The notes under the pieces were generated by a model that saw nothing but the letters and a program-made list of their open reading frames with translations, did not search any database and was not told the DNA's origin. The translations under genes and the position numbers were made by a program. From positions 1 to 64,000 of the forward strand of contig NZ_AUAX01000007.1 of assembly GCF_000428945.1 (NCBI RefSeq): a stretch of DNA of 64,000 nucleotides. The letters are read 5' to 3'. Shown in pieces: positions 1 through 64,000 of the stretch (position 1 is the first letter of the stretch; each line of letters opens with the position of its first letter). This stretch comes from Hamadaea tsunoensis DSM 44101. Lineage in GTDB: Bacteria; Actinomycetota; Actinomycetes; Mycobacteriales; Micromonosporaceae.

Positions 1-168
1 GTAGCAGACCATCCCGGCCACCGACACCCGCGCGTTACCGGCCGCGGTCACCTTCACCACCGGCGTCACGCCACGCGGTGCCCAGGTCGTGGCCTTGGCC
101 GCCCGCAGCGTCTGACCGCACTCGTCAGCGAAGCAGATCCAGGCGTTCAGCCGTGTCGCGACTCTTTT
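1..168 (-). CDS. IS630-family transposase, catalytic-domain fragment (cut by window edge)
   Basis: This reads through to base 1 without a stop and encodes the start of a DDE domain. The motif LNAWICFADECGQ followed by TTWAPRGVTPVVKV is the usual first-Asp region of actinobacterial IS630 transposases. It is in the -1 frame relative to the upstream ORF (147-650), which ends with a TGA inside this segment. The switch is best placed at a CTA-AAA-G run (complement of 164-170). This could be programmed -1 frameshifting or a decay mutation. The remaining catalytic residues lie outside the window. Confidence 0.7.
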
Positions 169-650
169 AGCGCCGGCCACTGATAGCGGCGCCACCGGGC
201 GATGGCCTGCTCGTCGCGTTCGATCGCCCGGTGGATCGGCTGCTGCGGGGGATAACCCAGCCGCCGCATCGCCTGCCACACCGTGGTGACACCCACCCGG
301 ACATGGAACATGACCGCGATCAGGTCACCAATACGCGCCAGGGTCCAGCGTTGGTCCTCGCCATGCCCGGCCGCCGCCGGACCCAGCTCCAACCGCGCCT
401 TCAACCTGGCCAACTGCTCATCGGACAACTTCGGCTCCGGACCCGCAGCACCCCTGGAAGCCAACGCCTGCACACCACCGGCCAGCCACGCCCGCCGCCA
501 CTGATAGGCAGCCTTGGTCGACACTTCCAACGCCGCCGCGACTTCGACCGCGGAGCGGTCCTGAGCGAACAGCTCCGCCGCCTGCAACCGGACCCGCTCA
601 CGCCGGGCCCGTTCCGCCTGGTCCATCCCACCGCCGTCGCCGTATCGCAT
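147..650 (-). CDS. IS630-family transposase, N-terminal helix-turn-helix ORF
   Basis: About 167 aa from the ATG at 650, chosen because the protein then opens with MRYGDGGG, a typical IS630 N-terminus; an in-frame ATG 13 codons further up lacks similarity. The chain holds two winged-helix/HTH segments (VEVAAALEVSTKAAYQWRR and the region through VGVTTVWQAMRRLGY). It ends in a frame that is closed shortly after WPALKESRHG, and the DDE domain continues in the -1 frame. It would bind transposon ends. No terminal repeat could be assigned with certainty. Confidence 0.75.
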   Translation of the reverse strand: MRYGDGGGMDQAERARRERVRLQAAELFAQDRSAVEVAAALEVSTKAAYQWRRAWLAGGVQALASRGAAGPEPKLSDEQLARLKARLELGPAAAGHGEDQRWTLARIGDLIAVMFHVRVGVTTVWQAMRRLGYPPQQPIHRAIERDEQAIARWRRYQWPALKESRHG

Positions 651-1149
651 GCCACCAGCAGACCCCACCACGACGACACACGCGATCACCCAAAAGCCTC
701 AAAGTGGACTCGACCCAGACCCCCACCCCGAAAGGTGTCTAGCGGCGCTGGCGCCCGCCAGCAACGGCGGGTGCGCCGCTGTCCTGGCTACCGGCTACCG
801 TGGCCTGCCTTACCGATTCCCGAAACTCCCGGGCACAATCGTCAAGCCCGAATCGGACAGTCGGCACAAAGGCCCGGTGGGGTTGGGTGAAACGGTGACC
901 GAACCGCGGCGGATGATGCTTCGCCCCACTGTGCTGGCAGTGGAGGCGCCCTGCGCCGGAACGGTCTCCCGCGCGAGGAGCGGAGGTGAGATCGACGAAC
1001 CCGGGAAATGAAGATCTTGAATTTGAGTTCCGGTGATGTTTTGCGGGGAGGCGGCGCTGTGATCGGTAGGAGCCGGCGCACCCCCGCGCCGGGCCGCTGG
1101 TGAAGCCCTGGCCCAGCTGAGCTACCGATCCACCGGAAGGAAGGTCCAC
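651..1149. other. gap without a recognisable gene
   Basis: The stretch separates the IS630 transposase from the GH18-like gene. It probably contains the outer end of the IS element and the promoter of the downstream gene, whose ribosome-binding site (GGAAGGAAGG) ends a few bases before its ATG. Open frames on both strands are short and resemble no family known to me. Confidence 0.4.
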
Positions 1150-2229
1150 ATGCGACGGCTGGCAACGCTGTGCGCGCTGCTGCTCGGTGCCACCGCTCTG
1201 GCCCCCGCGACGACCGCTGTGGCGGCACCGACCCCGATCCAGGTCTACGGCGCGTGGCACTGCAGCAACGACGCCTGTACCTGGTCGGCGGTGCGGACCG
1301 TGGCCGAGTTCGACAGCCAGAACCATTGGCTGATCGACCGCGGCAACGGGCAGCCGAGCGTCAACCTGGTCGTGCTCAGTTTCGTCAACCCGCTACGGCT
1401 GCTCAACCAGACCACCGACGCCGGCGACCTCAACGGCGTACCTCGGGGGATGACGAGCGACATCGTCAACTACTTCACGTCGCACGGCGTACGCGTGATG
1501 CTGTCGATCGGCGGTATCACCTACACCGACGACTGGACCACGGCCCTCAACCAGAACGGGACGCTGCTCGGTCAGCGGGCGGCCGCGGTCGCCACCCAGC
1601 TCGGCGTCGGCATCGAGATCGACTACGAGGCCAACACCGGCGCGAACCTCACCGGGCTGCAGAACTTCGTCACCGCGTACCGGGCGGTGCACCCGTACAA
1701 CGCGGCGGGCACCGATCCGACGGCGCGGCTGACGATCGATCTGGCCGCCGGCGACCGGTGGCTGATCGACATCGGCCGCAAGGCGACCGCGGACTGGCTG
1801 CGTACCGACACGCCGGTGCTGGACTTCGCCAACGCGATGGTCCCGTCGAAGCAGCCGTCGACGTCGTCGGCGGAGGCGAACTGGCAGGAGCACCTGGACG
1901 GCAAGGCGCAGTACAGCCCGCCGATCCCGCCGCTCGCACCGGCCAAGTTCACCGGCAGCCTGTACGTGGCCGAAGGCAGCCGGGTCCATGCCGAGTGCAA
2001 CAACTTCGCCGCGTCGCTGCAGAACACCACGAGCTCGTGGGTGCAGACCGCCGCGCCCAACGGGGCGGGCAGCACGGCCGGGTTGCTGGGCTACATGTTC
2101 TGGGCGGCCGAGAAGCCGTCCACGCGGGGTGTGACCACTGCGCCGCCGAACACCTGCGAAGGCGGCATGGGCGTGGCCGCGAGCACGTTCAACATTCCGA
2201 TTCCGCTGCCGGCTCTGCGGCAGAGCTGA
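1150..2229 (+). CDS. secreted glycoside hydrolase family 18-like protein (chitinase-like)
   Basis: 359 aa with a classical Sec signal peptide (about 1-26, ending AVAA before APTP). The mature part is a GH18-type TIM barrel: strand 3 carries the SxGG motif (VMLSIGGITYTDDW) and strand 4 carries the active-site segment. That segment, normally DGxDxDxE, reads VGIEIDYE: the last Asp and the catalytic Glu are kept, the first Asp is Val and the second is Glu. The substrate would be chitin or another GlcNAc polymer, if it is catalytic at all; binding-only paralogues exist in GH18. A strong RBS precedes the ATG and a strong hairpin follows the stop. Confidence 0.75.
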   Translation: MRRLATLCALLLGATALAPATTAVAAPTPIQVYGAWHCSNDACTWSAVRTVAEFDSQNHWLIDRGNGQPSVNLVVLSFVNPLRLLNQTTDAGDLNGVPRGMTSDIVNYFTSHGVRVMLSIGGITYTDDWTTALNQNGTLLGQRAAAVATQLGVGIEIDYEANTGANLTGLQNFVTAYRAVHPYNAAGTDPTARLTIDLAAGDRWLIDIGRKATADWLRTDTPVLDFANAMVPSKQPSTSSAEANWQEHLDGKAQYSPPIPPLAPAKFTGSLYVAEGSRVHAECNNFAASLQNTTSSWVQTAAPNGAGSTAGLLGYMFWAAEKPSTRGVTTAPPNTCEGGMGVAASTFNIPIPLPALRQS

Positions 2230-2281
2230 GGCGCGGCACGACGAGCCGGCGGGAGGCTTTCCACGGCCCCCTGTCGTCTCC

Positions 2282-2313
2282 TGGCTCCCGGGCAGGCACC
2301 GGCCCGGGAGCCA
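2282..2313. terminator. hairpin terminator, 12-bp perfect stem
   Basis: TGGCTCCCGGGC (2282-2293) pairs perfectly with 2302-2313 across an 8-nt loop. It lies between the convergent GH18-like gene and the anti-sigma-like gene, so it may serve both. There is no clear T-tract. Confidence 0.7.
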
Positions 2314-2335
2314 CACCTTGTTTCGGGGTGGCGTC

Positions 2336-2791
2336 TCATGAAGTGATGCTGTCGGTCGTACTGCGGCGGCCGGTCGGCCGGTGGCGTACCGGGCCTTCCC
2401 GCTGCCGCACGCTAGGAGGGCAGGGTGGCAGTTGCACCCACACCCTCTTGCCGCCGTGGAACAGCCGGTCGACACCCCATCGGGCCGACAGCTGCACCAC
2501 CATTCGCATGCCCAGGCCGCCCAGGTGCGCCGCGCGGGTGGGCGCGATCTCGCTGCCGTCGGCGACGCTGATGATGACCTGACCGTGGTGATGTTCGACG
2601 GTGACGCCGTGGCAGCCGTCGCCGTGGGTGAGCGCGTTCGAGACGAGTTCGCTCACGACGAGTTCGGCGTTGTCCAGCCAATCGCGATCGGCCAGGCCCC
2701 AGCCCGACAGCACCGCGCGCAGCGCCTTGCGGGCTGCGGTCGGTGCTTCCGGCCCCCACGGAATGTCGACATCCACCCTGACTTCGCCCAT
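2336..2791 (-). CDS. RsbW-like ATP-binding regulator (HATPase_c_2, anti-sigma type)
   Basis: 151 aa and a single GHKL-type ATPase fold. The N-box reads ELVVSELVSNALTHG and the G-box GGLGMRMV; no dimerisation/phosphoacceptor domain is present, as in the small actinobacterial serine kinase/anti-sigma family. Such proteins bind sigma factors or anti-anti-sigma (STAS) proteins, but neither partner is next to this gene. The 25-30 residue Arg-rich tail is outside the fold. Start is ATG at 2791; the 155-bp gap upstream is free of genes. Confidence 0.8.
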   Translation of the reverse strand: MGEVRVDVDIPWGPEAPTAARKALRAVLSGWGLADRDWLDNAELVVSELVSNALTHGDGCHGVTVEHHHGQVIISVADGSEIAPTRAAHLGGLGMRMVVQLSARWGVDRLFHGGKRVWVQLPPCPPSVRQREGPVRHRPTGRRSTTDSITS

Positions 2792-2946
2792 GTGATCCGA
2801 TCTGCCGAGGATCTCCGCGACGCCGCTGTCACGGTTGTGTCACTGGGGCGAGTCTAGGCGATCGGTCCACTGTGGTGTCACCGGACGGTGGGGCGAAACC
2901 AAGAATTAACAGGGTGTTTTTCCTGGTCGCGTATTGACTGTGGCGA

Positions 2947-3603
2947 TCATGCAAGCGGACTGTGTCGATGGACACGGTCCTGTGCCGGAATCGCCCGGCC
3001 GAGCGCCGCCGCGATCAGCCACGCCACGCAGGCGAGCAGGCCGAGCCGCTCCAGCCAGCCGGTCAGCGACGACCGCCCGACCGCCGCGATCGCGACCGCG
3101 GTGCCGACCAGCAGCGGCCAGCCGACCGCGACGGCCACCCACGACGCCCGCCGGGCCGGCCCGGTGCCGGTCCAGGCCAGCGCGCCCATCGCCAGCGCGC
3201 ACAGGCCGACTCCGGCGATGCTGCCCACGGCGTGCACGAGGTCCCCGGTCGTCGTGGTCTCGTACGGGGGCAGCGGGCAGCCGGGCGTACAGGTGACCGT
3301 GCCGGAGACGAGCATCGCCGGGGTCGCCAGCGCGAGCGGCACCGCCACCACCAAGACCGACCGGTACGCGACGGCCAGCGCGGCCGCCGCCCCGGCCAGG
3401 CCCAGGATGCCGGCCCGGTAGAGCCCGGCGAACGGCCGCCCGGGTACGCCCGCCTCGCTGACGTAGCCGCCGAGGCCGGAGCCGCCGGACCCGTTGCCGG
3501 AACCGGCGAGTCCGTTGCGGACGGACGCCACGCCGACGGCCAGCCCGCCCAGGACGCCGAGCGCGACCGCCGCCCAGGCCCACGGCCGGGCGGTCGTGCT
3601 CAC
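2947..3603 (-). CDS. DUF998-type integral membrane protein
   Basis: 218 aa from a GTG at 3603 whose bases overlap the TGA of the hydrolase upstream, so the two are probably translationally coupled. Six hydrophobic segments are visible, beginning WAAVALGVLGGLAVGVASV and ending LGLLACVAWLIAAALG. A loop between segments 3 and 4 has two cysteines (CTPGCPLPPYE), typical of the DUF998 family. The function of the family is not known. An open frame continues upstream in this phase to 4632 but is a shadow of the hydrolase gene. Confidence 0.7.
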   Translation of the reverse strand: MSTTARPWAWAAVALGVLGGLAVGVASVRNGLAGSGNGSGGSGLGGYVSEAGVPGRPFAGLYRAGILGLAGAAAALAVAYRSVLVVAVPLALATPAMLVSGTVTCTPGCPLPPYETTTTGDLVHAVGSIAGVGLCALAMGALAWTGTGPARRASWVAVAVGWPLLVGTAVAIAAVGRSSLTGWLERLGLLACVAWLIAAALGRAIPAQDRVHRHSPLA

Positions 3604-4397
3604 TCGGCGGCCACGCGGTCGAGCCACTCGTGCATGAGCGCGCCGAACAGGACGGGCTGCTCGATCTGCAGGTTGTGCCCGGCGACGTCGAGGACCGCGA
3701 AGGTCGCCCGGGGATAGTGCGGCAGCAGGTCGTACTGGTCCTCGTAGCCGACGCTGTCGTCCTGCCGCCCGGTGAGGATCAGCGTCGGACCCGTGTACGC
3801 CGGGCCGGACTCCGGGTTCTCGCTGAGCGTCCAGCGCTGCCGGATGCGGGCCATCGCGGTCTCGTCGGCGAGGTCGAGTCCGGGCTGGACGTCCTCGTGG
3901 AACCGGCGCAGCGTCTCGGCCGACTGCACGACGGCGAGTTCGCCGTAGTCCGCGGCGGTACGCTCGTCCAGCCCGGCCATCAGCTCCGGGTCGGGCCGCA
4001 GGACGACGTGTTCCGGCCGCCGCCGGTACGCGTGCTCGACCGCGGTCCCGATCGGGCAGATGAGCGCGAGACCGCGTACCTGGTCGGGGCGGGCCCTGGT
4101 GAGGGCGCGGGCCTGGTAGCCGCCGTAGGACTCGCCGACGAGCAGGAACGGCTCCTGTCCGATGGTCGTGTCGACGAACTCCAGCAGCGCGGCGTGGACG
4201 TCGTCGGAGCTCGCGATCGACTCGGGCGCGGCCGACCGGCCCATGCCCGGCAGGTCGGGGTAGACGCGGCGGTAGCCCGGCCGGTCGGCGAACAGCGGTT
4301 CGAGGCAGCCGAGCATCAGCCGGTGGTCGGGCGTCCAGCCGTGGACGGCCAGGATCGGCAGGCCGGAGCCGCGCACGGTGTAACTCAGCATCGCCAT
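3600..4397 (-). CDS. alpha/beta hydrolase
   Basis: 265 aa with a full alpha/beta hydrolase fold. The oxyanion segment is AVHGW, the nucleophile elbow GESYGG (Ser about residue 110), the acid probably the Asp of TGRQDDSVGY, and the His in VAGHNLQIE. The length and motifs fit the haloalkane dehalogenase/proline iminopeptidase-like group; the substrate cannot be told. There is no signal peptide, so it is cytosolic. It is followed, with overlapping stop and start, by the DUF998 membrane protein. Confidence 0.85.
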   Translation of the reverse strand: MAMLSYTVRGSGLPILAVHGWTPDHRLMLGCLEPLFADRPGYRRVYPDLPGMGRSAAPESIASSDDVHAALLEFVDTTIGQEPFLLVGESYGGYQARALTRARPDQVRGLALICPIGTAVEHAYRRRPEHVVLRPDPELMAGLDERTAADYGELAVVQSAETLRRFHEDVQPGLDLADETAMARIRQRWTLSENPESGPAYTGPTLILTGRQDDSVGYEDQYDLLPHYPRATFAVLDVAGHNLQIEQPVLFGALMHEWLDRVAAE

Positions 4398-4528
4398 GTC
4401 CTCTCACGCCGGTGGTGTGTCGCCCGGCATAGTCTCCACCGGCTGTGACAAAACCCCGGCCAGCCGAGCCGTGTGTGATCAGCGTCGCGCCCCCCACGAC
4501 CGGCCGGCCGCCGGTAGCCTGCTGGATC

Positions 4529-5119
4529 ATGCGTACGCCGCCGTTGCCGCCCGCGCCCGTCCGGTTGACTCCCGAGCAGCTGGCCGCCCGAGCCGTCGGG
4601 GACCGCCCGGTCGAGGTGGCCCGGCCGATCACGATCAGCTCCTACGACCCCGGCTGGCCGCAGCGGTACGCGTACCACGCCGGCCGGATCCGCGCGGCGC
4701 TCGGCGACCGGGCGCTGGTCGTCGAGCACGTCGGCTCGACCGCGGTGCCCGGCCTTGCGGCCAAGGACCGGCTGGACATCGACCTGATCGTGGCCGACCC
4801 GGCGGACGAGGACGCGTACGTGCCGGACCTGGAAGCGGCCGGGTACGCGCTGAAGACCCGCGAACCGCACTGGTACGAGCACCGTTGCCTGTGGACGCCG
4901 GACCACGATGTGAACCTGCACGTGTTCGGACCGGACTGCGACGAGTACCTGCGGCATGTGATCTTCCGCGACTGGTTGCGCGAGCACCCCGACGACCGCG
5001 ACCTGTACGCGTCCGCCAAGCACCGGGCGGCGGCGGAGCACTCGATGTCGATGGCGGGCTACGTGGCGGCCAAGGGCGACGTCGTCCTCGCCATCCTCCG
5101 CCGCGCCGGTCTCACCTGA
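4529..5119 (+). CDS. GrpB-like (UPF0157) nucleotidyltransferase-fold protein
   Basis: 196 aa from the ATG at 4529 (an in-frame ATG at 4445 would add 28 low-complexity residues). The GrpB core is clear: ISSYDPGWPQRY, then EHVGSTAVPGLAAKDRLDIDL, which holds the GS and DxD features of the nucleotidyltransferase superfamily, and later DVNLHVF and FRDWLREHP. Members are often fused to or neighbour CoA-related enzymes, but the reaction of stand-alone copies is not established. It is divergent from the hydrolase and ends 55 bp before a palindromic repeat. Confidence 0.85.
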   Translation: MRTPPLPPAPVRLTPEQLAARAVGDRPVEVARPITISSYDPGWPQRYAYHAGRIRAALGDRALVVEHVGSTAVPGLAAKDRLDIDLIVADPADEDAYVPDLEAAGYALKTREPHWYEHRCLWTPDHDVNLHVFGPDCDEYLRHVIFRDWLREHPDDRDLYASAKHRAAAEHSMSMAGYVAAKGDVVLAILRRAGLT

Positions 5120-5173
5120 TCCGAACCCGGGGCGGAACCCCACCGCTCCCGCCGCACCCGGCCGGCTGCCCCC

Positions 5174-5254
5174 CAAGATCCCGCTTGGATCAGGGAAATC
5201 ACCCGAATCTTGGCCCAAGATTACGTGGATTTCCCTGATCCAAACCCAATCTTG
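5174..5254. repeat. dispersed 80-bp near-palindrome, copy 1
   Basis: The outer arms are CAAGATCCCGCTTGGATCAG and its near reverse complement; the centre is CTTGGCCCAAG. The inner arms differ: the left reads AATCACCCGAAT, the right ATTACGTGGATT. The copy sits between convergent genes (GrpB-like and GntR). Related copies are at 9716, 16146, 39879 and, in half, 48711. Confidence 0.85.
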
Positions 5255-5256
5255 AG

Positions 5257-5313
5257 GGCGGCCGGGGGCGGCCGGGGGCGGCCGGGGGCGGCCGGGGGCG
5301 GGGCGGCCGGGGG
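5257..5313. repeat. GC-rich tandem repeat, 10-bp unit
   Basis: Four exact copies of GCCGGGGGCG run from 5261 to 5300 and are followed by a degenerate fifth. The run ends at the stop codon of the GntR gene. It is a simple-sequence expansion, probably from slippage; copy number may vary between strains. Confidence 0.85.
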
Positions 5314-6030
5314 TCAGAACGCCGGGGTGAAGGTCGTGCGGAGGCGGTAGCGGTCGCCGACGTACTGGACGGTGGACAGCAGCGCGGGATCACCGCCGGC
5401 CGTGTGGATCACCTGGTCCAGGACCAGGATCGGGCTGCCCGCCGCGATGTCGAGGTACCCCGCGACCGCCGCCGACGCCGCCCGGGCCTCGATCGACACC
5501 ACCGACCGGCCGAGGCGTACGCCCGCTTCGGTGAGCATTTCGAACAGCGACGCCGTCCGGAAGTCGGCCGCGGTGAGGCCGGCCGAGAGATGCTCGGGGA
5601 TCAGCGTCCGGTCGTGGGCGACCCGGATGTCGTTGAGGTGGCGGACCCGTTCGAGGTCGACGAGCGGTGTTCCGGCCGGTACGCGCAGCCGGTCGCCTTC
5701 GTCGTGCGTCGCCGGGCGCACCTCGTGGCGTACGACGTCGGAGCGGGCGCGCATTCCCTTGCGGCGCGCGGTGACCGTGAAGGACTCCAGTTCCTGCGGC
5801 CAGTCGCGGGTGGCCGGGGGGCTGGCGAGGTACCAGCCGCGGCCGTGCGCGGAGCTGACCAGGCCGCGCTCCAGCAGGTGCGTGAGGGCGCGGCGCAGCG
5901 TGACCCGCGAGACGCCCAGCTCCTGGCAGAGGTCGCGCTCACCCGGCAGCCGCCGGCCGGGGGTCAGGCCGTCGGCGGCGGCGCGGTCGAGCACGCGCTG
6001 CGCCGTCTCGGCCCACAGAGGTTCGGACAC
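5314..6030 (-). CDS. GntR/HutC-family transcriptional regulator (UTRA domain), probable amino-sugar repressor
   Basis: 238 aa from the GTG at 6030 (VSEPLWAE); a longer frame reaches 6072 but runs through the operator. The N-terminal winged helix (GRRLPGERDLCQELGVSRVTLRRAL) is followed by a UTRA effector domain (LERVRHLNDIRVAHDRTLIP through ILVLDQVIHT). It is divergent from the GH9-SIS-kinase operon, 64 bp away, with two direct repeats between them. HutC-type regulators such as DasR/NagR bind phosphorylated amino sugars, so control of the operon by glucosamine-derived phosphates is a reasonable inference. Confidence 0.85.
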   Translation of the reverse strand: MSEPLWAETAQRVLDRAAADGLTPGRRLPGERDLCQELGVSRVTLRRALTHLLERGLVSSAHGRGWYLASPPATRDWPQELESFTVTARRKGMRARSDVVRHEVRPATHDEGDRLRVPAGTPLVDLERVRHLNDIRVAHDRTLIPEHLSAGLTAADFRTASLFEMLTEAGVRLGRSVVSIEARAASAAVAGYLDIAAGSPILVLDQVIHTAGGDPALLSTVQYVGDRYRLRTTFTPAF

Positions 6031-6041
6031 CCCAGGAAAAT

Positions 6042-6077
6042 ACCACCGCAGACCAGTTTGACACCACCGCATACCAG
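6042..6077. promoter_or_regulatory. tandem operator candidate in the GntR/GH9 divergent promoter
   Basis: ACCACCGCAGACCAG (6042-6056) and ACCACCGCATACCAG (6063-6077) match at 14 of 15 positions and are exactly 21 bp, two helical turns, apart. A TTGACA (6058-6063) and a TACCGT (6083-6088) frame the second copy, so binding would block the promoter of the GH9 operon, whose GTG start is only seven bases beyond (leaderless message likely). The TGGTMT half resembles the TGGTCT half of known DasR sites. Confidence 0.6.
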
Positions 6078-6094
6078 CGGGTTACCGTGTCCGC

Positions 6095-7756
6095 GTGACG
6101 CACCGGGTCCTCGTTCCGCACCTCGGCCTCAGCCTGCGCGCGAGCAAGGCCGTGGTCGTCGAGCTGTCCGACGGGCGCGCGCCGCGCGAGGTCACCCTCG
6201 TGACCCCGGCCGGCGCCGTCGCCCTCACCCCGGGTCCGGTGGTCGCGGTCGACCGATGGCACCGCGGTCCGTACTGCCGCGTCCCGCTGCCCGCCGACCT
6301 CGCTCCAGGCACCTATGCGGTACGCGTGGTCCTGGAAACGGGGGCCGAGGTCGGCTCGCCGCCCTTCGAGGTCGCCGAGGAGCGGCTGCTCCGCCAGACG
6401 CTGTCCGACGTGCTGGCCTACTTCAAGGCGATGCGCTCCAGCGGTGAGATCGACCGCAAGGACCGGCGCGCGGCGCTGTGGGGCGGCACCGGCGGGCGCA
6501 CGGTCGACGCGCGCGGGGGCTGGCTCGACGCGAGCGGGGACACGAGCAAGTTCCTGAGCCACCTCACCTATACGGCGACGATGAGTCCCCAGCAGATCCC
6601 GCTGTGCGCGTGGGCGATGGCGACCGCGCTGCGCCACGACCTCCCACACCCCCTCGCGGTACGCGTCCGCGACGAGGCGTTGTGGGGCGCGGACTTCCTC
6701 GTGCGGTTCCGTGCCCCCGAGGGCTACTTCTACACCGGCATCTTCGACGCGCTGACCAAGAACCTCGACGAGCGGTTCGTGACCGCGCCGCTGCCGGACT
6801 GCGTACGCACCGACCGGTATCAGGCCGGGTATCGGCAGGGCGGCGGGCTCGCGATCGCCGCGCTGGCGGCCGCCGCCCGGCTCGACGACGACGGGGAGTT
6901 CGGCCGCGACCGGTACCTCGCCGTGGCGGTGGAGGCGTTCGAGCACCTGGAGGAGCACAACCTCGCGTACCTGCACGACGGGGTCGAGTCCATCGTGGAC
7001 GATTACTGCGCGCTGCTCGCCGCGACCGAGCTCGTCGCGTCGGGCTACGACCGGGCCCGCCCGGCCGCCGACCGCCGCTACGCGAACCTGCTCGGCCGCC
7101 ACGTTCCGGGCGCCCCCGGATGGTTCGTCGCCGACGCGACCGGACGCCCGTTCTTCCACGCCGCCGAGGCCGGCCTGCCGATCCTGGCCCTGCTGCGGTA
7201 CGCCGAGGTCACCGGCTCGGCGCCCGCCCGCGAACTCGCGCTGCGGGCGATGACCGACGTGCTGGACCGCACGGCGGCCGTCCCGAATCCGTTCGGGTAC
7301 GCCCGCCAGCGGGTGCAGCCGACCGGCGGCGTACCGGCCGACGCGTTCTTCTTCCCGCACGACAACGACACCGGCTACTGGTGGCAGGGCGAGAACGCGA
7401 CGATCGCCTCCCTGGCCGCGGCCGCGTACGCCTGCGCGGGGCTTTCCGGCGTCACCGCCGCCGAACGGCTGCGGCTGACGGAGTTCGGGGACGACCAGCT
7501 GGCCTGGATCTGCGGGCGCAACCCGTTCGACGTGTCGATGCTGCAGGGGCGGGGCCGGAACAACGTCGACTACGAGTCGGCCTTCCCCAACATCCCCGGC
7601 GGCATCGTCAACGGCGTCACCTCCGGCTGGACCGACGAGCACGACGTCGCGTTCCGGCCGGACGGCGTACCGGAAGGCGACGCGTGGCGTTGGGTGGAGC
7701 AGTGGATCCCGCACACCGGCTGGTTCCTGTTGGCCGTCGCCGCCGCGCCACGCTGA
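6095..7756 (+). CDS. GH9 glycosidase, probably cytosolic exo-beta-D-glucosaminidase/chito-oligosaccharide type
   Basis: 553 aa, GTG start. An N-terminal immunoglobulin-like (CelD_N) domain of about 90 residues precedes the GH9 alpha/alpha barrel. The catalytic-base motif is GGWLDASGDTSKFLSHL, with the DASGD spacing of the chitin-catabolic GH9 enzymes of vibrios rather than the DAGD of cellulases; the C-terminal part has NNVDYESAFPNIPGG and the final GWF. There is no signal peptide, so it would act on imported oligosaccharides. It is followed by an SIS protein and a sugar kinase, which argues for glucosamine or chitobiose as product, not cellulose. Confidence 0.75.
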   Translation: MTHRVLVPHLGLSLRASKAVVVELSDGRAPREVTLVTPAGAVALTPGPVVAVDRWHRGPYCRVPLPADLAPGTYAVRVVLETGAEVGSPPFEVAEERLLRQTLSDVLAYFKAMRSSGEIDRKDRRAALWGGTGGRTVDARGGWLDASGDTSKFLSHLTYTATMSPQQIPLCAWAMATALRHDLPHPLAVRVRDEALWGADFLVRFRAPEGYFYTGIFDALTKNLDERFVTAPLPDCVRTDRYQAGYRQGGGLAIAALAAAARLDDDGEFGRDRYLAVAVEAFEHLEEHNLAYLHDGVESIVDDYCALLAATELVASGYDRARPAADRRYANLLGRHVPGAPGWFVADATGRPFFHAAEAGLPILALLRYAEVTGSAPARELALRAMTDVLDRTAAVPNPFGYARQRVQPTGGVPADAFFFPHDNDTGYWWQGENATIASLAAAAYACAGLSGVTAAERLRLTEFGDDQLAWICGRNPFDVSMLQGRGRNNVDYESAFPNIPGGIVNGVTSGWTDEHDVAFRPDGVPEGDAWRWVEQWIPHTGWFLLAVAAAPR

Positions 7757-7792
7757 ACACCCTGCCCTGCGCACTCTCCCCTGAGGACGGAC

Positions 7793-8824
7793 ATGACCCG
7801 CATCTCCTTCGCCGCCGGGCGCGACGCCCAGCCGGCCGCCCTCGAACGCATCGCGGCGCACGTCGTCGGCCGCCCGCTGCTCGGCCCGCGGCCCGTCGCC
7901 CGGCCGCTGTTCTGCGGCATCGGCGCCTCGTACGCCGCCCTCGCCGTGCCGGTCGAGATCCTGCGCGGGCGGGGCGTCCCGGCGTACCGGGTGACGGCGG
8001 GGGAGGTCGCAGACCATCCGGCCGCCTTCGCCGACGACCTGCTCATCGGCGTCTCCCAGAGCGGCCGCAGCGCCGAGACGCTGGCCGCGTTCCACAGCAC
8101 GTCGATGCCCCGGCTGGCGCTGGTCAACGTCAGCCTCTCGCCGCTGGCCGAGCTCGCCGAACTGACCGTGGACCTCGGCGACGAACCCGACTCGTACGCG
8201 TCGACCGTCGGCTTCACCGGCACCGTGCTCGCCCTGGACATCCTGGCCGCCGAGCTGGCCGGCGACTCCGGCGCGTACGCGAAATGGGCCACGATCGAAG
8301 CCCTGACCACCCGGGCGCGGCAGGCCGCCGACGACGTCCTCGCGACGATCGCCGGCCGCGCGGCGGGCTGCGTGGCGGCGGACGCGGTGGCCGCCGGGGC
8401 GTCGCGGGCCGCGGCGGAGGAGACGGCGCTGCTGCTGCGCGAGGTGCCGCGCGTGCCCGCCGCCGCCTCGGCGACCCGGACCTACCTGCACGGCGAGATG
8501 GAGTCGGCAGGCGACACGCTGCACGTGATCTTCGGCGCGGGCCGCGAGGTCGAGCTGGCCTGGACCCTGGCGAACGCCGGACACCTGACGCTGCTCGTCA
8601 CGACCGCGGCCGTCGAGCCCGGCCCGAACCTCGGCGTCGTACGCCTGCCCATGGTCGAACCGGCCGTGCTCGTCGTGCTGGAGACGGTGGTGGCGCAGGA
8701 ACTCGCGGCCGTCCTGGCCCAGGAGCGCGGCATCGCGGCCGAGGCGTTCGTGTTCGCCAACCACGACACGAAGGAAGGCGGCGTCGACCCGGCGGACTTC
8801 GCGCTCGGCGGAGCCCGGCCGTGA
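7793..8824 (+). CDS. SIS-domain sugar isomerase/deaminase (GlmS C-terminal-like, NagB-II type)
   Basis: 343 aa with two SIS domains: FCGIGASYAAL and the GVSQSGRSAET phosphosugar loop in the first, and a second half beginning near LLREVPRVPAAA and ending FANHDTKEGGVDP. The layout is that of the isomerase half of glucosamine-6-phosphate synthase without the glutaminase. In this operon the likely job is glucosamine 6-phosphate to fructose 6-phosphate plus ammonia, as for SIS-type NagB-II; that is inference. Starts 36 bp after the GH9 gene and overlaps the kinase gene by four bases. Confidence 0.75.
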   Translation: MTRISFAAGRDAQPAALERIAAHVVGRPLLGPRPVARPLFCGIGASYAALAVPVEILRGRGVPAYRVTAGEVADHPAAFADDLLIGVSQSGRSAETLAAFHSTSMPRLALVNVSLSPLAELAELTVDLGDEPDSYASTVGFTGTVLALDILAAELAGDSGAYAKWATIEALTTRARQAADDVLATIAGRAAGCVAADAVAAGASRAAAEETALLLREVPRVPAAASATRTYLHGEMESAGDTLHVIFGAGREVELAWTLANAGHLTLLVTTAAVEPGPNLGVVRLPMVEPAVLVVLETVVAQELAAVLAQERGIAAEAFVFANHDTKEGGVDPADFALGGARP

Positions 8825-9684
8825 TCGCGGGCGTCGACATCGGCGGCACCAAGACCCACGTACGCGTCGCCGCCCCGCCCGACCTCGTCGTCGCCGACCG
8901 GGTCTTCCCGTCGGAGGGCTGGTCGCTCGCGGCGGGAGGGTCGTGGATCGTCGAGCGGCTCGCCGGTACGGTCTCCGAGGACCTGACCGCGCTGGTCGTC
9001 GGGGCGCAGGGGGCGGAGGAACCGGCGCACTGCGCCGCCCTGCGGGCCGAGCTGTCGGCCCGGCTGGGCATCCCGGTCCTCGTCGTCAACGACGCCCAGC
9101 TGCTCCTGCCGGCCGCCGGACTGCGCTCGGGCATCGCCGTGGTCGTCGGCACGGGCTCGATCGCCTTCCACGACGACGGCTCCGGCGGCATCACCCGGGC
9201 CGGCGGCTGGGGCTGGATCCTCGGCGACGACGGCAGCGCGTCCGCCCTCGTCCGCGAGGCAGCCAGGTCGGTCCTCGCCGCCGCCGACCGGGGCCGCCCG
9301 CCGACCGCGCTGGCCCGGCGGCTGCTGGCGGCCGTGGGCGTCGACACCCCGGGCGACCTCGCCCTCGCCCTGAGCTGGGGATCGGCGCCGGAACGCTGGG
9401 GCGACCTGGCGCCCGTCGTGACCGCGGCCGCCGCCGAGGGATCGCCCGACGCGGCCGCCATCCTGGCCGCGGGAGCGGACGCCATCGTGGACCTCGTGCG
9501 TACGCTGGCCGGCCGCGGACTGCCGGTCGAGGACGTGGTGTTCGCCGGGGGACTGGTGACGAAGGTGGCGTCCTACTGGGCGGCGATCCGGGACCGGCTG
9601 CTCGCCGAGTACCCCGACGCGCGACCGCGACTGCTCACCGAGCCCCCGGTCACCGGCGCGATCCGCCTGGCCGCCACCCTCTAA
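8821..9684 (+). CDS. BadF/BadG-type glucosamine/N-acetylglucosamine kinase
   Basis: 287 aa from a GTG that overlaps the preceding stop (GTGA). The ASKHA ATPase signature is complete: AGVDIGGTKTHVRV phosphate-1 loop, VVVGTGSIAF phosphate-2, GGWGWILGDDGSA, and FAGGLVTK adenosine motif. Bacterial GlcNAc/GlcN kinases of this family (for example GspK of Vibrio) share GWILGDDGS. With GH9 and SIS neighbours it should phosphorylate the released amino sugar. The operon has no transporter in the window. Confidence 0.8.
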   Translation: MIAGVDIGGTKTHVRVAAPPDLVVADRVFPSEGWSLAAGGSWIVERLAGTVSEDLTALVVGAQGAEEPAHCAALRAELSARLGIPVLVVNDAQLLLPAAGLRSGIAVVVGTGSIAFHDDGSGGITRAGGWGWILGDDGSASALVREAARSVLAAADRGRPPTALARRLLAAVGVDTPGDLALALSWGSAPERWGDLAPVVTAAAAEGSPDAAAILAAGADAIVDLVRTLAGRGLPVEDVVFAGGLVTKVASYWAAIRDRLLAEYPDARPRLLTEPPVTGAIRLAATL

Positions 9685-9715
9685 CCCCGCCCGCACCGCC
9701 GCCCCGGCCGCCCCT

Positions 9716-9794
9716 CGATCCCGTTTGGATCAGGGAAATCACCCGAATCTTGGACCAAGATTCGGGTGGCAACCGTGATCCAAACAGGATCTTG
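9716..9794. repeat. dispersed 80-bp near-palindrome, copy 2
   Basis: Same orientation as copy 1 (left inner arm AATCACCCGAATCTTGG), but the right inner arm is ATTCGGGTGGC, so the centre is more symmetric here. It fills the gap between the convergent kinase gene and the next minus-strand gene and ends three bases before that gene's stop. Confidence 0.85.
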
Positions 9795-9797
9795 GGG

Positions 9798-10253
9798 TCA
9801 GGGGGCTTCCATCGTCTCGGCGCGGGCGATCTCCATGAACGCCGCCGTCACGTACCCCGCCAGCGGCCGCCGCAGCAGGTACGCGATCAGCAGCGGCGCG
9901 TGCAGCGCCACCGCGGCCGGCGACGGCCGGTCGATCCCGTCCGCCTCCTCGGGATGGATGCCGAGCGCCCCCGCCACGAGGACGAGCAGCACCTCCGGCG
10001 ACGTCTCCGGCAGCCAGGCCAGCGCGGTACGCGTACAGCCGTCGAGCACGGCCCGGACGTCGTCACCGTCGAGGCCGTCCGGGTGCCCCTCCTCCAGCAG
10101 GAGCCGGACGATCTCGCCCAGCAGGGTCGTCGCCTCGTACGGGGCGAGTTCGGCGGCGGCCGACCGCAGCGCCTCGGCATCGGAGTCGCGGGCGGCGGTC
10201 ACGGCGGAGTCGACGGCCCCGGCCAGGGCCCGGGCGGCGGAGGGAAGCTGCAC
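9798..10253 (-). CDS. hypothetical protein, all-helical
   Basis: 151 aa from a GTG at 10253; a longer open frame runs into the shadow of YchJ. The sequence looks largely helical, with a leucine-rich middle (TTLLGEIVRLLLEEGHPDGLDGDD) and an acidic patch. No domain is recognised. It is divergent from YchJ, with 18 bp between start codons, so the two must share a promoter region. Confidence 0.55.
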   Translation of the reverse strand: MQLPSAARALAGAVDSAVTAARDSDAEALRSAAAELAPYEATTLLGEIVRLLLEEGHPDGLDGDDVRAVLDGCTRTALAWLPETSPEVLLVLVAGALGIHPEEADGIDRPSPAAVALHAPLLIAYLLRRPLAGYVTAAFMEIARAETMEAP

Positions 10254-10271
10254 CCAGCGAGAATAGGCCCC

Positions 10272-10646
10272 ATGAAGTGTCCCTGCGGATCCGACCGGCC
10301 GTACGCCGACTGCTGCGGCCCCCTGCACGCCGGGCTGTCCGGCGCCCCGACCGCGGAGACGCTGATGCGCTCGCGGTACAGCGCGTACGCGCGGCGGGAC
10401 GAGGCGTACCTGCTGCGGACGTGGCACCCGTCGACCCGGCCGAAGCACGTGGACTTCGAGGCGAACCTGCGCTGGGTACGCCTCGACGTCCAGCGCACGG
10501 CCCAGGGCTCGCTGTTCGACAGCAAGGGCACGGTCCTCTTCGAGGCGCACTACACGATGGACGGCCGCCCCGGTGCGGTGAAGGAGCACTCCACCTTCGT
10601 CCGGGAGAACGGGGAGTGGCTCTACGTCGGCGAAGCCGGAAAGTAG
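10272..10646 (+). CDS. ychJ: YchJ-family (UPF0225) SEC-C motif protein
   Basis: 124 aa. It opens with a SEC-C zinc motif (MKCPCGSDRPYADCCGPLH) and continues with the NTF2-like YchJ domain (AETLMRSRYSAYARRDEAYLLRTWHPSTRP, ending FVRENGEWLYVGE). The length matches the family. The role is not known; SEC-C motifs bind zinc and often occur in protein-quality-control or nucleic-acid-binding proteins. The ATG is chosen because the cysteine motif begins right after it. Confidence 0.85.
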   Translation: MKCPCGSDRPYADCCGPLHAGLSGAPTAETLMRSRYSAYARRDEAYLLRTWHPSTRPKHVDFEANLRWVRLDVQRTAQGSLFDSKGTVLFEAHYTMDGRPGAVKEHSTFVRENGEWLYVGEAGK

Positions 10647-10660
10647 CGGCGCCGGAACAT

Positions 10661-10694
10661 GAAGGGGACGCGGCTACGGGACCGCGCCCCCTTC
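10661..10694. terminator. bidirectional hairpin terminator
   Basis: GAAGGGGACGCGG (10661-10673) pairs with CCGCGCCCCCTTC (10682-10694) with one mismatch and an 8-nt loop. It lies between the convergent YchJ and DUF4242 genes. Confidence 0.7.
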
Positions 10695-10726
10695 TCATAC
10701 CCCCCGGAAAAGACCTTTGAGCAGCG

Positions 10727-10978
10727 TCAGGAGCCTTCCTGCACCGGGAAGATCTCGTCGGCGACCAGGCCGTGAGCCTCGCGGTGGACCGTGGCGGCGG
10801 CCTCGGCGCTCGGCGCCTCGACGAGGCAGAAGACCTTGCCCTCGGCCTCGTTCACCCAGTACCGCAGGTAGTTGACGTCGTGCTCGCCCTGCTTCTGCAG
10901 GTCGGCCTTGTGCGCCTGGGCGACGTCGTCGATCTTCACGCCGTCGGCGATCGTGTGGATGTCCATGTAAAGCGGCAT
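10727..10978 (-). CDS. DUF4242 protein (SCO4226-like nickel-binding family)
   Basis: 83 aa, a single ferredoxin-like fold. It begins MPLYMDIHTIADGVKIDD, and has VNYLRYWVNEAEGKVFCLVEAPSAEA, the hallmark of DUF4242. The Streptomyces coelicolor member SCO4226 is a nickel-binding protein; whether this copy binds metal is not shown by the sequence. Stand-alone gene between a terminator and the LAL regulator. Confidence 0.75.
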   Translation of the reverse strand: MPLYMDIHTIADGVKIDDVAQAHKADLQKQGEHDVNYLRYWVNEAEGKVFCLVEAPSAEAAATVHREAHGLVADEIFPVQEGS

Positions 10979-11043
10979 GACTTCACGCTATGAGCCGCGG
11001 CGCGCCCGGCCATCGGGAACGGTTCCCCATATTGCGCCCGGGG

Positions 11044-13590
11044 CTACCTAGTTTCCGGTAACCGGGCTGCTTCCGTCCGGGTGGCCGCGCCGAGCTTGGC
11101 GAGGACCGCGGAGACATGGTGGTCGACCGTCTTCACGGCGATGACCAGCTCGGCGGCGATCTCGGCGTTGCTGCGGCCGGCGCGGATCAGGCCGAGGACC
11201 TCGCGCTCGCGCCGGGTCAGGCCGCGCGGGTCGGCCCGGGTCGCCGCGCGGGCGCCCGCCGGTATCGAGGTGATGCCGAGGCCGCGCATGCGCCGCCGGG
11301 TCAGCCGGGCGGCAGGTTCGCTGCCCAACTCCGTGAACAGCTCCAGCGCCGCGCGCAGGTCGGCCTCCGCCGTGCTGTCGTACAGGGCCCAGGCGGCGTC
11401 GCCGGGGCAGCCCAGGTCGGTCCACCGGCGCGCGGCCCGCGTCGGATCGCCTGCGAGCATCAGGGTGTACGCGTGCGCGTACGGGCCGGGGACGGTGTCG
11501 GCGGAGCCGGTGCGGGCCAGCCACACGGCGAGGGCACCCCGTTCCCAGGCGTCGTAGCGGGTGGCGTCGGCGGCGGCGAGTTCCTCGGCGGTCCGGCGGG
11601 CGTCGCCGTCGCGACCGGCCAGCCAGAACGCCTCCACCCGGGCGAGCCCGACGGTCGCGAGCCACTCGGGTTCGCCTGATCCCGCCGCGCCGGCCGCCGC
11701 CTCGTCGAGGCATTCCGCGGCGCCGTCCTCGCCGAGCCGGGCGCGTACCAGGCCGAGGCTCGTGAGCGCGTTGATCCGGTTGATAGGGGAGGCGACCCGG
11801 GCGAGGAGGCCGGTGGCCAGCGTCGCGGCCTCCGGCCAGCGGCCCGTCTTCTCCAGGACGCTTGTCTCCTCGCCCAGCAGGCACGTCGTGTAGACGGCGA
11901 GATCGCGCTCGGCGCAGTAGGCGTACCCCTCGTCGCGGATCTTCTCCGCGTCGGCGAAGCGGCGTTCGGCGGCGAGGAGGCTGTGCAGGTTGGTGTACGC
12001 CCGTCCGGCCGCCGCCGGCAGATCGTGGTCGAGCGCCAGGTCGAGGGAGTGGCGCAGGTCGTCGATCCAGTCCTCGCCGAGCGCCGCCGCCGCGCAGGCC
12101 GCCGAGTTGTACGCGTCGCTCAGCACCGCCGGCAGGCGCAGCCGCGTACCGAGGTCGACGGCCGATCGGGCGAGTTGTCGGGCCGCCAGGTTGTCCCGGT
12201 CGAGGGCGTGCTGGTTGGCGAGGTTCGCGTACGCCCAGGCGAGTTCGGGGCCCGGGCCGAGCGGCTCCAGCACGGCCACCGCCCGACAGGCCGCGTCCAG
12301 CGCCGCCGCGCGCCGGCACAGCCGCCAGTAGGCCCGCGACAGGCGGCGCAGCGTGTCCCCTTCGCGCCGCCGGTCGCCCACTTCGCGCCACAGTTCCAGT
12401 GCCCGTTCGCCGGCGGCGGCCGCGTCGTCCCAGCGGTCCACGAGCGCCAGTTCCTCGGCGTACGCGTCGCCCAGCCGGGCCCGGTCCGCGGCTTCTCTCC
12501 CGTCCGCCCAGCGCAGGGCCCGTTCGAGCTGCGCGGCGGCTTCCCGGTGCGAGGAGAGTTCCCGGGCGCGCGTCGCGGCCCGCTGCGCGTACACGAGCGT
12601 GTGGGGATCTTCGGCACCTTCGGCGTGGAACGCGAGCCGGGCGTCGTCGTCGCAGCCCACCTCGCGCAGCGTGGCGAGGATGCGGGCGTGCAGCGCCGGC
12701 CGGCGGTGACCGGCGATCGAGTCCTCGACGGCGCGGCGGGCGAGCTCGTGCCGGAAGCCCGCCGTGGCTGTGCCGGCCACGGGAGCGTCGGCGCGCAGCA
12801 GGCCGGCGTCGACGAGATCGTCCAGTGTGGAGCCCGCGGCCAGCTCGCGCAGCGCGACCCGGGTGCCCATGAGGGCCGCGATCTCGAGCGTCGCGCGGGC
12901 CTCGGGGCGCAACGGCGCGACGCGGGCGAGGACGGCGTCGCGGGCGGACGGCGGGACGGCGTGCAGGCCGGCCCGCAGCGCCTCGGTGACGAAGAAGGAG
13001 TTGCCGCTGGTGAGCCGGAAGAGTTCGGCGCCGTCGACGCCGCTGCCGGCGGCCAGCTCGGCGACCGCCGCGGGGGACAGGGGAGCGAGCCCGATCCGCC
13101 GGGTCGAGCGCTGCCCGGCCAGCTCCCCGAGGGCGACCCGCAGCGGGTGCGTGACCGGCAGCGCGTCGTCCCGATAGGTCACCAGCAGCAGGACGCCCAG
13201 CTGCCGCAGCCGCCGCCCGAGGAAGCGCAGCAGGTCGATCGTGGCCTCGTCGGCCCAGTGCACGTCCTCCACGACGACCGTCGCGGTGAGCTGTCTCAGC
13301 AGCGCGCCGAACAGCTCCTCGCGCGGCGCCCGGGCCCGGCACGCCGCCAGCAGCTCGCCGCCGAACTGCTCGGCGAGGTCGAACAGCGGGCCGAGCGGGC
13401 GGGGCGTGAACAGTCCGTCGCACGCGGACCAGAACCACGCCCCGCCGTGCAGTTCGGCGAACCGCTCGATCAGCGCGGACTTGCCGACGCCCGCCTCACC
13501 CGACACGAGCACCAGGCGGCCCTCGCCGCGGGCGGCGTCGGCGGCGTAGTCGGCCAGGGAGGCGAGGGGCGCCTCGCGATCGAGCAGCAC
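11044..13590 (-). CDS. LAL-type LuxR-family regulator with AAA ATPase domain
   Basis: 848 aa, GTG start. Walker A is GEAGVGKSA (about residue 31) and Walker B TVVVEDVHWAD; a long TPR-like helical middle follows, and a C-terminal LuxR helix-turn-helix (LTRREREVLGLIRAGRSNAEIAAELV through KTVDHHVSAVLAKLGA). This is the normal size and order of the large ATP-binding LuxR regulators, which activate catabolic or secondary-metabolic genes. It starts 17 bp after the stop of the exported Hcp-like gene on the same strand, so both may be co-transcribed. Confidence 0.85.
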   Translation of the reverse strand: MLLDREAPLASLADYAADAARGEGRLVLVSGEAGVGKSALIERFAELHGGAWFWSACDGLFTPRPLGPLFDLAEQFGGELLAACRARAPREELFGALLRQLTATVVVEDVHWADEATIDLLRFLGRRLRQLGVLLLVTYRDDALPVTHPLRVALGELAGQRSTRRIGLAPLSPAAVAELAAGSGVDGAELFRLTSGNSFFVTEALRAGLHAVPPSARDAVLARVAPLRPEARATLEIAALMGTRVALRELAAGSTLDDLVDAGLLRADAPVAGTATAGFRHELARRAVEDSIAGHRRPALHARILATLREVGCDDDARLAFHAEGAEDPHTLVYAQRAATRARELSSHREAAAQLERALRWADGREAADRARLGDAYAEELALVDRWDDAAAAGERALELWREVGDRRREGDTLRRLSRAYWRLCRRAAALDAACRAVAVLEPLGPGPELAWAYANLANQHALDRDNLAARQLARSAVDLGTRLRLPAVLSDAYNSAACAAAALGEDWIDDLRHSLDLALDHDLPAAAGRAYTNLHSLLAAERRFADAEKIRDEGYAYCAERDLAVYTTCLLGEETSVLEKTGRWPEAATLATGLLARVASPINRINALTSLGLVRARLGEDGAAECLDEAAAGAAGSGEPEWLATVGLARVEAFWLAGRDGDARRTAEELAAADATRYDAWERGALAVWLARTGSADTVPGPYAHAYTLMLAGDPTRAARRWTDLGCPGDAAWALYDSTAEADLRAALELFTELGSEPAARLTRRRMRGLGITSIPAGARAATRADPRGLTRREREVLGLIRAGRSNAEIAAELVIAVKTVDHHVSAVLAKLGAATRTEAARLPETR

Positions 13591-13606
13591 CGGCCCATTG
13601 TGCGCC

Positions 13607-14095
13607 TCAGAACCGGTTGTACGTGATCTGCTGATAGGTGAACGACACCTGCTCGACGGGCTCCGCCCCGGCGCCGCCGCCGTTGGCGAACGAGGACACG
13701 AGCACGTTCTCCAGCGTGACCTGCAGCAGCGGCTGCCCGGTACGCCGGGCCCGTTCGACGGTCAGCACGACGTGGTCGAGGTGCGTGCCGTTCGCGGTGG
13801 CGAGGAACAGTTTCGGGCTCGCCACGTCCACGTGCTTCGTGACGTGCAGGTCCTGGAAGACGGCCTTCCCCGCGCCGCCGCCCCCACCCGTGCTCGAGCC
13901 GGAGTTGGCGACACCGAACGAGTACGACAGGATCTCGATCTCGCCCTTGTGCCGGGCGTCGGCCGAGGAGCCGGGAATGCCGTCGATCTTGAGGAAGACG
14001 GTGGGCCGGGGCGCCGCCGCGGCGGGCAGGGCGGGCGTGACGACGGTGGCCAGGGCGAGCGCGGCGGTCGCGACCAGCCGGTACAGAGTTCTCAT
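13607..14095 (-). CDS. exported Hcp-like protein (T6SS tube-protein fold)
   Basis: 162 aa from the ATG at 14095, with a clear signal peptide ending PALPAAAA. The mature part has the Hcp1 core: FLKIDGIPGSSADARHKGEIEILSYSFG, a Gly-rich insertion, VFQDLHVTKHVDVASPKLF, and the end VEQVSFTYQQITY. Hcp normally forms the inner tube of the type VI system in Gram-negative bacteria; actinobacteria lack that machine, and here a Sec signal replaces it. No other T6SS gene is nearby. Its role is unknown. Confidence 0.75.
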   Translation of the reverse strand: MRTLYRLVATAALALATVVTPALPAAAAPRPTVFLKIDGIPGSSADARHKGEIEILSYSFGVANSGSSTGGGGGAGKAVFQDLHVTKHVDVASPKLFLATANGTHLDHVVLTVERARRTGQPLLQVTLENVLVSSFANGGGAGAEPVEQVSFTYQQITYNRF

Positions 14096-14132
14096 ACCCG
14101 GTGAAACGATCATCGCGGGAATTCGGCAGGTC

Positions 14133-16097
14133 TCATGCCCGGCCGTCGAGCATCAGCCGCCCCGCCCGGTCGAAATGCCCGAGGTCCCCGGTCGGCACGA
14201 GCGCGCCGCCCGGCTGCCACCCTCCCACGTGGACGGCGCCGACCTCGCCCGGCGGCAGCCGGTCACCCCGCTGATCCAGCACGGCCAGCCGGATGCCCCG
14301 CGGCGCCCGGCCCACGGTGCCCGGCGCGGCCCGCAGATCCGCGGGCGTCGCCATCGCGGCCCAGCCCGCCTCGGTCGAGCCGAACAGGTTGAACACCCGG
14401 TCCCCGAACACCTCCAGCAACCGCGCCGACAGTTCCGCCGTCAGCGGCTCGGCGCCCGTGACGATCCGCGTACGCGCGGGCAGCCGGTCGGCGCCCGGCA
14501 GCGCCGCCAGCACCGCGAGCTGCTCCGGAAGGGCGAAGAACGCGGTCGGCTCGTGCTCGACCGCGAGGGCGAGCGCGCCCGCGAGATCGTTGCCCGGCGC
14601 CAGGATGACGGGTGCCCCGAGCGCCAGCCCGGCGGCCAGGTACGTCAGCCCGTAACCGTGGTAGGCGGGCGTGGCGACCAGGATCGGCCGGCCGCGCCGG
14701 ATCGGGATGTGCCGCAGGTGGGCCAGGGCCGGGCCGATGACGGAACTCCAGGAGACGTCCGCGCGTACGCCTCGCGGGGTGCGGGTCGTCCCCGAGGTGA
14801 GCACCGTCAGGCGGCCGGGGACCCGGGGCCGCTCGGGTGCCGGACCGTGCAGCGTGGACCAGGTCTGATCGTCCGCGACGACCGGCACGTCGGTGTGGTG
14901 GTCCGGCGATGACATCGAGTCGGCGGCACCGGTCCCGCCGGAGGCGTGCCGCAGGGCAGCCGAACCGCGGGGGAGGAGCACCGCGTCGGCGCCGAGGAGC
15001 CCGGCGGCGGCCGCGGCGACCACCAGGCCGCGGTGGCTGCCGCACCGGATGCCCACCCGGTCGCGTTCCTGGATGCCGAACGTCTCGACCAGCCCGCCCG
15101 CGCAGTCCCGGGCGGCGGCCCGCAGCTCGCCCCGGGTGAGCGTGCCGAACCGGTCGATGAGGGCGACCTCGCGGTCCCGGCCGCTCGCGAGCGCGGCGGC
15201 GAGCGTCCAGCCGTAGCGGCGGCTCGCGAGCAGCAGCCGGGCCAGCCGCACGGGACCCGTTGGCGGCCGCGCGGGCTGCCAGGACAGCAGGCGCTCGACC
15301 GTACCCTTGAACGCGTGGGCGATCACCTCGCCGGGCCGCGTCCACCACGCCTGCAACGTCCGGGGCCGCCGGGCGATCGCGCGGCAGACCGCCCCGGCCG
15401 CCTCCTCCGCCGACATCGCGGGCATCCGGCCCAGGTACGCCGTCGGGGCGCTCATCCGGGTGCGTACGAGTCCACTGTAGAAGGTGCTGACGGTGACGCC
15501 GTCCCGCCGCAGTTCCGGAACCGCGCAGCGCAGCCACACGTCGAACGCCGTCTTCGAGGCCAGATAGGCCGACCAGTTCGGGGCGGGCGTGAACACCCCG
15601 GCCGTCGACACGTTGACGATGTGGCCCGCCCCCGCCGTACGCATCGCCGGCAGCAACGTCAGCAGCAGCTGCACAGGACCGAGATAGTTCAGGTCGGCCG
15701 TGCGTACGACGTCGTGGAACCGGTCGGCGGTGTCGGCGACGGAGCGGCGGATCGACCGCCCGGCGTTGGACACGACCACGTCGACCCGCCGATGCTCGCG
15801 GAGGATGTCCATTCCCAGCCGCTCGGCCTGCTCCGGCCGGGACAGATCGACGGCGTAGACGTGGGCGGTTCCGCCCGTTCGTCGGATCTCCATCGCCACC
15901 TCGTCCAGGCGGTCACGGGTCCGGGCGGCGAGCAGCACGGTCGCGCCCGCGCGGCCCAGGCGGCGGGCGGTCGCGGCGCCGATCCCCTCCGAGGCGCCGG
16001 TCACGAGGATGATCTTTCCCTGCACCGCTTTCGCCAGCGCGGCGTCGGAGACGCCCCGGATCGCGATGCCCGCGGCGACCTTGAGGGGGTTGGCCAT
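14133..16097 (-). CDS. SDR oxidoreductase fused to a truncated AMP-dependent acyl-ligase domain
   Basis: 654 aa. Residues about 28-270 are a short-chain dehydrogenase (VTGASEGIGAATARRLG cofactor loop, VVSNAGRS, catalytic YLASK). About 330-654 is an acyl-CoA-synthetase-like adenylation domain (LTVLTSGTTRTPRGVRAD P-loop, FNLFGSTEAGW, GDLGHFDRAGRLMLDGR). The chain stops at the hinge Arg, so the small C-terminal lid with the catalytic lysine is absent. The two halves join without a stop. Function may be reduction plus activation of a fatty or polyketide acid, or acyl-adenylate binding only. Starts immediately beyond palindrome copy 3. Confidence 0.75.
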   Translation of the reverse strand: MANPLKVAAGIAIRGVSDAALAKAVQGKIILVTGASEGIGAATARRLGRAGATVLLAARTRDRLDEVAMEIRRTGGTAHVYAVDLSRPEQAERLGMDILREHRRVDVVVSNAGRSIRRSVADTADRFHDVVRTADLNYLGPVQLLLTLLPAMRTAGAGHIVNVSTAGVFTPAPNWSAYLASKTAFDVWLRCAVPELRRDGVTVSTFYSGLVRTRMSAPTAYLGRMPAMSAEEAAGAVCRAIARRPRTLQAWWTRPGEVIAHAFKGTVERLLSWQPARPPTGPVRLARLLLASRRYGWTLAAALASGRDREVALIDRFGTLTRGELRAAARDCAGGLVETFGIQERDRVGIRCGSHRGLVVAAAAAGLLGADAVLLPRGSAALRHASGGTGAADSMSSPDHHTDVPVVADDQTWSTLHGPAPERPRVPGRLTVLTSGTTRTPRGVRADVSWSSVIGPALAHLRHIPIRRGRPILVATPAYHGYGLTYLAAGLALGAPVILAPGNDLAGALALAVEHEPTAFFALPEQLAVLAALPGADRLPARTRIVTGAEPLTAELSARLLEVFGDRVFNLFGSTEAGWAAMATPADLRAAPGTVGRAPRGIRLAVLDQRGDRLPPGEVGAVHVGGWQPGGALVPTGDLGHFDRAGRLMLDGRA

Positions 16098-16145
16098 GCG
16101 GGGATTGTCGCAACCCCCGCCCAGCGCGGCGAGCCTCCGTCGGCC

Positions 16146-16226
16146 CGAGATCCCGTTCGGATCGGGGAAATCACCCGAATCTTGGGCCAAGATGACGTGC
16201 CAAACCCTGATCCAAACGGGATCTTG
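16146..16226. repeat. dispersed 80-bp near-palindrome, copy 3
   Basis: Same orientation as copy 1; the right inner arm is GATGACGTGCC. Unlike the others it is not between convergent genes: it lies between the SDR-ligase start and the cut end of a macro-domain gene, both minus strand. Its sequence supplies the last codons of the truncated macro ORF. Confidence 0.85.
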
Positions 16227-16341
16227 CGCGATGGATCGCGCCGTCGACTCCGCCGCCGCCGAGCAGCGCCTCGTTGGCGGCGGTGACGATGGCGTCGACC
16301 TGCTCACGGGTGATGTCGCCACGAACGATTTCGATGTCCAC
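16171..16341 (-). pseudogene. macro-domain protein, truncated after about 39 codons at a palindromic repeat
   Basis: From a GTG at 16341 the frame reads [19 protein letters not shown], then [12 protein letters not shown] and VDGAIHRA, the unmistakable ADP-ribose-binding N-terminus of macro-domain (O-acetyl-ADP-ribose deacetylase) proteins. It then runs into palindrome copy 3 and stops inside it; the remaining 100-130 residues of the domain are missing. A GAGAGG/GGGAG run upstream looks like an old RBS. It is too short for standard gene calls. Confidence 0.75.
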
Positions 16342-16382
16342 CGCTCCCAGTGTCCTCTCAGTCGATGATCGTTAGACGGATC

Positions 16383-18530
16383 ATGAACGCAACCGTAGAA
16401 CTCCATGACCACGATCCGCCCGGCTCGCGTACGGCCCGCCGGTGGCCGGCCAGGGGAGATCTCCCGGCGTCCCTGGTGGTCGTCCTGGTCGCCCTGCCAT
16501 TGTCCCTCGGGATCGCGGTCGCCTCGGGCGCGCCGCCCGCCGCCGGTCTCGTCGCCGCGATCGTCGGCGGCCTGGTCGCCGGCGCGGTCGGCGGCTCGGC
16601 CGTCCAGGTCAGCGGGCCGTCCGCCAGCCTGACCGTGATCATCGCCCAGACCGTCGTCACCTTCGGGTGGCCCGCCACGTGCGCGATCGTCGTCGGCGCC
16701 GGGCTCGTCCAGCTCGCGCTCGGTCTCCTGCGCGTCGCGCCGATCGCCATGATCGTCTCGCCCGCGGTGGTGCACGGCATGCTCGCCGGCCTCGGCGCGG
16801 TCATCGTCCTCGCGCAGATCCACATCGTCCTCGGCGCTACGCCCGAGGCCTCGCCGCTGGTCAACCTGCGCCGCCTGCCGGACCAGATCATGCGCCACCA
16901 CGGCCAGGCCGTCGCGGTCGGCGTACTGACGCTGGTGGTCCTGCTGCTCTGGCGGCGTGTTCCCCGCGCCGGCACGATCCTGCCCGCGCCGCTGGCCGCC
17001 ATCGCCGTCGCCACCGCGGCCGCCGCGCTCCTGGATCTCGACATCGCCCGGGTACGCCTGACGGGGCAGATCTTCACCGTCGCCTGGCCGGCGTGGCCGT
17101 CCGACCTCGCCGGTGCGGCCGTCGCGGCGGTCAGCATCGCCCTGGTCGGCAGCGTCGAGTCGCTCATGTGCGCGGTGGCCGTCGACCGGCTGCATTCGGG
17201 ACCGCGGACGAATCTGAACCGGGAGCTGATCGGGCAGGGGAGCGCCAACGTCGTCACCGGTCTCGCCGGCGGTCTGCCCGTCGCCGGGGTCATCGTCCGC
17301 TCGACGACCAACGTCCGGGCGGGTGCGCGTACGCGCTGGTCGGCGATCTTCCACGGGGCCTGGATCCTGCTGCTGGTGACCTTCGCCCGGCCGATCCTGG
17401 AACTGGTACCGCTGCCGAGTCTCGCGGCCCTGCTCGTCTACACCGGGGTCCGCATGATCGACCTCGCCCACGCTCGCCAGGTACGCAAGCACCGCGAGAC
17501 GCTCATCTACGTGGCGACCGGCGCGGCCGTGGTCGCCTTCGGGCTGCTGGAGGGCGTCCTCGCCGGCGTGATCGCGGCCGTCCTGCTGGCCCTGTGGCGG
17601 CTCACCCGCGTACGCCCGGTCGTGGAGGAACACGACGGCACGTGGCGGATGTCCGTCGGCGGCCTGCTGACGTTCCTGTCGGTGCCGGCGTTGAACCGGG
17701 CGCTGCGGGCGATCCCGCCGGGCGTACCGGTCGACGTCGAGCTGCACGCCTACTACCTCGACCACGCCGCGGTCACCGCCCTGCACGACTGGCACACCGC
17801 CCACGAACGGTCCGGCGGCCAGGTCGCGATCCACGAGGTGCACCACGCCTGGTACCGCGACGCCGTCGCCGGGCGGCACCTGCCGACGGCGGTCACCGCG
17901 CCCGCCCCGCTGGACGTGCACCGGCGGCCGGCCGCGCCCTCGCGTACGCCCGACGATCTGATCCGGGGCGCGCACGCGTTCCACCGGCACGCGCGTACGC
18001 ATGTCGCGAAGCTTCTCGCGGACCTCGCCGACGCCGGGCAGCGACCGGCCCACCTGTTCATCGCGTGCGCGGACTCGCGCGTGGTGCCGAACCTGATCAC
18101 GGCGACCGCGCCGGGCGACCTCTTCACGGTGCGCAACATCGGCAACGTCGTGGCCCGGTACGCCCAGCCCGCCGCGGACCCGTCGATGCACGCGGCGCTG
18201 GACTATGCCCTCGACGTGCTGAACGTCAGCACGATCACGGTGTGCGGCCATTCGCACTGCGGCGCGGTGCAGGCGGCGGGCCGGCGCAGCGCACCGACGG
18301 CGGGCCTGCTGCGCTGGCTCGACCACGTACGCCACGCGCGCGGCGGCGGCGTGCTGCCCGGCCAGCACAACGTGCTGCAGCAGCTGGAGAACCTGCGCGG
18401 CTACCCCGCGGTGGCGGCCCGGCTCGCGCGCGGCGACCTGCACCTGGTCGGGATGTACTTCGACCTGGCCACCAGCCGCATCCACGTGCTCGACCCGGTG
18501 ACCGGCCGGTTCGCCGCGGTGGCCGCATAG
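16383..18530 (+). CDS. SulP-family anion transporter fused to beta-carbonic anhydrase
   Basis: About 715 aa from the ATG at 16383 (in-frame starts also at 16350 and 16365). The first 400 residues form a SulP membrane domain of 10-12 segments (GDLPASLVVVLVALPLSLGIAVASG; STTNVRAGARTR). A linker carrying a reduced STAS-like stretch follows, and the last 200 residues are a beta-class carbonic anhydrase with zinc ligands in ACADSRV and CGHSHCGAV. Fusions of this kind are known and are thought to move bicarbonate coupled to its hydration. A strong hairpin follows. Divergent from the truncated macro gene. Confidence 0.85.
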   Translation: MNATVELHDHDPPGSRTARRWPARGDLPASLVVVLVALPLSLGIAVASGAPPAAGLVAAIVGGLVAGAVGGSAVQVSGPSASLTVIIAQTVVTFGWPATCAIVVGAGLVQLALGLLRVAPIAMIVSPAVVHGMLAGLGAVIVLAQIHIVLGATPEASPLVNLRRLPDQIMRHHGQAVAVGVLTLVVLLLWRRVPRAGTILPAPLAAIAVATAAAALLDLDIARVRLTGQIFTVAWPAWPSDLAGAAVAAVSIALVGSVESLMCAVAVDRLHSGPRTNLNRELIGQGSANVVTGLAGGLPVAGVIVRSTTNVRAGARTRWSAIFHGAWILLLVTFARPILELVPLPSLAALLVYTGVRMIDLAHARQVRKHRETLIYVATGAAVVAFGLLEGVLAGVIAAVLLALWRLTRVRPVVEEHDGTWRMSVGGLLTFLSVPALNRALRAIPPGVPVDVELHAYYLDHAAVTALHDWHTAHERSGGQVAIHEVHHAWYRDAVAGRHLPTAVTAPAPLDVHRRPAAPSRTPDDLIRGAHAFHRHARTHVAKLLADLADAGQRPAHLFIACADSRVVPNLITATAPGDLFTVRNIGNVVARYAQPAADPSMHAALDYALDVLNVSTITVCGHSHCGAVQAAGRRSAPTAGLLRWLDHVRHARGGGVLPGQHNVLQQLENLRGYPAVAARLARGDLHLVGMYFDLATSRIHVLDPVTGRFAAVAA

Positions 18531-18542
18531 CCCACGGGCGTA

Positions 18543-18572
18543 CGCCCGCCGGACCACCCGGTCCGGCGGGCG
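18543..18572. terminator. hairpin terminator, 13-bp stem
   Basis: CGCCCGCCGGACC pairs perfectly with 18560-18572 over a 4-nt loop (ACCC), 13 bp after the SulP-carbonic anhydrase stop. No T-tract is seen. Confidence 0.75.
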
Positions 18573-18677
18573 GGTCCCCAGCCGCCGGTACGCCGATTGT
18601 CAACCGGGGTTTTCCCTGTGGCCGCACGGCGTACGACCGCCGGCCAGCGGCGCGTCTCCACTGTGGTCCGTGGTCCG

Positions 18678-19892
18678 ATGTCGGTGCGGCCCCGGCCGGG
18701 CAGCTTCGATCGGGTGCAGATCAAGACGTTCCCGGGCCGCGTCGCCGCGGCGGTACTCGCCCTCGAGGTTCTCGCGGTCACCTGCTTCGCGTTCGCGTGG
18801 CGGCCGCTCGACCTGTGGATCTACGTGCTCGGCGGCCGCGCGGTCGGCGATGACGCCACCCTCTACACCCAGCAGCAGGCCGAGCACTGGTTCACCTACC
18901 CGCCCTTCGCCGCGATCCTCTTCGACCCGCTGTCGGCCCTGCCCTTCCTCGGCGTACGCGTCGCCTGGGAACTGGCCTGCGTCGCCGCACTGGCCTGGGT
19001 GATCGTCGTGGCGGGCCGGCTCGCGGGCCGGCAACTGCCGGTCGTGCCGCTGCTGGCGGCGGCGCTGATCCTGGAGCCGGTCTGGCACACCCTCTTCCTC
19101 GGCCAGGTCAACCTGTTCCTGCTCGCGCTCATCCTCACCGACGTCTGGCTGGTGTCCCGCGGCCGCTGCGGCGGCTTCCTCATCGGCGCGGCCGCCGCGA
19201 TCAAACTGACCCCCGCCATCTTCATCGTCTTCCTGCTCCTCGGCCGCCGCTACCGGGCCGCCGCGATCGCCTCGTCGACCTTCGTCGCATGTGGACTGGT
19301 CGCGTACCTCGCCGCCCCCGCCGCCTCCCGCCTCTACTGGTCCGGCCTGTTCCGCGACACCACCCGCGTCGGCGCCTCCTACATCGGCAACCAGTCCCCG
19401 TTCGGCGCGCTCAACCGCCTCCTCGACATGCACGTCGGCTCCTGGTACCTGGCGATCCCGCTGTTCTTCGGCCTCGGCGGCCTGCTCGTCGCCCGCGCGT
19501 ACCTGCGGCGCGGCGACTGGCTCACCGCCGCGGTCGCCACCGGCGTCACCGGCCTGCTCGTCTCGCCGATCTCCTGGACCCACCACTGGATCTGGGTCGT
19601 GCCCGCCCTGCTCGTCCTGCTCCTGCGCGGCGCCCACCGCTGGGCGGCGCTCGGATTCCTCGTGTACGCGCTCGCGCCGATGTGGTTCACCCCGCACGAC
19701 GGCGGTCCCGGCGAGTACGGTCCGCACGGGCTGATCACGCTCATCGCCAACAGCTACCTGCTGGCGGGAGTGGCGTTCCTGGGGTACCTGGGCTGGACGC
19801 TGCGCTCCGACACGAGCCTGGCGGGGCGCGTACCGGCCTCCTCGGCATCGTCGGGCTCCTCGACCGTGGAGAAGGTGCCGGCCGCCCTGTAA
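18678..19892 (+). CDS. GT87-family polyprenol-phosphate-mannose-dependent mannosyltransferase
   Basis: About 404 aa from the ATG at 18678 (a longer frame starts at 18597). It is a polytopic GT-C enzyme with roughly ten hydrophobic segments; the first extracytoplasmic loop has DLWIYVLGGRAV, then HWFTYPPFAAI, and further LGQVNLFLLALIL, SPFGAL and SPISWTHHWIW. These are typical of DUF2029/GT87 proteins such as PimE, which add alpha-1,2-mannose to phosphatidylinositol mannosides or lipoglycans on the outer face of the membrane. The exact acceptor is unknown. Confidence 0.8.
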   Translation: MSVRPRPGSFDRVQIKTFPGRVAAAVLALEVLAVTCFAFAWRPLDLWIYVLGGRAVGDDATLYTQQQAEHWFTYPPFAAILFDPLSALPFLGVRVAWELACVAALAWVIVVAGRLAGRQLPVVPLLAAALILEPVWHTLFLGQVNLFLLALILTDVWLVSRGRCGGFLIGAAAAIKLTPAIFIVFLLLGRRYRAAAIASSTFVACGLVAYLAAPAASRLYWSGLFRDTTRVGASYIGNQSPFGALNRLLDMHVGSWYLAIPLFFGLGGLLVARAYLRRGDWLTAAVATGVTGLLVSPISWTHHWIWVVPALLVLLLRGAHRWAALGFLVYALAPMWFTPHDGGPGEYGPHGLITLIANSYLLAGVAFLGYLGWTLRSDTSLAGRVPASSASSGSSTVEKVPAAL

Positions 19893-19928
19893 TCCGTCAG
19901 TCCGAGTACGTGGTTCGCGTCGGTGAAG

Positions 19929-20051
19929 TCATGAGGTGTGGGCAATGGCGAGCATCTCGATGATTTCGTTGGCGGTTGACTCCAGGACGACGGCGTTCTG
20001 CAGGTCGATGATCACCAGCGCGGTGGTCGGGTCAAGGGCGGTGACAGTCAT
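19929..20051 (-). pseudogene. isochorismatase-family hydrolase, N-terminal remnant
   Basis: A 40-codon frame from an ATG reads MTVTALDPTTALVIIDLQNA and goes on to VVLESTANEIIEMLAIAHTS before a TGA. The segment ALVIIDLQN with its catalytic Asp is the standard opening of cysteine hydrolases of the isochorismatase family; the Lys and Cys of the triad are gone. Nothing downstream continues the family in another frame. It sits upstream-adjacent to the MFS gene and marks the start of a patchy region. Confidence 0.65.
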
Positions 20052-20131
20052 GGATTCTGCCTCTCGGTAGCGGCGGTTCGACCGCGGCATCTGATGTGTG
20101 GCTCGGTGCTATTGCTGTTGCTGTCGTGGGT

Positions 20132-21439
20132 CTATGCGTCGGCCGGCTGTCGGTAGCCTCCCTGCTTGGCGTCGAGTGGAACGCCTGCCTGCGGATGGGC
20201 GCCGGCCGTCGCCAGATCAAACGCGGGTAGGGGTGCCGAATCCGGGCGGCGGGGAAGCAGCAGCGGGCTGGCGAGGATGAGCAGTCCCGCGACCGCGAGG
20301 GCCGTGCGTGCACTGGTGATTTCGGCGAGCAGTCCGCCGAGCGCGCTGAGGATGGCGATGGAAGCGCTGCTGCTGACCGACCAGGCGGACAGGGTGCGGG
20401 CGGTGCGGTCTTCGGGTGTGTGTTCCAGCCGGTAGGTCGTGAGCACTGGGTTGTACAGGCTCATGCTGACAATGATCGCGAACTCGACCGCGATCACTGT
20501 GATGAGACCGATAACGCTGGGCCGGACGAAGGCGAGGCCGATCAGCCAGACCGCGCGCAGCGTACCGACGGTACGGAGGACGCGGTATTGGCCGTACCGG
20601 GACACGACACGAGGTGCCAGGCGCGAGCCGATGAGTCCGCCGATGCACGGGGCAGCGAACGCCAGGCCGTACTGCCAGGGTCGGAAGTCGAGTTCGCCGA
20701 GCAGTAGCACGGCCAACAGCGGTTCAGTGGCCATGATCAGCCCGCCGACGACCAGCTGGTTGAGGTACAGCGCCCGCAGGCCGGGATGAGTCAGGAGATG
20801 CCGCCAGCCCTCGAGCAGCTCGCCAAGCCCGACCCGGTGCTTGTCGGTGCGCCGCGGATGTTCCTCACCTCCACGGATCGCGGTGATGCCCAGCGCGGAG
20901 AGCAGGTAGCTGAACCCGTCGGCCACGATGGTGGCTACCGGCCCGAACAGGCCGACCACGGCCCCGCCCAGCGGCGGCCCGACCGCGATGGAGCTCCACG
21001 TGGTCGCCTCGAACCGTGCGCTGGCCAGGAGCAGTTCATCCGCCCGGACGAGTGCCTTGACGTAGGTGCCGCCGGCCGCGTTGAAGGCGATCTTCGCAGC
21101 GGCGACCACGGCCGAGACGACCAGCAACTGCACGAAGGTCAGCCGCCCGACGGCGTACGCGATGGGGATCGTCAGCATGACCGCGAACCGGGCCAGGTCC
21201 ATCGCGATCATCACCGGCCGCTTGCGGTGAAACTCCACCCACGGCCCGAGCGGCAGCGCGATCAGCGCACCCACGGCCGGACCCACCGCGGACAGCGCGG
21301 ACACCTGAGCGGGGCTGACCCGCAGCACCAGCACGGCGATCAGCGGCAACGCGCCGAACCCCAGCCCAGAGCCATAGGCGCTGACCGCGTACGCCGCCCA
21401 CAGCCATCCGAACTGCCGACCCAGGGATCGTCTCGCCAC
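20132..21439 (-). CDS. MFS transporter (MFS_3-type exporter)
   Basis: 435 aa with about twelve membrane segments, starting GWLWAAYAVSAYGSGLGFGALPL. The loop 2-3 motif is degenerate (GPWVEFHRKRPVMIAMDLARF), as in the MFS_3 group of drug or enterobactin-type exporters. A central cytoplasmic loop is Arg/His rich (GGEEHPRRTDKHRVG). It is divergent from a LysR-type regulator with a candidate operator between them, suggesting LysR-controlled export. Confidence 0.85.
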   Translation of the reverse strand: MARRSLGRQFGWLWAAYAVSAYGSGLGFGALPLIAVLVLRVSPAQVSALSAVGPAVGALIALPLGPWVEFHRKRPVMIAMDLARFAVMLTIPIAYAVGRLTFVQLLVVSAVVAAAKIAFNAAGGTYVKALVRADELLLASARFEATTWSSIAVGPPLGGAVVGLFGPVATIVADGFSYLLSALGITAIRGGEEHPRRTDKHRVGLGELLEGWRHLLTHPGLRALYLNQLVVGGLIMATEPLLAVLLLGELDFRPWQYGLAFAAPCIGGLIGSRLAPRVVSRYGQYRVLRTVGTLRAVWLIGLAFVRPSVIGLITVIAVEFAIIVSMSLYNPVLTTYRLEHTPEDRTARTLSAWSVSSSASIAILSALGGLLAEITSARTALAVAGLLILASPLLLPRRPDSAPLPAFDLATAGAHPQAGVPLDAKQGGYRQPADA

Positions 21440-21536
21440 GCCCCCACACCTCCCGCTGAGAACAACTCACCGTTGATCGCGGTGATCAAAGCAAGGGCAG
21501 GTATCGCGGATCAAACAACTGAGCGATCCGCGAGCC

Positions 21537-21551
21537 ACAACCAACGGTTGT
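21537..21551. promoter_or_regulatory. LysR-type inverted repeat ACAACC-N3-GGTTGT
   Basis: A perfect 6-bp inverted repeat lies 18 bp upstream of the LysR start and about 100 bp upstream of the divergent MFS gene. A second, longer inverted repeat (TCGCGGATC/GATCCGCGA) flanks it at about 21504-21533. Both are candidate LysR binding sites. Confidence 0.5.
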
Positions 21552-21569
21552 TGCAATAGGCTCCGGTGT

Positions 21570-22520
21570 GTGGATCTCGATGCCGTACGCACCTTCATCG
21601 CCGCCGCGGATGCCGGCCAGTTCCAAGACGCCGCCGCCGCACTGACGATCACCCAGCAGGCCGTGTCCAAACGCATCGCCGCGCTGGAGAAGGACCTGGA
21701 AGTACGGCTGTTCGCCCGTACGGCCCGCGGCGCCCAACTCACGATCGACGGCCAGGCATTCCTACCCCACGCCCGGGAACTGCTCCGGGTGGAAGCGCGC
21801 GCCGACGCTTCCGTGCGCCCCGGTCGGCGAGCGCTCCGCATCGACGTCCATAGTCGACGGATCGCGTCGGCGGTGTTACTGCAGGACTTCCACCGGGCGC
21901 ATCCGCGCATCGAGCTCGATGTGGTGACCCTCGATGCCGACGTCCATGCCGCGACCGCCGCCGTCGAGGCGGGCGCGGTCGACGCCACCTTCCACGCCGT
22001 CACCGTCCCCGCGCGCCAGCTACCAGACGGGATCAGCGCCGCCCGCGTGATCGATGAGCACCACGAGATCCTCGTCGGGCCACGCCATCCGCTCGCCGGC
22101 GCCCGCACCGTCACGCCCGCACAGCTTGCCGACCACCGCATCTGGATGCCCGGCATGGCCGTCGGCACCGAGTGGGCCGCCTACTATGACGAACTCGCCG
22201 CCGCGTTCGGCCTCACGATCGACCTCGTCGGGCCGGTCTTCGGAAACGAGGCGTTGATGGCCGAGATCGCCGAGTCCCCCCGATTGGCGACGTTGGTCGG
22301 CGAACGCTCGCGATACTTGTGGCCGGACAGCTACGACCTGCGACGCATACCGGTACGCGACCCGGCACCGGTCTACCCCATTTCACTGATCTGGCGCGAC
22401 GACAACCCGCATCCCGCACTCAGCAGCCTTCGCGACTACCTCGGCTCCGCACGGGCGGAAGCAACCGAGGAGAAGGTGTGGATGCCGACGTGGGCACAGC
22501 GTCCAGCTCCAACTTCGTGA
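21570..22520 (+). CDS. LysR-family transcriptional regulator
   Basis: 316 aa, GTG start. The N-terminal winged helix is canonical (DLDAVRTFIAAADAGQFQDAAAALTITQQAVSKRIAALEKDLEVRLF), and the rest is a periplasmic-binding-like effector domain (LRIDVHSRRIASAVLLQDF through WRDDNPHPAL). The inducer cannot be told. Divergent position suggests that it controls the MFS transporter and its own gene. Confidence 0.9.
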   Translation: MDLDAVRTFIAAADAGQFQDAAAALTITQQAVSKRIAALEKDLEVRLFARTARGAQLTIDGQAFLPHARELLRVEARADASVRPGRRALRIDVHSRRIASAVLLQDFHRAHPRIELDVVTLDADVHAATAAVEAGAVDATFHAVTVPARQLPDGISAARVIDEHHEILVGPRHPLAGARTVTPAQLADHRIWMPGMAVGTEWAAYYDELAAAFGLTIDLVGPVFGNEALMAEIAESPRLATLVGERSRYLWPDSYDLRRIPVRDPAPVYPISLIWRDDNPHPALSSLRDYLGSARAEATEEKVWMPTWAQRPAPTS

Positions 22521-22592
22521 AGCTGTTCGGGCCGGCGACGTTTCGGCGGCCGGGCTGTCATCGGTCGAGGGCTGACAGGCTAATTTGCTGGG

Positions 22593-23033
22593 ATGAGTCT
22601 TCTTGATGATGTGGCGAAGCGTGACGGCTGGCGATGCTGGGTGTGCGACGAGCCGGTCGATGCCGACATGTCGGTGAACGACCCGCGTGGTCCCAGCGTC
22701 GACAGTCGTACCGCCGACCGGAAGGCCAAGGTCGTCGAGCGGCTCGCGCACCGTGCCTGCAACACCCGCAAGGGGGCGGTCAAGGTGGTCATCGCATGGC
22801 CGGACCGTCTGCACGTGGTGGAGCCCGCGCCGCTGATCGCCGTTGCGGAGCGTCTGGAACGCAAGGGCGGTCGCGAGCTGGTCGCCCGCTGTCCGAGCCG
22901 GAAGGACGCCCAGGAGACTGCGGACTGGCTGGTGGACCGATTCTCTCGGCTGGTGCCCGGACTGCCGGTGACCGCGAGCGTCGAGGCCGGCGGTGGCCAG
23001 TTTCTCGTCGCCCTGGCCGCCGGCCGCCGCTGA
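22593..23033 (+). CDS. small HNH-like protein with degenerate zinc site
   Basis: 146 aa. The N-terminal half resembles an HNH nuclease: CWVCDEPVDADMSVNDPRGPSVDS, then LAHRACNTRKGAV. In active relatives the SVD is followed by His; here it is Ser, so the first catalytic His is missing while the four Cys/His-type positions (CxxC, HxxC) remain. The C-terminal half (RKDAQETADWLVDRFSRLVPGLPV) is a small alpha/beta unit of unknown role. It is the first gene of the accessory stretch. Confidence 0.6.
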   Translation: MSLLDDVAKRDGWRCWVCDEPVDADMSVNDPRGPSVDSRTADRKAKVVERLAHRACNTRKGAVKVVIAWPDRLHVVEPAPLIAVAERLERKGGRELVARCPSRKDAQETADWLVDRFSRLVPGLPVTASVEAGGGQFLVALAAGRR

Positions 23034-23547
23034 CCGGTGACCTGTCAGCCGGACGTACGCAACGCGCTCAACAGGCCATCGTCGTGACTTGGACCAAACG
23101 ACCCGCCTGCCAACATCCACTGGGCAACCCGCAGCGGCTCAGTGGATGGCACAGCCGAACGACTCGTGGCAGATTGAGTGTGTTCGGACCGCCTCGTACT
23201 GATCGCCTGGCGATGGCGGCTGGGCAGCGACCGGCGTTGGGCCAATGCCGGTTGGGGTTGGCGTTTCTGGCTTTGGGAGCGGGTTCCGGCTGCACAAGTC
23301 GATCTCTGGCGGCTCCGATCGGGAACGAGTAGTGGCGCCGGCTGAGCCGATCAAGCAGCAGGCGGCCGTTACGGTCGGTGACTGCTCGCCGGAAGGCACC
23401 GATCAAGACCAGCGTGTCCGGATCTGCCAATGATCGTGCGCGCTTTCGCGGATCCCCAGAGAATTGTTCTGGGCGTGTCGGATCCGGGACGAGTCCTTCG
23501 TAGTAGAGGTGAAAGCCACTATGACCGCGAAGCAGGAGGGCACTGCC
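23034..23547. other. gap without a recognisable gene
   Basis: Open frames on both strands overlap here, but none shows a family motif or a convincing RBS. The base composition is less GC-biased than the flanks. It may be decayed sequence. The last 15 bases hold the RBS (AGGAGGG) of the next gene. Confidence 0.4.
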
Positions 23548-24126
23548 ATGACCGCCATCTACACCTGGGACGTCTTCTCCACCCTCGATGGCTACGGCTC
23601 GTTCGCCGAGGGTGCCGACTGGGGCGGCTATTGGGGCAAGCAAGGCCCCGAGTTGCTCGAACACCGCGCTGCCCTGTTCGACACGCAGCAGCGGATGGTT
23701 TACGGGGCCACCAGCTTCCGGGAGATGGCTGAGATCATGTCCTCGGGCGTCGACCCCAACGCGCTCGACGAATGGAACGTCCGGACGATGCGCATGCCAG
23801 CGACGGTCATCTCCTCCACGTTGCAGGACACACTCGGCTGGCCGGACGCGACCATCGTGAGCGGCGACGCGGTGGACATCGTCGGCCGGCTCAAGGAACA
23901 GTCGGACGTGCCGCTCCGCTCACAGGCCAGCCTTTCGCTGAACTGGGCGCTGATGGCCGCCGGGCTGGTCGACCGCCTCCAGGTGACCATCTTCCCCGTC
24001 ATCTCCGGACGGACCGGGACGAGCCCCATTCTCGGGGGCGCGGGCGACTTCGACCTCGATCTGCTCGAGAGCCGGACGCTCGATGGCCATACCCAGGAAC
24101 TCATCTATCGCCCGACTGCCCGCTGA
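23548..24126 (+). CDS. dihydrofolate reductase-family (RibD C-terminal) protein
   Basis: 192 aa from the ATG at 23548, selected for the AGGAGGG eight bases upstream; in-frame starts at 23464 and 23521 are weaker. The fold is RibD_C: TWDVFSTLDGYGSF, MVYGATSFREM, VISSTLQDTLGW, LMAAGLVDRLQVTIFPVISGRTG. Stand-alone members are NADPH-binding reductases of unknown substrate. A second family member is at 61210. Confidence 0.8.
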   Translation: MTAIYTWDVFSTLDGYGSFAEGADWGGYWGKQGPELLEHRAALFDTQQRMVYGATSFREMAEIMSSGVDPNALDEWNVRTMRMPATVISSTLQDTLGWPDATIVSGDAVDIVGRLKEQSDVPLRSQASLSLNWALMAAGLVDRLQVTIFPVISGRTGTSPILGGAGDFDLDLLESRTLDGHTQELIYRPTAR

Positions 24127-24139
24127 CGGGTGTCCTCGC

Positions 24140-24984
24140 GCTCAGATCACCGACCTGCGCTCGCTTCGGCGCGCGCGGATCTGCCGTGTGTCGCGTGGTG
24201 GGGCAGGGTGCGCCGAGCGGAATATCGAGCCGCTGGGTGCCCGGCGGGTAGATGTGGAGCTGTTCGTGCGCTGGCTGCAGGGGGTTCGCCAGTTCAAGCC
24301 TTCCACATTGTCGCGGCGGGTGTCGGTGGTGAGGTGCTTCTATCGCACCTGTGTGATCGATACCGTGCTGGAGTCGTCGCCGGCCGCGTACGTGCGCCGA
24401 CCCTCCGCCCCGGCCGAGTCTCCCACTCTGGGCCTGTCGCATCTGCAGTTCGAAGCGATGATCGTCGCCGGGCGCACGTCGCAGAACCAGCACGACTTCG
24501 CACTCGTCGCGATGCTGGGCCTGCTCGGCTCGCAGATCTTCGAAGCATGCGGCAGCGACATCGCCGACCTCGGCGATGAACACGGACACCGCGTCCTGCG
24601 CGTCCGCGGCAAAGGCGGAGAGTCGCCCTCATGCCACTGCCGCCAGCGGTAGGCCGAGCCATCGACACGGCCGTTGGTGACCGCGCCTGCGGGCCGATCC
24701 TGCTCAGCCTCCTGGGTACCCGCATGGACCGCCACTGCGCCACCCGGAGGCTCCGGGCCCTCGCCGCTACGGCCGGAGTCCGCATGCCGCGGCTGCACCC
24801 GCACATGCTGCGCCACACCTTCGTGACCACCATGCTCGGGGGAATCCAGCGTCCGTCTCCGCGACGTCCAGATCGCCGCCCGCCAGGCCGACCCCAAAAC
24901 CATCATGCGCTACGACCGAGCCCGCAAAACCTCGACCGCCACCCCAACTACATCCTCACCGCATTCATGGCCACCGGCACATGA
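24140..24984 (+). pseudogene. tyrosine recombinase/integrase, degraded by frameshifts
   Basis: Pieces in three frames add up to an XerC/D-like integrase. The N-terminal SAM-like part reads CAERNIEPL, VELFVRWLQGVRQFKPSTLSRRVSVVRCFYRTCV; the catalytic part reads LGLLGSQIFEACGSDIADLG, then MPLPPAVGRAIDTAVGDRACG, LHPHMLRHTFVTTML, a shifted RDVQIAARQADPKTIMRYDRAR, and again NLDRHPNYILTAF. Breaks fall near 24625, 24840 and 24930. Arg I, expected in the LRxxEA box, is replaced (LGSQIFEA). Box II HxLRH and the Tyr are still visible. It cannot make an active enzyme. Confidence 0.8.
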
Positions 24985-25039
24985 ACCGCTCTCACGTGTC
25001 GATGATCGTACGATGCGGTCGCGCGGCTATTGTCAAATA

Positions 25040-25329
25040 GTGCGCGTGCAGCTCGACGGGACCCAGATCCGCACGGAAGCCGATTTCCATCGGCACGTCG
25101 CGGCGCTTCTGGACTTCGGCCCCTACTACGGGCATAACTTGGATGCATTGTGGGACCGGCTGAGCACTGATGTCCCCCGTCCGGTGCACCTGATCTGGGC
25201 TGCGCTCACGAGAGCCGCCGCGCCATGGGAACAACGGCTTTCGACCGAATCGACCGTATCCTGCGAGCGGTCGCCGACCAGGACGCGACTTGGGGTTGGA
25301 CCGACCGCTTCACCTACGAACTCCTGTAA
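25040..25329 (+). pseudogene. barstar-family RNase inhibitor, single-base frameshift
   Basis: From the GTG at 25040 the frame encodes a barstar fold (VQLDGTQIRTEADFHRHVA, then FGPYYGHNLDALWDRLSTDV and PRPVHLIW). Near 25200 the phase changes; the downstream frame continues HESRRAMGTTAFDRIDRILR and ends TWGWTDRFTYELL at a TAA. Loss of one base after GGGCTG restores LIWADAHES, the family sequence. Barstar proteins neutralise secreted RNases; no barnase-like gene is adjacent, so this is an orphan immunity gene that has been broken, or a sequencing error. Confidence 0.75.
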
Positions 25330-25832
25330 GGCCGTCCGATCGTTCGAGAACCCGCTCGCTTCTGCCGAGATCCGGATACTGCGACAATCGCCGAGTGAAC
25401 AGCGGCGCTCAGGGTTCACTCGGTGGCGGCTTGGCGCGGGCGGGTGGCGTGTTCGAGGACGACGCGCTCATCGGCCGGGTGAATCGGGCGTTGCAGAGCG
25501 TGTAGTCGCGTCTGGAGTCGCTGCCCGCAGTGACGCGTTCTGGTCTCGCACTAACCAACGGACGACGTGGTACAAGGTCGAAGACTTCGAGTGACATTCA
25601 GGTGACCTACGTCGATGTCCGATGGATCTCCAGGTTGGTGATCACGGCGAGGGTGGCAGGCAAGTCGGACAGCAGGCGGAGGTAGCCGGTGGCCAGTGGT
25701 ACATGCTCAGCAAGGTGGCGATTAGCTGCTCGGGAACGGTGATCAGCGTATCGGGAGGCCAACGAAATTCCGTGTCAACCGGGGGCCGCGGCCAGCCGGT
25801 ACCTTCTCGTGAGGTCGACGTGGGGAGGGTTC
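25330..25832. other. gap without a recognisable gene
   Basis: Only short frames are present. One plus-strand end (TTWYKVEDFE) and a minus-strand stretch of about 45 codons near 25600-25750 (LATGYLRLLSDLPATLAVI) look protein-like but could not be assigned; they may be relics of genes. The sigma-factor promoter and its GGGGAGGG RBS lie at the right end. Confidence 0.35.
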
Positions 25833-27242
25833 ATGGCTGACGGTGTGGAGTTCGAGGAGTTCGTGCGCACACGCTCACACCACTTGCTGCGGCTGGCCTA
25901 CGCGCTGACGGGGGATCACGCTCTGGCCGAGGATCTGCTGCAGACCGCGCTGGCGCGATCGTGGTCGGCGTGGCGGCGGGTGAACGGCGATCCGGAACCC
26001 TACGTCCGGCGTGTGCTTGTCAATACGTTCAACAGCTGGTGGGGCCGACGTTGGCGCGGCGAACTACCCACGGAGACCTTGCCTGAACGCGTCGCCGCCG
26101 GGCCGCCGTCCGCCGTCGAGGACCGCGACGAAGTCCGGCGGGCGTTGCTGCGGTTGCCGCGTCAACAGCGAGCCGTCGTGGTACTGCGATTCCTCGAAGA
26201 TTTGAGCGAGGCCCAGACCGCCGAGTTGCTCGGAATCACACCGGGGGCGGTCAAGACGCACTCCTCGCGAGCACTGGCCCGGCTGCGGCTGGACCCCAGC
26301 CTGACCGCGCTGCCGGAGACGGCGCCGGCGGGGACCGAACGAGTGGTTGCCGTCCGTGAGCGGATCTCGCAGCGCCGCCGGGCTCGAGTCCTCACGATCG
26401 GTGCGGCCTGCGCTGTCGTACTCGCCCTCATCCTCGGGTACGCCCTCGCCCCGGACGTCTTCCATAGGAGTTTGCCACCAGCCGAGCGGAAGATCGGCGT
26501 GTTCTCCGAGTACGAACGCGGCTACCACATTGTGGCGATGAAGTCCGCGCCGCTCTCCGAAACGGGCCGAGTCACGATCACCTGGCGCCTGGAGTCTCTA
26601 GACTACGTTCTGCGTTACTTCTGCCAGCTGAACCCAAAGGCCACGCGCGTCTTCGTGGCGTTGGAGATCGAGGAGTCGCGCATCGGCGGCGCTGAGTGCG
26701 GCGACACTCCGGGACCCGGGCCGGGACAGGCCGACTATCCGTTGACGGGCTTTCTGGCAGACCACCGCTATGCGGTCGGCGACGAGGTGACCGGAACGCT
26801 GGTCTTGTACGACAGTGAGGGTCCGCTGCCCACGCGGGGCACGATGGCCGTCGCCGTAGGTGTCGCCGTGCCGTTGGACCAATACCCATTGCCCGCCCGC
26901 CCGAAGAACCTCAAGCCGCTGGAGCACACTCCGATCAACGAACTCTCCGCCAGCGGGACGATGGTGACGGCGTCTGGTCCACACTCGACAGAGGTCATGT
27001 GGGAGGGCGGTTTGGTCGTGAAGGCGCGTAGTCAGACGCCCGGCACGCTGCACGTCATCGTCGACGGAGTCGAGGTGGGTCTGCTGTCCTGGTGGGACTA
27101 CCGGCAAGGCTCGTGGTTCTGGGACCTCACACCGGCAGATGCCCGGAGGGCGGGCCTGAGCCTCACGGAGGACCGCCAGATTACTATCGCGCTGGTTCCG
27201 CAGTTCATGTCCGGCGACTGGTACGCATACTTACAGACGTGA
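25833..27242 (+). CDS. SigE-family ECF sigma factor with C-terminal membrane anchor and external domain
   Basis: 469 aa from the ATG at 25833 (RBS GGGAGGG). Residues about 1-155 are a full ECF sigma factor: sigma-2 (LLRLAYALTGDHALAEDLLQTALARSW) and sigma-4 (LLRLPRQQRAVVVLRFLEDLSEAQTAELLGITPGAVKTH). A charged linker (RERISQRRRARV) and one membrane helix (about 186-206, LTIGAACAVVLALILGYAL) follow, then a 260-residue soluble domain rich in beta structure with two Cys. By the positive-inside rule the sigma part is cytoplasmic and the rest is outside. SigE-type relatives usually have a separate membrane protein; here both are one chain. Confidence 0.8.
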   Translation: MADGVEFEEFVRTRSHHLLRLAYALTGDHALAEDLLQTALARSWSAWRRVNGDPEPYVRRVLVNTFNSWWGRRWRGELPTETLPERVAAGPPSAVEDRDEVRRALLRLPRQQRAVVVLRFLEDLSEAQTAELLGITPGAVKTHSSRALARLRLDPSLTALPETAPAGTERVVAVRERISQRRRARVLTIGAACAVVLALILGYALAPDVFHRSLPPAERKIGVFSEYERGYHIVAMKSAPLSETGRVTITWRLESLDYVLRYFCQLNPKATRVFVALEIEESRIGGAECGDTPGPGPGQADYPLTGFLADHRYAVGDEVTGTLVLYDSEGPLPTRGTMAVAVGVAVPLDQYPLPARPKNLKPLEHTPINELSASGTMVTASGPHSTEVMWEGGLVVKARSQTPGTLHVIVDGVEVGLLSWWDYRQGSWFWDLTPADARRAGLSLTEDRQITIALVPQFMSGDWYAYLQT

Positions 27243-27639
27243 AAAGACCCATCGCGGGGGATGCAGACGAGTCCTGGCTCTCGCCGAGTCGGACTTTGTA
27301 CGACGCCCTGGCCCGAGCCGGCGTGAAGACCGTCTCTGCTGCTCGGATCGAGGCTTGCGACCAGCCGTGCGGGGACAAGGTCTGTGTTCCCGCACGGCTG
27401 GTCGGTAGACCCCCGGGACCCGCCCACCGGCGGCGACCAGCGTGATGCGCGCCGTGCTGGCCCGCTGGTGACGGTGATGGCGATGTCGCTCAGGAAGTAC
27501 CCACGAAACCGCTCAAGGTCTATGCGCACCTCAAGTTCGTTACTCGACGCTGCTCGGTGAGATGCCCGAACCCTAGGTTGATCGACTCGTGATGTCTCAA
27601 GTGGACACGACGGCCGAGCGGGCGTAGATCACCTGGTCT
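27243..27639. other. gap with a strong hairpin, otherwise nothing recognised
   Basis: The stretch separates the sigma factor from the IS5-family remnant. Apart from the hairpin at 27359-27403 no gene, RNA or repeat is recognised. Short frames resemble nothing I know. Confidence 0.4.
27359..27403. terminator. long hairpin, 19-bp stem with one mismatch
   Basis: GACCAGCCGTGCGGGGACA pairs with TGTTCCCGCACGGCTGGTC over a 7-nt loop; the outer 15 bp are perfect. It is 117 bp beyond the sigma-factor stop and may be its terminator, or an IS end, as no T-tract follows. Confidence 0.6.
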
Positions 27640-28039
27640 ATGACAACAACAGAGATCCTCGCCGACTGGCCGTCGCGGGTAGAGATTATGACGGGCCTGG
27701 CCAGCGATCAAGTCGACCGGCACGTGCGGACGTATATGCCGGCGGGGGCCTGGATCCGGCGCGTAGCCGTGCGGTCGGCGCGTACCGCGCGGTCCTGGTC
27801 GTGCTGCTAAAGCTGCGCCACAATGTGTCCCAGGCGCTGATTGCCGAGCTGTTCGGCTGTTCCCAGCCCACTGTCTCGCGGCTGATCGGCCGGATCATGC
27901 CGATCATCACCGCCGCGCTGACCCCGACTGCCGACGCCGCGGCCAAGCGGGACCTGCGCTCCATCGTGCGTGTCGACGGGTTTCTCGTCCCCCACGGGCA
28001 ACTGGCGCAAGAACACGTTCACCTCGGGCATGTACTCCG
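27640..28039 (+). pseudogene. IS5-family transposase, N-terminal part, interrupted by IS110-type element
   Basis: The frame opens MTTTEILADWPSRVEIMTGL, shifts near 27790, and continues YRAVLVVLLKLRHNVSQALIAELFGCSQPTVSRLIGRIMP, the helix-turn-helix of IS5/DDE_Tnp_4 transposases. A second shift near 27985 leads to PTGNWRKNTFTSGMYSG, where the IS110 element begins. The protein resumes as GIKRHACGFNIQVVGSW at 29346. The gene was already decaying or decayed after the insertion. Confidence 0.75.
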
Positions 28040-28265
28040 GTTGTGAAGATGGGCATGCCGTCGCGGGCACCGGTTTGACTCGTACTCTGGTTGGCCCTCG
28101 GTGCCTTGCGTTTGATCTGTCGACCGGGTCTCGCGACGGCGTGGTTGCCGCCGGACCAGTGCGTGTGTCCCGATAGGGGCTTTGCCTTGCGCGCCGTCAC
28201 AGTCCTGACCACTCTACTGGCCGAGGCGGCCGTTCTGATGCCGAGCAGCCAGGAGATTCGTAGCC
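28040..28265 (+). ncRNA. candidate bridge RNA region of the IS110 element
   Basis: In the IS110 group the left end upstream of the transposase encodes a bridge RNA with target- and donor-binding loops. Here GTACTCTGG (28082-28090) equals the left flank of the insertion, GTACTCCGG, apart from one U-G wobble; GCGTTTGAT (28108-28116) is complementary to the right flank ATCAAGCGC, apart from one G-U wobble. Further on, GATAGG (28172-28177) resembles the right element end CATAGG, and CGTCACAG (28195-28202) resembles the complement of the left end TTGTGAAG. Exact RNA ends are not visible. Confidence 0.65.
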
Positions 28266-29336
28266 GTGCCCGTAACCCGCAAGCCCCGCCGCCAGAGCGA
28301 TCAGGACATCGTTCTTGGAGTGGACACACACAAGGACGTCCATGTAGTAGTGGCATTGTCATCCCTCGGCGCCGTATTGGACAGCCGTGGCTTCCCGACG
28401 ACCGCTCGCGGATACGACGAGCTGCTCACCTGGGCGAGGTCCCTTGGCACGGTTCGTCGCGTCGGTGTCGAGGGCACCGGCTCGTACGGGGCGGCGCTGA
28501 CGCGTGCACTGCTCGCCGAAGGCGTCGACGTCATCGAGGTCAACTGTCCGGATCGGTCGACTCGGCGGCGCAAGGGCAAGAGCGACACCGTCGATGCCGA
28601 GGCTGCGGCACGCGCAGTCATCTCCGGATCCGCGACGGCCCTACCGAAGACCCTCAACGGCCCGGTTGAGGCGATGCGCGTACTCAAAGTCGCCAAGGAC
28701 TCGGCGACGAAAGCCCGCGTGCAGGCGGTCAACCAGCTCAAGTCTGTCATCGTCAGCGCCGATCCCGAGCTACGCGAGTCGCTGTCCGGGCTCAGTACCC
28801 GCCGGCTCGTCGCCCGGTGCGCCGAACTGGACGCCACAGATCACGACGGCGTCATGGCCGCAACACTGCATACCCTGCGCCAGCTCGCCCGACGCATCCA
28901 GTACCTGGCGAGCGAGATCCTGGACCTGCAAGCCCGCATCACCGTCGAGATCAAGGCGAGCACGCCTGCGCTACTGGAGGTCAGCGGCATCGGCCTCGAC
29001 TCGGCCGCGGCGTTACTCATAGCCGCCGGCGACAATCCTCATCGCCTCACCAGCGAGGCATCCTTTGCCGCAGTCTGTGGCGTCAGCCCCGTCGAAGCGT
29101 CCTCCGGCAAGACACAGCGCCTTCGACTCAATCGCGGCGGGAACCGAAGCGCCAACGCCGCCCTCTACCGAGCCGTGCTCACCCGACTGCGCTGGGATAC
29201 AGCAACCCAGGAGTACCTGCGTCGCCGTACCACCGAGGGCATGTCCAAGAGGGAAGTCATCCGCTGCTTGAAACGATATCTGGCCCGCACGATCTACAAG
29301 ATCATTATCGCAACGTCCACGCCTACAGCGACTTGA
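28266..29336 (+). CDS. IS110-family DEDD transposase (bridge RNA-guided recombinase type)
   Basis: 356 aa, normal length. The RuvC-like N-terminal domain has the catalytic acids in LGVDTHKDVHVV, VEGTGSYG and RKGKSDTVDAEAAARA. The C-terminal Tnp_IS116/IS110 domain (LLEVSGIGLDSAAALLIAAG) contains ASSGKTQRLRLNRGGNRSAN with the nucleophile Ser. All key residues are present and the frame is open, so the enzyme could be active. It lies inside the IS5-family gene. Confidence 0.9.
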   Translation: MPVTRKPRRQSDQDIVLGVDTHKDVHVVVALSSLGAVLDSRGFPTTARGYDELLTWARSLGTVRRVGVEGTGSYGAALTRALLAEGVDVIEVNCPDRSTRRRKGKSDTVDAEAAARAVISGSATALPKTLNGPVEAMRVLKVAKDSATKARVQAVNQLKSVIVSADPELRESLSGLSTRRLVARCAELDATDHDGVMAATLHTLRQLARRIQYLASEILDLQARITVEIKASTPALLEVSGIGLDSAAALLIAAGDNPHRLTSEASFAAVCGVSPVEASSGKTQRLRLNRGGNRSANAALYRAVLTRLRWDTATQEYLRRRTTEGMSKREVIRCLKRYLARTIYKIIIATSTPTAT

Positions 29337-29345
29337 CAACCATAG

Positions 29346-29705
29346 GGGCATCAAGCGCCACGCTTGCGGTTTCAACATCCAGGTCGTCGGCTCCTGGCAC
29401 GGCACCGCTGGTGTTGACCGGCAATCCGAGGCCCGGCTCAATGCACGACGCGAAAGCGTGGCGAGAGTCCGGTCTGGCGCAACGTTCGAAGGCCGCATGC
29501 ATGCTGACGGCGGACCAGGAGGTTTCGCCGACACCGCCTACACCGGCACCGGACTGTGCGTACCTGACCGCAAACCCCAAGGCCAGCCTCTGACCGAAAC
29601 GCCCGCGACCACAACCGCAAAATCGCTTCCCGCCGAGCCGGCGTCGAACGCGTCATCGCCCATCTGCAGAACTGGAAGCTCCTTGGGACCGCCGGCCGCG
29701 ATTGA
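29346..29705 (+). pseudogene. IS5-family transposase, C-terminal part
   Basis: This continues the gene split by the IS110 element: GIKRHACGFNIQVVGSW, then in shifted frames LVLTGNPRPGSMHDAKAWRES, GFADTAYTGTGLCVPDRKP and HNRKIASRRAGVERVIAHLQNWK, ending at a TGA. These are the second and third acidic boxes of the DDE domain. Frame changes near 29400, 29520 and 29600 show decay. It ends 33 bp before the histidine kinase start, so insertion may have replaced that operon's natural promoter. Confidence 0.75.
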
Positions 29706-29737
29706 CCGGCGACCGCCGCAACGCCCACAGTGGTGGC

Positions 29738-30841
29738 GTGAAGCTGGCCCTGGCCGCCCTGACCGTGGCGGCGTACCTGACGCTCGTGGTGGATGTCGCG
29801 GGCGGCGCGCGGCCGTGGATCTCGCTGCTGTCCGGGACGGCTTTCCTGCTCGTGGCCACCGTCGGCTTCGGCTGGGTGGAACGGCGGTCGAATGCTGATC
29901 GGTGGTGGCGGTGGGCGTACGTGGGGGTGTTGTATGCGCTCGGCGGGGCCGTGTTCGGCGCGTCGGGCGCCTCCGTCGGGGCGACGCTTCTGCTTGTCGT
30001 GCTGGTCAGTCAGACCGTCCTGCTGCTGCCGCTCGCTGCCGTCGTGGTGGTCGTCGTGACGCTGCCGTTGTTCCACATGGGAATGGCGTGGTCGGCCGGG
30101 CTGCGGGAGGGGCTGGGGCTCCTCGCCTCCGCCGTCTTCGCGGCGGCTGTGACCAAGCTGCTGGTCCGCGAGCAGGAGGCCCGGGCCGCGCTCGCCGAGG
30201 CCAACGACCAACTTCGGCGGTACGCTCGCCAGGCCGAGCATCTCGCCGCCGTCCAGGAACGCAACCGGGTCGCCCGCGACATCCACGACGGTCTCGGGCA
30301 TGCGCTCACTGTCGTGCAGATGCAGGTCAAAGCCGCGCGGGCGGTCCTCGGAGCCGAACCCGGGCGGGCCGACGCGGTGCTGGCGAAGGCGCAGGATCAG
30401 GCGGAAGAAGCCCTGCGGGAGGTACGCCGTTCGGTGAGCGCCCTCCGGGATCGTCCGACCAGTCTGCCCCTGCCGGAAGCGTTGCGCGCCTTGGCCGCGG
30501 AGACTTCGGCGGCGGGCGTACCGACGGAGGTGGACGTGAGCGGGGCCGCCCGGTCGCTCGGGGCGGAGGCGGAGGAGACGCTGTTCCGGGCGGCTCAGGA
30601 GGGGCTGACGAACGTCCGCAAGCATGCGCGCGCGACCCGGGCCGAGTTGGTCCTCGACTACTCGTGGCCGGCGAAGGTACGCATCGAGGTCCGCGACGAC
30701 GGCGCCGGCCGGACGGACGGGACCGAGGCCGGCTTCGGGCTGGTGGGCGTACGCGAGCGCGCGATCGGAGTCGGCGGCCGGATGACATTCGAGTCGGTAG
30801 CGGCCGGCGGCTGCATCCTGCGGGTGGAGGTTCCCGGATGA
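29738..30841 (+). CDS. NarL-type sensor histidine kinase
   Basis: 367 aa from the GTG at 29738. Five or six hydrophobic segments (KLALAALTVAAYLTLVVDV to LGLLASAVFAAAVTKLL) are followed by a coiled coil and a HisKA_3 box, ERNRVARDIHDGLGHALTVV, with the phosphoacceptor His. The GHKL ATPase has EGLTNVRKHA and GFGLVGVRERA. No extracytoplasmic sensor domain is present, so the signal is probably sensed in the membrane. The stop overlaps the start of the response regulator. Confidence 0.9.
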   Translation: MKLALAALTVAAYLTLVVDVAGGARPWISLLSGTAFLLVATVGFGWVERRSNADRWWRWAYVGVLYALGGAVFGASGASVGATLLLVVLVSQTVLLLPLAAVVVVVVTLPLFHMGMAWSAGLREGLGLLASAVFAAAVTKLLVREQEARAALAEANDQLRRYARQAEHLAAVQERNRVARDIHDGLGHALTVVQMQVKAARAVLGAEPGRADAVLAKAQDQAEEALREVRRSVSALRDRPTSLPLPEALRALAAETSAAGVPTEVDVSGAARSLGAEAEETLFRAAQEGLTNVRKHARATRAELVLDYSWPAKVRIEVRDDGAGRTDGTEAGFGLVGVRERAIGVGGRMTFESVAAGGCILRVEVPG

Positions 30842-31485
30842 CGAGCGCGGCGGTGCGCGTACTCCTGGTGGATGATCAAGGTTTGTTCCGGGAGGCCCTG
30901 GCGACGCTGCTCAGCGTGCGCGACGACATCGAGGTGGTGGGGGAGGCGGGCGACGGCGCCGCGGCCGTGCGCCGCGTCGCGGACCTCGCGCCCGACGTCG
31001 TGCTGATGGATCTGCGCATGCCGGTCCTGGACGGCATCGCCGCCACCCGGCGGATGAGCGCCGATTATCCGGAGACGAAGGTCATCGCCCTGACCACCTT
31101 CGACGACGACGCCGACGTGTTCGCGGCGCTGCGCGCGGGCGCGGTCGGCTACCTGCTCAAGGACGTGTCGTCGGCCCGGCTGGTCGAGGCCGTGCTCGCC
31201 GCGGCCCGGGGCGAGTCGGTCTTGCAGCCGTCGGTGGCGGCCAAGGTCGTTGCGCGGTTCGCGCAGCTGCCGCCCGAGGAGCCCGAACCGGCGGTCCCGC
31301 TGTCCGAACGGGAGCGTGAGGTGGTCCGGCTCCTGGCCGCGGGCAACAGCAACCGCGAGATCGCCGCGGCCCTGTTTCTGGCCGAAGGCACGGTCAAGAA
31401 CCACGTCACCAGCGTGCTGACCAAGCTCGGCGCCCACGACCGGACCCAAGCGGCGCTGCGGGCCCGCGCGCTCGGCCTGCTCTGA
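30838..31485 (+). CDS. NarL/FixJ-family response regulator
   Basis: 215 aa, starting in an ATGA overlap with the kinase. The receiver has LLVDDQGLFRE, the phosphorylated Asp in VVLMDLRMPV and the Lys in YLLKDV; a LuxR helix-turn-helix ends the chain (LSEREREVVRLLAAGNSNREIAAAL through KNHVTSVLTKLG). It is the cognate partner of the kinase. The membrane protein 76 bp downstream on the same strand is a possible target. Confidence 0.9.
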   Translation: MTSAAVRVLLVDDQGLFREALATLLSVRDDIEVVGEAGDGAAAVRRVADLAPDVVLMDLRMPVLDGIAATRRMSADYPETKVIALTTFDDDADVFAALRAGAVGYLLKDVSSARLVEAVLAAARGESVLQPSVAAKVVARFAQLPPEEPEPAVPLSEREREVVRLLAAGNSNREIAAALFLAEGTVKNHVTSVLTKLGAHDRTQAALRARALGLL

Positions 31486-31561
31486 TCATGACCCGGACAT
31501 GACCCCGGGCATGACTTCCGGCACTCCCCGCGGCCGGGTCACTCGCCGCAGACTGCCACTC

Positions 31562-31972
31562 ATGACAATTCCCACTAGTACGCCGATCAGGGCCCATCTG
31601 CGGTTCGCCGTGCACTACGTCGAGATGGTCGTCGCGATGTTCGTCGGCATGTTCGCGCTCGGTCCGGTGTGGACATTCGCCCTCCCGGGTCTCGCGGACT
31701 ACCCGGCGGCCGGGGCGATGGTGATGGCGACCGACATGTCCGCCGGTATGGCTGCGTGGATGGCGCTCCGAGGCCACTCCTGGCCCCGCATCGCCGAGAT
31801 GTGCGCCGCCATGTACGCCCCCTTCGTCCTCCTCCTCATCCCATACGCGCTCGGGGTTCTGTCCGCCGACGGCCTCATGATGGGCGGTCACGTGCTCATG
31901 TTCCCGGCGATGTTGGCGGCGATGATCTGGCGGCGTGGCGACTACTACCACCACGGCCACCGTCACGCGTGA
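31562..31972 (+). CDS. small four-helix membrane protein
   Basis: 136 aa from the ATG at 31562 (an upstream in-frame ATG at 31499 would add 21 Arg/Thr-rich residues). Four hydrophobic segments are rich in Met: FAVHYVEMVVAMFVGMFAL, GAMVMATDMSAGMAAWMAL, MCAAMYAPFVLLLIPYAL, GGHVLMFPAMLAAMIW, ending in a His-rich tail (YYHHGHRHA). Relatives are often mislabelled as flagellar proteins. Met and His richness hints at metal handling, but this is speculative. Likely in the regulon of the adjacent two-component system. Confidence 0.65.
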   Translation: MTIPTSTPIRAHLRFAVHYVEMVVAMFVGMFALGPVWTFALPGLADYPAAGAMVMATDMSAGMAAWMALRGHSWPRIAEMCAAMYAPFVLLLIPYALGVLSADGLMMGGHVLMFPAMLAAMIWRRGDYYHHGHRHA

Positions 31973-32190
31973 CCCAGCAGCTCGGTTAACCTGGACGGAT
32001 GGTCGTCTGAGAGGTTATGCAATCGGCTGAAATGGATGGATGCTGAACGGGCCCAGGTTCGCACCCAGCTCGCCGTCGTTGCCGGGATCCATGCCCGCCC
32101 GTCCAACCTCAGCGCACCACCGCGCAGCGCGCACAACGCGGCAGAAGCGTGCGACGCACGTCTCGTGGGTGCATGCGGCGACGGTCGAGA

Positions 32191-32382
32191 TCAGACTCGC
32201 CACGGACCGGCGAGGAACACCACCCGGTCCTGGTCCACCTCGTAGGCGAGTATGGGAGGGTAACGCTCGTCAGTTCCTTCTGCGTACATGGCGACTCGTT
32301 TGCCCAGGGCCTGTCCCAGTTGGCGCAGGATAGTGCAGAACTTGTCCAAGCGCTCCTGTCCTTGCAGCTCAAACAGGCTCAC
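32191..32382 (-). CDS. small hypothetical protein
   Basis: 63 aa from a GTG. It has a compact look (LQGQERLDKFCTILRQLGQ, then ERYPPILAYEVDQDRVVFL) with a helix followed by two beta strands, as for small single-domain proteins. I recognise no family. Flanking sequence (31973-32190 and 32383-32600) has no other convincing gene. Confidence 0.4.
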   Translation of the reverse strand: MSLFELQGQERLDKFCTILRQLGQALGKRVAMYAEGTDERYPPILAYEVDQDRVVFLAGPWRV

Positions 32383-32608
32383 GTCGCCGAGGATCTCTGC
32401 GGGACTCTAGGGCCTGAAGATTTCGTCCCATCGAAGATCGCTCACCTTGCCATCGTGTCGGTCACGACCGTGTTGATCAAGTCATTTGCGCAGGGATACC
32501 TGCTCGCCGATCCGCGCCGCGGCAGTCCCGATGTTCGAAGGGGGTGTTGGTCGATCGAGCGGGTCGTGTGGTCGGTACCGGCCGTCGGCACCCGATCGCC
32601 AGCACCTC

Positions 32609-32646
32609 GGTACGCACCCTCGGCCCGGTCGGGGGAGGTGCGTACC
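32609..32646. promoter_or_regulatory. 10-bp inverted repeat upstream of parA
   Basis: GGTACGCACC (32609-32618) and GGTGCGTACC (32637-32646) are perfect inverted copies, 18 bp apart, ending 25 bp before the ParA start codon. The position suits autorepression or a centromere-like site. No other copy was noticed in the window. Confidence 0.5.
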
Positions 32647-32671
32647 GCCTTCCCGGTGGAAGGCTCGCGGG

Positions 32672-33574
32672 GTGAGTGTGGTGTCGGTCCTCAACTACAA
32701 AGGCGGGGTCGGGAAGACGACGCTGACCGCCAACCTCGGTGCGGATCTCGCGAACCGGGGGCAGAAGGTGCTGCTGATCGACCTCGATCCTCAGTCGAGC
32801 CTGACGTTCACCTTCTACAGCGCGGACGAGTGGGCCCGGGACCTCGCCCCGTCGAGAACGATCCGCCACTGGTACGACTCCTTCACCTGGGCGTACCAGA
32901 TGAAGGAGCTGTTTCCGCTGGTGACGACGCCGCCCACGATCAACAAGCTGGTGCAGGCGAACGGCGGGCGGTTGGACCTGATCGCCTCGGACCTGGCGCT
33001 CGTCGACGTGGAACTCGATCTCGCCGCGATTCTCGGCGGCAACCGGCATCAGGTCATGCACCCGGACTACGTGAAGCTCTACCGGCTGCTCGCGAACGCG
33101 CTGGCGGCGGACGAGTTCCGGCAGTACGACGTGATCCTGATCGACTGCCCGCCGAATTTCAACATGGTGACCCGCACGGCGGTGGTGGCCAGTGACTACC
33201 TGGTTGTTCCCGCGAAGCCGGACTACCTGTCCACGCTGGGCATTCGCTACCTGCGCGAGCGGCTGGGGAAGCTGACGAACGAGTACAACGGCGTGACCGG
33301 TGCGGAGTGGATCAATCCGGTGATCGTCGGCGTCGTCTTCACCATGGTGCAGTACGCCGGTGCGGATCTCCTGGTGAAGCTGAGGCAATATATCGCTCAG
33401 CTGAAGGAGATCGAGGTGCCGACGTTCGACGCGATGCTGCGCGAGAGCAAGGCCGTGTTCGCGAATTCGGGGGACGGCGGAGTGCCGGCGGCGTTGCACA
33501 GCGGCCTGCCGGCGAACGTGGCGTACGACCTTTATCAGCTGACCAGCGAGTTCATCGCCAAGACCCGGATTTGA
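32672..33574 (+). CDS. ParA-family ATPase
   Basis: 300 aa from the GTG at 32672, with GGAAGG at the right distance. The deviant Walker A is NYKGGVGKTTLTANLG and Walker A-prime/B are VLLIDLDPQSSLT and VILIDCPPNF. The middle (AILGGNRHQVMHPDYVKLYRLL) is longer than in plasmid ParA, as in the group often found next to bactericidal or patch-associated genes in actinomycetes. It forms an operon with the 138-aa protein at 33585, ten bases away. It is not near a ParB gene or an origin, so a role in positioning of a protein or a mobile DNA is as likely as chromosome segregation. Confidence 0.85.
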   Translation: MSVVSVLNYKGGVGKTTLTANLGADLANRGQKVLLIDLDPQSSLTFTFYSADEWARDLAPSRTIRHWYDSFTWAYQMKELFPLVTTPPTINKLVQANGGRLDLIASDLALVDVELDLAAILGGNRHQVMHPDYVKLYRLLANALAADEFRQYDVILIDCPPNFNMVTRTAVVASDYLVVPAKPDYLSTLGIRYLRERLGKLTNEYNGVTGAEWINPVIVGVVFTMVQYAGADLLVKLRQYIAQLKEIEVPTFDAMLRESKAVFANSGDGGVPAALHSGLPANVAYDLYQLTSEFIAKTRI

Positions 33575-33584
33575 GGAGCATCAC

Positions 33585-34001
33585 GTGAGCGACGTGGCCG
33601 ACCGTTCGTCCGAGCTGCTGCTGCGGGTGGCCGAGTTCCTGAAGAAACTCTCGCCGGACAAGGTCGACGAGCTGCTGGCCGGTGAGGCGCGGCTGGAGAT
33701 CGTTCCGAAGGGCGCGCGGATCGCCGGCCCCGCGGCCGCCCGGCCGGCGGCGAAGGCCGTGGCGCCGGTGGACGCCGCGCAGATCGGGGCCGATCTGGCG
33801 AAGCTCGACGACCGGGCCGCGGCCGCCCGGATGATCGACGATCTCAAGCTCAAGAAGCCGCAGATCGTTGCGCTGGCGCAGGATCTGGGCGTGCCGGTCA
33901 AGGCGAGCGCGACCGCCGCGGCGATCCGGGACGCGATCGTGGCGCAGAAGGTCGGCAGCCGTCTCGTGGACGACGCGATCATGGGCCGTCTGCCCCGCTG
34001 A
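33585..34001 (+). CDS. small ParA-partner candidate protein
   Basis: 138 aa, GTG start, ten bases after parA. The N-terminus is a helix (SSELLLRVAEFLKKLSPDKVDELLAGEA); a flexible Ala/Pro linker follows; the C-terminal half (ADLAKLDDRAAAARMIDDLKLKKPQIVALAQDLGVPV) resembles a SAP/HeH-like nucleic-acid-binding helix pair. The order of short helix, linker and DNA-binding unit is what a ParA-stimulating adaptor would need. Its 3' end overlaps the convergent helD gene by 23 bp. Confidence 0.6.
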   Translation: MSDVADRSSELLLRVAEFLKKLSPDKVDELLAGEARLEIVPKGARIAGPAAARPAAKAVAPVDAAQIGADLAKLDDRAAAARMIDDLKLKKPQIVALAQDLGVPVKASATAAAIRDAIVAQKVGSRLVDDAIMGRLPR

Positions 34002-36111
34002 CTCCGAGTAGCGCCTGCACCTCCGCCAGCACGGAGTGCCACTGGTCCGGTGGAACCTGGGCGCGGAGCCGGTCGGCGACCGCCTCCGCCACCCCGGGAA
34101 CAGCTACAGGCTTGGTGCCGCCTGATCCTTCCGGGCGCAGCTGTACCGGTCCGAAGGGCAGCGGCGATCCTGTGCAGACGATCTCCAGGTACGCCGTCGC
34201 CCGGGTCAGCGCCACGTACAGCAGCCGGTGTCCGCGCCGGTCTCCGGCGACGATGTCCTCGGGTTCGACGACGATGACCGTGTCGAATTCGAGGCCTTTG
34301 GTCTCGGTGGGGCTGACCAGGTTGATCGCCTCGCCGAGTTCGCCCCGGTCGGCGCTGCTCCAGCGCAGGCCGTTGGCGGCGAGGGCCGCTTCGAGCTGCG
34401 TACGCAGGCCGGGCGGGCAGACGATGCCGACGAGCCGGCCGGCGTCGGTGTGCTGGAGGGCGAGGTCGACCGCGCGGCCGGCTCGTTCGGCGGGTTCGAC
34501 GCGGTGGATGCCGGGTTCGGCGGGGCCGTCGCGGACGACCTCCGGCGCGACCAGTCCGGGGGCGGCGATCGGCAGGAGGCGGGCAGCGTACTCGTAGATC
34601 GGGCGGGGAACCCGGTAGCCGTAGCGGAGGGTGACGATCTCGCGGGGCTGGCTGTCCGGCAGGTACGCGAGCACGTTGTCCCAGGTGTCGCGGGCCCAGG
34701 CGCCGGTGGACTGGGCCAGGTCGCCGAGGACGGTGATCGAGCCGGTCGAGGAGCGGCGGGCGACCGAGCGCAGCTGCATCGGGGACAGGTCCTGCGCCTC
34801 GTCGACGATGATGTGCCGGAACCGCTCCCGGACGCCGTTGATCAGTTCGTCCAGTTCGTCGAGGAGGGGCAGGTCGTCGCGGCTCCAGATCTCGTCGGTG
34901 AGCCGGTCGGCGCCGCGGCGGCGCAGCAGCGTCGCTTCGGCCGCGGTGAGTTCGTCACCGGCGGCGGCGGACAGCCGGTCCCGGGAGCCGAGCAGGTTCT
35001 GCAGGAACGACGCCGGGGTCTGCTGCGGCCACAGGCGCTCGACCAGGTTGTCGAGGGCGGCGTGGCGGCCGGCCGGCAGACCGCCGAGCCGGGCGGCGGC
35101 GAGGTCGGTGACCAGTACGCGCAGCCGCGCGCGGCGGTCGGCGTACGGGGCGTCGAGGGTCCGGCAGGCGGTGATCGCGTCGGCCAGGTCGGCGCCTGGG
35201 AGGGTCACGTAGCGGCCGTCGATCTGCAGCCGCTCGGCCGGCTCGGGGCTGCCGATCCGGGCCTGCAGGGCGCGCCGCAGGAAGCCGGCCATCCGTACGT
35301 CGCCTTTGAGCCGGGCGGTCTCGGGGTCTTCGGTACGCCCCCGGCGCAGCCTGTCCGGGGCGAGGCGGGTGACGTCGAGCTGGCGTACGTCGTCGTCGCC
35401 GAGGCCGGGCAGGACGTCGCGGATGTAGTGCGTGAAGGTCGGGTGCGGGCCGACGACGAGGATGTCGGCGCCGGCGAGGCCGTCGTGGTTGGCCAGCAGC
35501 CAGGACGCGCGGTGCAGGGCGACGGCCGTCTTGCCGGTGCCCGGCCCGCCTTCGACCACGAGGAGGCGGTTGAGGGCGGCCTGGATGATGTCGTACTGGG
35601 CGGCCTGGATCGTGGCCACGATGTCGCGCATCCGCCCGGTACGCCCCTGGGCGAGGTCGCGCAGCAGCGCCGCGTCGGGACCTTCGAGCAGTTCGACGAG
35701 CGTGCGGAAGTCCACGTCGGCGAAGTCGTCGATCACGTTGCCGGTGCAGGTGAACGTGCGCTTGCGGGCCAGGCCGAGGGGCTCCTTGGGGCCGGCCTGG
35801 TAGTACGGCTGCGCCGCGGGCGCCTTCCAGCTGACGACGAGGGTCTCGCCACCCTGCGAGATCAGCGCGTGCCCTACGTAGAGGGTGAGGTCCTTGTCCT
35901 CGAAGTCGATGCGGCCGAACGCCACGGCATCCCCGGGGCCGCCCAGCCGGTCGGCGTGCGCCTGACCCTGGGTACGCAGATGGCGTGCGGCCGCGGCGTT
36001 CCCGGCCGCTGCGGCGGCTTCGCCGAGGGCGGTGCGGCTGTCCTCCTGGGCCTGGTGAGCGCGGTCGAAGTACGCCTGCTCCGCGACGATCTCCGCGGCC
36101 TTGGACTCCAT
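33979..36111 (-). CDS. helD: HelD/HelR-type superfamily 1 helicase-like RNA polymerase-recycling ATPase
   Basis: 710 aa. An N-terminal coiled coil (ESKAAEIVAEQAYFDRAHQA) precedes an SF1 ATPase with motif I VEGGPGTGKTAVAL, motif II HIIVDEAQDLSP, and motifs V/VI SPTETKGLEFDTVIVV and LYVALTRA. Length and layout match actinobacterial class II HelD, which removes RNA polymerase from DNA and, in some species, protects it from rifamycins. No rifamycin-associated element was seen upstream. Note the kanosamine/AHBA-type genes later in this window. Confidence 0.85.
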   Translation of the reverse strand: MESKAAEIVAEQAYFDRAHQAQEDSRTALGEAAAAAGNAAAARHLRTQGQAHADRLGGPGDAVAFGRIDFEDKDLTLYVGHALISQGGETLVVSWKAPAAQPYYQAGPKEPLGLARKRTFTCTGNVIDDFADVDFRTLVELLEGPDAALLRDLAQGRTGRMRDIVATIQAAQYDIIQAALNRLLVVEGGPGTGKTAVALHRASWLLANHDGLAGADILVVGPHPTFTHYIRDVLPGLGDDDVRQLDVTRLAPDRLRRGRTEDPETARLKGDVRMAGFLRRALQARIGSPEPAERLQIDGRYVTLPGADLADAITACRTLDAPYADRRARLRVLVTDLAAARLGGLPAGRHAALDNLVERLWPQQTPASFLQNLLGSRDRLSAAAGDELTAAEATLLRRRGADRLTDEIWSRDDLPLLDELDELINGVRERFRHIIVDEAQDLSPMQLRSVARRSSTGSITVLGDLAQSTGAWARDTWDNVLAYLPDSQPREIVTLRYGYRVPRPIYEYAARLLPIAAPGLVAPEVVRDGPAEPGIHRVEPAERAGRAVDLALQHTDAGRLVGIVCPPGLRTQLEAALAANGLRWSSADRGELGEAINLVSPTETKGLEFDTVIVVEPEDIVAGDRRGHRLLYVALTRATAYLEIVCTGSPLPFGPVQLRPEGSGGTKPVAVPGVAEAVADRLRAQVPPDQWHSVLAEVQALLGVSGADGP

Positions 36112-36519
36112 CGCCCCACGGTATTCCGGTGCCCGGGCGATGCGGGCCGGGCGATCGGGCAGCCGGTCCGGATGATCAGTCCGAGCGTACGCCGATGAGG
36201 ATGTTGCCGAGACAAAAGATTGACGGACGTAAAAATATTAGATGACGGTGCTGTAACAGCGCTGGTCGTGTCGCCGAACCGCGGCGGAAGATCGCGTGTC
36301 GTTCCAGAAAGGTGGTTCCACCGGTCGCGGTTTGGGTGAAGCGCAAGATAATCTCGTGCGGAACATAATGATTCTTGTCATGGTCTTGTTCACGTCACGA
36401 TCTTCGCCGGGGCCGGCCGGGGCGGGATCGGGAAGGGCGCGAGATCCACGGCCCGCCGCTCAAGGGGGAGCGCGCGCGAGCCGGTCACGGGGGTGACGGC
36501 GCTGGATGGGGGCTCGAAG
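36112..36519. other. AT-richer promoter region between helD and the SARP gene
   Basis: Bases 36200-36400 are markedly less GC-rich than the rest of the window (AAAAATATTAGATG, AACATAATGATTCTTG). No gene is convincing. The stretch should hold the divergent promoters of helD and of the SARP regulator. A GCTGTAACAGC palindrome is at about 36249. Confidence 0.45.
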
Positions 36520-38976
36520 ATGCTGTTCAGGGTGCTGGGTGCGCTGGAGGTCGAATCCGGCGGTGGCCCGGTGGTGCTGCGGGGGGTGTTGCAGCGTGCG
36601 ACGCTCGGCGCGCTGGCGCTGAACGCCAACAAGGTCGTGTCGACCAACCAGCTGATCAGGACGATGTGGCCGGGCGAACCGCCGGCGACCGCGCGCAAGA
36701 TGCTGCAGAACGCGGTGGCGGGCGTCCGTGCGGCGCTGCGGGCCGGCGGCCTCGATCCGGGCACCGAACTCGTCACCCATTCGCCGGGCTACCTGCTGCG
36801 GACCGATCCCGAGACGGTGGACGTGTGCCGGTTCCACGCGCTGGCCGCCGCCGGGCGCGACCATCTGGCGCGCGGCGAGCACGACCGGGCCGTCCGGTCG
36901 TTCGACGCGGCGCTGCGGCTGTGGCGCGGGCCGGTGCTCGCCGACCTCGCCGAGGCCGGCATCGCGTGGCCGGAGACCGCCGCCCTGGACAACAGCATGC
37001 TCGCGGTCCTGGAGGAGTATGCCGACGCGCAGCTGACGCTCAACCGCTACCACGAGGTCATCGAGCGGCTGGAGACCGTGCTCGCCGAGGGCGTCTTCGC
37101 CTGCCGGGAGCGGATGCTCGCCCAGCTGATGATCGCCCTCTACCGGGCCGGCCGGCAGGCCGACGCGCTGAGCGTCTACCGGCGTACGCGCACGACGCTG
37201 GTGGAGGAGCTCGGCCTCGATCCCAGCCGGGAACTGCAGGATCTCGAACGCGCGATCCTCGCCCATGATCCGCGGCTGGCCGGCGCCGAACCCGTGCAGT
37301 CGTCCGAGCAGGCCGCCCCGGCCGCCCCGGTCGTCGAGCGCAAGCCCGTCACGGTCCTGATGGTCCGCGTCGGCACCCCCACCGGGCCCGAACGCGACCC
37401 GGAGGACCTGCGCGACATCTGGCAGCGGCTCACCGGCGCGATCGCGTCCGTCGTCGGCCACCTCGGCGGCGTGCTGCGCCCCTACGACGCCGGTCCCGTG
37501 TGGACGGTCCAGTTCGGGGTGCCGCGTACGCGGGAGGACGACGTCGAGCGGGCGCTGCTGGCCGCCGCCGAGATCCGCCGGTGCATCGCCGGGGACGCGG
37601 CCGAACCGGTCAGCGTCCACATCGCCCTCACGACCGGGGAGGCCCTCGTGGCGGCGTTCGGGGACGGCGCGCGTACGGAGGTGACCGGCGGGCTGCTCGA
37701 CCAGTGCCTGGCCCAGCTGGCGACCGTGCCCGCCGACACCATCACCGTCTGCGACACGACCCGGGCGGTCACCTCGGGCGCGTTCGCGTACGAGCGGTGC
37801 GCCGGGCAGACGTGGCGGCTGTGCTCCTCGGCCCCGCGTACGCCGGGTTCGGCCGTCCCGTTCGTCGGCCGGGGGCGGGAACTCCAGCAGCTGTCGGCGA
37901 TGCTCTACGACGTCGTGCGGGACGGGCATCCACGGCTGGCCACCGTGCTCGGCGAGCCCGGCATGGGCAAGAGCCGCCTCGTCGCCGAGTACGCCGCCGC
38001 GCCGGCCGTCGTCGACAACCGCGTACGCTGCGTCGTGCTGCGGACGCCGTCGTTCGGGTACGAACCGGTCCGGGCGGTGGCCGCCGCGTTGACCTGTTCG
38101 CTCGGCCAGGCCCTCCAGCCCGGTACGGGTGGCCGGCTGGACCTGCGGGAGCTGTGCGCGCGTACGCGTGACGCGGTGTTCCGGGCCGCCGAGTCCGGCC
38201 CGCTGATCGTCGTGGTCGAGGACGTGCACCGCGCCGACGATGCCCTGCTCGACTTCGTCGAGGATCTCATCCGCCCGGAGCCGCCGTTGCCGCTGCTGGT
38301 GGTCGCCACGGCCCGCAGCGAGCTGCTCGACCGCCGCCCGACCTGGGCGGTCGCGCGGGCCAACTCCACCACCATCCGGCTGGAACCGCTGCCCGACGAG
38401 GCGATGGAGATCCTCCTCCAGTCCCTTCTGGACGGTGAGCGGCAGTCTCTCCGGGACGGTGAGCGGCAGCCCGCGCGGGAGGGCGTCCGGCCGGGGGAGG
38501 AGCGCCGGCATCTGGTCCGCCGGGCGGGCGGCAACCCGTACTTCGCCCAGGAATGCGTCCGCGAGCTGCGCGGCGACGCCGGACTGGCGCTGCCCCGCAC
38601 GATCCACCGGGTCATCGCGGCCCGCATCGACACCCTGCGGGCCGAGGAGAAGGCGGTGCTGCAGGCGGCCTCCATCCTCGGCGACGAGGTCTACGAGGTC
38701 GAGGTCGCCGCGGTGTCCGGTCGCGACCGCGGCGAGGTGGCCGACCACCTGCGGGTCCTGGAACGCCGCGAGATGCTGCAGCGCATGCCGTTGCACGCCG
38801 CGGACGACCGCGGCACCAGCTACCGCTTCCGGCACACGTGGATCCGCGAGGTCGCGTACGCCCAGCTGCCGCGCCGCGAACGCGCCGAACGCCACCGCCG
38901 CGCGGCCGCCTGGCTCAAGCAGCGCGCCGCCGAGGTCGGCCGGCTGCGGACCCTCGAACGGGCGGCGATCGCGTGA
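36520..38976 (+). CDS. SARP-type regulator with BTAD and AAA ATPase domains
   Basis: 818 aa from the ATG at 36520 (MLFRVLGALEV, a typical SARP start; an in-frame GTG is at 36493). Domains: OmpR-like DNA-binding (about 1-95), BTAD (about 98-245, ending VEELGLDPSRELQDLE), a class III cyclase-like region (RKPVTVLMVRV onward) without obvious catalytic residues, then an AAA ATPase (GEPGMGKSRL; VVVEDVHRADDA). A small internal repeat (DGERQSLRDGERQ) occurs in the ATPase. Regulators of this build activate antibiotic clusters. The stop overlaps the start of the ROK kinase, so the two are coupled. Confidence 0.85.
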   Translation: MLFRVLGALEVESGGGPVVLRGVLQRATLGALALNANKVVSTNQLIRTMWPGEPPATARKMLQNAVAGVRAALRAGGLDPGTELVTHSPGYLLRTDPETVDVCRFHALAAAGRDHLARGEHDRAVRSFDAALRLWRGPVLADLAEAGIAWPETAALDNSMLAVLEEYADAQLTLNRYHEVIERLETVLAEGVFACRERMLAQLMIALYRAGRQADALSVYRRTRTTLVEELGLDPSRELQDLERAILAHDPRLAGAEPVQSSEQAAPAAPVVERKPVTVLMVRVGTPTGPERDPEDLRDIWQRLTGAIASVVGHLGGVLRPYDAGPVWTVQFGVPRTREDDVERALLAAAEIRRCIAGDAAEPVSVHIALTTGEALVAAFGDGARTEVTGGLLDQCLAQLATVPADTITVCDTTRAVTSGAFAYERCAGQTWRLCSSAPRTPGSAVPFVGRGRELQQLSAMLYDVVRDGHPRLATVLGEPGMGKSRLVAEYAAAPAVVDNRVRCVVLRTPSFGYEPVRAVAAALTCSLGQALQPGTGGRLDLRELCARTRDAVFRAAESGPLIVVVEDVHRADDALLDFVEDLIRPEPPLPLLVVATARSELLDRRPTWAVARANSTTIRLEPLPDEAMEILLQSLLDGERQSLRDGERQPAREGVRPGEERRHLVRRAGGNPYFAQECVRELRGDAGLALPRTIHRVIAARIDTLRAEEKAVLQAASILGDEVYEVEVAAVSGRDRGEVADHLRVLERREMLQRMPLHAADDRGTSYRFRHTWIREVAYAQLPRRERAERHRRAAAWLKQRAAEVGRLRTLERAAIA

Positions 38977-39848
38977 GCAGGCTCGGCATCGACATCGGCG
39001 GCACCAAGGTCGCCGTCCGCGTCGAGGGGGACGCGCGCGCCGCGTACCAGACCGCCTTCCGCTGGCCCGCCGCCGGCGACGCCCGCCGCGACCTCGGCGA
39101 ACTGCGCGAGTGCCTGGTGCGCGTACAGGCGGAGTGGGGTGAGCCCATCGTCGCCGCGGGCGTGGCCATGCCGGCCTCCCTCGACCCGAACGGCCGCGTG
39201 GTGACCTGGCCTTCCCGCCCCGGGTGGGACGGCCTGGACTTCCCGGGCGCGCTGCGTGACACGCTTCCCCATGCCCGGGTACGCGTCGCGGACGACGGCG
39301 ATCTGGCCGCGCTGGCCGAGGCGCGCGCGGTCGGCGCCACGGACGTGATCTACCTCGGCATCGGGACCGGGGTGGGCGGCGGCGTGGTCCTGGCCGGCGA
39401 GCCGGTGCCCGGGACGCGGCGCGGTTCGGCGGAGATCGGCCACATGGTGATCGACCGGACCGGCCCGGTGTGCACGTGCGGCCGTCGCGGCTGCGTCCAG
39501 GCCTACGCGTCCGGCCCGGCCACCCTGCGCCGCGCGTCGGAGTACCGGGGAGGCGAGGTCTCCTACGAGGAGCTCCAAGGCAACCTCGACGAACCGTGGG
39601 CCGTCCGCGCCCTGGACGAGGCGTGCGAGGCGGTGGCGATCGCGGTGGTGAGCCTGTCCGAGGTGCTCCGGCCGTCGGTGGCGATCATCGGCGGCGGGTT
39701 CGCGGCCGGCCTGCCGGGCTTCGCCCATCGGGTCGCGACGAAGGCCGCGGCCTGGAACCGCCCCGGCCACCCGGCACCGCCGATCGAACCGGCCCTGCTC
39801 GGCGGCCTGTCGTCCCTGCACGGCGCGGTCCTGCTCGCCGCCCTCTGA
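38973..39848 (+). CDS. ROK-family sugar kinase, RifN (kanosamine kinase)-like
   Basis: 291 aa from a GTG in a GTGA overlap with the SARP gene. ROK features: LGIDIGGTKVAVRV, VADDGDLAALAEA, GIGTGVGGG, EIGHMVI and a zinc motif CTCGRRGCVQAYASG, in which the usual Glu after the last Cys is Gln. ROK kinases act on glucose or amino sugars. With RifK-, RifL- and RifM-like genes 10 kb away, phosphorylation of kanosamine is the likeliest role; glucokinase remains an alternative. Confidence 0.7.
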   Translation: MSRLGIDIGGTKVAVRVEGDARAAYQTAFRWPAAGDARRDLGELRECLVRVQAEWGEPIVAAGVAMPASLDPNGRVVTWPSRPGWDGLDFPGALRDTLPHARVRVADDGDLAALAEARAVGATDVIYLGIGTGVGGGVVLAGEPVPGTRRGSAEIGHMVIDRTGPVCTCGRRGCVQAYASGPATLRRASEYRGGEVSYEELQGNLDEPWAVRALDEACEAVAIAVVSLSEVLRPSVAIIGGGFAAGLPGFAHRVATKAAAWNRPGHPAPPIEPALLGGLSSLHGAVLLAAL

Positions 39849-39878
39849 CCCTGCCCCGCCGGGCCGCTCGCCCGCACT

Positions 39879-39960
39879 GAAGATCCCGTTTGGATCAGGG
39901 AAACCCACGTAATCTTGGCCCAAGATTCGGGTGATTTCCCTGATCCAAACGGGATCATGG
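39879..39960. repeat. dispersed 80-bp near-palindrome, copy 4 (inverted)
   Basis: Inner arms are exchanged compared with copy 1: the left has CCCACGTAATCTTGG and the right CCAAGATTCGGGTGATTT, so this copy is in opposite orientation. Outer arms pair for about 20 bp. It occupies the gap between the convergent ROK kinase and GH87 genes. Confidence 0.85.
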
Positions 39961-39981
39961 GGCTGCTACTGGATCATCCAG

Positions 39982-42900
39982 TTAGGACGCCCAGATCTGG
40001 AACTCGGAGATCTGGGCCGCCGGCCAGCCGGTGTTCGCGGTGACGTTGACCCGCCAGTACCGCTGCGACGCGGCCGTGAAGGTGATCGTCACCGTGTTCC
40101 CCGACGCCGGGTCGAACGTGTACGCCGCCGACGCCTTGACGGTGCTGAACGTGCTCCCGTCCGTGGAACCCAGCAGCGACAGGGTTTCGGTGCGCGCGCC
40201 CCAGCCGGTGGGCAGCTGCAGCACGACCCGGCCGGCCGACTGCGCCGAGCCGAGGTCGACCTGGACCCACTGCGGGAACGCGTTGTTCGCCGACTCCCAG
40301 TAGCTGCCCTGGTTGCCGTCGGTCACGTTGCCCGACGGGTACACGTCGTTGTGCGAGGACTCGCCGGTCGGCTTGCCCGCGGCCAGGTTGGTGTTCGTCG
40401 TTCCGGCGCCGGTTCCGGTCGCCGAGACCGTCGTCGGGCTGTTGGTCGCCGAGCTGGTCACCGTGACCGCTCCGGTACGCGTACCGGTGGCGGTGGGGGT
40501 GAACGTGACCGAGACGGTGCACGTGGCGCCGGCCGCGATCGACGAGCCGCACGTGTTCGTCTGGTGGAAGTCGCCCGTCGCCGTCACCCCGCTGACGGTC
40601 GCCGCCACGGTGCCCGTGTTGCGGACGGTCACCGCCTGCGCCACGCTGGTCGTGTTGACCGTCTGGCTGCCGAAGGTCAGCGAGGTCGGTGTGGCGGTCA
40701 GGGTGGCCGATCCGCTGCCGGTGGCGGCGAACTGGAGGCTGTTGACGTTCCAGCCGCCGTTGTCCTGGTACACCGTCAGGACCTGCTGTCCGGCCGGCAG
40801 CGTGACCTGCGTGTTCACCGTCGTCCAGGTCTGCCATCCGCCGGTCGCCGGCAGGCTCACCGCGCCGCTCAGGTTCGTGCCCGACGCGTTCGCGATGTGC
40901 AGCGCGTTCGTCACCGCGCTCGGCGCCGCCACCCGCAGGCCCACCGTGTACGCCCCGGCGGTGGCCACGTTCACCGTGTACTTGAACCACTGCCCGGTGC
41001 TCGTCCAGCCGACGTTGTACCCGCCGCCGGTGTCCGACGTGGACTCCAGATCGACGCCGTCGGCCCGGTAGCCGTTGGCGTTCCCGTTGACCGTGTTCAC
41101 GAAGTAGCCCGATCCGGCGCCGCCGGTGTCGTAGTTCTCCGCCTGGACGGTGCCGGGGACCGCGGCCGGCGTACCGCCGTAGGGGCCGGAGGTGGGCGGC
41201 GGGCCGCTCTGCCAGCTGTTGCCGCTCAGCGTCGCGGTGAACCCGGACGAGTTGTTGACGTACGCCGTCGCGCCCGCCTTCAGCCCGCTGACCGTGTTGC
41301 CGGTGATCGTCGCCGAACCGGTCGGGGCGGGGTAGAACGAGGGCGAGACCGCGATGCCGTTGCGCCACGGCGACGTCACGGTGTTGTTCTGCAGCAGGGT
41401 GTTCGTCGACGTCGAGAACCCGATGCCGTCGTAGACCGCGTCGGCGATCGTGTTGTTGGCGGCCGTCACGTGGTCGACGACGCCGGTGTTCTGCCCGTCG
41501 CCGCCGTTGCCGATGTGGAACGCCGGCTGCCCCTGGCTGTACGCGTTCCCGCCGGAGCGTACGACGGTGTTGTTGCTGACCGTCGCCGACAGCAGGTCGT
41601 TGCCGTTGACGCCGAAGCGGCCCGAGCCCAGACCGATGTAGCGGGCGGTGTCGGAGATGTAGTTCCACTGCACGTCCTGGCCGCTGCCGCCGTAGATGCC
41701 GATGCCCTTGCCGCCCCACGGCGCGATGACCGTGTTGTGGTTGAAGTTGATCGACGACATCGGCGTGTAGAACGTCTTGTTGCCGGCGCCGTCGGTGTTG
41801 TAGTTCACCGAGTTGATCGCCATGCCGTCGTCGCCGGTGCCGCGGACGAAGTTGTTGGTGGCGGTCAGGTTGTTGCCGACCGAGTTGTTCAGCGAGACGT
41901 TGTTGAGGTTGATGCCGTCGGCCCAGATGGCGGTCAGGCGGCTGTTGCGGACAGTGCCGCCGGTGCCGGAGGCCCAGAAGCCGGACAGCGTGTGCTGCGT
42001 CCAGATGCCGTCGGCCACCCAGTTCGTCCCGGTGGTGTCCATCGAACCGCCGGCGCCGCCCTCCGTGGCCCGGCTGGTCGCGTTCGAGTCGACGTGGAAG
42101 TTCTGCACCGTGCACGAGGTCAGGTTGAACAGCGCCGGCAGCGGGGTGCTGTTGGGCAGCGGCACGTCCCGGTAGATCGTGCTGTACCAGACGCCCGCTC
42201 CGGCGATCGTGATGCCCTGCGCGGACAGGCCCTGCGTACCCTTCACGTAGAAGGTGCCGGCCGGGATCCACAGGATCTTGCCCTGCGACTGCGCCTGGTT
42301 GATGCAGTTCTGGATCGCCGTGCGGCTGTCGGTCGACGCCGGGTCGGCCGCGCCGTTGGTCGGGGTGTTGTCGGCGACCGCGCCGCAGCTTGTGATCGAG
42401 ATCGAGTTGGCCGGCTGGGTCAGCGCGACCGGGTTCTCCACGTCCACGACGTCCACATAGTAGAACGACGCGGTGTTCGAGCTGCCCCGCTTGAGGGCGA
42501 ACGTGCTGCCGGCCGCGATCGGCGTACCCGTGACGAAGGTACGCGACTCGTCGAAGAAGACGCGCGGGTTGCCGTCGCCGGGGTTCTGGCTGTTGCCGTT
42601 GTAGTTGCCGCTGTTCTCGTACAGCCAGGTCTGCTTGGAGTTGAGGTTGATCGCCTGGCGGAACGTGCCGTCGACGTAGAGGTCGAGCGTGGCGGTGGTG
42701 CCGGTGCCGGCCGCGTTGTCGGGGATGCTGGCGCGCACGTTGACGGCGCTGAGCGCGTGGCCGGTGGTGTTGGTCCACTGCACCCCCTGGCCGGTCGCGG
42801 TCAGCTGCACGTACGCGTGCCCGGACGCCTCCAGCGGGGCGCTGGAGTACTGGGTGGTGGGCGCGGCGGTGAGCGCGACGGTCGTGGCGCCGCCGGACAG

Positions 42901-43056
42901 CGTGCCGGCCTCGGCCTCGTAGCTGGTGAACGGCAGGGTGGCGCCGGCGGTGTCGGCCGAGGCCGGCCCGGCGTCCACAACGGACAGTACGGTGCCGGTG
43001 AGTAGCGCGGCGAGGGTCAGGCCACCGAGACGCAGGCGGCCGGTTCTGTTGCGCAT
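39982..43056 (-). CDS. secreted GH87-type alpha-1,3-glucanase (mycodextranase/mutanase-like), multidomain
   Basis: 1024 aa with a signal peptide to about residue 35. In order: a CBM6-like module (FTSYEAEAGTLSGG), a right-handed beta-helix catalytic part (about 215-610; ADGINLNNVSLNNS, FVRGTGDDGMAINS with the paired catalytic Asps), a second CBM6/35 (PGTVQAENYDTGGAGSGYF), an ASH-like Ig domain (TPTSLTFGSQTVNTTS), and a C-terminal F5/8 discoidin module (NLAAGKPTGESS, ending ISEFQIWAS). It should degrade fungal cell-wall or oral alpha-glucan outside the cell. The GH87 call is from memory of the motif. Preceded by a long hairpin. Confidence 0.75.
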   Translation of the reverse strand: MRNRTGRLRLGGLTLAALLTGTVLSVVDAGPASADTAGATLPFTSYEAEAGTLSGGATTVALTAAPTTQYSSAPLEASGHAYVQLTATGQGVQWTNTTGHALSAVNVRASIPDNAAGTGTTATLDLYVDGTFRQAINLNSKQTWLYENSGNYNGNSQNPGDGNPRVFFDESRTFVTGTPIAAGSTFALKRGSSNTASFYYVDVVDVENPVALTQPANSISITSCGAVADNTPTNGAADPASTDSRTAIQNCINQAQSQGKILWIPAGTFYVKGTQGLSAQGITIAGAGVWYSTIYRDVPLPNSTPLPALFNLTSCTVQNFHVDSNATSRATEGGAGGSMDTTGTNWVADGIWTQHTLSGFWASGTGGTVRNSRLTAIWADGINLNNVSLNNSVGNNLTATNNFVRGTGDDGMAINSVNYNTDGAGNKTFYTPMSSINFNHNTVIAPWGGKGIGIYGGSGQDVQWNYISDTARYIGLGSGRFGVNGNDLLSATVSNNTVVRSGGNAYSQGQPAFHIGNGGDGQNTGVVDHVTAANNTIADAVYDGIGFSTSTNTLLQNNTVTSPWRNGIAVSPSFYPAPTGSATITGNTVSGLKAGATAYVNNSSGFTATLSGNSWQSGPPPTSGPYGGTPAAVPGTVQAENYDTGGAGSGYFVNTVNGNANGYRADGVDLESTSDTGGGYNVGWTSTGQWFKYTVNVATAGAYTVGLRVAAPSAVTNALHIANASGTNLSGAVSLPATGGWQTWTTVNTQVTLPAGQQVLTVYQDNGGWNVNSLQFAATGSGSATLTATPTSLTFGSQTVNTTSVAQAVTVRNTGTVAATVSGVTATGDFHQTNTCGSSIAAGATCTVSVTFTPTATGTRTGAVTVTSSATNSPTTVSATGTGAGTTNTNLAAGKPTGESSHNDVYPSGNVTDGNQGSYWESANNAFPQWVQVDLGSAQSAGRVVLQLPTGWGARTETLSLLGSTDGSTFSTVKASAAYTFDPASGNTVTITFTAASQRYWRVNVTANTGWPAAQISEFQIWAS

Positions 43057-43486
43057 CGAGCTCCTCCTTGGAAGCTGAGCGTTCTCCTCCGCCGGGCCGG
43101 GCGGGTCTGGCGGAGGCGGGCGGATCTCCGGCCGGGCGTGGGAGTTCCCGGCCGGAGACGGGCAGGCGGAAGCGGCCGCGGGAGCACGCGGCAGCCGGCG
43201 CCGAGCGGAGCGGGTCGTGCTGAGCGGGTCGTGCCGGGCGATCGCCTGATCGGGGCGGTTGCAAACTTGCTCAAGGAAGTCGAAAAAATGACGATCGCTC
43301 GTGAGAAAGATGAAACTCCATGGTTACCGGGGCGTCAAGAGCCATCGTCGACCCGCTGGCCCGCGGACTGAGTCGCGACGCCGGTCCGGCTGCGCGGAAA
43401 CCCGGCGCGCGGCCGTGTGTACCGGCAAGACTGGGGTAAGCGGAGCTGAGCTGCCCGTTCATCGTGCCCGAGGAGGTACCGCCGCC
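43057..43486. other. divergent promoter region between GH87 and catalase genes
   Basis: No gene is seen. It contains a hairpin, TCTCCGGCCGGG (43125-43136) pairing perfectly with 43147-43158, in the GH87 leader, an A-rich stretch near 43280-43310, and the AGGAGGT RBS of the catalase gene at 43471-43477. Confidence 0.5.
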
Positions 43487-44956
43487 ATGCCATCGGATCG
43501 CCCGCACAACGACCGCCCGCCGACGACGACCGACGCCGGGATCCCGGTCGCCAGCGATGAGCATTCGCTGACGGTCGGCCCGGACGGCCCGCTGCTGCTG
43601 CAGGACCACTACCTGCTGGAGCAGATGGCCAACTTCAACCGCGAACGCATCCCCGAGCGCCAGCCGCACGCGAAGGGCGGCGGAGCGTTCGGCTTCTTCG
43701 AGGTCACCCAGGACGTGAGCGCGTACACGCGGGCGGCCGTTTTCCAGCCCGGTACGCGTACGGACACCCTCGTGCGGTTCTCGACGGTCGCGGGCGAGCG
43801 GGGCAGCCCCGACACGTGGCGGGATCCGCGGGGGTTCGCGGTGAAGTTCTACACCACGGAGGGCAACTTCGACCTCGTCGGCAACAACACGCCCGTGTTC
43901 TTCATCCGCGACCCGCTGAAGTTCCAGCACTTCATCCGCTCGCAGAAGCGGCGCGCCGACAACAACCTGCGCGACCACGACATGCAGTGGGACTTCTGGA
44001 CGCTGTCACCGGAGTCGGCCCACCAGGTCACCTGGCTGATGGGGGACCGGGGGATCCCGCGCAGCTGGCGGCACATGAACGGCTACGGCAGCCACACCTA
44101 CATGTGGATCAACGCCGCCGGCGAGCGGTTCTGGGTCAAGTACCACTTCAAGACCGACCAGGGCGTCGAGTTCCTCACCCAGGCCGAGGGCGACCAGATG
44201 GCGTCCGCCGACGGCGACTACCACCAGCGCGACCTGTACGAGCACATCGCGGCCGGGCAGCATCCCAGCTGGACGCTGCACGTGCAGATCATGCCGTTCG
44301 AGGACGCCCGGACCTACCGCTTCAACCCGTTCGACCTGACCAAGGTGTGGCCGCACGCCGACTACCCGCTGCACGAGGTCGGCCGGATGACGCTGGACCG
44401 CAACGTCACCGACTACCACACCGAGATCGAGCAGGCCGCGTTCGAGCCCAACAACCTCGTACCGGGCACCGGGCTGTCACCCGACAAGATGCTGCTCGCC
44501 CGCGGCTTCAGCTACGCCGACGCCCACCGCGCCCGGCTCGGCGTCAACTACCGGCAGATCCCGGTCAACGCGCCGCACGTCGACGTGCACAGCTACAGCA
44601 AGGACGGGGCGATGCGCGTACGCAACGCCACCGACCCGGTGTACGCGCCGAACTCCAAAGGCGGCCCGCAGGCCCGGCCGGACCAGACCGACGACGGCGG
44701 GCTCTGGTACGCCGACGGCGAGATGGTGCGCTCGGCGTACACGCTGCATCCCGAGGACGACGACTGGGGGCAGGCCGGCACGCTCGTCCGCGAGGTCCTC
44801 GACGACGACGCGCGTACGCGCCTGGTGGACAACATCGTCGGCCACCTGCTCGACGGCGTCAGCGAGCCCGTCCTCGTGCGCGCGTTCGAGTACTGGCACA
44901 ACGTCGACAAGGGGCTCGGCGACCGGATCGAGGCAGGCGTACGCGCGAAGCAGTAG
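43487..44956 (+). CDS. katA: monofunctional haem catalase
   Basis: 489 aa from the ATG at 43487, nine bases after a perfect AGGAGGT. It is a small-subunit (clade 3) catalase: distal His in [16 protein letters not shown], distal Asn in [10 protein letters not shown], haem-ligand Tyr in [17 protein letters not shown], and NADPH-binding region. All key residues are present. It converts hydrogen peroxide to water and oxygen in the cytosol. The usual Val before the active His is Pro. It ends in a hairpin shared with the convergent MerR gene. Confidence 0.95.
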
Positions 44957-44964
44957 CCGCACCC

Positions 44965-44994
44965 GTCCCCTTCAGCCGGCGGGCTGGAGGGGAC
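44965..44994. terminator. bidirectional hairpin terminator
   Basis: GTCCCCTTCAGCC (44965-44977) pairs with GGCTGGAGGGGAC (44982-44994), one mismatch, 4-nt loop. It overlaps the last codons of the MerR gene and follows the catalase stop by eight bases. Confidence 0.7.
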
Positions 44995-45328
44995 AGTCCG
45001 TGCCGGCCCGCTCCACCAGGTCGGCCCGCAGCGCCGCCAGCTCGGCGATCCGCGCGTCGACGACCTCGATCTTCGCGGCGAACAGCGCCGACAGCGCGGC
45101 CGCGGAGTCCGGCGCGCCGCGCAGTTCCTCGCCGGTGCGGGCGATCTCCGCGAGGCTGAACCCGAGCCCCTGCGCCGTACGCACATACCGCAGCCACGGC
45201 AGCATCTCCGGCCCGAAGTCGCGGTAGCCGTTGGCCTTGCGCCGCCCCTCGACCAGGCCGATCCGCTCGTAGAACCGGACCGTGTCCGTGCTGATGCCCG
45301 CCTGGGCGGCCAGTTCCCCGATGCGCAT
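44972..45328 (-). CDS. MerR-family transcriptional regulator
   Basis: 118 aa. The winged helix is standard (MRIGELAAQAGISTDTVRFYERIGLVEGRRKANGYRDF), followed by the dimerisation coiled coil (IEVVDARIAELAALRADLVERA) and a short tail with a single Cys (GTDCPLQPAG), so metal chelation like CueR is unlikely. It is divergent from the membrane protein at 45384, with a typical MerR operator between. Confidence 0.85.
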   Translation of the reverse strand: MRIGELAAQAGISTDTVRFYERIGLVEGRRKANGYRDFGPEMLPWLRYVRTAQGLGFSLAEIARTGEELRGAPDSAAALSALFAAKIEVVDARIAELAALRADLVERAGTDCPLQPAG

Positions 45329-45345
45329 GACACCCTCCCGCAGAC

Positions 45346-45377
45346 TTGACCTTGGAGCGTACTCCGGGGTTTAGCGT
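45346..45377 (+). promoter_or_regulatory. MerR-type promoter with elongated spacer and dyad operator
   Basis: TTGACC (45346-45351) and TAGCGT (45372-45377) are 20 bp apart, longer than the optimum, with the dyad ACCTTGGAG-N4-CTCCGGGGT (45349-45370) in the spacer. This closely follows the operator pattern of MerR regulators, which untwist such promoters. The -10 lies six bases before the GTG of the downstream gene, so its message is nearly leaderless. Confidence 0.7.
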
Positions 45378-45383
45378 CGCCCC

Positions 45384-45857
45384 GTGAACACCTCTGGCTA
45401 CCTTCGCATCGTCCGGGCGAGCGCCTGGTACGACCTCGTCGTCACCGCGGGCTTCGCGACACCGTGGACCTACGCGATCCTCCACGACGGACTGTCCGCG
45501 CTCGGCGACACGCTGGGCCTCGGCCGCCTGCCCGACCTCGATCCCATGCAGACGCTGTACGCCGACCTCCTGGGCTCGGTCGTCGTCGTCTGGGCGCTGC
45601 TGCGGCTGCTGCGCCCGGATCCCGTGCACGGCCTGTTCGACGGCGCGGCCCGGGTGCTCTTCGCGTCCTGGCAGGCGTACGCGCTCGCGCACGGAGTCTC
45701 CCGGCTGATCTGGGTGTTCTTCGCGGGCGAGGTGGTGTTCGGCCTCGCCCAGTTCCTCCCGTGGCTCCGCCGACGCACGGGCGCCCCGGGCCCGGATGGA
45801 AGATCAGTCGGCGGCCTCGGGGAAGGCGCCCAGGACCCGCACGGCGTCCGCGCGTAG
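45384..45857 (+). CDS. four-helix membrane protein under MerR control
   Basis: 157 aa, GTG start. Four hydrophobic segments (YDLVVTAGFATPWTYAIL, LYADLLGSVVVVWALLRLL, GAARVLFASWQAYALAHGV, IWVFFAGEVVFGLAQFLPWL) and a polar tail. I do not recognise a function. Control by a MerR protein of the solvent/oxidative type suggests a stress-related role. The 3' end overlaps the convergent Clp_N-like gene by 54 bp. Confidence 0.6.
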   Translation: MNTSGYLRIVRASAWYDLVVTAGFATPWTYAILHDGLSALGDTLGLGRLPDLDPMQTLYADLLGSVVVVWALLRLLRPDPVHGLFDGAARVLFASWQAYALAHGVSRLIWVFFAGEVVFGLAQFLPWLRRRTGAPGPDGRSVGGLGEGAQDPHGVRA

Positions 45858-46205
45858 CGCGTCGAAGTCCACGTCGAGCACGGCGAGCAGCCGCCCGACC
45901 GGTCCCGCGGGATCGTCCAGCAACGTCACCAGGAGGTGCGTCGTCCCGGCGTACGGATGGCCGAGATCGCGGGCGGTGTGGCTGGCCGTCCGCAACGCCG
46001 TCAGCGCGGACCGTCCCATCCGTGGTCGGCCTGGGCGTTCGTGGAGCGCCGGCCAGCCGCGCTGCGGCAGGCCGGCGAGATCGTCCTCGGCCGGCCCGTC
46101 CTGCTGCGGGGCGGCCGCGCGGAAGGCGTCCGGCCACCGCAGCGCGTACCGGGACAGGACGACGTCCGCCTGGTTCCAGCGGCGCGCCGGTTCCGTCAGT
46201 GTCAC
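45804..46205 (-). CDS. Clp N-terminal-domain-like protein
   Basis: 133 aa, GTG start. The C-terminal half (ALTALRTASHTARDLGHPYAGTTHLLVTLLDDP) is one Clp_N repeat, the adaptor/substrate-binding unit of ClpA/ClpC; no ATPase follows. The GTG overlaps the stop of a 37-codon ORF that encodes the first half of such a repeat. The two may be a coupled pair or one gene with a frameshift. Confidence 0.6.
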   Translation of the reverse strand: MTLTEPARRWNQADVVLSRYALRWPDAFRAAAPQQDGPAEDDLAGLPQRGWPALHERPGRPRMGRSALTALRTASHTARDLGHPYAGTTHLLVTLLDDPAGPVGRLLAVLDVDFDALRADAVRVLGAFPEAAD

Positions 46206-46315
46206 GCGTAGTGGAGGACGAGATCCGTGCCGACCTCCGCCGCCCCGATCCGGACCGCCCGCCGGTACGCGCGCTCAAGGATGGCCTCGAACGCCGGGCT
46301 CGGTCGCCGGAGCAT
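46202..46315 (-). CDS. mini-ORF with half a Clp_N repeat
   Basis: 37 aa: MLRRPSPAFEAILERAYRR, then AVRIGAAEVGTDLVLHYA. The pattern of helix, G-[AT]-EVGTDLVL is that of the first Clp_N repeat. It is on the same strand as and overlaps the next ORF in a GTGA. Alone it would be too short to fold, which favours a frameshift in a single 170-residue Clp_N protein. Confidence 0.5.
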   Translation of the reverse strand: MLRRPSPAFEAILERAYRRAVRIGAAEVGTDLVLHYA

Positions 46316-46327
46316 GTTCCGGGGTCC

Positions 46328-46615
46328 TCAGGTCCGGGCGGCCTGGACGATCTCGGTGAGCACCGGGACCACCCGCGGGTCGGTGAAGATCAGCTCGTCG
46401 AGCACCACCCGCCACAGTCCCATCTCGGCGTTGGCGGCCTCGGGGTTCATCCGCAGCCGGACCTCGGTGTCGGTGACCCGGTCGGCGTACTCGTCGCCGA
46501 GATAGAGGGCTACCCGGTCGCGCAGCCACCGGTACCGGCCGTGCTCGACGGACGTGACGAACGCCTGGGCGGCGTCCCAGGCCAGCCGCGGCCGGTGGAT
46601 GATCGCCTGTCCCAT
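46328..46615 (-). CDS. hypothetical protein
   Basis: 95 aa from the ATG at 46615, with a GGAGG just upstream. It is rich in aromatic and charged residues (AFVTSVEHGRYRWLRDRVALYLGDEYADRVTDTEVR) and ends in a helical stretch (DPRVVPVLTEIVQAART). No family is recognised. It lies 12 bp before the Clp_N-like mini-ORF and is probably in one transcript with it. Confidence 0.55.
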   Translation of the reverse strand: MGQAIIHRPRLAWDAAQAFVTSVEHGRYRWLRDRVALYLGDEYADRVTDTEVRLRMNPEAANAEMGLWRVVLDELIFTDPRVVPVLTEIVQAART

Positions 46616-46798
46616 GTGGCCTCCCCGCGCGCACCGATCGATGTACGCAGTGTGAACCCGGGCCGCCCGCGATCGCAAGACCGCCGCCGCAGGCTGTAGC
46701 GATGGGCGGGGACGACCCGTCCACCGCTCGGGGGTTTTCTCCCGCGCCCTGGCGCGTTCACCTTACGCTGAGGAGACTCTCAGACTCGGAGGGCGGCC

Positions 46799-48703
46799 AT
46801 GGGCAGGAGCTGGAAGATCGCGTTCGTGCGGGCGCGGCACGACCCGTCACTGGCGAAGATCCCCGACGCCGCCTGCAACCAGCTGTTCATGACCGGGCCC
46901 CGCTCGGTCCTGCACTACTGGCAAACGGTCACCGAGGGCTGGCTCGACTTCCTCGGCAGCGCGGTGTTCCCCTGGGTCGACATCCCGGCGTACGCGACGC
47001 CGAAGAACGCGCGCGCTCAACTGGTGGCCGATGCCGTCGCGGCCGTACGCGCGCAGCTCGGCGACGATCTCTCGGCGTACGACTCTTATGTGGTGCTGAT
47101 CTATCCGGGGGCGATGTGGGTCCCCAACCCGATGGCCGGGCAGTTCAAGCAGCCGGACCGGATCTGGACCGACTTCACCGACGGCGGGGCCACGGCCGCG
47201 CCGAACGGCAAGCCGGCCTGCGCGGTCAACTACGAGTCGTCCGACCTGACCTTCATGTTTCACGAGTCGGGCCACGGCCTCGGTTTCGAGCACAGCTATG
47301 GGCTGCTCAACAACGGCGTCGACTGGGACGGCAAGGCGCCGCACGAGGCCGACTTCGTCTATGGCGATCCTTACGATGTCATGAGCTCGGCCTCGTTCGG
47401 GACGCGCTCCGACCCGACCGTCTCGACCTACTGGGGCAGTCCGGTCTTCTTCACCGCCCCGCCGGCGGGCTGGTGGACACCGGGTCGGCCGTCGCGGCTG
47501 CCGGACTCGGCGTACCTGGGGCGGGGGCCGCACTACGCGCCGACCGACTCGGTCATCGGAATGGGTCCGGCCCCGGCTCGGGCGCACATCCACCTCTGGG
47601 AGCCGAAGGCCATCCCCGAGGCCGACGTCCGCCACCTGCCGATGCCGACGCTGAACGCGGCGCCGGTGCGCGTACGCCTCCAGGCCGCGAATGCCCGCGA
47701 GCACGGGACGCGACTGATCGCGATCCATCCGGCCGGCGAGCCCGCGAGCGGTGAGGGTCGCGTCTACCTGGAGTACCGCGACCGGTCCGGCTGGGACGCG
47801 GGCCTCGACGAGGGCGGCACCGACCTCGCCCGGGTGGGTGTCGTCGCGCACACGCTCACCTCGGCGGCCAACGCGGGCGTACGCCCCTGGTACCGCGGCC
47901 ACATCAACGTCCCCGTGGAGCTGGACAGCGACCTGGCGGTAGCCGCGTCCACGGTGGTCGTACGCGTCGTCGCCGCCGACCCGCAGCAGCGGTGGGTGGA
48001 CCTGGAGATCGACAGCGCGTTCGACCGGACGGTGCATGTCGACATTCATCGCGAAGACGTGGTCCTCGCCGAGACGTGGAACGGGCTGGGCGTCACGCCC
48101 TGTGGCGACCTCATCCGCACCGGCTTCTCCACGATCGCCACCCGCATGACTTTCACGCCGACCGCCGTCGGGTACGGCGGGTCCGGCATTCCGGAGGTGA
48201 AGGCGCCGAAGGTGACGTGGACCGTCGGCGGCACGACGATTCCCGCCGGTACCTGGTCGGGCAACATCGCGATCGGCACATCCGATGGCGAGTTCAATGT
48301 GGACTTCATACTCGACCCGGTCTCATGGGAACTGCAGGTCACCGGCCGGGGCGGCGAGCGCTACACCGCCGAGGTCAAGGTGGCCGTCAGCGAGGCCGAC
48401 GGCGCCTACGAGCATTTCGCGACGGCTACCTTCAACCCGCTGGGCTGGGAGAACGGCGTCCACCCCGGCGACCGGGCGAAGCTGGACCAGTGCCTGCACA
48501 AGATCTTCGGTCGGGCCGGCGTACGCGCCCACGATCACCTGATCCCGCTCGACCGGATCGATCCGCCCCGGCGGGACCGGGTGATCCAGGCGAACCTGGA
48601 GCGCCTCGGCCCGCTGGCCGACGCGCTGCGATCGGAGCACCCGGCCGAGGCGGCGGCGATCGACGAGATAGTCGCCCTCGAACGGTCAGCTCGTCAGCAG
48701 TAG
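46799..48703 (+). CDS. metzincin-type zinc metalloprotease without signal peptide
   Basis: 634 aa. The zinc site is a full metzincin motif, HESGHGLGFEH (about residues 154-164), followed by a Met-turn candidate in DPYDVMSSASF. The N-terminus (MGRSWKIAFVRARHD) is not a signal peptide. The second half (about 290-560) consists of beta-rich, probably Ig-like, domains, and the end is a helical tail (PRRDRVIQANLERLGPLADALR). Such M6/immune-inhibitor-like enzymes are normally exported; a cytosolic or otherwise released enzyme must be considered. RBS GGAGGG precedes the ATG. Confidence 0.75.
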   Translation: MGRSWKIAFVRARHDPSLAKIPDAACNQLFMTGPRSVLHYWQTVTEGWLDFLGSAVFPWVDIPAYATPKNARAQLVADAVAAVRAQLGDDLSAYDSYVVLIYPGAMWVPNPMAGQFKQPDRIWTDFTDGGATAAPNGKPACAVNYESSDLTFMFHESGHGLGFEHSYGLLNNGVDWDGKAPHEADFVYGDPYDVMSSASFGTRSDPTVSTYWGSPVFFTAPPAGWWTPGRPSRLPDSAYLGRGPHYAPTDSVIGMGPAPARAHIHLWEPKAIPEADVRHLPMPTLNAAPVRVRLQAANAREHGTRLIAIHPAGEPASGEGRVYLEYRDRSGWDAGLDEGGTDLARVGVVAHTLTSAANAGVRPWYRGHINVPVELDSDLAVAASTVVVRVVAADPQQRWVDLEIDSAFDRTVHVDIHREDVVLAETWNGLGVTPCGDLIRTGFSTIATRMTFTPTAVGYGGSGIPEVKAPKVTWTVGGTTIPAGTWSGNIAIGTSDGEFNVDFILDPVSWELQVTGRGGERYTAEVKVAVSEADGAYEHFATATFNPLGWENGVHPGDRAKLDQCLHKIFGRAGVRAHDHLIPLDRIDPPRRDRVIQANLERLGPLADALRSEHPAEAAAIDEIVALERSARQQ

Positions 48704-48710
48704 CCCCGGT

Positions 48711-48744
48711 GCGGGTGATTTCCCTGATCCCCACCGGATCAAGG
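48711..48744. repeat. dispersed near-palindrome, half copy 5
   Basis: GCGGGTGATTTCCCTGATCC followed by CCACCGGATCAAGG corresponds to the right half of copy 4; the left half is absent. As with most copies it lies between convergent genes (metalloprotease and type II dehydroquinase). Confidence 0.7.
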
Positions 48745-48763
48745 AGCGGGCGGGGGATGTGGG

Positions 48764-49195
48764 TTACGGGATGAGGGTCAGCAGGGCTCGGGCGGCGAGC
48801 CGGTAGCCGAGCGTCCCGAGGCCGACGATGATGCCGGACGCGAGCGGCGCCAGCACCGAGTCGTGCCGGAACGACTCCCGCTTCCACACGTTCGAGATGT
48901 GCACCTCGACGAACGGGCGCGGGTAGCTCGCGAACGCGTCCCGCAGGCTCCAGCCGGCGATCATCAGCGCGCCCGGATTCACGATGGCACCGATCGTGTC
49001 GTAGTTGTCCTGCAGCGCGTGGATCAGCTCGCCCTCGGACTCGTGCTGGACGCCGACCACCTTCCAGCCGCGTCCGGCGACCTCGTCGCGTACGGCGTCC
49101 TCGATGTCGGCGAGGGTGTCCGTGCCGTAGATCTCCGGCTCCCGGCGGCCGAGCATGCCCAGGTTGGGACCGTTCATCAGCAACAGGTCCGGCAC
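48764..49195 (-). CDS. type II 3-dehydroquinate dehydratase, RifJ-like
   Basis: 143 aa from the GTG at 49195 (AAAGGAC RBS). The type II fold is clear: LLLMNGPNLGMLGRREPEIYG with the catalytic Tyr loop, then VEVHISNVWKRESFRHDSVLAP. In ordinary AroQ the middle segment reads N-A-G-x-x-T-H-[TY]-S; here it is NPGALMIAGWSLRDA, with the His lost. This and the divergent AHBA synthase suggest an amino-dehydroquinate dehydratase of the aminoshikimate branch rather than the housekeeping enzyme. Confidence 0.75.
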   Translation of the reverse strand: MPDLLLMNGPNLGMLGRREPEIYGTDTLADIEDAVRDEVAGRGWKVVGVQHESEGELIHALQDNYDTIGAIVNPGALMIAGWSLRDAFASYPRPFVEVHISNVWKRESFRHDSVLAPLASGIIVGLGTLGYRLAARALLTLIP

Positions 49196-49205
49196 GGTGT
49201 TGTCC

Positions 49206-49227
49206 TTTCGGCAAAGTTTCGGCAAAG
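49206..49227. promoter_or_regulatory. 11-bp tandem direct repeat in the rifJ/rifK divergent region
   Basis: TTTCGGCAAAG occurs twice back to back (49206-49216 and 49217-49227), just upstream of the dehydroquinase start. Direct repeats with 11-bp period are the pattern recognised by SARP regulators; a SARP gene is at 36520. The repeat also overlaps the RBS area, so post-transcriptional effects are possible. Confidence 0.45.
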
Positions 49228-49308
49228 ACGTGTTTCACAACACGCCGTAACAGCTTGCCTAACCGAACCTGTCCACTGTCAAGAGAAATGCTCGTGAGGC
49301 GTACGACA

Positions 49309-49336
49309 TAGGGGGTTCTAGGGGGTTCGATAGGGG
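49309..49336. promoter_or_regulatory. tandem TAGGGGGTTC repeat in the rifJ/rifK divergent region
   Basis: TAGGGGGTTC at 49309-49318 and 49319-49328 is followed by GATAGGGG, a third partial unit. It lies about 115-135 bp upstream of the AHBA synthase start. It is a second candidate operator in the same promoter region. Confidence 0.4.
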
Positions 49337-49445
49337 AATGACGGGCCGTTCTGCCTGCGGTAACTTCGCTGACGGCACCATTAGTGCGCCACGATGAACC
49401 GCCGTGTACGCATTGCCTAGAATGCTATGTGAAAGGCGACGGAAA

Positions 49446-50597
49446 ATGTCCCGAGATCTCAATTTCCCGGTCTGGCCGCAGTACGACGAGACCGAGCGGG
49501 AGGGGCTCATTCGAGCTCTGGAGCAGGGCCAGTGGTGGCGGATCGGCGGCAGCGAGGTCGACCGGTTCGAGGAGGAGTTCGGGGCGTACCACGGCGCTCC
49601 GCACGCGCTCGCCGTCACCAACGGTACGCACGCCCTGGAGCTGGCCCTGGAAGTGGTCGGCGTCGGCCCCGGCGACGAGGTCATCGTGCCGGCCTTCACC
49701 TTCATCTCCTCGTCGCAGGCCGCCCAGCGGCTGGGGGCGACGGCCGTGCCGGTCGACGTGGACCCGTACACCTACAACATCAGCGTCGAGGCCGCCGAGA
49801 AGGCGGTCACCGACCGGACCAGGGCGATCATGCCGGTGCACCTGGCGGGGCTCTTCGCCGACATGGACGCGCTGGCGAAGCTGTCCGCCGACGCCGGCGT
49901 ACCGCTGGTGCAGGACGCGGCGCACGCGCACGGCGCGCGCTGGCAGGGCAAGCGCGTCGGCGAGCTGGGTTCGGTCGCGGCGCTCAGTTTCCAGAACGGC
50001 AAGCTGATGACGGCGGGCGAGGGCGGCGCGGTGCTGTTCCCCGACGCCGAGCTCGCGGAGCTGGGCTTCCTCAAGCACAGCTGCGGCCGGCCGCCGACCG
50101 ACACGCAGTACAAGCACAAGACCTCCGGTTCGAACTTCCGGCTCAACGAGTTCTCCGCGAGCGTCCTGCGGGCGCAGCTGGCCCGGCTCGACGGCCAGAT
50201 CGACGTCCGCGAGCAGCGCTGGCCGCTGCTGCGCGACCTGCTCGCCGCCATCCCCGGCGTCGTGCCGCAGGCCGGCGACGACCGCGCCGACCGCAACCCG
50301 CACTACATGGCGATGTTCCGCGTCCCCGGCATCAGCGAGGAGCGCCGCAACCAGCTCGTCGACGAGCTGAAGGCGGCCGGCCTGCCGGCCTTCATCGCCT
50401 TCCGGGCGATCTACCGCACCGACGGCTTCTGGGAGTACAACGCGCCCGACACGACCGTCGAGGCGCTGGCCAAGGCCTGCCCCGCGACGGAGGAGGTCTA
50501 CCGCGACGCGATCTGGCTGCACCACCGCACGCTGCTGGGCACCGAGGCGCAGATGCACGCGATCGCCGAGGTCGTCGCCGAGACGCTGGGCGAATGA
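49446..50597 (+). CDS. rifK: AHBA synthase / UDP-kanosamine aminotransferase, RifK-like
   Basis: 383 aa, a PLP-dependent DegT/DnrJ/EryC1 aminotransferase. The segments FPVWPQYDETEREGLIRALEQGQWWR, PAFTFISSSQAAQRLGA, QDAAHAHGARWQGKRVGELG and FQNGKLMTAGEGGAV (PLP lysine) match RifK of rifamycin producers as I remember it. RifK makes 3-amino-5-hydroxybenzoate from aminodehydroshikimate and, with RifL, aminates UDP-3-ketoglucose. The ATG at 49446 begins MSRDLNFPVW. The stop overlaps the rifL start. Confidence 0.85.
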   Translation: MSRDLNFPVWPQYDETEREGLIRALEQGQWWRIGGSEVDRFEEEFGAYHGAPHALAVTNGTHALELALEVVGVGPGDEVIVPAFTFISSSQAAQRLGATAVPVDVDPYTYNISVEAAEKAVTDRTRAIMPVHLAGLFADMDALAKLSADAGVPLVQDAAHAHGARWQGKRVGELGSVAALSFQNGKLMTAGEGGAVLFPDAELAELGFLKHSCGRPPTDTQYKHKTSGSNFRLNEFSASVLRAQLARLDGQIDVREQRWPLLRDLLAAIPGVVPQAGDDRADRNPHYMAMFRVPGISEERRNQLVDELKAAGLPAFIAFRAIYRTDGFWEYNAPDTTVEALAKACPATEEVYRDAIWLHHRTLLGTEAQMHAIAEVVAETLGE

Positions 50598-51658
50598 CGA
50601 CCGTGGCCACGATCCGGACCGCCGTCGTCGGCCTCGGCTGGGCGGGGCGCGCCATCTGGCTGCCCCGCCTGCTGGGGCACCCGCGCTACCAGGTCGTCGC
50701 GGCGGTCGAACCCCATTCCGGTGTACGCGAAGCCGCCGCGGCCGAGTTCCCCGGCGTACCGGTGGTGTCGTCGGTGGACGAGTTGCCGCCGGTCGACCTG
50801 GCGATCGTCGCCGTGCCCAACCACCTCCACGCGACCGTAGCGTGTGGACTGCTGGCCCGGGGCCTGGCGGTGTTCGTCGAGAAGCCGGTCTGCCTCACCT
50901 CCGCCGAGGCGGACCGGCTGGCGGCGGCCGAGCGGGGCGGGGGAGTGCTGCTCGCGGGCAGCGCGGCCCGGTACCGCGGCGACGTCGGCGCCCTGTACGC
51001 CCTCGCCGCCACCCTCGGCCCGCTGCGCCACCTCGAAGCCGAATGGGTACGCGCGCAGGGCGTACCGGGGGCGGGCGGGTGGTTCACCGATCGCAGCCGG
51101 TCCGGCGGGGGCGCGCTGGTCGATCTCGGCTGGCACCTGCTGGACACGGTCGGGCCGCTGCTCGGCCCGGCCGTCATCGAGCAGGCCGCCGCGTCGTTCT
51201 CCGGTGACTTCATCGCCGCCAAGTCGGCCGAGGCGGGCTGGCGCGGTGACGCGGCCGCGAACGGGACGATCGACGTGGAGGACACGGCCCGCGGGTTCCT
51301 CGTCACCGACACCGGCGTCTCGGTCGCGCTGCGGGCCAGTTGGGCGTCGCACGAGACCTACGACTCGACCCGGATCAGGGTCAGCGGCGGCGCCGGGGAA
51401 GCCCTCCTGACCTGCACGTTCGGTTTCAGTCCGAACCGGGCCGGCGGCTCTGCCCTGACCGTCACCCGGCACGGCCGGACCGAACCCGTCGAGCTGCCGG
51501 CCGACGCGGTCGGCGCCGAGTACGACCGCCAGCTCGACGACATCCCCGTCCTGCTGGCCGACCCGGCGATCCGGGGCCGGGCCGTCGAGCAGGCGGCCGC
51601 CACGATCGCGCTCATCGAGCGGCTGTACGCGTCGGCGCGTACGCCCCAGCCGGCTTGA
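50594..51658 (+). CDS. rifL: Gfo/Idh/MocA-family oxidoreductase, RifL-like
   Basis: 354 aa, ATGA overlap with the upstream gene. The Rossmann loop is VVGLGWAGRAIWLPRLL and the family motif EKPVCLT is present; the C-terminal half is an alpha/beta substrate domain (GGALVDLGWHLLDTVGPL). RifL is proposed to oxidise UDP-glucose at C3 for transamination by RifK. Order K-L-M here matches that of rifamycin-type AHBA cassettes. Confidence 0.8.
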   Translation: MTTVATIRTAVVGLGWAGRAIWLPRLLGHPRYQVVAAVEPHSGVREAAAAEFPGVPVVSSVDELPPVDLAIVAVPNHLHATVACGLLARGLAVFVEKPVCLTSAEADRLAAAERGGGVLLAGSAARYRGDVGALYALAATLGPLRHLEAEWVRAQGVPGAGGWFTDRSRSGGGALVDLGWHLLDTVGPLLGPAVIEQAAASFSGDFIAAKSAEAGWRGDAAANGTIDVEDTARGFLVTDTGVSVALRASWASHETYDSTRIRVSGGAGEALLTCTFGFSPNRAGGSALTVTRHGRTEPVELPADAVGAEYDRQLDDIPVLLADPAIRGRAVEQAAATIALIERLYASARTPQPA

Positions 51659-51666
51659 CCGTCCGA

Positions 51667-51731
51667 ACAGGACTCTTCGCCAGGACTCTTCTCCAGGACT
51701 CTTCTCCAGGGCTCATCTGTAGGACCCGTCT
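51667..51731. repeat. 13-bp tandem repeat, five units
   Basis: Units are ACAGGACTCTTCG, CCAGGACTCTTCT (twice), CCAGGGCTCATCT and GTAGGACCCGTCT, decaying toward the 3' end. They fill most of the 104-bp gap between the rifL-like and rifM-like genes. Role unknown. Confidence 0.8.
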
Positions 51732-51762
51732 GAACGCGCCCCACCGAAGGAAAGGCGTCAGC

Positions 51763-52434
51763 ATGTACACCAGCGTTCTGCGCGTACACCCCCGCGCGGT
51801 CGTGTTCGACCTCGACGGCGTGCTCGTCGACAGCCTCGAGGTCATGCGTGAGGCTTTCGGCATCGCGTACCGCGAGGTCGTCGGCGACGGCCCGATCCCG
51901 TTCGAGGAGTACTGCCGTCACCTCGGCCGGTACTTCCCGGACATCATGAAGATCATGGGTCTCCCGCAGGCCATGCAGTCCCCGTTCGTCCGGGAGAGCT
52001 ACCGGCTCGCCCACCAGGTCCCGCTCTACGACGGTGTCCGTGAACTCCTCGACGAGCTGCGCGCACGCGGCCTCAAGCTGGCCGTCGCCACCGGCAAGAG
52101 CGGGGCGCGGGCCCGGGCGCTGCTGACCCAGCTCGGCGTGATCGACCAGTTCGAACACGTGATCGGCTCCGACGAGGTGGCCCGGGCCAAGCCGGCGCCG
52201 GACATCGTCGTCGAGGCGCTGCGCCGGCTGGACATCGCCCCGCGCAACGCCGTCATGGTCGGCGACGCGGTCACCGACCTCGCGAGCGCCCGGGCGGCCT
52301 CGGTCACGGCGATCGCGGCCGTGTGGGGCTCGACGACCGAGGAGGAACTGCGCGCGGCCCGCCCCGACCATGTTCTGGGCAAGCCGCTCGATCTGCTGGA
52401 GCTGTGCCCGCCGGTGGGCGTACCGGCGGCCTGA
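51763..52434 (+). CDS. rifM: HAD-superfamily phosphatase, RifM-like
   Basis: 223 aa. HAD motif I is VFDLDGVLVDS, motif II VATGKSG, motif III ARAKPAPD and motif IV GDAVTDL, with a small helical cap, as in beta-phosphoglucomutase/CbbY-like enzymes. In the rifamycin pathway RifM is thought to release kanosamine from its UDP form. The RBS is GAAGGAAAGG. It is separated from rifL by tandem repeats, so it may have its own signal. Confidence 0.8.
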   Translation: MYTSVLRVHPRAVVFDLDGVLVDSLEVMREAFGIAYREVVGDGPIPFEEYCRHLGRYFPDIMKIMGLPQAMQSPFVRESYRLAHQVPLYDGVRELLDELRARGLKLAVATGKSGARARALLTQLGVIDQFEHVIGSDEVARAKPAPDIVVEALRRLDIAPRNAVMVGDAVTDLASARAASVTAIAAVWGSTTEEELRAARPDHVLGKPLDLLELCPPVGVPAA

Positions 52435-52442
52435 CGCGAACC

Positions 52443-52491
52443 TGCCCCTTCCCCGGCCCGGGCTGCCTAAGCTGGGCGGGGGAAGGGGGCA
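52443..52491. terminator. imperfect hairpin after the rifM-like gene
   Basis: TGCCCCTTCCCC pairs with GGGGAAGGGGGCA with a one-base bulge; the loop is about 25 nt and itself GC-rich. Its right arm also forms the RBS of the alcohol dehydrogenase gene, so it could control translation of that gene instead of transcription. Confidence 0.45.
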
Positions 52492-52497
52492 TATCCG

Positions 52498-53532
52498 ATG
52501 AAGGCCGTCCAATATCTGCGTACCGGTCAGCCCGTCGAGGTCCGGGAGGTGCCGACGCCGGAGCCCGGTCCGGGCCAGGTCCTGCTGAAGGTGACCGCCG
52601 CCGGACTGTGCCACTCCGACATCGCGGTCATGGCCATGACCGACGAGCAGCGCGGCTTCGACCTGCCGCTGACCCTCGGCCACGAGGGGGCGGGCGTCGT
52701 GCACAAGCTCGGCGCGGGCGTCACCGACGTCGCCGAGGGCGACTCCGTCATCGTCTACGGCCCGTGGGGCTGCGGCCTGTGCCGCCAGTGCGCCGAGGGC
52801 CGCGAGAACTACTGCCTCAACGCGGCCGCCCGCGGAATCCGGCCGCCCGGCCTCGGCGCGCCCGGCGCGCTGGCCGAGTACATGATCGTCGACGACGTGC
52901 GGCACCTCGTCCCGATCGGCGACCTCGATCCGGTCGCGACGGTCCCGCTCACCGACGCGGGCCTGACGCCCTACCACGCGATCGGCATGTCGCTGCCCAA
53001 GCTGCGCCCCGGCAGCACGACCGTGGTCATCGGCGCCGGCGGCCTCGGCCACGTCGGCATCCAGCTGCTGCGGGCCCTGACCGCGACCCGCATCATCGCC
53101 CTCGACCTCAACGACGACAAGCTCAAGCTCGCCGAGGAGGTCGGCGCGCACGACACCATGGTCTCCGACGACCAGGCGGCGGCGAAGATCCGCGACCTCA
53201 CGAACGGCGTCGGCGCAGACGTGGTGCTTGACTTCGTCGGCGCCCAGGCCACCGTGACCCTCGCCGGCGCGGCCGCCGCCGTCAACAGCGACATCACCAT
53301 CGTCGGCATCGCCGGCGGCGCCCTGCCCGTGGGCTTCGGCTCGCTGCCGTTCGAGTGCCGGGTCGCCTCCCCCTACTGGGGTACGCGCGGCGAACTGCTC
53401 GATCTCGTCGAGATGGCCAAGCTCGGCACGGTGTCGGTGGAGGTCGAGCGCTACGGCATCGACGACGCCCCGACCGCGTACGCGCGCCTGCACGACGGTC
53501 AGGTACGCGGCCGAGCCGTCGTCGTCCCCTGA
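52498..53532 (+). CDS. zinc-dependent alcohol dehydrogenase (MDR family)
   Basis: 344 aa. Catalytic zinc ligands are in GLCHSD and GHEGAG; the structural zinc lobe is present (CGLCRQCAEGRENYC). The cofactor loop is VIGAGGLGHVGIQLL followed by Asp-Leu-Asn (NAD preference). It resembles secondary-alcohol dehydrogenases of rhodococci. A link to the kanosamine/AHBA genes is possible from position (63 bp after rifM) but not required. Confidence 0.85.
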   Translation: MKAVQYLRTGQPVEVREVPTPEPGPGQVLLKVTAAGLCHSDIAVMAMTDEQRGFDLPLTLGHEGAGVVHKLGAGVTDVAEGDSVIVYGPWGCGLCRQCAEGRENYCLNAAARGIRPPGLGAPGALAEYMIVDDVRHLVPIGDLDPVATVPLTDAGLTPYHAIGMSLPKLRPGSTTVVIGAGGLGHVGIQLLRALTATRIIALDLNDDKLKLAEEVGAHDTMVSDDQAAAKIRDLTNGVGADVVLDFVGAQATVTLAGAAAAVNSDITIVGIAGGALPVGFGSLPFECRVASPYWGTRGELLDLVEMAKLGTVSVEVERYGIDDAPTAYARLHDGQVRGRAVVVP

Positions 53533-53536
53533 ACCG

Positions 53537-53574
53537 GTACGCCCCGCGGCGGCACGATGCTCCGCGGGGCGTAC
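53537..53574. terminator. bidirectional hairpin terminator, 13-bp perfect stem
   Basis: GTACGCCCCGCGG (53537-53549) is the exact inverted copy of 53562-53574, with a 12-nt loop. It lies between the convergent dehydrogenase and secreted-protein genes. Confidence 0.8.
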
Positions 53575-53577
53575 TCC

Positions 53578-54045
53578 TCAGTGGTGGATGATCAGATCTG
53601 TGGAGCGGACCGCGAGCGTGCCGAGGCCGTTGGTGATGGTGACGGTGGCCCGCAGCTGATTCGCGGTGCAGGTGGCCGACGTGGTGAAGGTTTCCGCGCT
53701 GATCGCGCTGCCGAAGCTGCCGAAGCTCAGCGGGTCCACGAAGGGGTCGATCGTCGCGCAGCCGGTGGGCACGGTGGAGCTGGACGGGTCGCTGACGAAC
53801 TTCGCCGTCCACGTCGCGAAGGCGTGCAGCGGCGGCGCGGCGCAGTTCCAGGCGCGCATCACGACGGTGGAGGGCTTGCCGGCGGAGACGTCGGCCGGGA
53901 AGAAGCCGATGTCGCTGATGACGACCAGAGCGGCGCGGGCGTTGCAGGGGTTCGGACTGTCGCCGGGCGCGTCGGCGAGGGCGGGGGCCGCCGGCGCGAT
54001 GGCGACCGCGGCGGCGAGAAGGAGTGCGGTGAGGAGTCGGGTCAT
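53578..54045 (-). CDS. secreted hypothetical protein
   Basis: 155 aa from the ATG at 54045, with a signal peptide ending PAAPALA. The mature protein has four Cys (NPCNARAAL, WNCAAP, TGCATID, ATCTAN), probably in two disulfides, and alternating beta-type sequence. No family is recognised. Confidence 0.6.
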   Translation of the reverse strand: MTRLLTALLLAAAVAIAPAAPALADAPGDSPNPCNARAALVVISDIGFFPADVSAGKPSTVVMRAWNCAAPPLHAFATWTAKFVSDPSSSTVPTGCATIDPFVDPLSFGSFGSAISAETFTTSATCTANQLRATVTITNGLGTLAVRSTDLIIHH

Positions 54046-54158
54046 GCTCTCCATCGTCAGCAATGGATGGCTTCCGGGACAGTCCGCCCGCGCGGATTGA
54101 GACGGGCGTGAGACTGGGGGTCAGCGCGGGAGCGGGTGAGGGCTTAAGATCCGCGATC

Positions 54159-54869
54159 GTGCAGTTCGTGACGACCGTCTTCCTGCCCGCCTCGCCGCCG
54201 GAGCAGGCGCCGGCCGCCCTCACCGCGGCCCTCGCCCCGTTCGACGCGAACGACTACCAGCGTGAGCCGTACGATCCGCGGGCGACCTGGGACCGCTGGA
54301 ACCTGGTCCCGGCCGGCGCCCTGCCCCTGAGGCCGGCGCACGCCGAGGGTGCCGGTGCGGTCTTCCTGCAGCCGGAGGACGGCGACCCGGTCCCGGTCAT
54401 CGCCCCGCTGGCCGCGGTCGACTTCGACGCCATGCGCGCGGAGGCGAGGCAGTACGCGGCGGGCACCTGGGACGCCTGGGCGGAGGTGTCCCGGGCCCAT
54501 CCCGGCGCGCTGCCCCGGGCACATTTCGACCGGCTGCACGCCGATTCCGGTGCGGCTCAGGGGGCGTACCTGCTCCAGCCCGCGGTCCAGACCGTCGCCC
54601 AGGCCGCCGCCACCCAGCGGCATCCCTACTTCTCCTTCAACCTCCTGCTGGCCGATCCCGTGACCCTGCTGGGCGGGGACCGCGAGGCGTACGTCGACCA
54701 GGCCGGCGACCAGGCGCTCGCGACGTACGCGTACGTGACGCTCGAAGGGGACTGGTGCACCGAGTACACCGCCGAGCGCGGCTGGGCCGCCCACGCCCGG
54801 GCGCTGGCCGCGTACCTCGACGCGGCGCCGCCGGACGCGCTGATCGCCCGGGTGCGCTGCCACGCCTGA
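54159..54869 (+). CDS. hypothetical cytosolic protein
   Basis: 236 aa from the GTG at 54159. The chain is acidic and rich in Trp and Tyr (YDPRATWDRWNLVPAGALPL; YLLQPAVQTVAQAAATQRHPYF; EGDWCTEYTAERGWAAHARAL). No signal peptide or membrane segment. I do not recognise a family. Confidence 0.55.
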   Translation: MQFVTTVFLPASPPEQAPAALTAALAPFDANDYQREPYDPRATWDRWNLVPAGALPLRPAHAEGAGAVFLQPEDGDPVPVIAPLAAVDFDAMRAEARQYAAGTWDAWAEVSRAHPGALPRAHFDRLHADSGAAQGAYLLQPAVQTVAQAAATQRHPYFSFNLLLADPVTLLGGDREAYVDQAGDQALATYAYVTLEGDWCTEYTAERGWAAHARALAAYLDAAPPDALIARVRCHA

Positions 54870-54968
54870 GGGCTTCCCGCTCTGGCCCCGCCGTGGACTG
54901 CCGTAATAGCTGTAAACGATCACCCGGGGTGGCTCGCTCGACGGGGTAGCTCGATCACGACGGGAAAA

Positions 54969-55036
54969 GCATGATCAAGCTCCCGGATCCTGCAGAAAAC
55001 GGGCCGATTCTGCAGCTCCAGGGAACTTGATCATGC
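54969..55036. repeat. second palindrome type, nested inverted repeats
   Basis: GCATGATCAAGCTCCC (54969-54984) pairs with 55021-55036 (one mismatch); inside it CTGCAGAA pairs with TTCTGCAG. Size and build resemble the dispersed 80-bp palindrome but the sequence differs; no second copy was found in the window. It is in the promoter-side gap of the following secreted-protein gene. Confidence 0.65.
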
Positions 55037-55248
55037 CCTGGAGATCCGCTACTACAGAATCCGGGCACTGGATCGAGGTCCGAACCTTCGCGCAAGATCA
55101 CCGCTCGCCGGGGCCGTGGCCCGGGCGGCGGGCTCACGCCTCGGGGTCGCCGGAATGGTTGTGGATTCCAGTGATGCATGCCAATTTATATATGGCGTTG
55201 TGTCACCGCCGTACCACCGTGCGGCGCTACACCCCTGAGGAGTCCGCC

Positions 55249-56376
55249 ATGCCACCCATCCGGAGCCCCTTCCTCGCACGTGCGGCCACCGTCACCGCGG
55301 CCGCTGCTGCCTCGGCACTGCTCGCCGTCGGTCTGTCGGCACCGCCTGCCGGTGCCGCCCCCGTGGTCCGCGATCAGGCCGCCGCACCCCGGGCGACCGT
55401 CGCCTCCACTCTCGACACCCTCGCGCGGCGGCTCGCGGACGGCCTGGCCGATCCGCGTACCCGGGCGGAGATCGGGCGCGCCGTCGCCACCGGTCCCGCT
55501 CCGCTGGCGAGCCTGGGCGATCCGGGCCTGCGGCAGGCGGCCGCGGGCGCCGACCAGGCCGTGCTCGCCGCGAAGGGCCTGCCCGCCTCGCTCGGCGCCG
55601 TCGTCCAGGTCCGGCTCGCCCTCCCGCAGATGCGGGCCGCGCTGTCGGCAGGTCAGGCGCCGCTCGTCGCCGCCGCGCCGAACGACGACAAGATCACCAC
55701 CATCCTCGCGTACGCGCCCGGCGGGCAGGTCGTGTGGCTGGACGCGAAGCAGGCCCCGGCGCGGCCCGTGCTGGTCGTCGAGGTGGACACCGCGAAGACC
55801 GTGCCGGCCGGCCTCGACATCGTCCGCCAGGCGGTCGCCGCCCACGAGTCCGCCGCGCGGCAGGCGGTCGCGTCGCTCGCCGACGGCGGTTACTGGGCCA
55901 CCAAGGTCAACGCCGTCCGCCTCTCCGACGACGAGGAGCCGTGGATCAAGGGTGCCGCCGAGATCTACAGCATCGTCGGCGGCTTCGGGCTGGACGGCCA
56001 CCCGAAGATCGACATCGTGCAGATGCCGTACCTCGACTACGACGGGACGACGTACTACCCGAACCAGCTGCTGGTGCACTTCTCTGCGTACAAGTACAAC
56101 CTCGCCGACGTCGTGATGATGGAGGACGACGGCGACACCAACTACCAGGCGCTCGCGCAGTCGATCGCGGCGATCCTGCTGACCATCACCGACCAGGGCG
56201 CGTACATCCCGCTGGTGAACGCGATCCTCTCGGCGATCCCGACCTCGTGGTGGACCGACGACCCGGACTACGTGGACTCCTGGTACACGCTGTCCACGAG
56301 CAGCAGCGGCCACCTCAACGGCGCGGCGGCCAACGGCTGGATGGAGGTCAGCCCGTACTGGGTGGCGCCGCTCTGA
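55249..56376 (+). CDS. secreted protein of unknown function
   Basis: 375 aa from the ATG at 55249, with a twin-Ala-rich signal peptide ending PPAGAA. The first third of the mature part is helical (LDTLARRLADGLADPRTRAEIG); the rest is mixed, with acidic, Tyr-rich segments (PYLDYDGTTYYPNQLLVHF, VVMMEDDGDTNYQALAQSIA). It could be a calcium-binding extracellular protein, but no family motif was found. Convergent with the VWA gene, 17 bp away. Confidence 0.6.
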   Translation: MPPIRSPFLARAATVTAAAAASALLAVGLSAPPAGAAPVVRDQAAAPRATVASTLDTLARRLADGLADPRTRAEIGRAVATGPAPLASLGDPGLRQAAAGADQAVLAAKGLPASLGAVVQVRLALPQMRAALSAGQAPLVAAAPNDDKITTILAYAPGGQVVWLDAKQAPARPVLVVEVDTAKTVPAGLDIVRQAVAAHESAARQAVASLADGGYWATKVNAVRLSDDEEPWIKGAAEIYSIVGGFGLDGHPKIDIVQMPYLDYDGTTYYPNQLLVHFSAYKYNLADVVMMEDDGDTNYQALAQSIAAILLTITDQGAYIPLVNAILSAIPTSWWTDDPDYVDSWYTLSTSSSGHLNGAAANGWMEVSPYWVAPL

Positions 56377-56393
56377 GCCTTCCGCGATGAACC

Positions 56394-57638
56394 TCACCCG
56401 ATGGACACCACGCGGGCCCAGGCCGGCGGCCGCGGCCGCTGCTCCTCCTCCTGCGTCTTGACCGGCCGGGGGAACAGTCCGATCACCGTCCGGAACGGCG
56501 GTGATGCCGGCGGCCACGGCGTGTAGCCGTCGGTGAGCACCACGACGACGTCCGGGCGCGGTGACATCCGCCGCGCCCGGTCCATCCCTTCTCGCAGGTC
56601 GGTGCCGCCGCCGCCGACGAGTTCGATGTCCTCCGCCCGGCACAGCGTGTACGCGAGGCCGGCCGCCGCGTCGCACGACATCACGCGTACGCAGTCCCGG
56701 CGGCCGCCGACGGCCCGCCCGATCGCGGCCACTTCGAGCAGGGCGCTACCGAGTTCGGCGTCGCTGACCGAGCCGGACGTGTCGATGATGACGCACACCT
56801 GCGGCGGCTTCCTGCGCAGGCTGGGCAGCACCACCTTGGGCAGGCCCGCCGAGCGCCGGGACGGCCGGCCGTAGCTGTAGTCGTCCGCGGACCCGGCGCA
56901 GGAGGCGGCGCGTACGGCCGCCCCGAGTAGGTCGCGCCACGGTTGCGGGGCGTGGAACGCCTGCTCCGCCCAGCGCTTCCACGACTCCGGCGCGCTGCCC
57001 GGCGCGGCGTTGATGCCCTGCGCGACCCGGAACCGGACGGCGTCACGCTCCTGTTCGGACAGTCCGTTCGCGCCGTCCGGGCCGAGGTCCCAGGGCCGGT
57101 CCACGCCGTCGGCCCCGCTGCCGCAGTCCAGCCAGGCCCAGTCGGCCGTCAGCCGGCCCAGCCGGAACTGCCGCAGGTAGTCCTCCATCAGCTCGTCGTC
57201 GCGCAACATCAGCCTCGACGGCAGCACGGCGCCGGCCGGCCGGGTCAGCCCTTCGCCGTAGACGTCGTCGTTGATCTCGCAGTCCGCGGCGATGTTCATC
57301 CGCAACCGGTCGGCCGGCGAATGCTGATCGTGCGCGGCCGCGTACCGGTCGCTGCGGGTGTGATGGTCGCGGAGCAGATGCGACACCTCGTGCACCCAGA
57401 CACCGGCCAACTCGTCCACCGGCGTACGCGCGACGAAAGCGGGCGAGACGTAGCAGCGCCAGTACCGGTCGACGCCCATCGTCGGCACGTCCGGCGCCTC
57501 GACGACATGCAGCGCGAACAGTGCCGTGGCGAGATACGGCCGGACGCGGGCGGCGTACAGGCGGGCGGTGTAGAGCTTGTCCCAATCGAGGGTGAGGGTG
57601 CGCGTGGGCGCTGCGTTGTCGACGGGTGCCGTGTTCAT
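56394..57638 (-). CDS. VWA-like protein with N-terminal HExxH metallopeptidase domain (DUF2201 type)
   Basis: 414 aa from the ATG at 57638 in an ATGA overlap with the MoxR gene. The N-terminal domain has VWVHEVSHLLRDHH, a zincin motif, and the C-terminal part a VWA-like domain with the metal-binding start VCVIIDTSGSVSD. Proteins of this type accompany MoxR AAA ATPases and probably act as their metal-dependent partner or assemble with them. Second of three minus-strand genes. Confidence 0.8.
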   Translation of the reverse strand: MNTAPVDNAAPTRTLTLDWDKLYTARLYAARVRPYLATALFALHVVEAPDVPTMGVDRYWRCYVSPAFVARTPVDELAGVWVHEVSHLLRDHHTRSDRYAAAHDQHSPADRLRMNIAADCEINDDVYGEGLTRPAGAVLPSRLMLRDDELMEDYLRQFRLGRLTADWAWLDCGSGADGVDRPWDLGPDGANGLSEQERDAVRFRVAQGINAAPGSAPESWKRWAEQAFHAPQPWRDLLGAAVRAASCAGSADDYSYGRPSRRSAGLPKVVLPSLRRKPPQVCVIIDTSGSVSDAELGSALLEVAAIGRAVGGRRDCVRVMSCDAAAGLAYTLCRAEDIELVGGGGTDLREGMDRARRMSPRPDVVVVLTDGYTPWPPASPPFRTVIGLFPRPVKTQEEEQRPRPPAWARVVSIG

Positions 57639-58864
57639 GGGCGCTGTGCCTCCGTGAGGGTGCGCTGGGCGTCGGCGAGGGCGACGGCGTCGGCGCGCTG
57701 GGACAGGGCGATCGCGCCGGCGAGCCGGTCGATGACGTCCGGGACCTCCCAGTCGTCGCGGCGCAGGGCCGCGAGACTGCTCGCGGGGACCACGACGACG
57801 TCGGGCGCGCCGCTGTCGAGCGCCCGCGCCAGCACGCTCCAGGCCGCGTCCCACCGCGACCGGTCGGGCCGGTTGCGCACGGCCGCCACCACGCCGTCCA
57901 GCACCACCTGGCGGAGATCACCCCGCTGCGGGAGTTCGGCGCCGGCGAGGACCGCCTCGGGATCCGGCAGGTCGAGCTGATCGAGGCTCGCCAGCAGCTC
58001 CAGGCCGGGGCCGTCGCCGACGGTGCCGCGCACGAGCAGCGACAGCACCTCGCGCGAGGTCCCGGCGGCCGTCGCGAACGCGATCAGCCGCAGCGTCATC
58101 TCCCAGCTGCGCGGCGACGGCCACGCGGTACCCCGCCGCGCCTCGCTCGCCGGCAGCTTGTGCACCAGCGCCGGCCGCGTGGTGAGCAGCCCGCAGACGG
58201 CCCTTCGCGCGTACGCGACGGCCTCCGGCAGCCGGGCCGCGTCCAGTTCCGGCAAGGCCGGCTTCGGCCAGATTCCGCCGAGACCGCGTACCACCACCTC
58301 GTGATCGTGTGTCCACTGCAGATGAACGAACCGGTTGGCGAGGGGCGGGCTGAGCTCCCAGCCGTCCGCCGCCGAGCTGCGGGGGTTGGCCGCCGCCACG
58401 ATGCGTACGCCGTCCGGCAACCGCAGCGCCCCGACCCGCCGCTCCAGCACCAGCCGCAGCAACGCGGCCTGGACGGCGGGCGGAGCCGTGGACAGCTCGT
58501 CGAGGAACAGCAGGCCGCGCCCGGCCCGGACCAGGCGTACGGCCCAGTCCGGCGGCGCCATCGGGACGCCCTGCACGGCCGGATCGTCGCCGACCACCGG
58601 CAGACCGGAGAAGTCGGAGGGCTCGTGCACGCTCGCGATGACCGTGGTGAGCGGCAGATCCAGCGTTTCGGCCAGGTGGGTGAGCGCGGCGGTCTTGCCG
58701 ATCCCCGGCTCGCCCCACAGCAGCACCGGCAGATCGGCGCTGACGGCCAGCGTCAAGGCCTCCAGCCGCACATCGGTACGCGGCTCGGAATCGGTCTGGC
58801 GCAACAGGTTCAGCAGATCGGCCGCGATGTCGAGCTGGGCGGCCGGAGGGAAGGAAGTCATCAT
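57635..58864 (-). CDS. MoxR-family AAA ATPase
   Basis: 409 aa. Walker A is LLWGEPGIGKTAALTHLA, Walker B LLFLDELSTAPPAVQAALL, sensor 1 AAANPRSSAADG, and an arginine-finger region PPLANRF. It is a chaperone-like ATPase that works with VWA proteins. The start overlaps no gene, and 103 bp separate it from the third gene of the set upstream. Confidence 0.85.
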   Translation of the reverse strand: MMTSFPPAAQLDIAADLLNLLRQTDSEPRTDVRLEALTLAVSADLPVLLWGEPGIGKTAALTHLAETLDLPLTTVIASVHEPSDFSGLPVVGDDPAVQGVPMAPPDWAVRLVRAGRGLLFLDELSTAPPAVQAALLRLVLERRVGALRLPDGVRIVAAANPRSSAADGWELSPPLANRFVHLQWTHDHEVVVRGLGGIWPKPALPELDAARLPEAVAYARRAVCGLLTTRPALVHKLPASEARRGTAWPSPRSWEMTLRLIAFATAAGTSREVLSLLVRGTVGDGPGLELLASLDQLDLPDPEAVLAGAELPQRGDLRQVVLDGVVAAVRNRPDRSRWDAAWSVLARALDSGAPDVVVVPASSLAALRRDDWEVPDVIDRLAGAIALSQRADAVALADAQRTLTEAQRP

Positions 58865-58967
58865 TCATCACCGTGACATTCGTGAGTGTCGGGAAAAGGG
58901 GCGCTGTACCACCCGGCCTCAGCGGCCGGTGGGAGCGGTAGCGGTGGGTGCTGTGCCGGGAAGAGGG

Positions 58968-60479
58968 TCAGCGGGCCGTCGCGTGGCGGGGATGCGCGCG
59001 CAGTTCGGGCCGCCGGCGTCCGGTTCGCTCCGGAGGGAACCAGCCGAGCCTGGCTGCGTTGAGCTCCGCGCTTTGCAGCCCCGCGCTGTGGCGCCCGGCG
59101 CGGTGAAGCCCGGCACCGTGGAGCCCCGCACGGTAGATCCCGTACGCGATCCGGCCCGCGGTCGCCTCGTCGAGCGCGTCGCGCAGACCACCCGGTCGCA
59201 GCGCGGCCTGGGGCCCGAGCAGGTGCTCGATGACGGCCAGCGCCCCCGGCGCGTCGCCGTGCGTCAGGCGGGCCCGGATGTCGTCGAGATCCTCGGGCGC
59301 CCGGTGCAACCGATCGATCTCGCGCAGGCACGGGACCGGCGGGCCGCCCAGCGTGGCCAACAGCTCCTCACGCCGCAACAGCACGGGATCGTGGTCCAGC
59401 GGAACGAGTACGCCATCGACGACACCGATCCGATGTGTCTCGCCGCGGCACTCGACCAGCCGGTCGCCGGGCGCTTCCGGATCCTGGTCTCCGACACGGG
59501 AGCCGGTGGACCGGTGGGCGCTCGGGTCGAGGCCGGGTCGCGTGCCGTCGGCGCGGTCGTCGCCGGGGCACAGGGCCGCCGCCACGAGTGGATGCAACCG
59601 GTCGGGGGCGATCAAGCCGTGCCGCAGGAGGTCGACATCGGGCGGGGTCCAGACCGCGGCGTCCGGCAGTTCCACGGCGTACTGGCAGGCCGCGCTCCGG
59701 CGGGGAAGCGCCGTGACCCTCGGCGGATCGGCGTCGAGGTCCAGCAGGAGCCGCCCGCGGGATCCCCGCCGGATGGTCACCGCCGAACCCGTCCGCCCGG
59801 CCGCAGCTGCCCCGGTCGCATCTGATCCAGCCGCCTCCGACCCCGCCGCCGTGACGCGTTGCGCTTCGGCGACCCAGCGGTTCGTCGCGTACCCCGCATC
59901 GGCCGGGACGACGCCGTCGAGATCGGTGAAACCGTTGTCCGCCGACGAGTCCAGGCCACCGGAGCGGAACAGGAGGTCGTCGGCCCGGCGTACATCCCAG
60001 AGGTGCCGGTGCAGATCCAGCCGGAACCGCCGGTCGGGATGCGGATGCGGATGCCCGCCGGCCCCCTCGGCCGGCCGCGCCGGGTCCCACAACGCCAGGC
60101 TCATCCGCTGGCCCGCGCTCGCCCAGTGCGGCGGTGTGCGTACCACCAGCCACAACGGCCCATGCCGCGCGAGCGCCACGGTCAGTCCCGGTCGCAGGAC
60201 ACCGTCCGGCGCGATCCGTGGCATGTGCCAGCGCAACAGGTCAGGAGCGAGATGGACCAGATCGGCGCGTACCGCGCCGGCGAGCGCGCGGCCGTGGGAC
60301 CGGGCCACCGCCCGCAGTGGGAGATCGACGTCCACCCGCGCCGCCGCGCACGCGCCGGCCCAGTCGCCCGCGCTGCGGCGGGCGGTCGCGGTTCGGATCA
60401 TCGACGGCGGCACGGCGAACTCGCGCACGCTCCGCCAGAAGGAAAGTCGGGACTCGTCCCCGTTCACCACAGACCGCAT
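58968..60479 (-). CDS. large protein upstream of MoxR/VWA pair, pentapeptide-like tail
   Basis: 503 aa, no recognised domain in the first 430 residues (DADPPRVTALPRRSAACQYAV; LRREELLATLGGPPVPCLREID). Near the end there is a five-residue period: RAGLH-GAGLH-RAGRH-SAGLQ-SAELN, similar to a short pentapeptide-repeat helix. It is the first gene of a same-strand trio with MoxR and VWA. Comparable trios have been described as vWA-MoxR-associated conflict-type systems, but membership is an inference from gene order. Confidence 0.6.
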   Translation of the reverse strand: MRSVVNGDESRLSFWRSVREFAVPPSMIRTATARRSAGDWAGACAAARVDVDLPLRAVARSHGRALAGAVRADLVHLAPDLLRWHMPRIAPDGVLRPGLTVALARHGPLWLVVRTPPHWASAGQRMSLALWDPARPAEGAGGHPHPHPDRRFRLDLHRHLWDVRRADDLLFRSGGLDSSADNGFTDLDGVVPADAGYATNRWVAEAQRVTAAGSEAAGSDATGAAAAGRTGSAVTIRRGSRGRLLLDLDADPPRVTALPRRSAACQYAVELPDAAVWTPPDVDLLRHGLIAPDRLHPLVAAALCPGDDRADGTRPGLDPSAHRSTGSRVGDQDPEAPGDRLVECRGETHRIGVVDGVLVPLDHDPVLLRREELLATLGGPPVPCLREIDRLHRAPEDLDDIRARLTHGDAPGALAVIEHLLGPQAALRPGGLRDALDEATAGRIAYGIYRAGLHGAGLHRAGRHSAGLQSAELNAARLGWFPPERTGRRRPELRAHPRHATAR

Positions 60480-60624
60480 CAGCAGTCACCCTTGGCGAAC
60501 GTGACCCCCGTTCCGTACTCGGAGATAATCATCGCCACCGACTGTACAACATCAACTCGGGTACGCGGAAGCGCGTACCCGTGTCTCGAAAGGCTTGACC
60601 GGCGACGTCCTTTACCGTGTGTGG

Positions 60625-61185
60625 GTGACTGAGGATCGTCCCGGCCTGCGTGAACGCGTCGTACGCTACCGTGCCGACCCGCACCTGAGCCGGGAGCAGG
60701 CCGCCGACCGGATCAGCGCCTACGTATACGGCAACATCCTCGCGTTCGCCGCGGTCGTCCCGCTCACCGAGCACACGGTCGCCTCGGGGAAGGCGGTCTG
60801 GGCGGTACTGGGTGTCTCGGTCTCGACTCTGCTCGCCCACGTCTTCGCGGAGCTGCTCGGCGCCGGCGTCCTGAGTACACCCGGCGAAGGAGACGGAACC
60901 GGCGAGCGGGTGGCGTGGACCCAGGAACTGCGCAACTCGACGCCCATCGTGACGTCCGCGACCGTACCCTGCCTGCTTCTCGTGGCCGGCTGGGCGGGCT
61001 GGCTCCCGGCGACCGCCACGGTCGTGGCGTCCGAGATCTACCTTCTGGTCCGCATCGCGCTCGTCGGCCTGGTCGTAGAGCGGCTGCACACCGAACGCAG
61101 CACCGCGCGTACGCTCCTCGCCGGTCTGGCAGCGGCGGCGATCGCGGCCGGGATCGCCGTGCTGAAGGCGGTCGTGGCCCATTGA
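60625..61185 (+). CDS. small integral membrane protein
   Basis: 186 aa from the GTG at 60625, seven bases after a TACCGT, so a leaderless message is likely. About five hydrophobic segments (AYVYGNILAFAAVVPLTEH; VWAVLGVSVSTLLAHVFAELL; SATVPCLLLVAGWAGWLP; VVASEIYLLVRIALVGLVV; LLAGLAAAAIAAGIAVL). No family is recognised. Divergent from the MoxR trio. Confidence 0.65.
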   Translation: MTEDRPGLRERVVRYRADPHLSREQAADRISAYVYGNILAFAAVVPLTEHTVASGKAVWAVLGVSVSTLLAHVFAELLGAGVLSTPGEGDGTGERVAWTQELRNSTPIVTSATVPCLLLVAGWAGWLPATATVVASEIYLLVRIALVGLVVERLHTERSTARTLLAGLAAAAIAAGIAVLKAVVAH

Positions 61186-61209
61186 TGGTCCGTAAGGGAG
61201 AGTAATGAG

Positions 61210-61779
61210 ATGAGACCGCTTCGATACGCGATCAACGTGACGCTCGACGGCTGCTGCCATCACGAGGCAGGGCTCCCGCCGGACGAGGAGTCGATGCGCT
61301 ACTGGACCGCTGAGATGGAACGGGCCGATGCTCTGCTGTTCGGGCGGGTGACCTACGGGATGATGGAGTCGGCGTGGCGGCGGCCGGCCACGGGCATATG
61401 GCCCGACTGGATGGGTGAGTCGGAGATCCCGTTCGCCGAAGCCATCGATCGAGCGAAGAAGTACGTCGTGTCGAGCACGCTGAGCGGGGTCGATTGGAAC
61501 GCCGAGCTGGTGCAAGGCGACTTGGGCCACACGCTGCGGCAGCTCAAGCAGGAACCGGGCGAGGGCCTGTTCGTGGGAGGCGTGACGCTTCCGCTGGCCT
61601 TGGCGGATCTGGGGCTGATCGACGAGTACGTGTTCGTTGTGCAGCCGGTCCTCGCCGGGCACGGGCCGACGTTGCTCTCCGGTCTGCGCGAGCGTATTCA
61701 GCTCGAGCTGGTGGATCGCCGTGAGTTCCGGTCAGGGGCGGTCGCCATGCGATACCGGCCCACGCGAGTGACGGCTTGA
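61210..61779 (+). CDS. dihydrofolate reductase-family (RibD C-terminal) protein
   Basis: 189 aa. RibD_C motifs are visible: YAINVTLDGCCHHEAGLPP, ALLFGRVTYGMMESAW, KKYVVSSTLSGVDW, LFVGGVTLPLALADLGLIDEY. It is a putative NAD(P)H-dependent reductase of unknown substrate, 35% longer in its first loop than the copy at 23548. Follows the membrane protein by 24 bp. Confidence 0.8.
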   Translation: MRPLRYAINVTLDGCCHHEAGLPPDEESMRYWTAEMERADALLFGRVTYGMMESAWRRPATGIWPDWMGESEIPFAEAIDRAKKYVVSSTLSGVDWNAELVQGDLGHTLRQLKQEPGEGLFVGGVTLPLALADLGLIDEYVFVVQPVLAGHGPTLLSGLRERIQLELVDRREFRSGAVAMRYRPTRVTA

Positions 61780-61964
61780 CGTGATTCGTCCTGGTGCGTT
61801 GGCCGCGGCCCGGCGGTGAACGCGGTACCGCAAGCCCGAGGAGTGCAGCGTGACCAGAGTGCGGGGTTCGCCCTCGCGACGCGGCCATGATCCACGTCAC
61901 TGTCACAGCGCCGGACTGGCCGGCGTCTCGTGTTCGTACCGCAACGACACGAGACGAGGTCATC

Positions 61965-62450
61965 ATGGACACCCGGTTCGACTTGTTCAGCAACGAGCTC
62001 AGCCTGAAGTTCAACAAGCGGTTCGCCAACGCGGCGCTGGTGATCCAGCAGTCGCCGTTGCCGGCTTCCACCCAGGAGCTGGTCTCCCTGCGGGCCAGCC
62101 AGATCAACGGCTGCGGCTGGTGCATCGACTTCCACGTCAAGGAGGCGGTCGCCGCGGGCGAGGACCCGATCCGCCTGCACCTGGTCGCCGCGTGGCGCGA
62201 GTCCACCGTCTTCACCGAGGCCGAGCAGGCCGCGCTCGCCTTCGCCGAGGAGGGCACCCGGCTGGCCGACGCCGGGCAGGGCGTCTCGGACGAGACGTGG
62301 GAGCTGGTGCGCAAGCACTATGACGACGATCAGGTCGCCGCGCTGGTCTGCCTGGTGGCTCTCATCAACGCCGCCAACCGCATGGCCGTGATCGTGCACC
62401 AGAAGGGCGGCTCCTACCAGGCCGGCAAATTCGCCGACATGGCTCACTGA
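61965..62450 (+). CDS. carboxymuconolactone decarboxylase-family, AhpD-like protein
   Basis: 161 aa from the ATG at 61965. The redox motif is INGCGWCIDFHVKEA: CxxC followed by His, as in AhpD-like alkylhydroperoxidases. The rest is the usual all-helical trimer-forming fold (TEAEQAALAFAEEGTRL; ALVCLVALINAANRMAV). It probably reduces peroxides or related electrophiles with a thiol cofactor. Confidence 0.85.
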   Translation: MDTRFDLFSNELSLKFNKRFANAALVIQQSPLPASTQELVSLRASQINGCGWCIDFHVKEAVAAGEDPIRLHLVAAWRESTVFTEAEQAALAFAEEGTRLADAGQGVSDETWELVRKHYDDDQVAALVCLVALINAANRMAVIVHQKGGSYQAGKFADMAH

Positions 62451-62633
62451 TCCGCCGCCCGACGCGTACGCCTCCTCACGCGCCCGGCCATCGCAGGCCG
62501 GGCCCGCGGGGAGGCCATGCAGCAGGTGATGTGCATCGCCGGTGGATTCCGGCGATCGGGGAGGCGTGTCCGGCTGGCGAAGCGCCCGAAAACTGCGGTG
62601 CGCCGTGGGCGCTTGATGCCTATGGTCGCGCCC

Positions 62634-63209
62634 ATGGAGATCCGTACTGTGGCACCGGCCGTCCAGCCCGCTGTCGAGCAGGTCGTCTCGGCGGCGTTCG
62701 GTGAGGCGCCCGACGGGCGCGTGGTGCAGATGATGCGAGCGCTGGAGGCCGGCGGGGCGGCTCGGGCGAGTTTGGTCGCTGTCATCGACGAGCAGATCGT
62801 CGGGCATGTGGGACTCTCGCGCGGCTGGGTGGACGCTCGACGCGAGCTGGTCGAGGTGCTGGTTCTCTCCCCGCTGTCGGTGCGTCCCGACCGCCAAGGC
62901 CGTGGCGTCGGCACCGCGCTGGTCGCGGCGGCGCTGGAGACCGCCGGAGACCATGGCGCGCCGGCCGTCTTCCTTGAGGGCAGCCCGGACTACTACGGGC
63001 GCCGCGGGTTCAGCTCCGCTTCCGCCCTCGGTTTCGAGCGGCCCTCGACGCGCATCCCGGACCCGGGGTTCCAGGTCGCGCTCCTGGCGTCGTACCAGCG
63101 GTGGATGGTCGGCCGGTTGATCTATCCCGAGGCCTTCTGGACAACGGACACGGTCGGCCTGCGTGACCCCGAGCTGGAGCGGGTGGAGGCACAGATCGCG
63201 TCGAACTGA
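62634..63209 (+). CDS. GNAT-family N-acetyltransferase
   Basis: 191 aa from the ATG at 62634. The acetyl-CoA loop is SVRPDRQGRGVGTALVAAAL, followed by VFLEGSPDYYGRRGF, typical of the YhbS-like branch. An extra C-terminal 50 residues (LLASYQRWMVGRLIYPEAFW) is common there. The acceptor is unknown. Confidence 0.85.
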   Translation: MEIRTVAPAVQPAVEQVVSAAFGEAPDGRVVQMMRALEAGGAARASLVAVIDEQIVGHVGLSRGWVDARRELVEVLVLSPLSVRPDRQGRGVGTALVAAALETAGDHGAPAVFLEGSPDYYGRRGFSSASALGFERPSTRIPDPGFQVALLASYQRWMVGRLIYPEAFWTTDTVGLRDPELERVEAQIASN

Positions 63210-63360
63210 CGCGGGCCGGTTGGTCTCTTCCACGCCGTCAAGGAACGCGACCCGTACGCGATGACCCACGTCAACGGAGAACCGCTGCCGCCACGTCTGA
63301 CCAGTACGGCAGCCGATGATCCCGCTCATCGATTGGTGTCGACGGGGGTTCGGCGATGTT

Positions 63361-63455
63361 CCTATGTTTGCCAAGCCGTCAATGCTGCGAAGCCGGCGAG
63401 CATGGTCGAGTGGATCTCGCGGACAACGTAGCGCTTGAGGCCTCGCGTGATTTCT
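63361..63455 (-). pseudogene. IS110-family transposase, C-terminal remnant with right end
   Basis: The minus strand reads ITRGLKRYVVREIHSTML, then AGFAALTAWQT and a TAG, comparable to RCLKRYLARTIYKII at the end of the complete transposase at 28266. CTTGGCAAACATAGG (complement of 63361-63375) resembles the right end CTTGACAACCATAGG of that element. No catalytic part is left. Confidence 0.5.
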
Positions 63456-63498
63456 ATTTGTGACGGCCTGAGCCTGTCACAGCCGGTCGTTCGCGATA

Positions 63499-63984
63499 TC
63501 AGCCGCGTGGCGTGCGCCCGTCGAGGAGGTAGATGGTGGTGCCTTTGGCGCGGGCGGCGAGGGCTGCCTCGATACGGGGTGCGACGCGCGGCGGCAGCAG
63601 TGTCCGGCACTGATCGGGGTCGTGGAATCCGAAGGTGTCCAGCTCGTCGAGATCGACGTCGATCTTGTGCTCTCGGGTGATTCGGCCGCCGTCGAAGATG
63701 AAGTTGACCAAGGCCCGGGGCCGTGGCGCGGCTGGAGAGGCCCAGTCGACGACGAGGAGGTCGCCGACGGGCAGGGCGAGGTGGAGCTCTTCGCGTAGCT
63801 CGCGTTCGGCGGCGGCGTGCGGCGTTTCGTGCTGGTCGATGTAGCCGCCGGGGATGGCCCAGTGGTCGCGATAGTTCGGCTTGACCAGCAGCACGTGGCC
63901 GAGTTCGTCGGTGATGAACAGGGCGGCGGCGGCGTGGAAGGCCGCGAGCTGCGCGTACCACTGTTCCGGCTCGACCCACGTCAT
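63499..63984 (-). CDS. Nudix hydrolase
   Basis: 161 aa. The Nudix box is complete: GGYIDQHETPHAAAERELREEL, split here as GGYIDQHETP and AAAERELREELHL, with the REL-EE metal ligands. AALFITDELGHVLLVKPNYRDHWAIP precedes it in the usual strand order. It hydrolyses a nucleoside-diphosphate derivative; the substrate is unknown. It starts 17 bp inside the window end. Confidence 0.9.
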   Translation of the reverse strand: MTWVEPEQWYAQLAAFHAAAALFITDELGHVLLVKPNYRDHWAIPGGYIDQHETPHAAAERELREELHLALPVGDLLVVDWASPAAPRPRALVNFIFDGGRITREHKIDVDLDELDTFGFHDPDQCRTLLPPRVAPRIEAALAARAKGTTIYLLDGRTPRG

Positions 63985-64000
63985 TCGGTGACTTTACCCA

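What the first reader, a model, noticed from the sequence alone, without database searches (positions are those of the whole stretch)
28040..29346. IS110 element whose candidate bridge RNA guides match its own insertion site
The element is intact and inserted in an IS5-family transposase gene, so the original target can be read: GTACTCC-GG-CATCAAGCGC. In the non-coding left end, GTACTCTGG (28082-28090) is the left flank with one T/C change that a U-G wobble tolerates, and GCGTTTGAT (28108-28116) is the complement of the right flank with one G-U wobble. Both 9-nt matches lie within 35 bases of each other in the order expected for the target-binding loop of IS621-type bridge RNAs. Weaker matches to the element ends (28172-28177 and 28195-28202) could form the donor loop. 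This predicts that the element targets a conserved IS5-transposase sequence.
Basis: partly seen in the sequence, partly recalled or inferred. Interest (0 to 1): 0.9.

Follow-up and report, generated by a model that had tools for sequence, protein, structure and literature searches.

The report
RNA-guided jumping gene targeting other transposons
This is an IS110-type jumping gene that very probably uses its own small RNA to find and insert into a conserved spot in another jumping gene's transposase, and many of its actinobacterial relatives carry guides aimed at other transposase families.

Summary
The core of the finding holds; its boundaries do not. 28042-29352 is an intact IS110-family element (PF01548 + PF02371) inside an IS5-type (DDE_Tnp_4) transposase gene. 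Its left end encodes a bridge-RNA-like structure. At 58 related insertion sites read with fixed anchors, two guide segments track the flanks: 8.0/9 left matches against 5.4 permuted (maximum 5.95 of 10,000), 5.2/6 right against 3.0. Both segments face each other in one covarying internal loop. Donor-guide and handshake positions covary too. Family view: 41 of 58 sites lie between codons of transposase motifs (IS5, IS3, IS630, IS256, TnpB types). One clade for the YSG-aimed elements is rejected (p-AU 2.2e-5). In one genome all four full IS5 copies found carry a relative at this site. The mechanism is that of IS621, and ISEc21 already targets IS3 transposase codons, so this is a new member; the breadth is the new part. 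No RNA or transposition was observed.

The parts
28042..29352 (+). IS110-family element, 1311 bp; insertion point between 28041 and 29353 of the host gene (1-nt ambiguity at the shared C/T)
   Evidence: right end kept at unrelated sites; left end TGTGA; uninterrupted IS5 relatives
28266..29336 (+). DEDD/serine IS110 recombinase gene, 356 aa
   Evidence: PF01548 E=2.4e-22, PF02371 E=2.3e-17; aligns with IS621 8wt6 E=7.5e-11 and ISCro4 9t56 E=4e-10
28033..28041 (+). left target TACTCCGGT (codons Tyr-Ser-Gly of the IS5-type transposase)
29353..29358 (+). right target AAGCGC (codons Lys-Arg)
28056..28141 (+). bridge RNA target-binding stem-loop (stem 28056-28079 with 28119-28141, apical hairpin 28093-28105)
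   Evidence: RNAalifold on 34 relatives; 17 of 24 pairs with two-sided changes, 94.2% of 806 cells paired, 0 of 500 shuffles; coordinates
28083..28091 (+). left target guide TACTCTGGT
   Evidence: 9/9 wobble-inclusive match to 28033-28041; covariation
28108..28113 (+). right target guide GCGTTT
   Evidence: 6/6 pairing with 29353-29358, one U-G; covariation
28114..28116 (+). GAT: core guide plus target-loop handshake guide, pairs with ATC 29350-29352 of the element's own right end
   Evidence: complementarity read from the sequence; GATC was part of the anchor, so its presence in 58 of 58 strict rows is by construction; role by analogy with IS621 (PMC11208158)
28173..28180 (+). left donor guide ATAGGGGC, identical to 29341-29348
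   Evidence: right end and guide agree, GGGG-GGGG 55 and GGAG-GGAG 37, disagree in 2 of 94
28197..28201 (+). right donor guide TCACA, complement of TGTGA 28042-28046
   Evidence: alignment A3
28202..28204 (+). GTC: donor-loop core and handshake guide, pairs with the last bases of the left target
   Evidence: the two bases after G pair in 102 of 104 cells at 52 sites, permuted mean 87.1, maximum 96 of 20,000
29333..29338 (+). [quoted passage not shown]
   Evidence: read from the sequence; function inferred from IS621/ISEc21, not tested
27740..28041 (+). left part of interrupted IS5-type transposase gene (decayed; stops in the frame tried upstream)
   Evidence: 72-78% DNA identity to uninterrupted relatives, two of which are DDE_Tnp_4; stops reported; frame open for only 40 codons before the insertion
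29353..29705 (+). right part of the same IS5-type transposase gene
   Evidence: 75-85% identity to four other stretches of the same genome

Best explanation
28042-29352 is an IS110-group insertion sequence. Its recombinase is guided by a bridge RNA encoded in its own left end. Shown by sequence: the target loop carries a 9-nt left guide and a 6-nt right guide that match the sides of its insertion point, the donor segments match its own ends, and these matches covary across relatives. Inferred: the element excises as a circle; joining its ends builds a promoter (TTGACA-17-GAAGAT); the RNA is transcribed; and the recombinase-RNA complex inserts the circle at YSG^K codons of IS5-type transposase genes, without target duplication, by IS621-like strand exchange.
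For: Recombinase family and homology to IS621/ISCro4. Guide-flank covariation with fixed anchors: 58 strict sites, left 8.0/9 against 5.4 permuted (max 5.95), right 5.17/6 against 3.0 (max 3.67); with one row per distinct left guide (n = 33, misread rows included) 7.42 against 4.86 and 5.09 against 2.99; an earlier set of 44 agrees. 42 of 58 pass both thresholds, with 22 distinct left guides and 31 guide pairs. Structure. Donor guide: 92 of 94 rows agree. Handshake covariation: 0 of 20,000 permutations. Empty sites. Like-guided copies at different sites share the guide-matched bases. In genome G140, four identical copies of a 68%-identical relative sit at the same position in four slightly different IS5 copies, and no uninterrupted full copy was found.
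Against: No transcript, circle or transposition was observed. 16 of the 58 strict sites miss at least one threshold (left 8/9 or right 5/6); six have left scores of 3/9 or less (L096, L139, L143, L112, L065, L067). L096 is a misplaced left end, since read the same locus as 10/10; the others may be misreadings or real exceptions. 171 of 229 loci with a recombinase match gave no strict row (123 lacked an anchor, an end or a flank, 2 were the window itself, the rest were duplicates or another subgroup). The window RNA folded alone is not clearly more stable than its shuffles (z -0.89, 32 of 200 as stable), so structural support comes from the alignment, whose consensus also supplied the structure tested. 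The single-element match is only p about 0.001. The donor covariation is essentially two states (GGGG, GGAG) that may follow ancestry. This genome has one full copy, so activity is unknown.
Confidence: 0.93

Rival explanations
1. The guide-like matches are chance or reflect shared ancestry of flank and left end (for example a captured piece of the target), not RNA guidance.
For: The match in this one element is only p about 0.001.
Against: Covariation far outside permutation, also with one row per left guide; two segments in opposite sense facing one loop; handshake covariation; IS621 and ISEc21 precedents (PMC11208160, PMC11208158, PMC11187229).
Confidence: 0.02
2. The element spreads mainly as a passenger of its host transposon, so repeated occurrence at one site reflects inheritance of a composite rather than repeated guided insertion.
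For: In G140 and G745 the repeated unit is a host IS plus the IS110 (about 2.27 and 2.77 kb). The three G745 IS630 composites are nearly identical.
Against: In G140 the four host copies differ at 10 columns of about 919 inside the host IS (an eleventh counted lies just outside its end), while the IS110 is identical over 1345; if differences fell evenly the chance that all ten miss the IS110 is about 1e-4. Different lineages hit the same codons in different IS5 genes. Gene conversion could also homogenise the IS110.
Confidence: 0.2
3. Insertion into transposases is a by-product: such genes are merely abundant, repeated and dispensable, so insertions there survive.
For: Dispensable repeated targets are expected to be favoured; some copies lie outside recognised transposases where the guides happen to match (L144, L152). 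The background share of transposase genes was not measured.
Against: The guides themselves spell transposase codons: 41 of 58 sites at a codon boundary, with mismatches concentrated at third codon positions (55 of 205 cells against 25 of 410). This argues for guides shaped on these genes, though not for a benefit to the host.
Confidence: 0.3

Closest known systems
IS621 (IS110 group, bridge RNA; Durrant et al. 2024, Hiraizumi et al. 2024)
   Same: Recombinase family; guide RNA in the left end; left/right target guides in one loop with donor guides downstream; AT handshake guide and donor AT-CT junction; [quoted passage not shown] a G-T wobble seen in the left guide
   Different: Target is a transposase gene rather than REP; right guide about 6 nt beyond the shared base (IS621: 4 bp including core); here only one base is shared between target and donor (C in 50, T in 6, A in 2 of 58 left sides, the anchor allowing A, C or T), not a CT dinucleotide
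ISEc21 / ISMch6 (IS110 type, seekRNA; Siddiquee et al. 2024)
   Same: Upstream non-coding RNA region; the target is conserved codons of a transposase (around the second D of IS3-family DDE genes); natural redirection between relatives reported
   Different: These relatives are mostly actinobacterial and their guides cover IS5, IS3, IS630, IS256, TnpB and other motifs; this element aims at the IS5 YSG-K motif. The relation of ISEc21's recombinase to these relatives was not tested here
IS4321 / IS5075 (IS1111 group)
   Same: Site-specific insertion into another transposon family
   Different: Target Tn21-family terminal inverted repeats, not transposase codons (title seen in the reference list of PMC11208160); RNA region at the right end in the IS1111 group

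Membership tests
IS110 family, IS110 group | DEDD RuvC-like plus Tnp (serine) domains | tested here: met
   PF01548 and PF02371; the alignment to IS621 keeps D, E, D..D and an S-G pair in the region of the catalytic serine, read by eye (residues named)
IS110 family, IS110 group | Long non-coding left end, short right end | tested here: met
   left end 224 nt (28042-28265), right end 16 nt after the stop codon (29337-29352)
IS110 family, IS110 group | No long subterminal inverted repeats (unlike IS1111) | not tested
   no dedicated search was made
IS110 family, IS110 group | Bridge RNA with target loop (left and right guides) complementary to the insertion site | tested here: met
   from sequence only
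IS110 family, IS110 group | Donor loop complementary to the element's own ends | tested here: inconclusive
   complementarity met (for the left donor guide; TCACA/TGTGA read from alignment A3); the loop structure itself was not resolved
IS110 family, IS110 group | Common CT core dinucleotide in target and donor | tested here: not met
   donor junction reads C-T, but targets share only the pyrimidine; other first core bases supported IS621 recombination, so I treat this as a variable rather than a defining feature
IS110 family, IS110 group | Circular intermediate with junction promoter; RNA bound by recombinase | not testable with these tools
   needs RNA-seq and junction PCR; only -35/-10-like boxes were read
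Rfam RNA family | Match to a curated RNA family | tested here: not met
   0 matches at gathering threshold in the whole window

The most novel reading that the evidence does not exclude
A group of mainly actinobacterial IS110 elements is a specialised RNA-guided transposon hunter. Its bridge-RNA guides have been re-aimed many times, sometimes convergently, at conserved codons of unrelated transposases (IS5, IS3, IS630, IS256, TnpB). They match first and second codon positions and tolerate the third, and such an element can interrupt every full copy of a transposon in a genome.
Probability: 0.6. Interest if true: 0.7.

Novelty: new member of a known kind. Interest (0 to 1): 0.55.

Why it matters
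The element gives a readable natural guide-target pair for an actinobacterial IS110 recombinase. Its relatives give 22 distinct left guides and 31 guide pairs with well-matched targets: a natural data set for the rules of bridge-RNA targeting (wobble, guide length, handshake bases, a core in which one base is shared). It also makes a question testable: how do guides change aim? On a tree of 42 recombinases the target label needs 13 changes (least possible 8; shuffled mean 27.4). If these elements routinely inactivate other transposons, they shape the mobile-element load of actinobacterial genomes.

Tried and rejected
Rejected: TGTGA/TCACA as an RNA helix (RNAalifold pairs columns 1-5 with 181-185); I read it as donor guide against donor end. 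Weak: guides favouring U/G wobble at third codon positions. By distinct guide-position pairs it is 16 wobble against 7 non-wobble transitions, p = 0.09, so it is not claimed; only the concentration of departures at third positions is. Withdrawn on checking: GATC as an invariant of 58 relatives (it was part of the anchor; without demanding it, a crude search found it in 45 of 79 loci of at least 56% identity). Misleading: the relaxed extraction mixes in a diverged subgroup (G279, G047, G283 and others) whose guide register was mis-assigned; those rows depress its means and the strict set drops them. The automatic choice of reading frame picked the frame I use, + strand with a codon boundary at the insertion, in only 25 of 58 sites, because GC-rich DNA has several open frames; I then read that one frame at all 58 and checked pieces with Pfam. 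Led nowhere: Rfam; plasmid searches with the host-gene flanks (none, and one 51-base match); paper search (0 papers). RNA-model building, structure prediction and small-RNA data were not used.

Full report
The observation. The window carries a recombinase ORF at 28266-29336 with both IS110-family domains (PF01548, E=2.4e-22; PF02371, E=2.3e-17). By sequence it matches the solved IS621 and ISCro4 recombinases. The own genome (9.48 Mb) holds one full copy and one partial 66% match over 189 bases.

Boundaries. I gathered relatives by protein from named genomes (80 loci kept of 120 found), from 354 genomes of the same family (251 with a match), from a class sample (9 of 394 at E<=1e-105, the own genome among them) and from a further genus sample (54 of 392 at E<=1e-105), and fetched more copies. 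Of 108 deduplicated loci with TTGAC..ATAGG after the recombinase, 88 end in CATC, 9 in CGTC, 9 in CTTC and 2 otherwise, CATC not being demanded (listing). CATC at 29349-29352 is therefore part of the element, not of the target. Empty sites agree. A relative in the same genome reads GTACTCCGGCAAGCGC without CATC (85% identical over 168 bases of the right flank). Of 11 further uninterrupted relatives lined up none has CATC: nine read YSG-K, one FSG-K (L234), and one has an extra base after YSG (L243). The insertion is TACTCCGGT^AAGCGC, with no duplication and no loss.

Guides. In relatives the left end begins TGTGA. A segment between TGACYC and TGGC copies the left flank, and a segment before GATCTGTCGG is the reverse complement of the right flank. 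Boundaries and guides were then located by these fixed anchors, not by fitting to each other; the anchors themselves (TGTGA, GATC, C[ATG]TC) are thus conserved by construction in the rows kept. Of 229 loci with a recombinase match, 104 gave a full reading, 73 were distinct and 58 met the strict anchors. In those 58 the mean left match is 8.0 of 9 (permuted 5.4, maximum 5.95 in 10,000) and the mean right match 5.17 of 6 (permuted 3.0, maximum 3.67). With one row per distinct left guide (33 rows) it is 7.42 against 4.86 and 5.09 against 2.99. 42 of 58 pass both thresholds (8/9 and 5/6), with 22 distinct left guides. The 16 that do not include L096, L139, L143, L112, L065 and L067, with left scores of 3 or less; L096 is a misplaced left end (10/10). 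The relaxed set of 73 gives 7.45/9 against 5.14 and 4.52/6 against 2.59.

Structure. An alignment of 34 left ends folds into a long stem, an internal loop that holds the left guide on one side and the right guide on the other, and a closing GGC/GCC hairpin. On that stem and hairpin 94.2% of 806 cells pair and 17 of 24 pairs change on both sides. None of 500 shuffles reached any of the five measures, and slid partners fall to 35-54% paired; the structure came from the same alignment. The window sequence folded alone is unremarkable (z -0.89). The donor loop was not resolved as a structure.

Donor side and handshake. The segment ATAGGGGC (28173-28180) repeats the right end of the element (29341-29348). 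Where relatives have GGAG at the right end, the guide has GGAG too: 55 + 37 agreements and 2 disagreements among 94 readable rows; 80 loci without a readable right end, 48 duplicates and 5 without a guide were left out, and the two states may follow ancestry. TCACA (28197-28201) complements TGTGA at the left end. In IS621 two handshake guides pair with the other DNA after strand exchange (PMC11208158, passages read). The same is seen here. The two bases after TCACA-G covary with the left target: 102 of 104 cells in 52 sites, permuted mean 87.1, maximum 96 in 20,000; 6 sites had no readable motif. GAT after the right guide is complementary to ATC at the end of the element.

Targets. At 41 of the 58 strict sites the insertion lies exactly between codons of a transposase motif: YSG^KHKRHG and RYD^KLAVRYEAT (IS5 types), VWDN^LNTH and VCDN^YATH (IS630), C[WF]D^NAxAESFF (IS3), VCD^GLTGLPDAV (IS256), VREN^QTIVIEDL (TnpB) and others. 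Family names for the motifs are my reading. An automatic frame choice had picked this frame in only 25 of 58. Pfam at E<=0.01 supports 36 of the 41 individually through one flank piece (L019 just under the curated cut-off). The window site is supported through two uninterrupted relatives (DDE_Tnp_4), and four rest on the motif alone (L169, L145, L216, L031). The other 17 sites are outside recognised transposases or unreadable. They include copies of transposase-aimed elements at other genes where the guides match (L144, L152). Guide-target departures concentrate at third codon positions (55 of 205 cells against 25 of 410). A bias toward wobble-capable guide bases there is suggestive only (16 against 7, p=0.09).

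Evolution. On a tree of 42 recombinases (three more had broken frames and were left out) the nine labels, one of them 'other', need 13 changes (least possible 8, shuffled mean 27.4). Holding the six YSG-aimed rows together as one clade is rejected (p-AU 2.2e-5; the labels were set before the tree, the test was chosen after seeing it). So this aim arose, or was exchanged, more than once. In genome G140 a 68%-identical relative is present in four identical copies, each in an IS5 copy at the same codons. The host copies vary at 10 of about 919 columns inside the host IS (11 of 922, one of them beyond its end), the IS110 at 0 of 1345. A genome search with 489 bases of that IS5 found four full matches, all beside the element, and four fragments of at most 110 bases. 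This suggests separate insertions into existing copies, though gene conversion is not excluded.

Mechanism and what is known. The best explanation is bridge-RNA-guided recombination as in IS621 (PMC11208160: abstract, passages and section 12; PMC11208158: passages). A junction promoter TTGACA (29333-29338)-17-GAAGAT (28045-28050) can be read but was not tested. Transposase codons as IS110 target are already known: ISEc21 inserts around the second D of IS3-type DDE genes (PMC11187229: abstract, introduction and the sections on ISEc21 and on many targets). What I did not find described, in open-licence PMC text searched (listings, with only the papers named above and passages of PMC12500396 opened), is a group aimed at so many transposase families with repeated re-aiming.

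Limits. All evidence is from sequence. Related rows are not independent; I therefore also counted by distinct guide. The share of transposase genes in these genomes, the background for the 41 of 58, was not measured.

Noticed in passing
L122-L131 and similar loci (G279, G047, G283): A diverged IS110 subgroup (about 50-53% identical recombinase) with right end GGAGCATC and GC-rich, loosely alike targets (such as CCACC); its guide register differs from the window group and was not worked out.
   Followed up: partly
   Followed up: partly
L259-L262 (G140): All four full copies found of one IS5 in a genome carry the same IS110 at the same codons; IS110 identical, host copies slightly different.
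   Followed up: yes
L263, L264, L266, L265 (G745): Three IS630 copies carry a nearly identical IS110; a fourth copy of that IS110 sits at an unrelated site that shares the guide-matched bases. Whether the IS630 composite moved as a unit could not be decided.
   Followed up: partly
window 27640-28041 and 29353-29705: The host IS5-type gene is itself decayed (in-frame stops upstream, an apparent frame change downstream), so the target was or became a dead transposon.
   Followed up: partly
G000:C14:2085-2273 (L002): A second, partial IS110-like stretch in the same genome, 66% identical over 189 bases.
   Followed up: no
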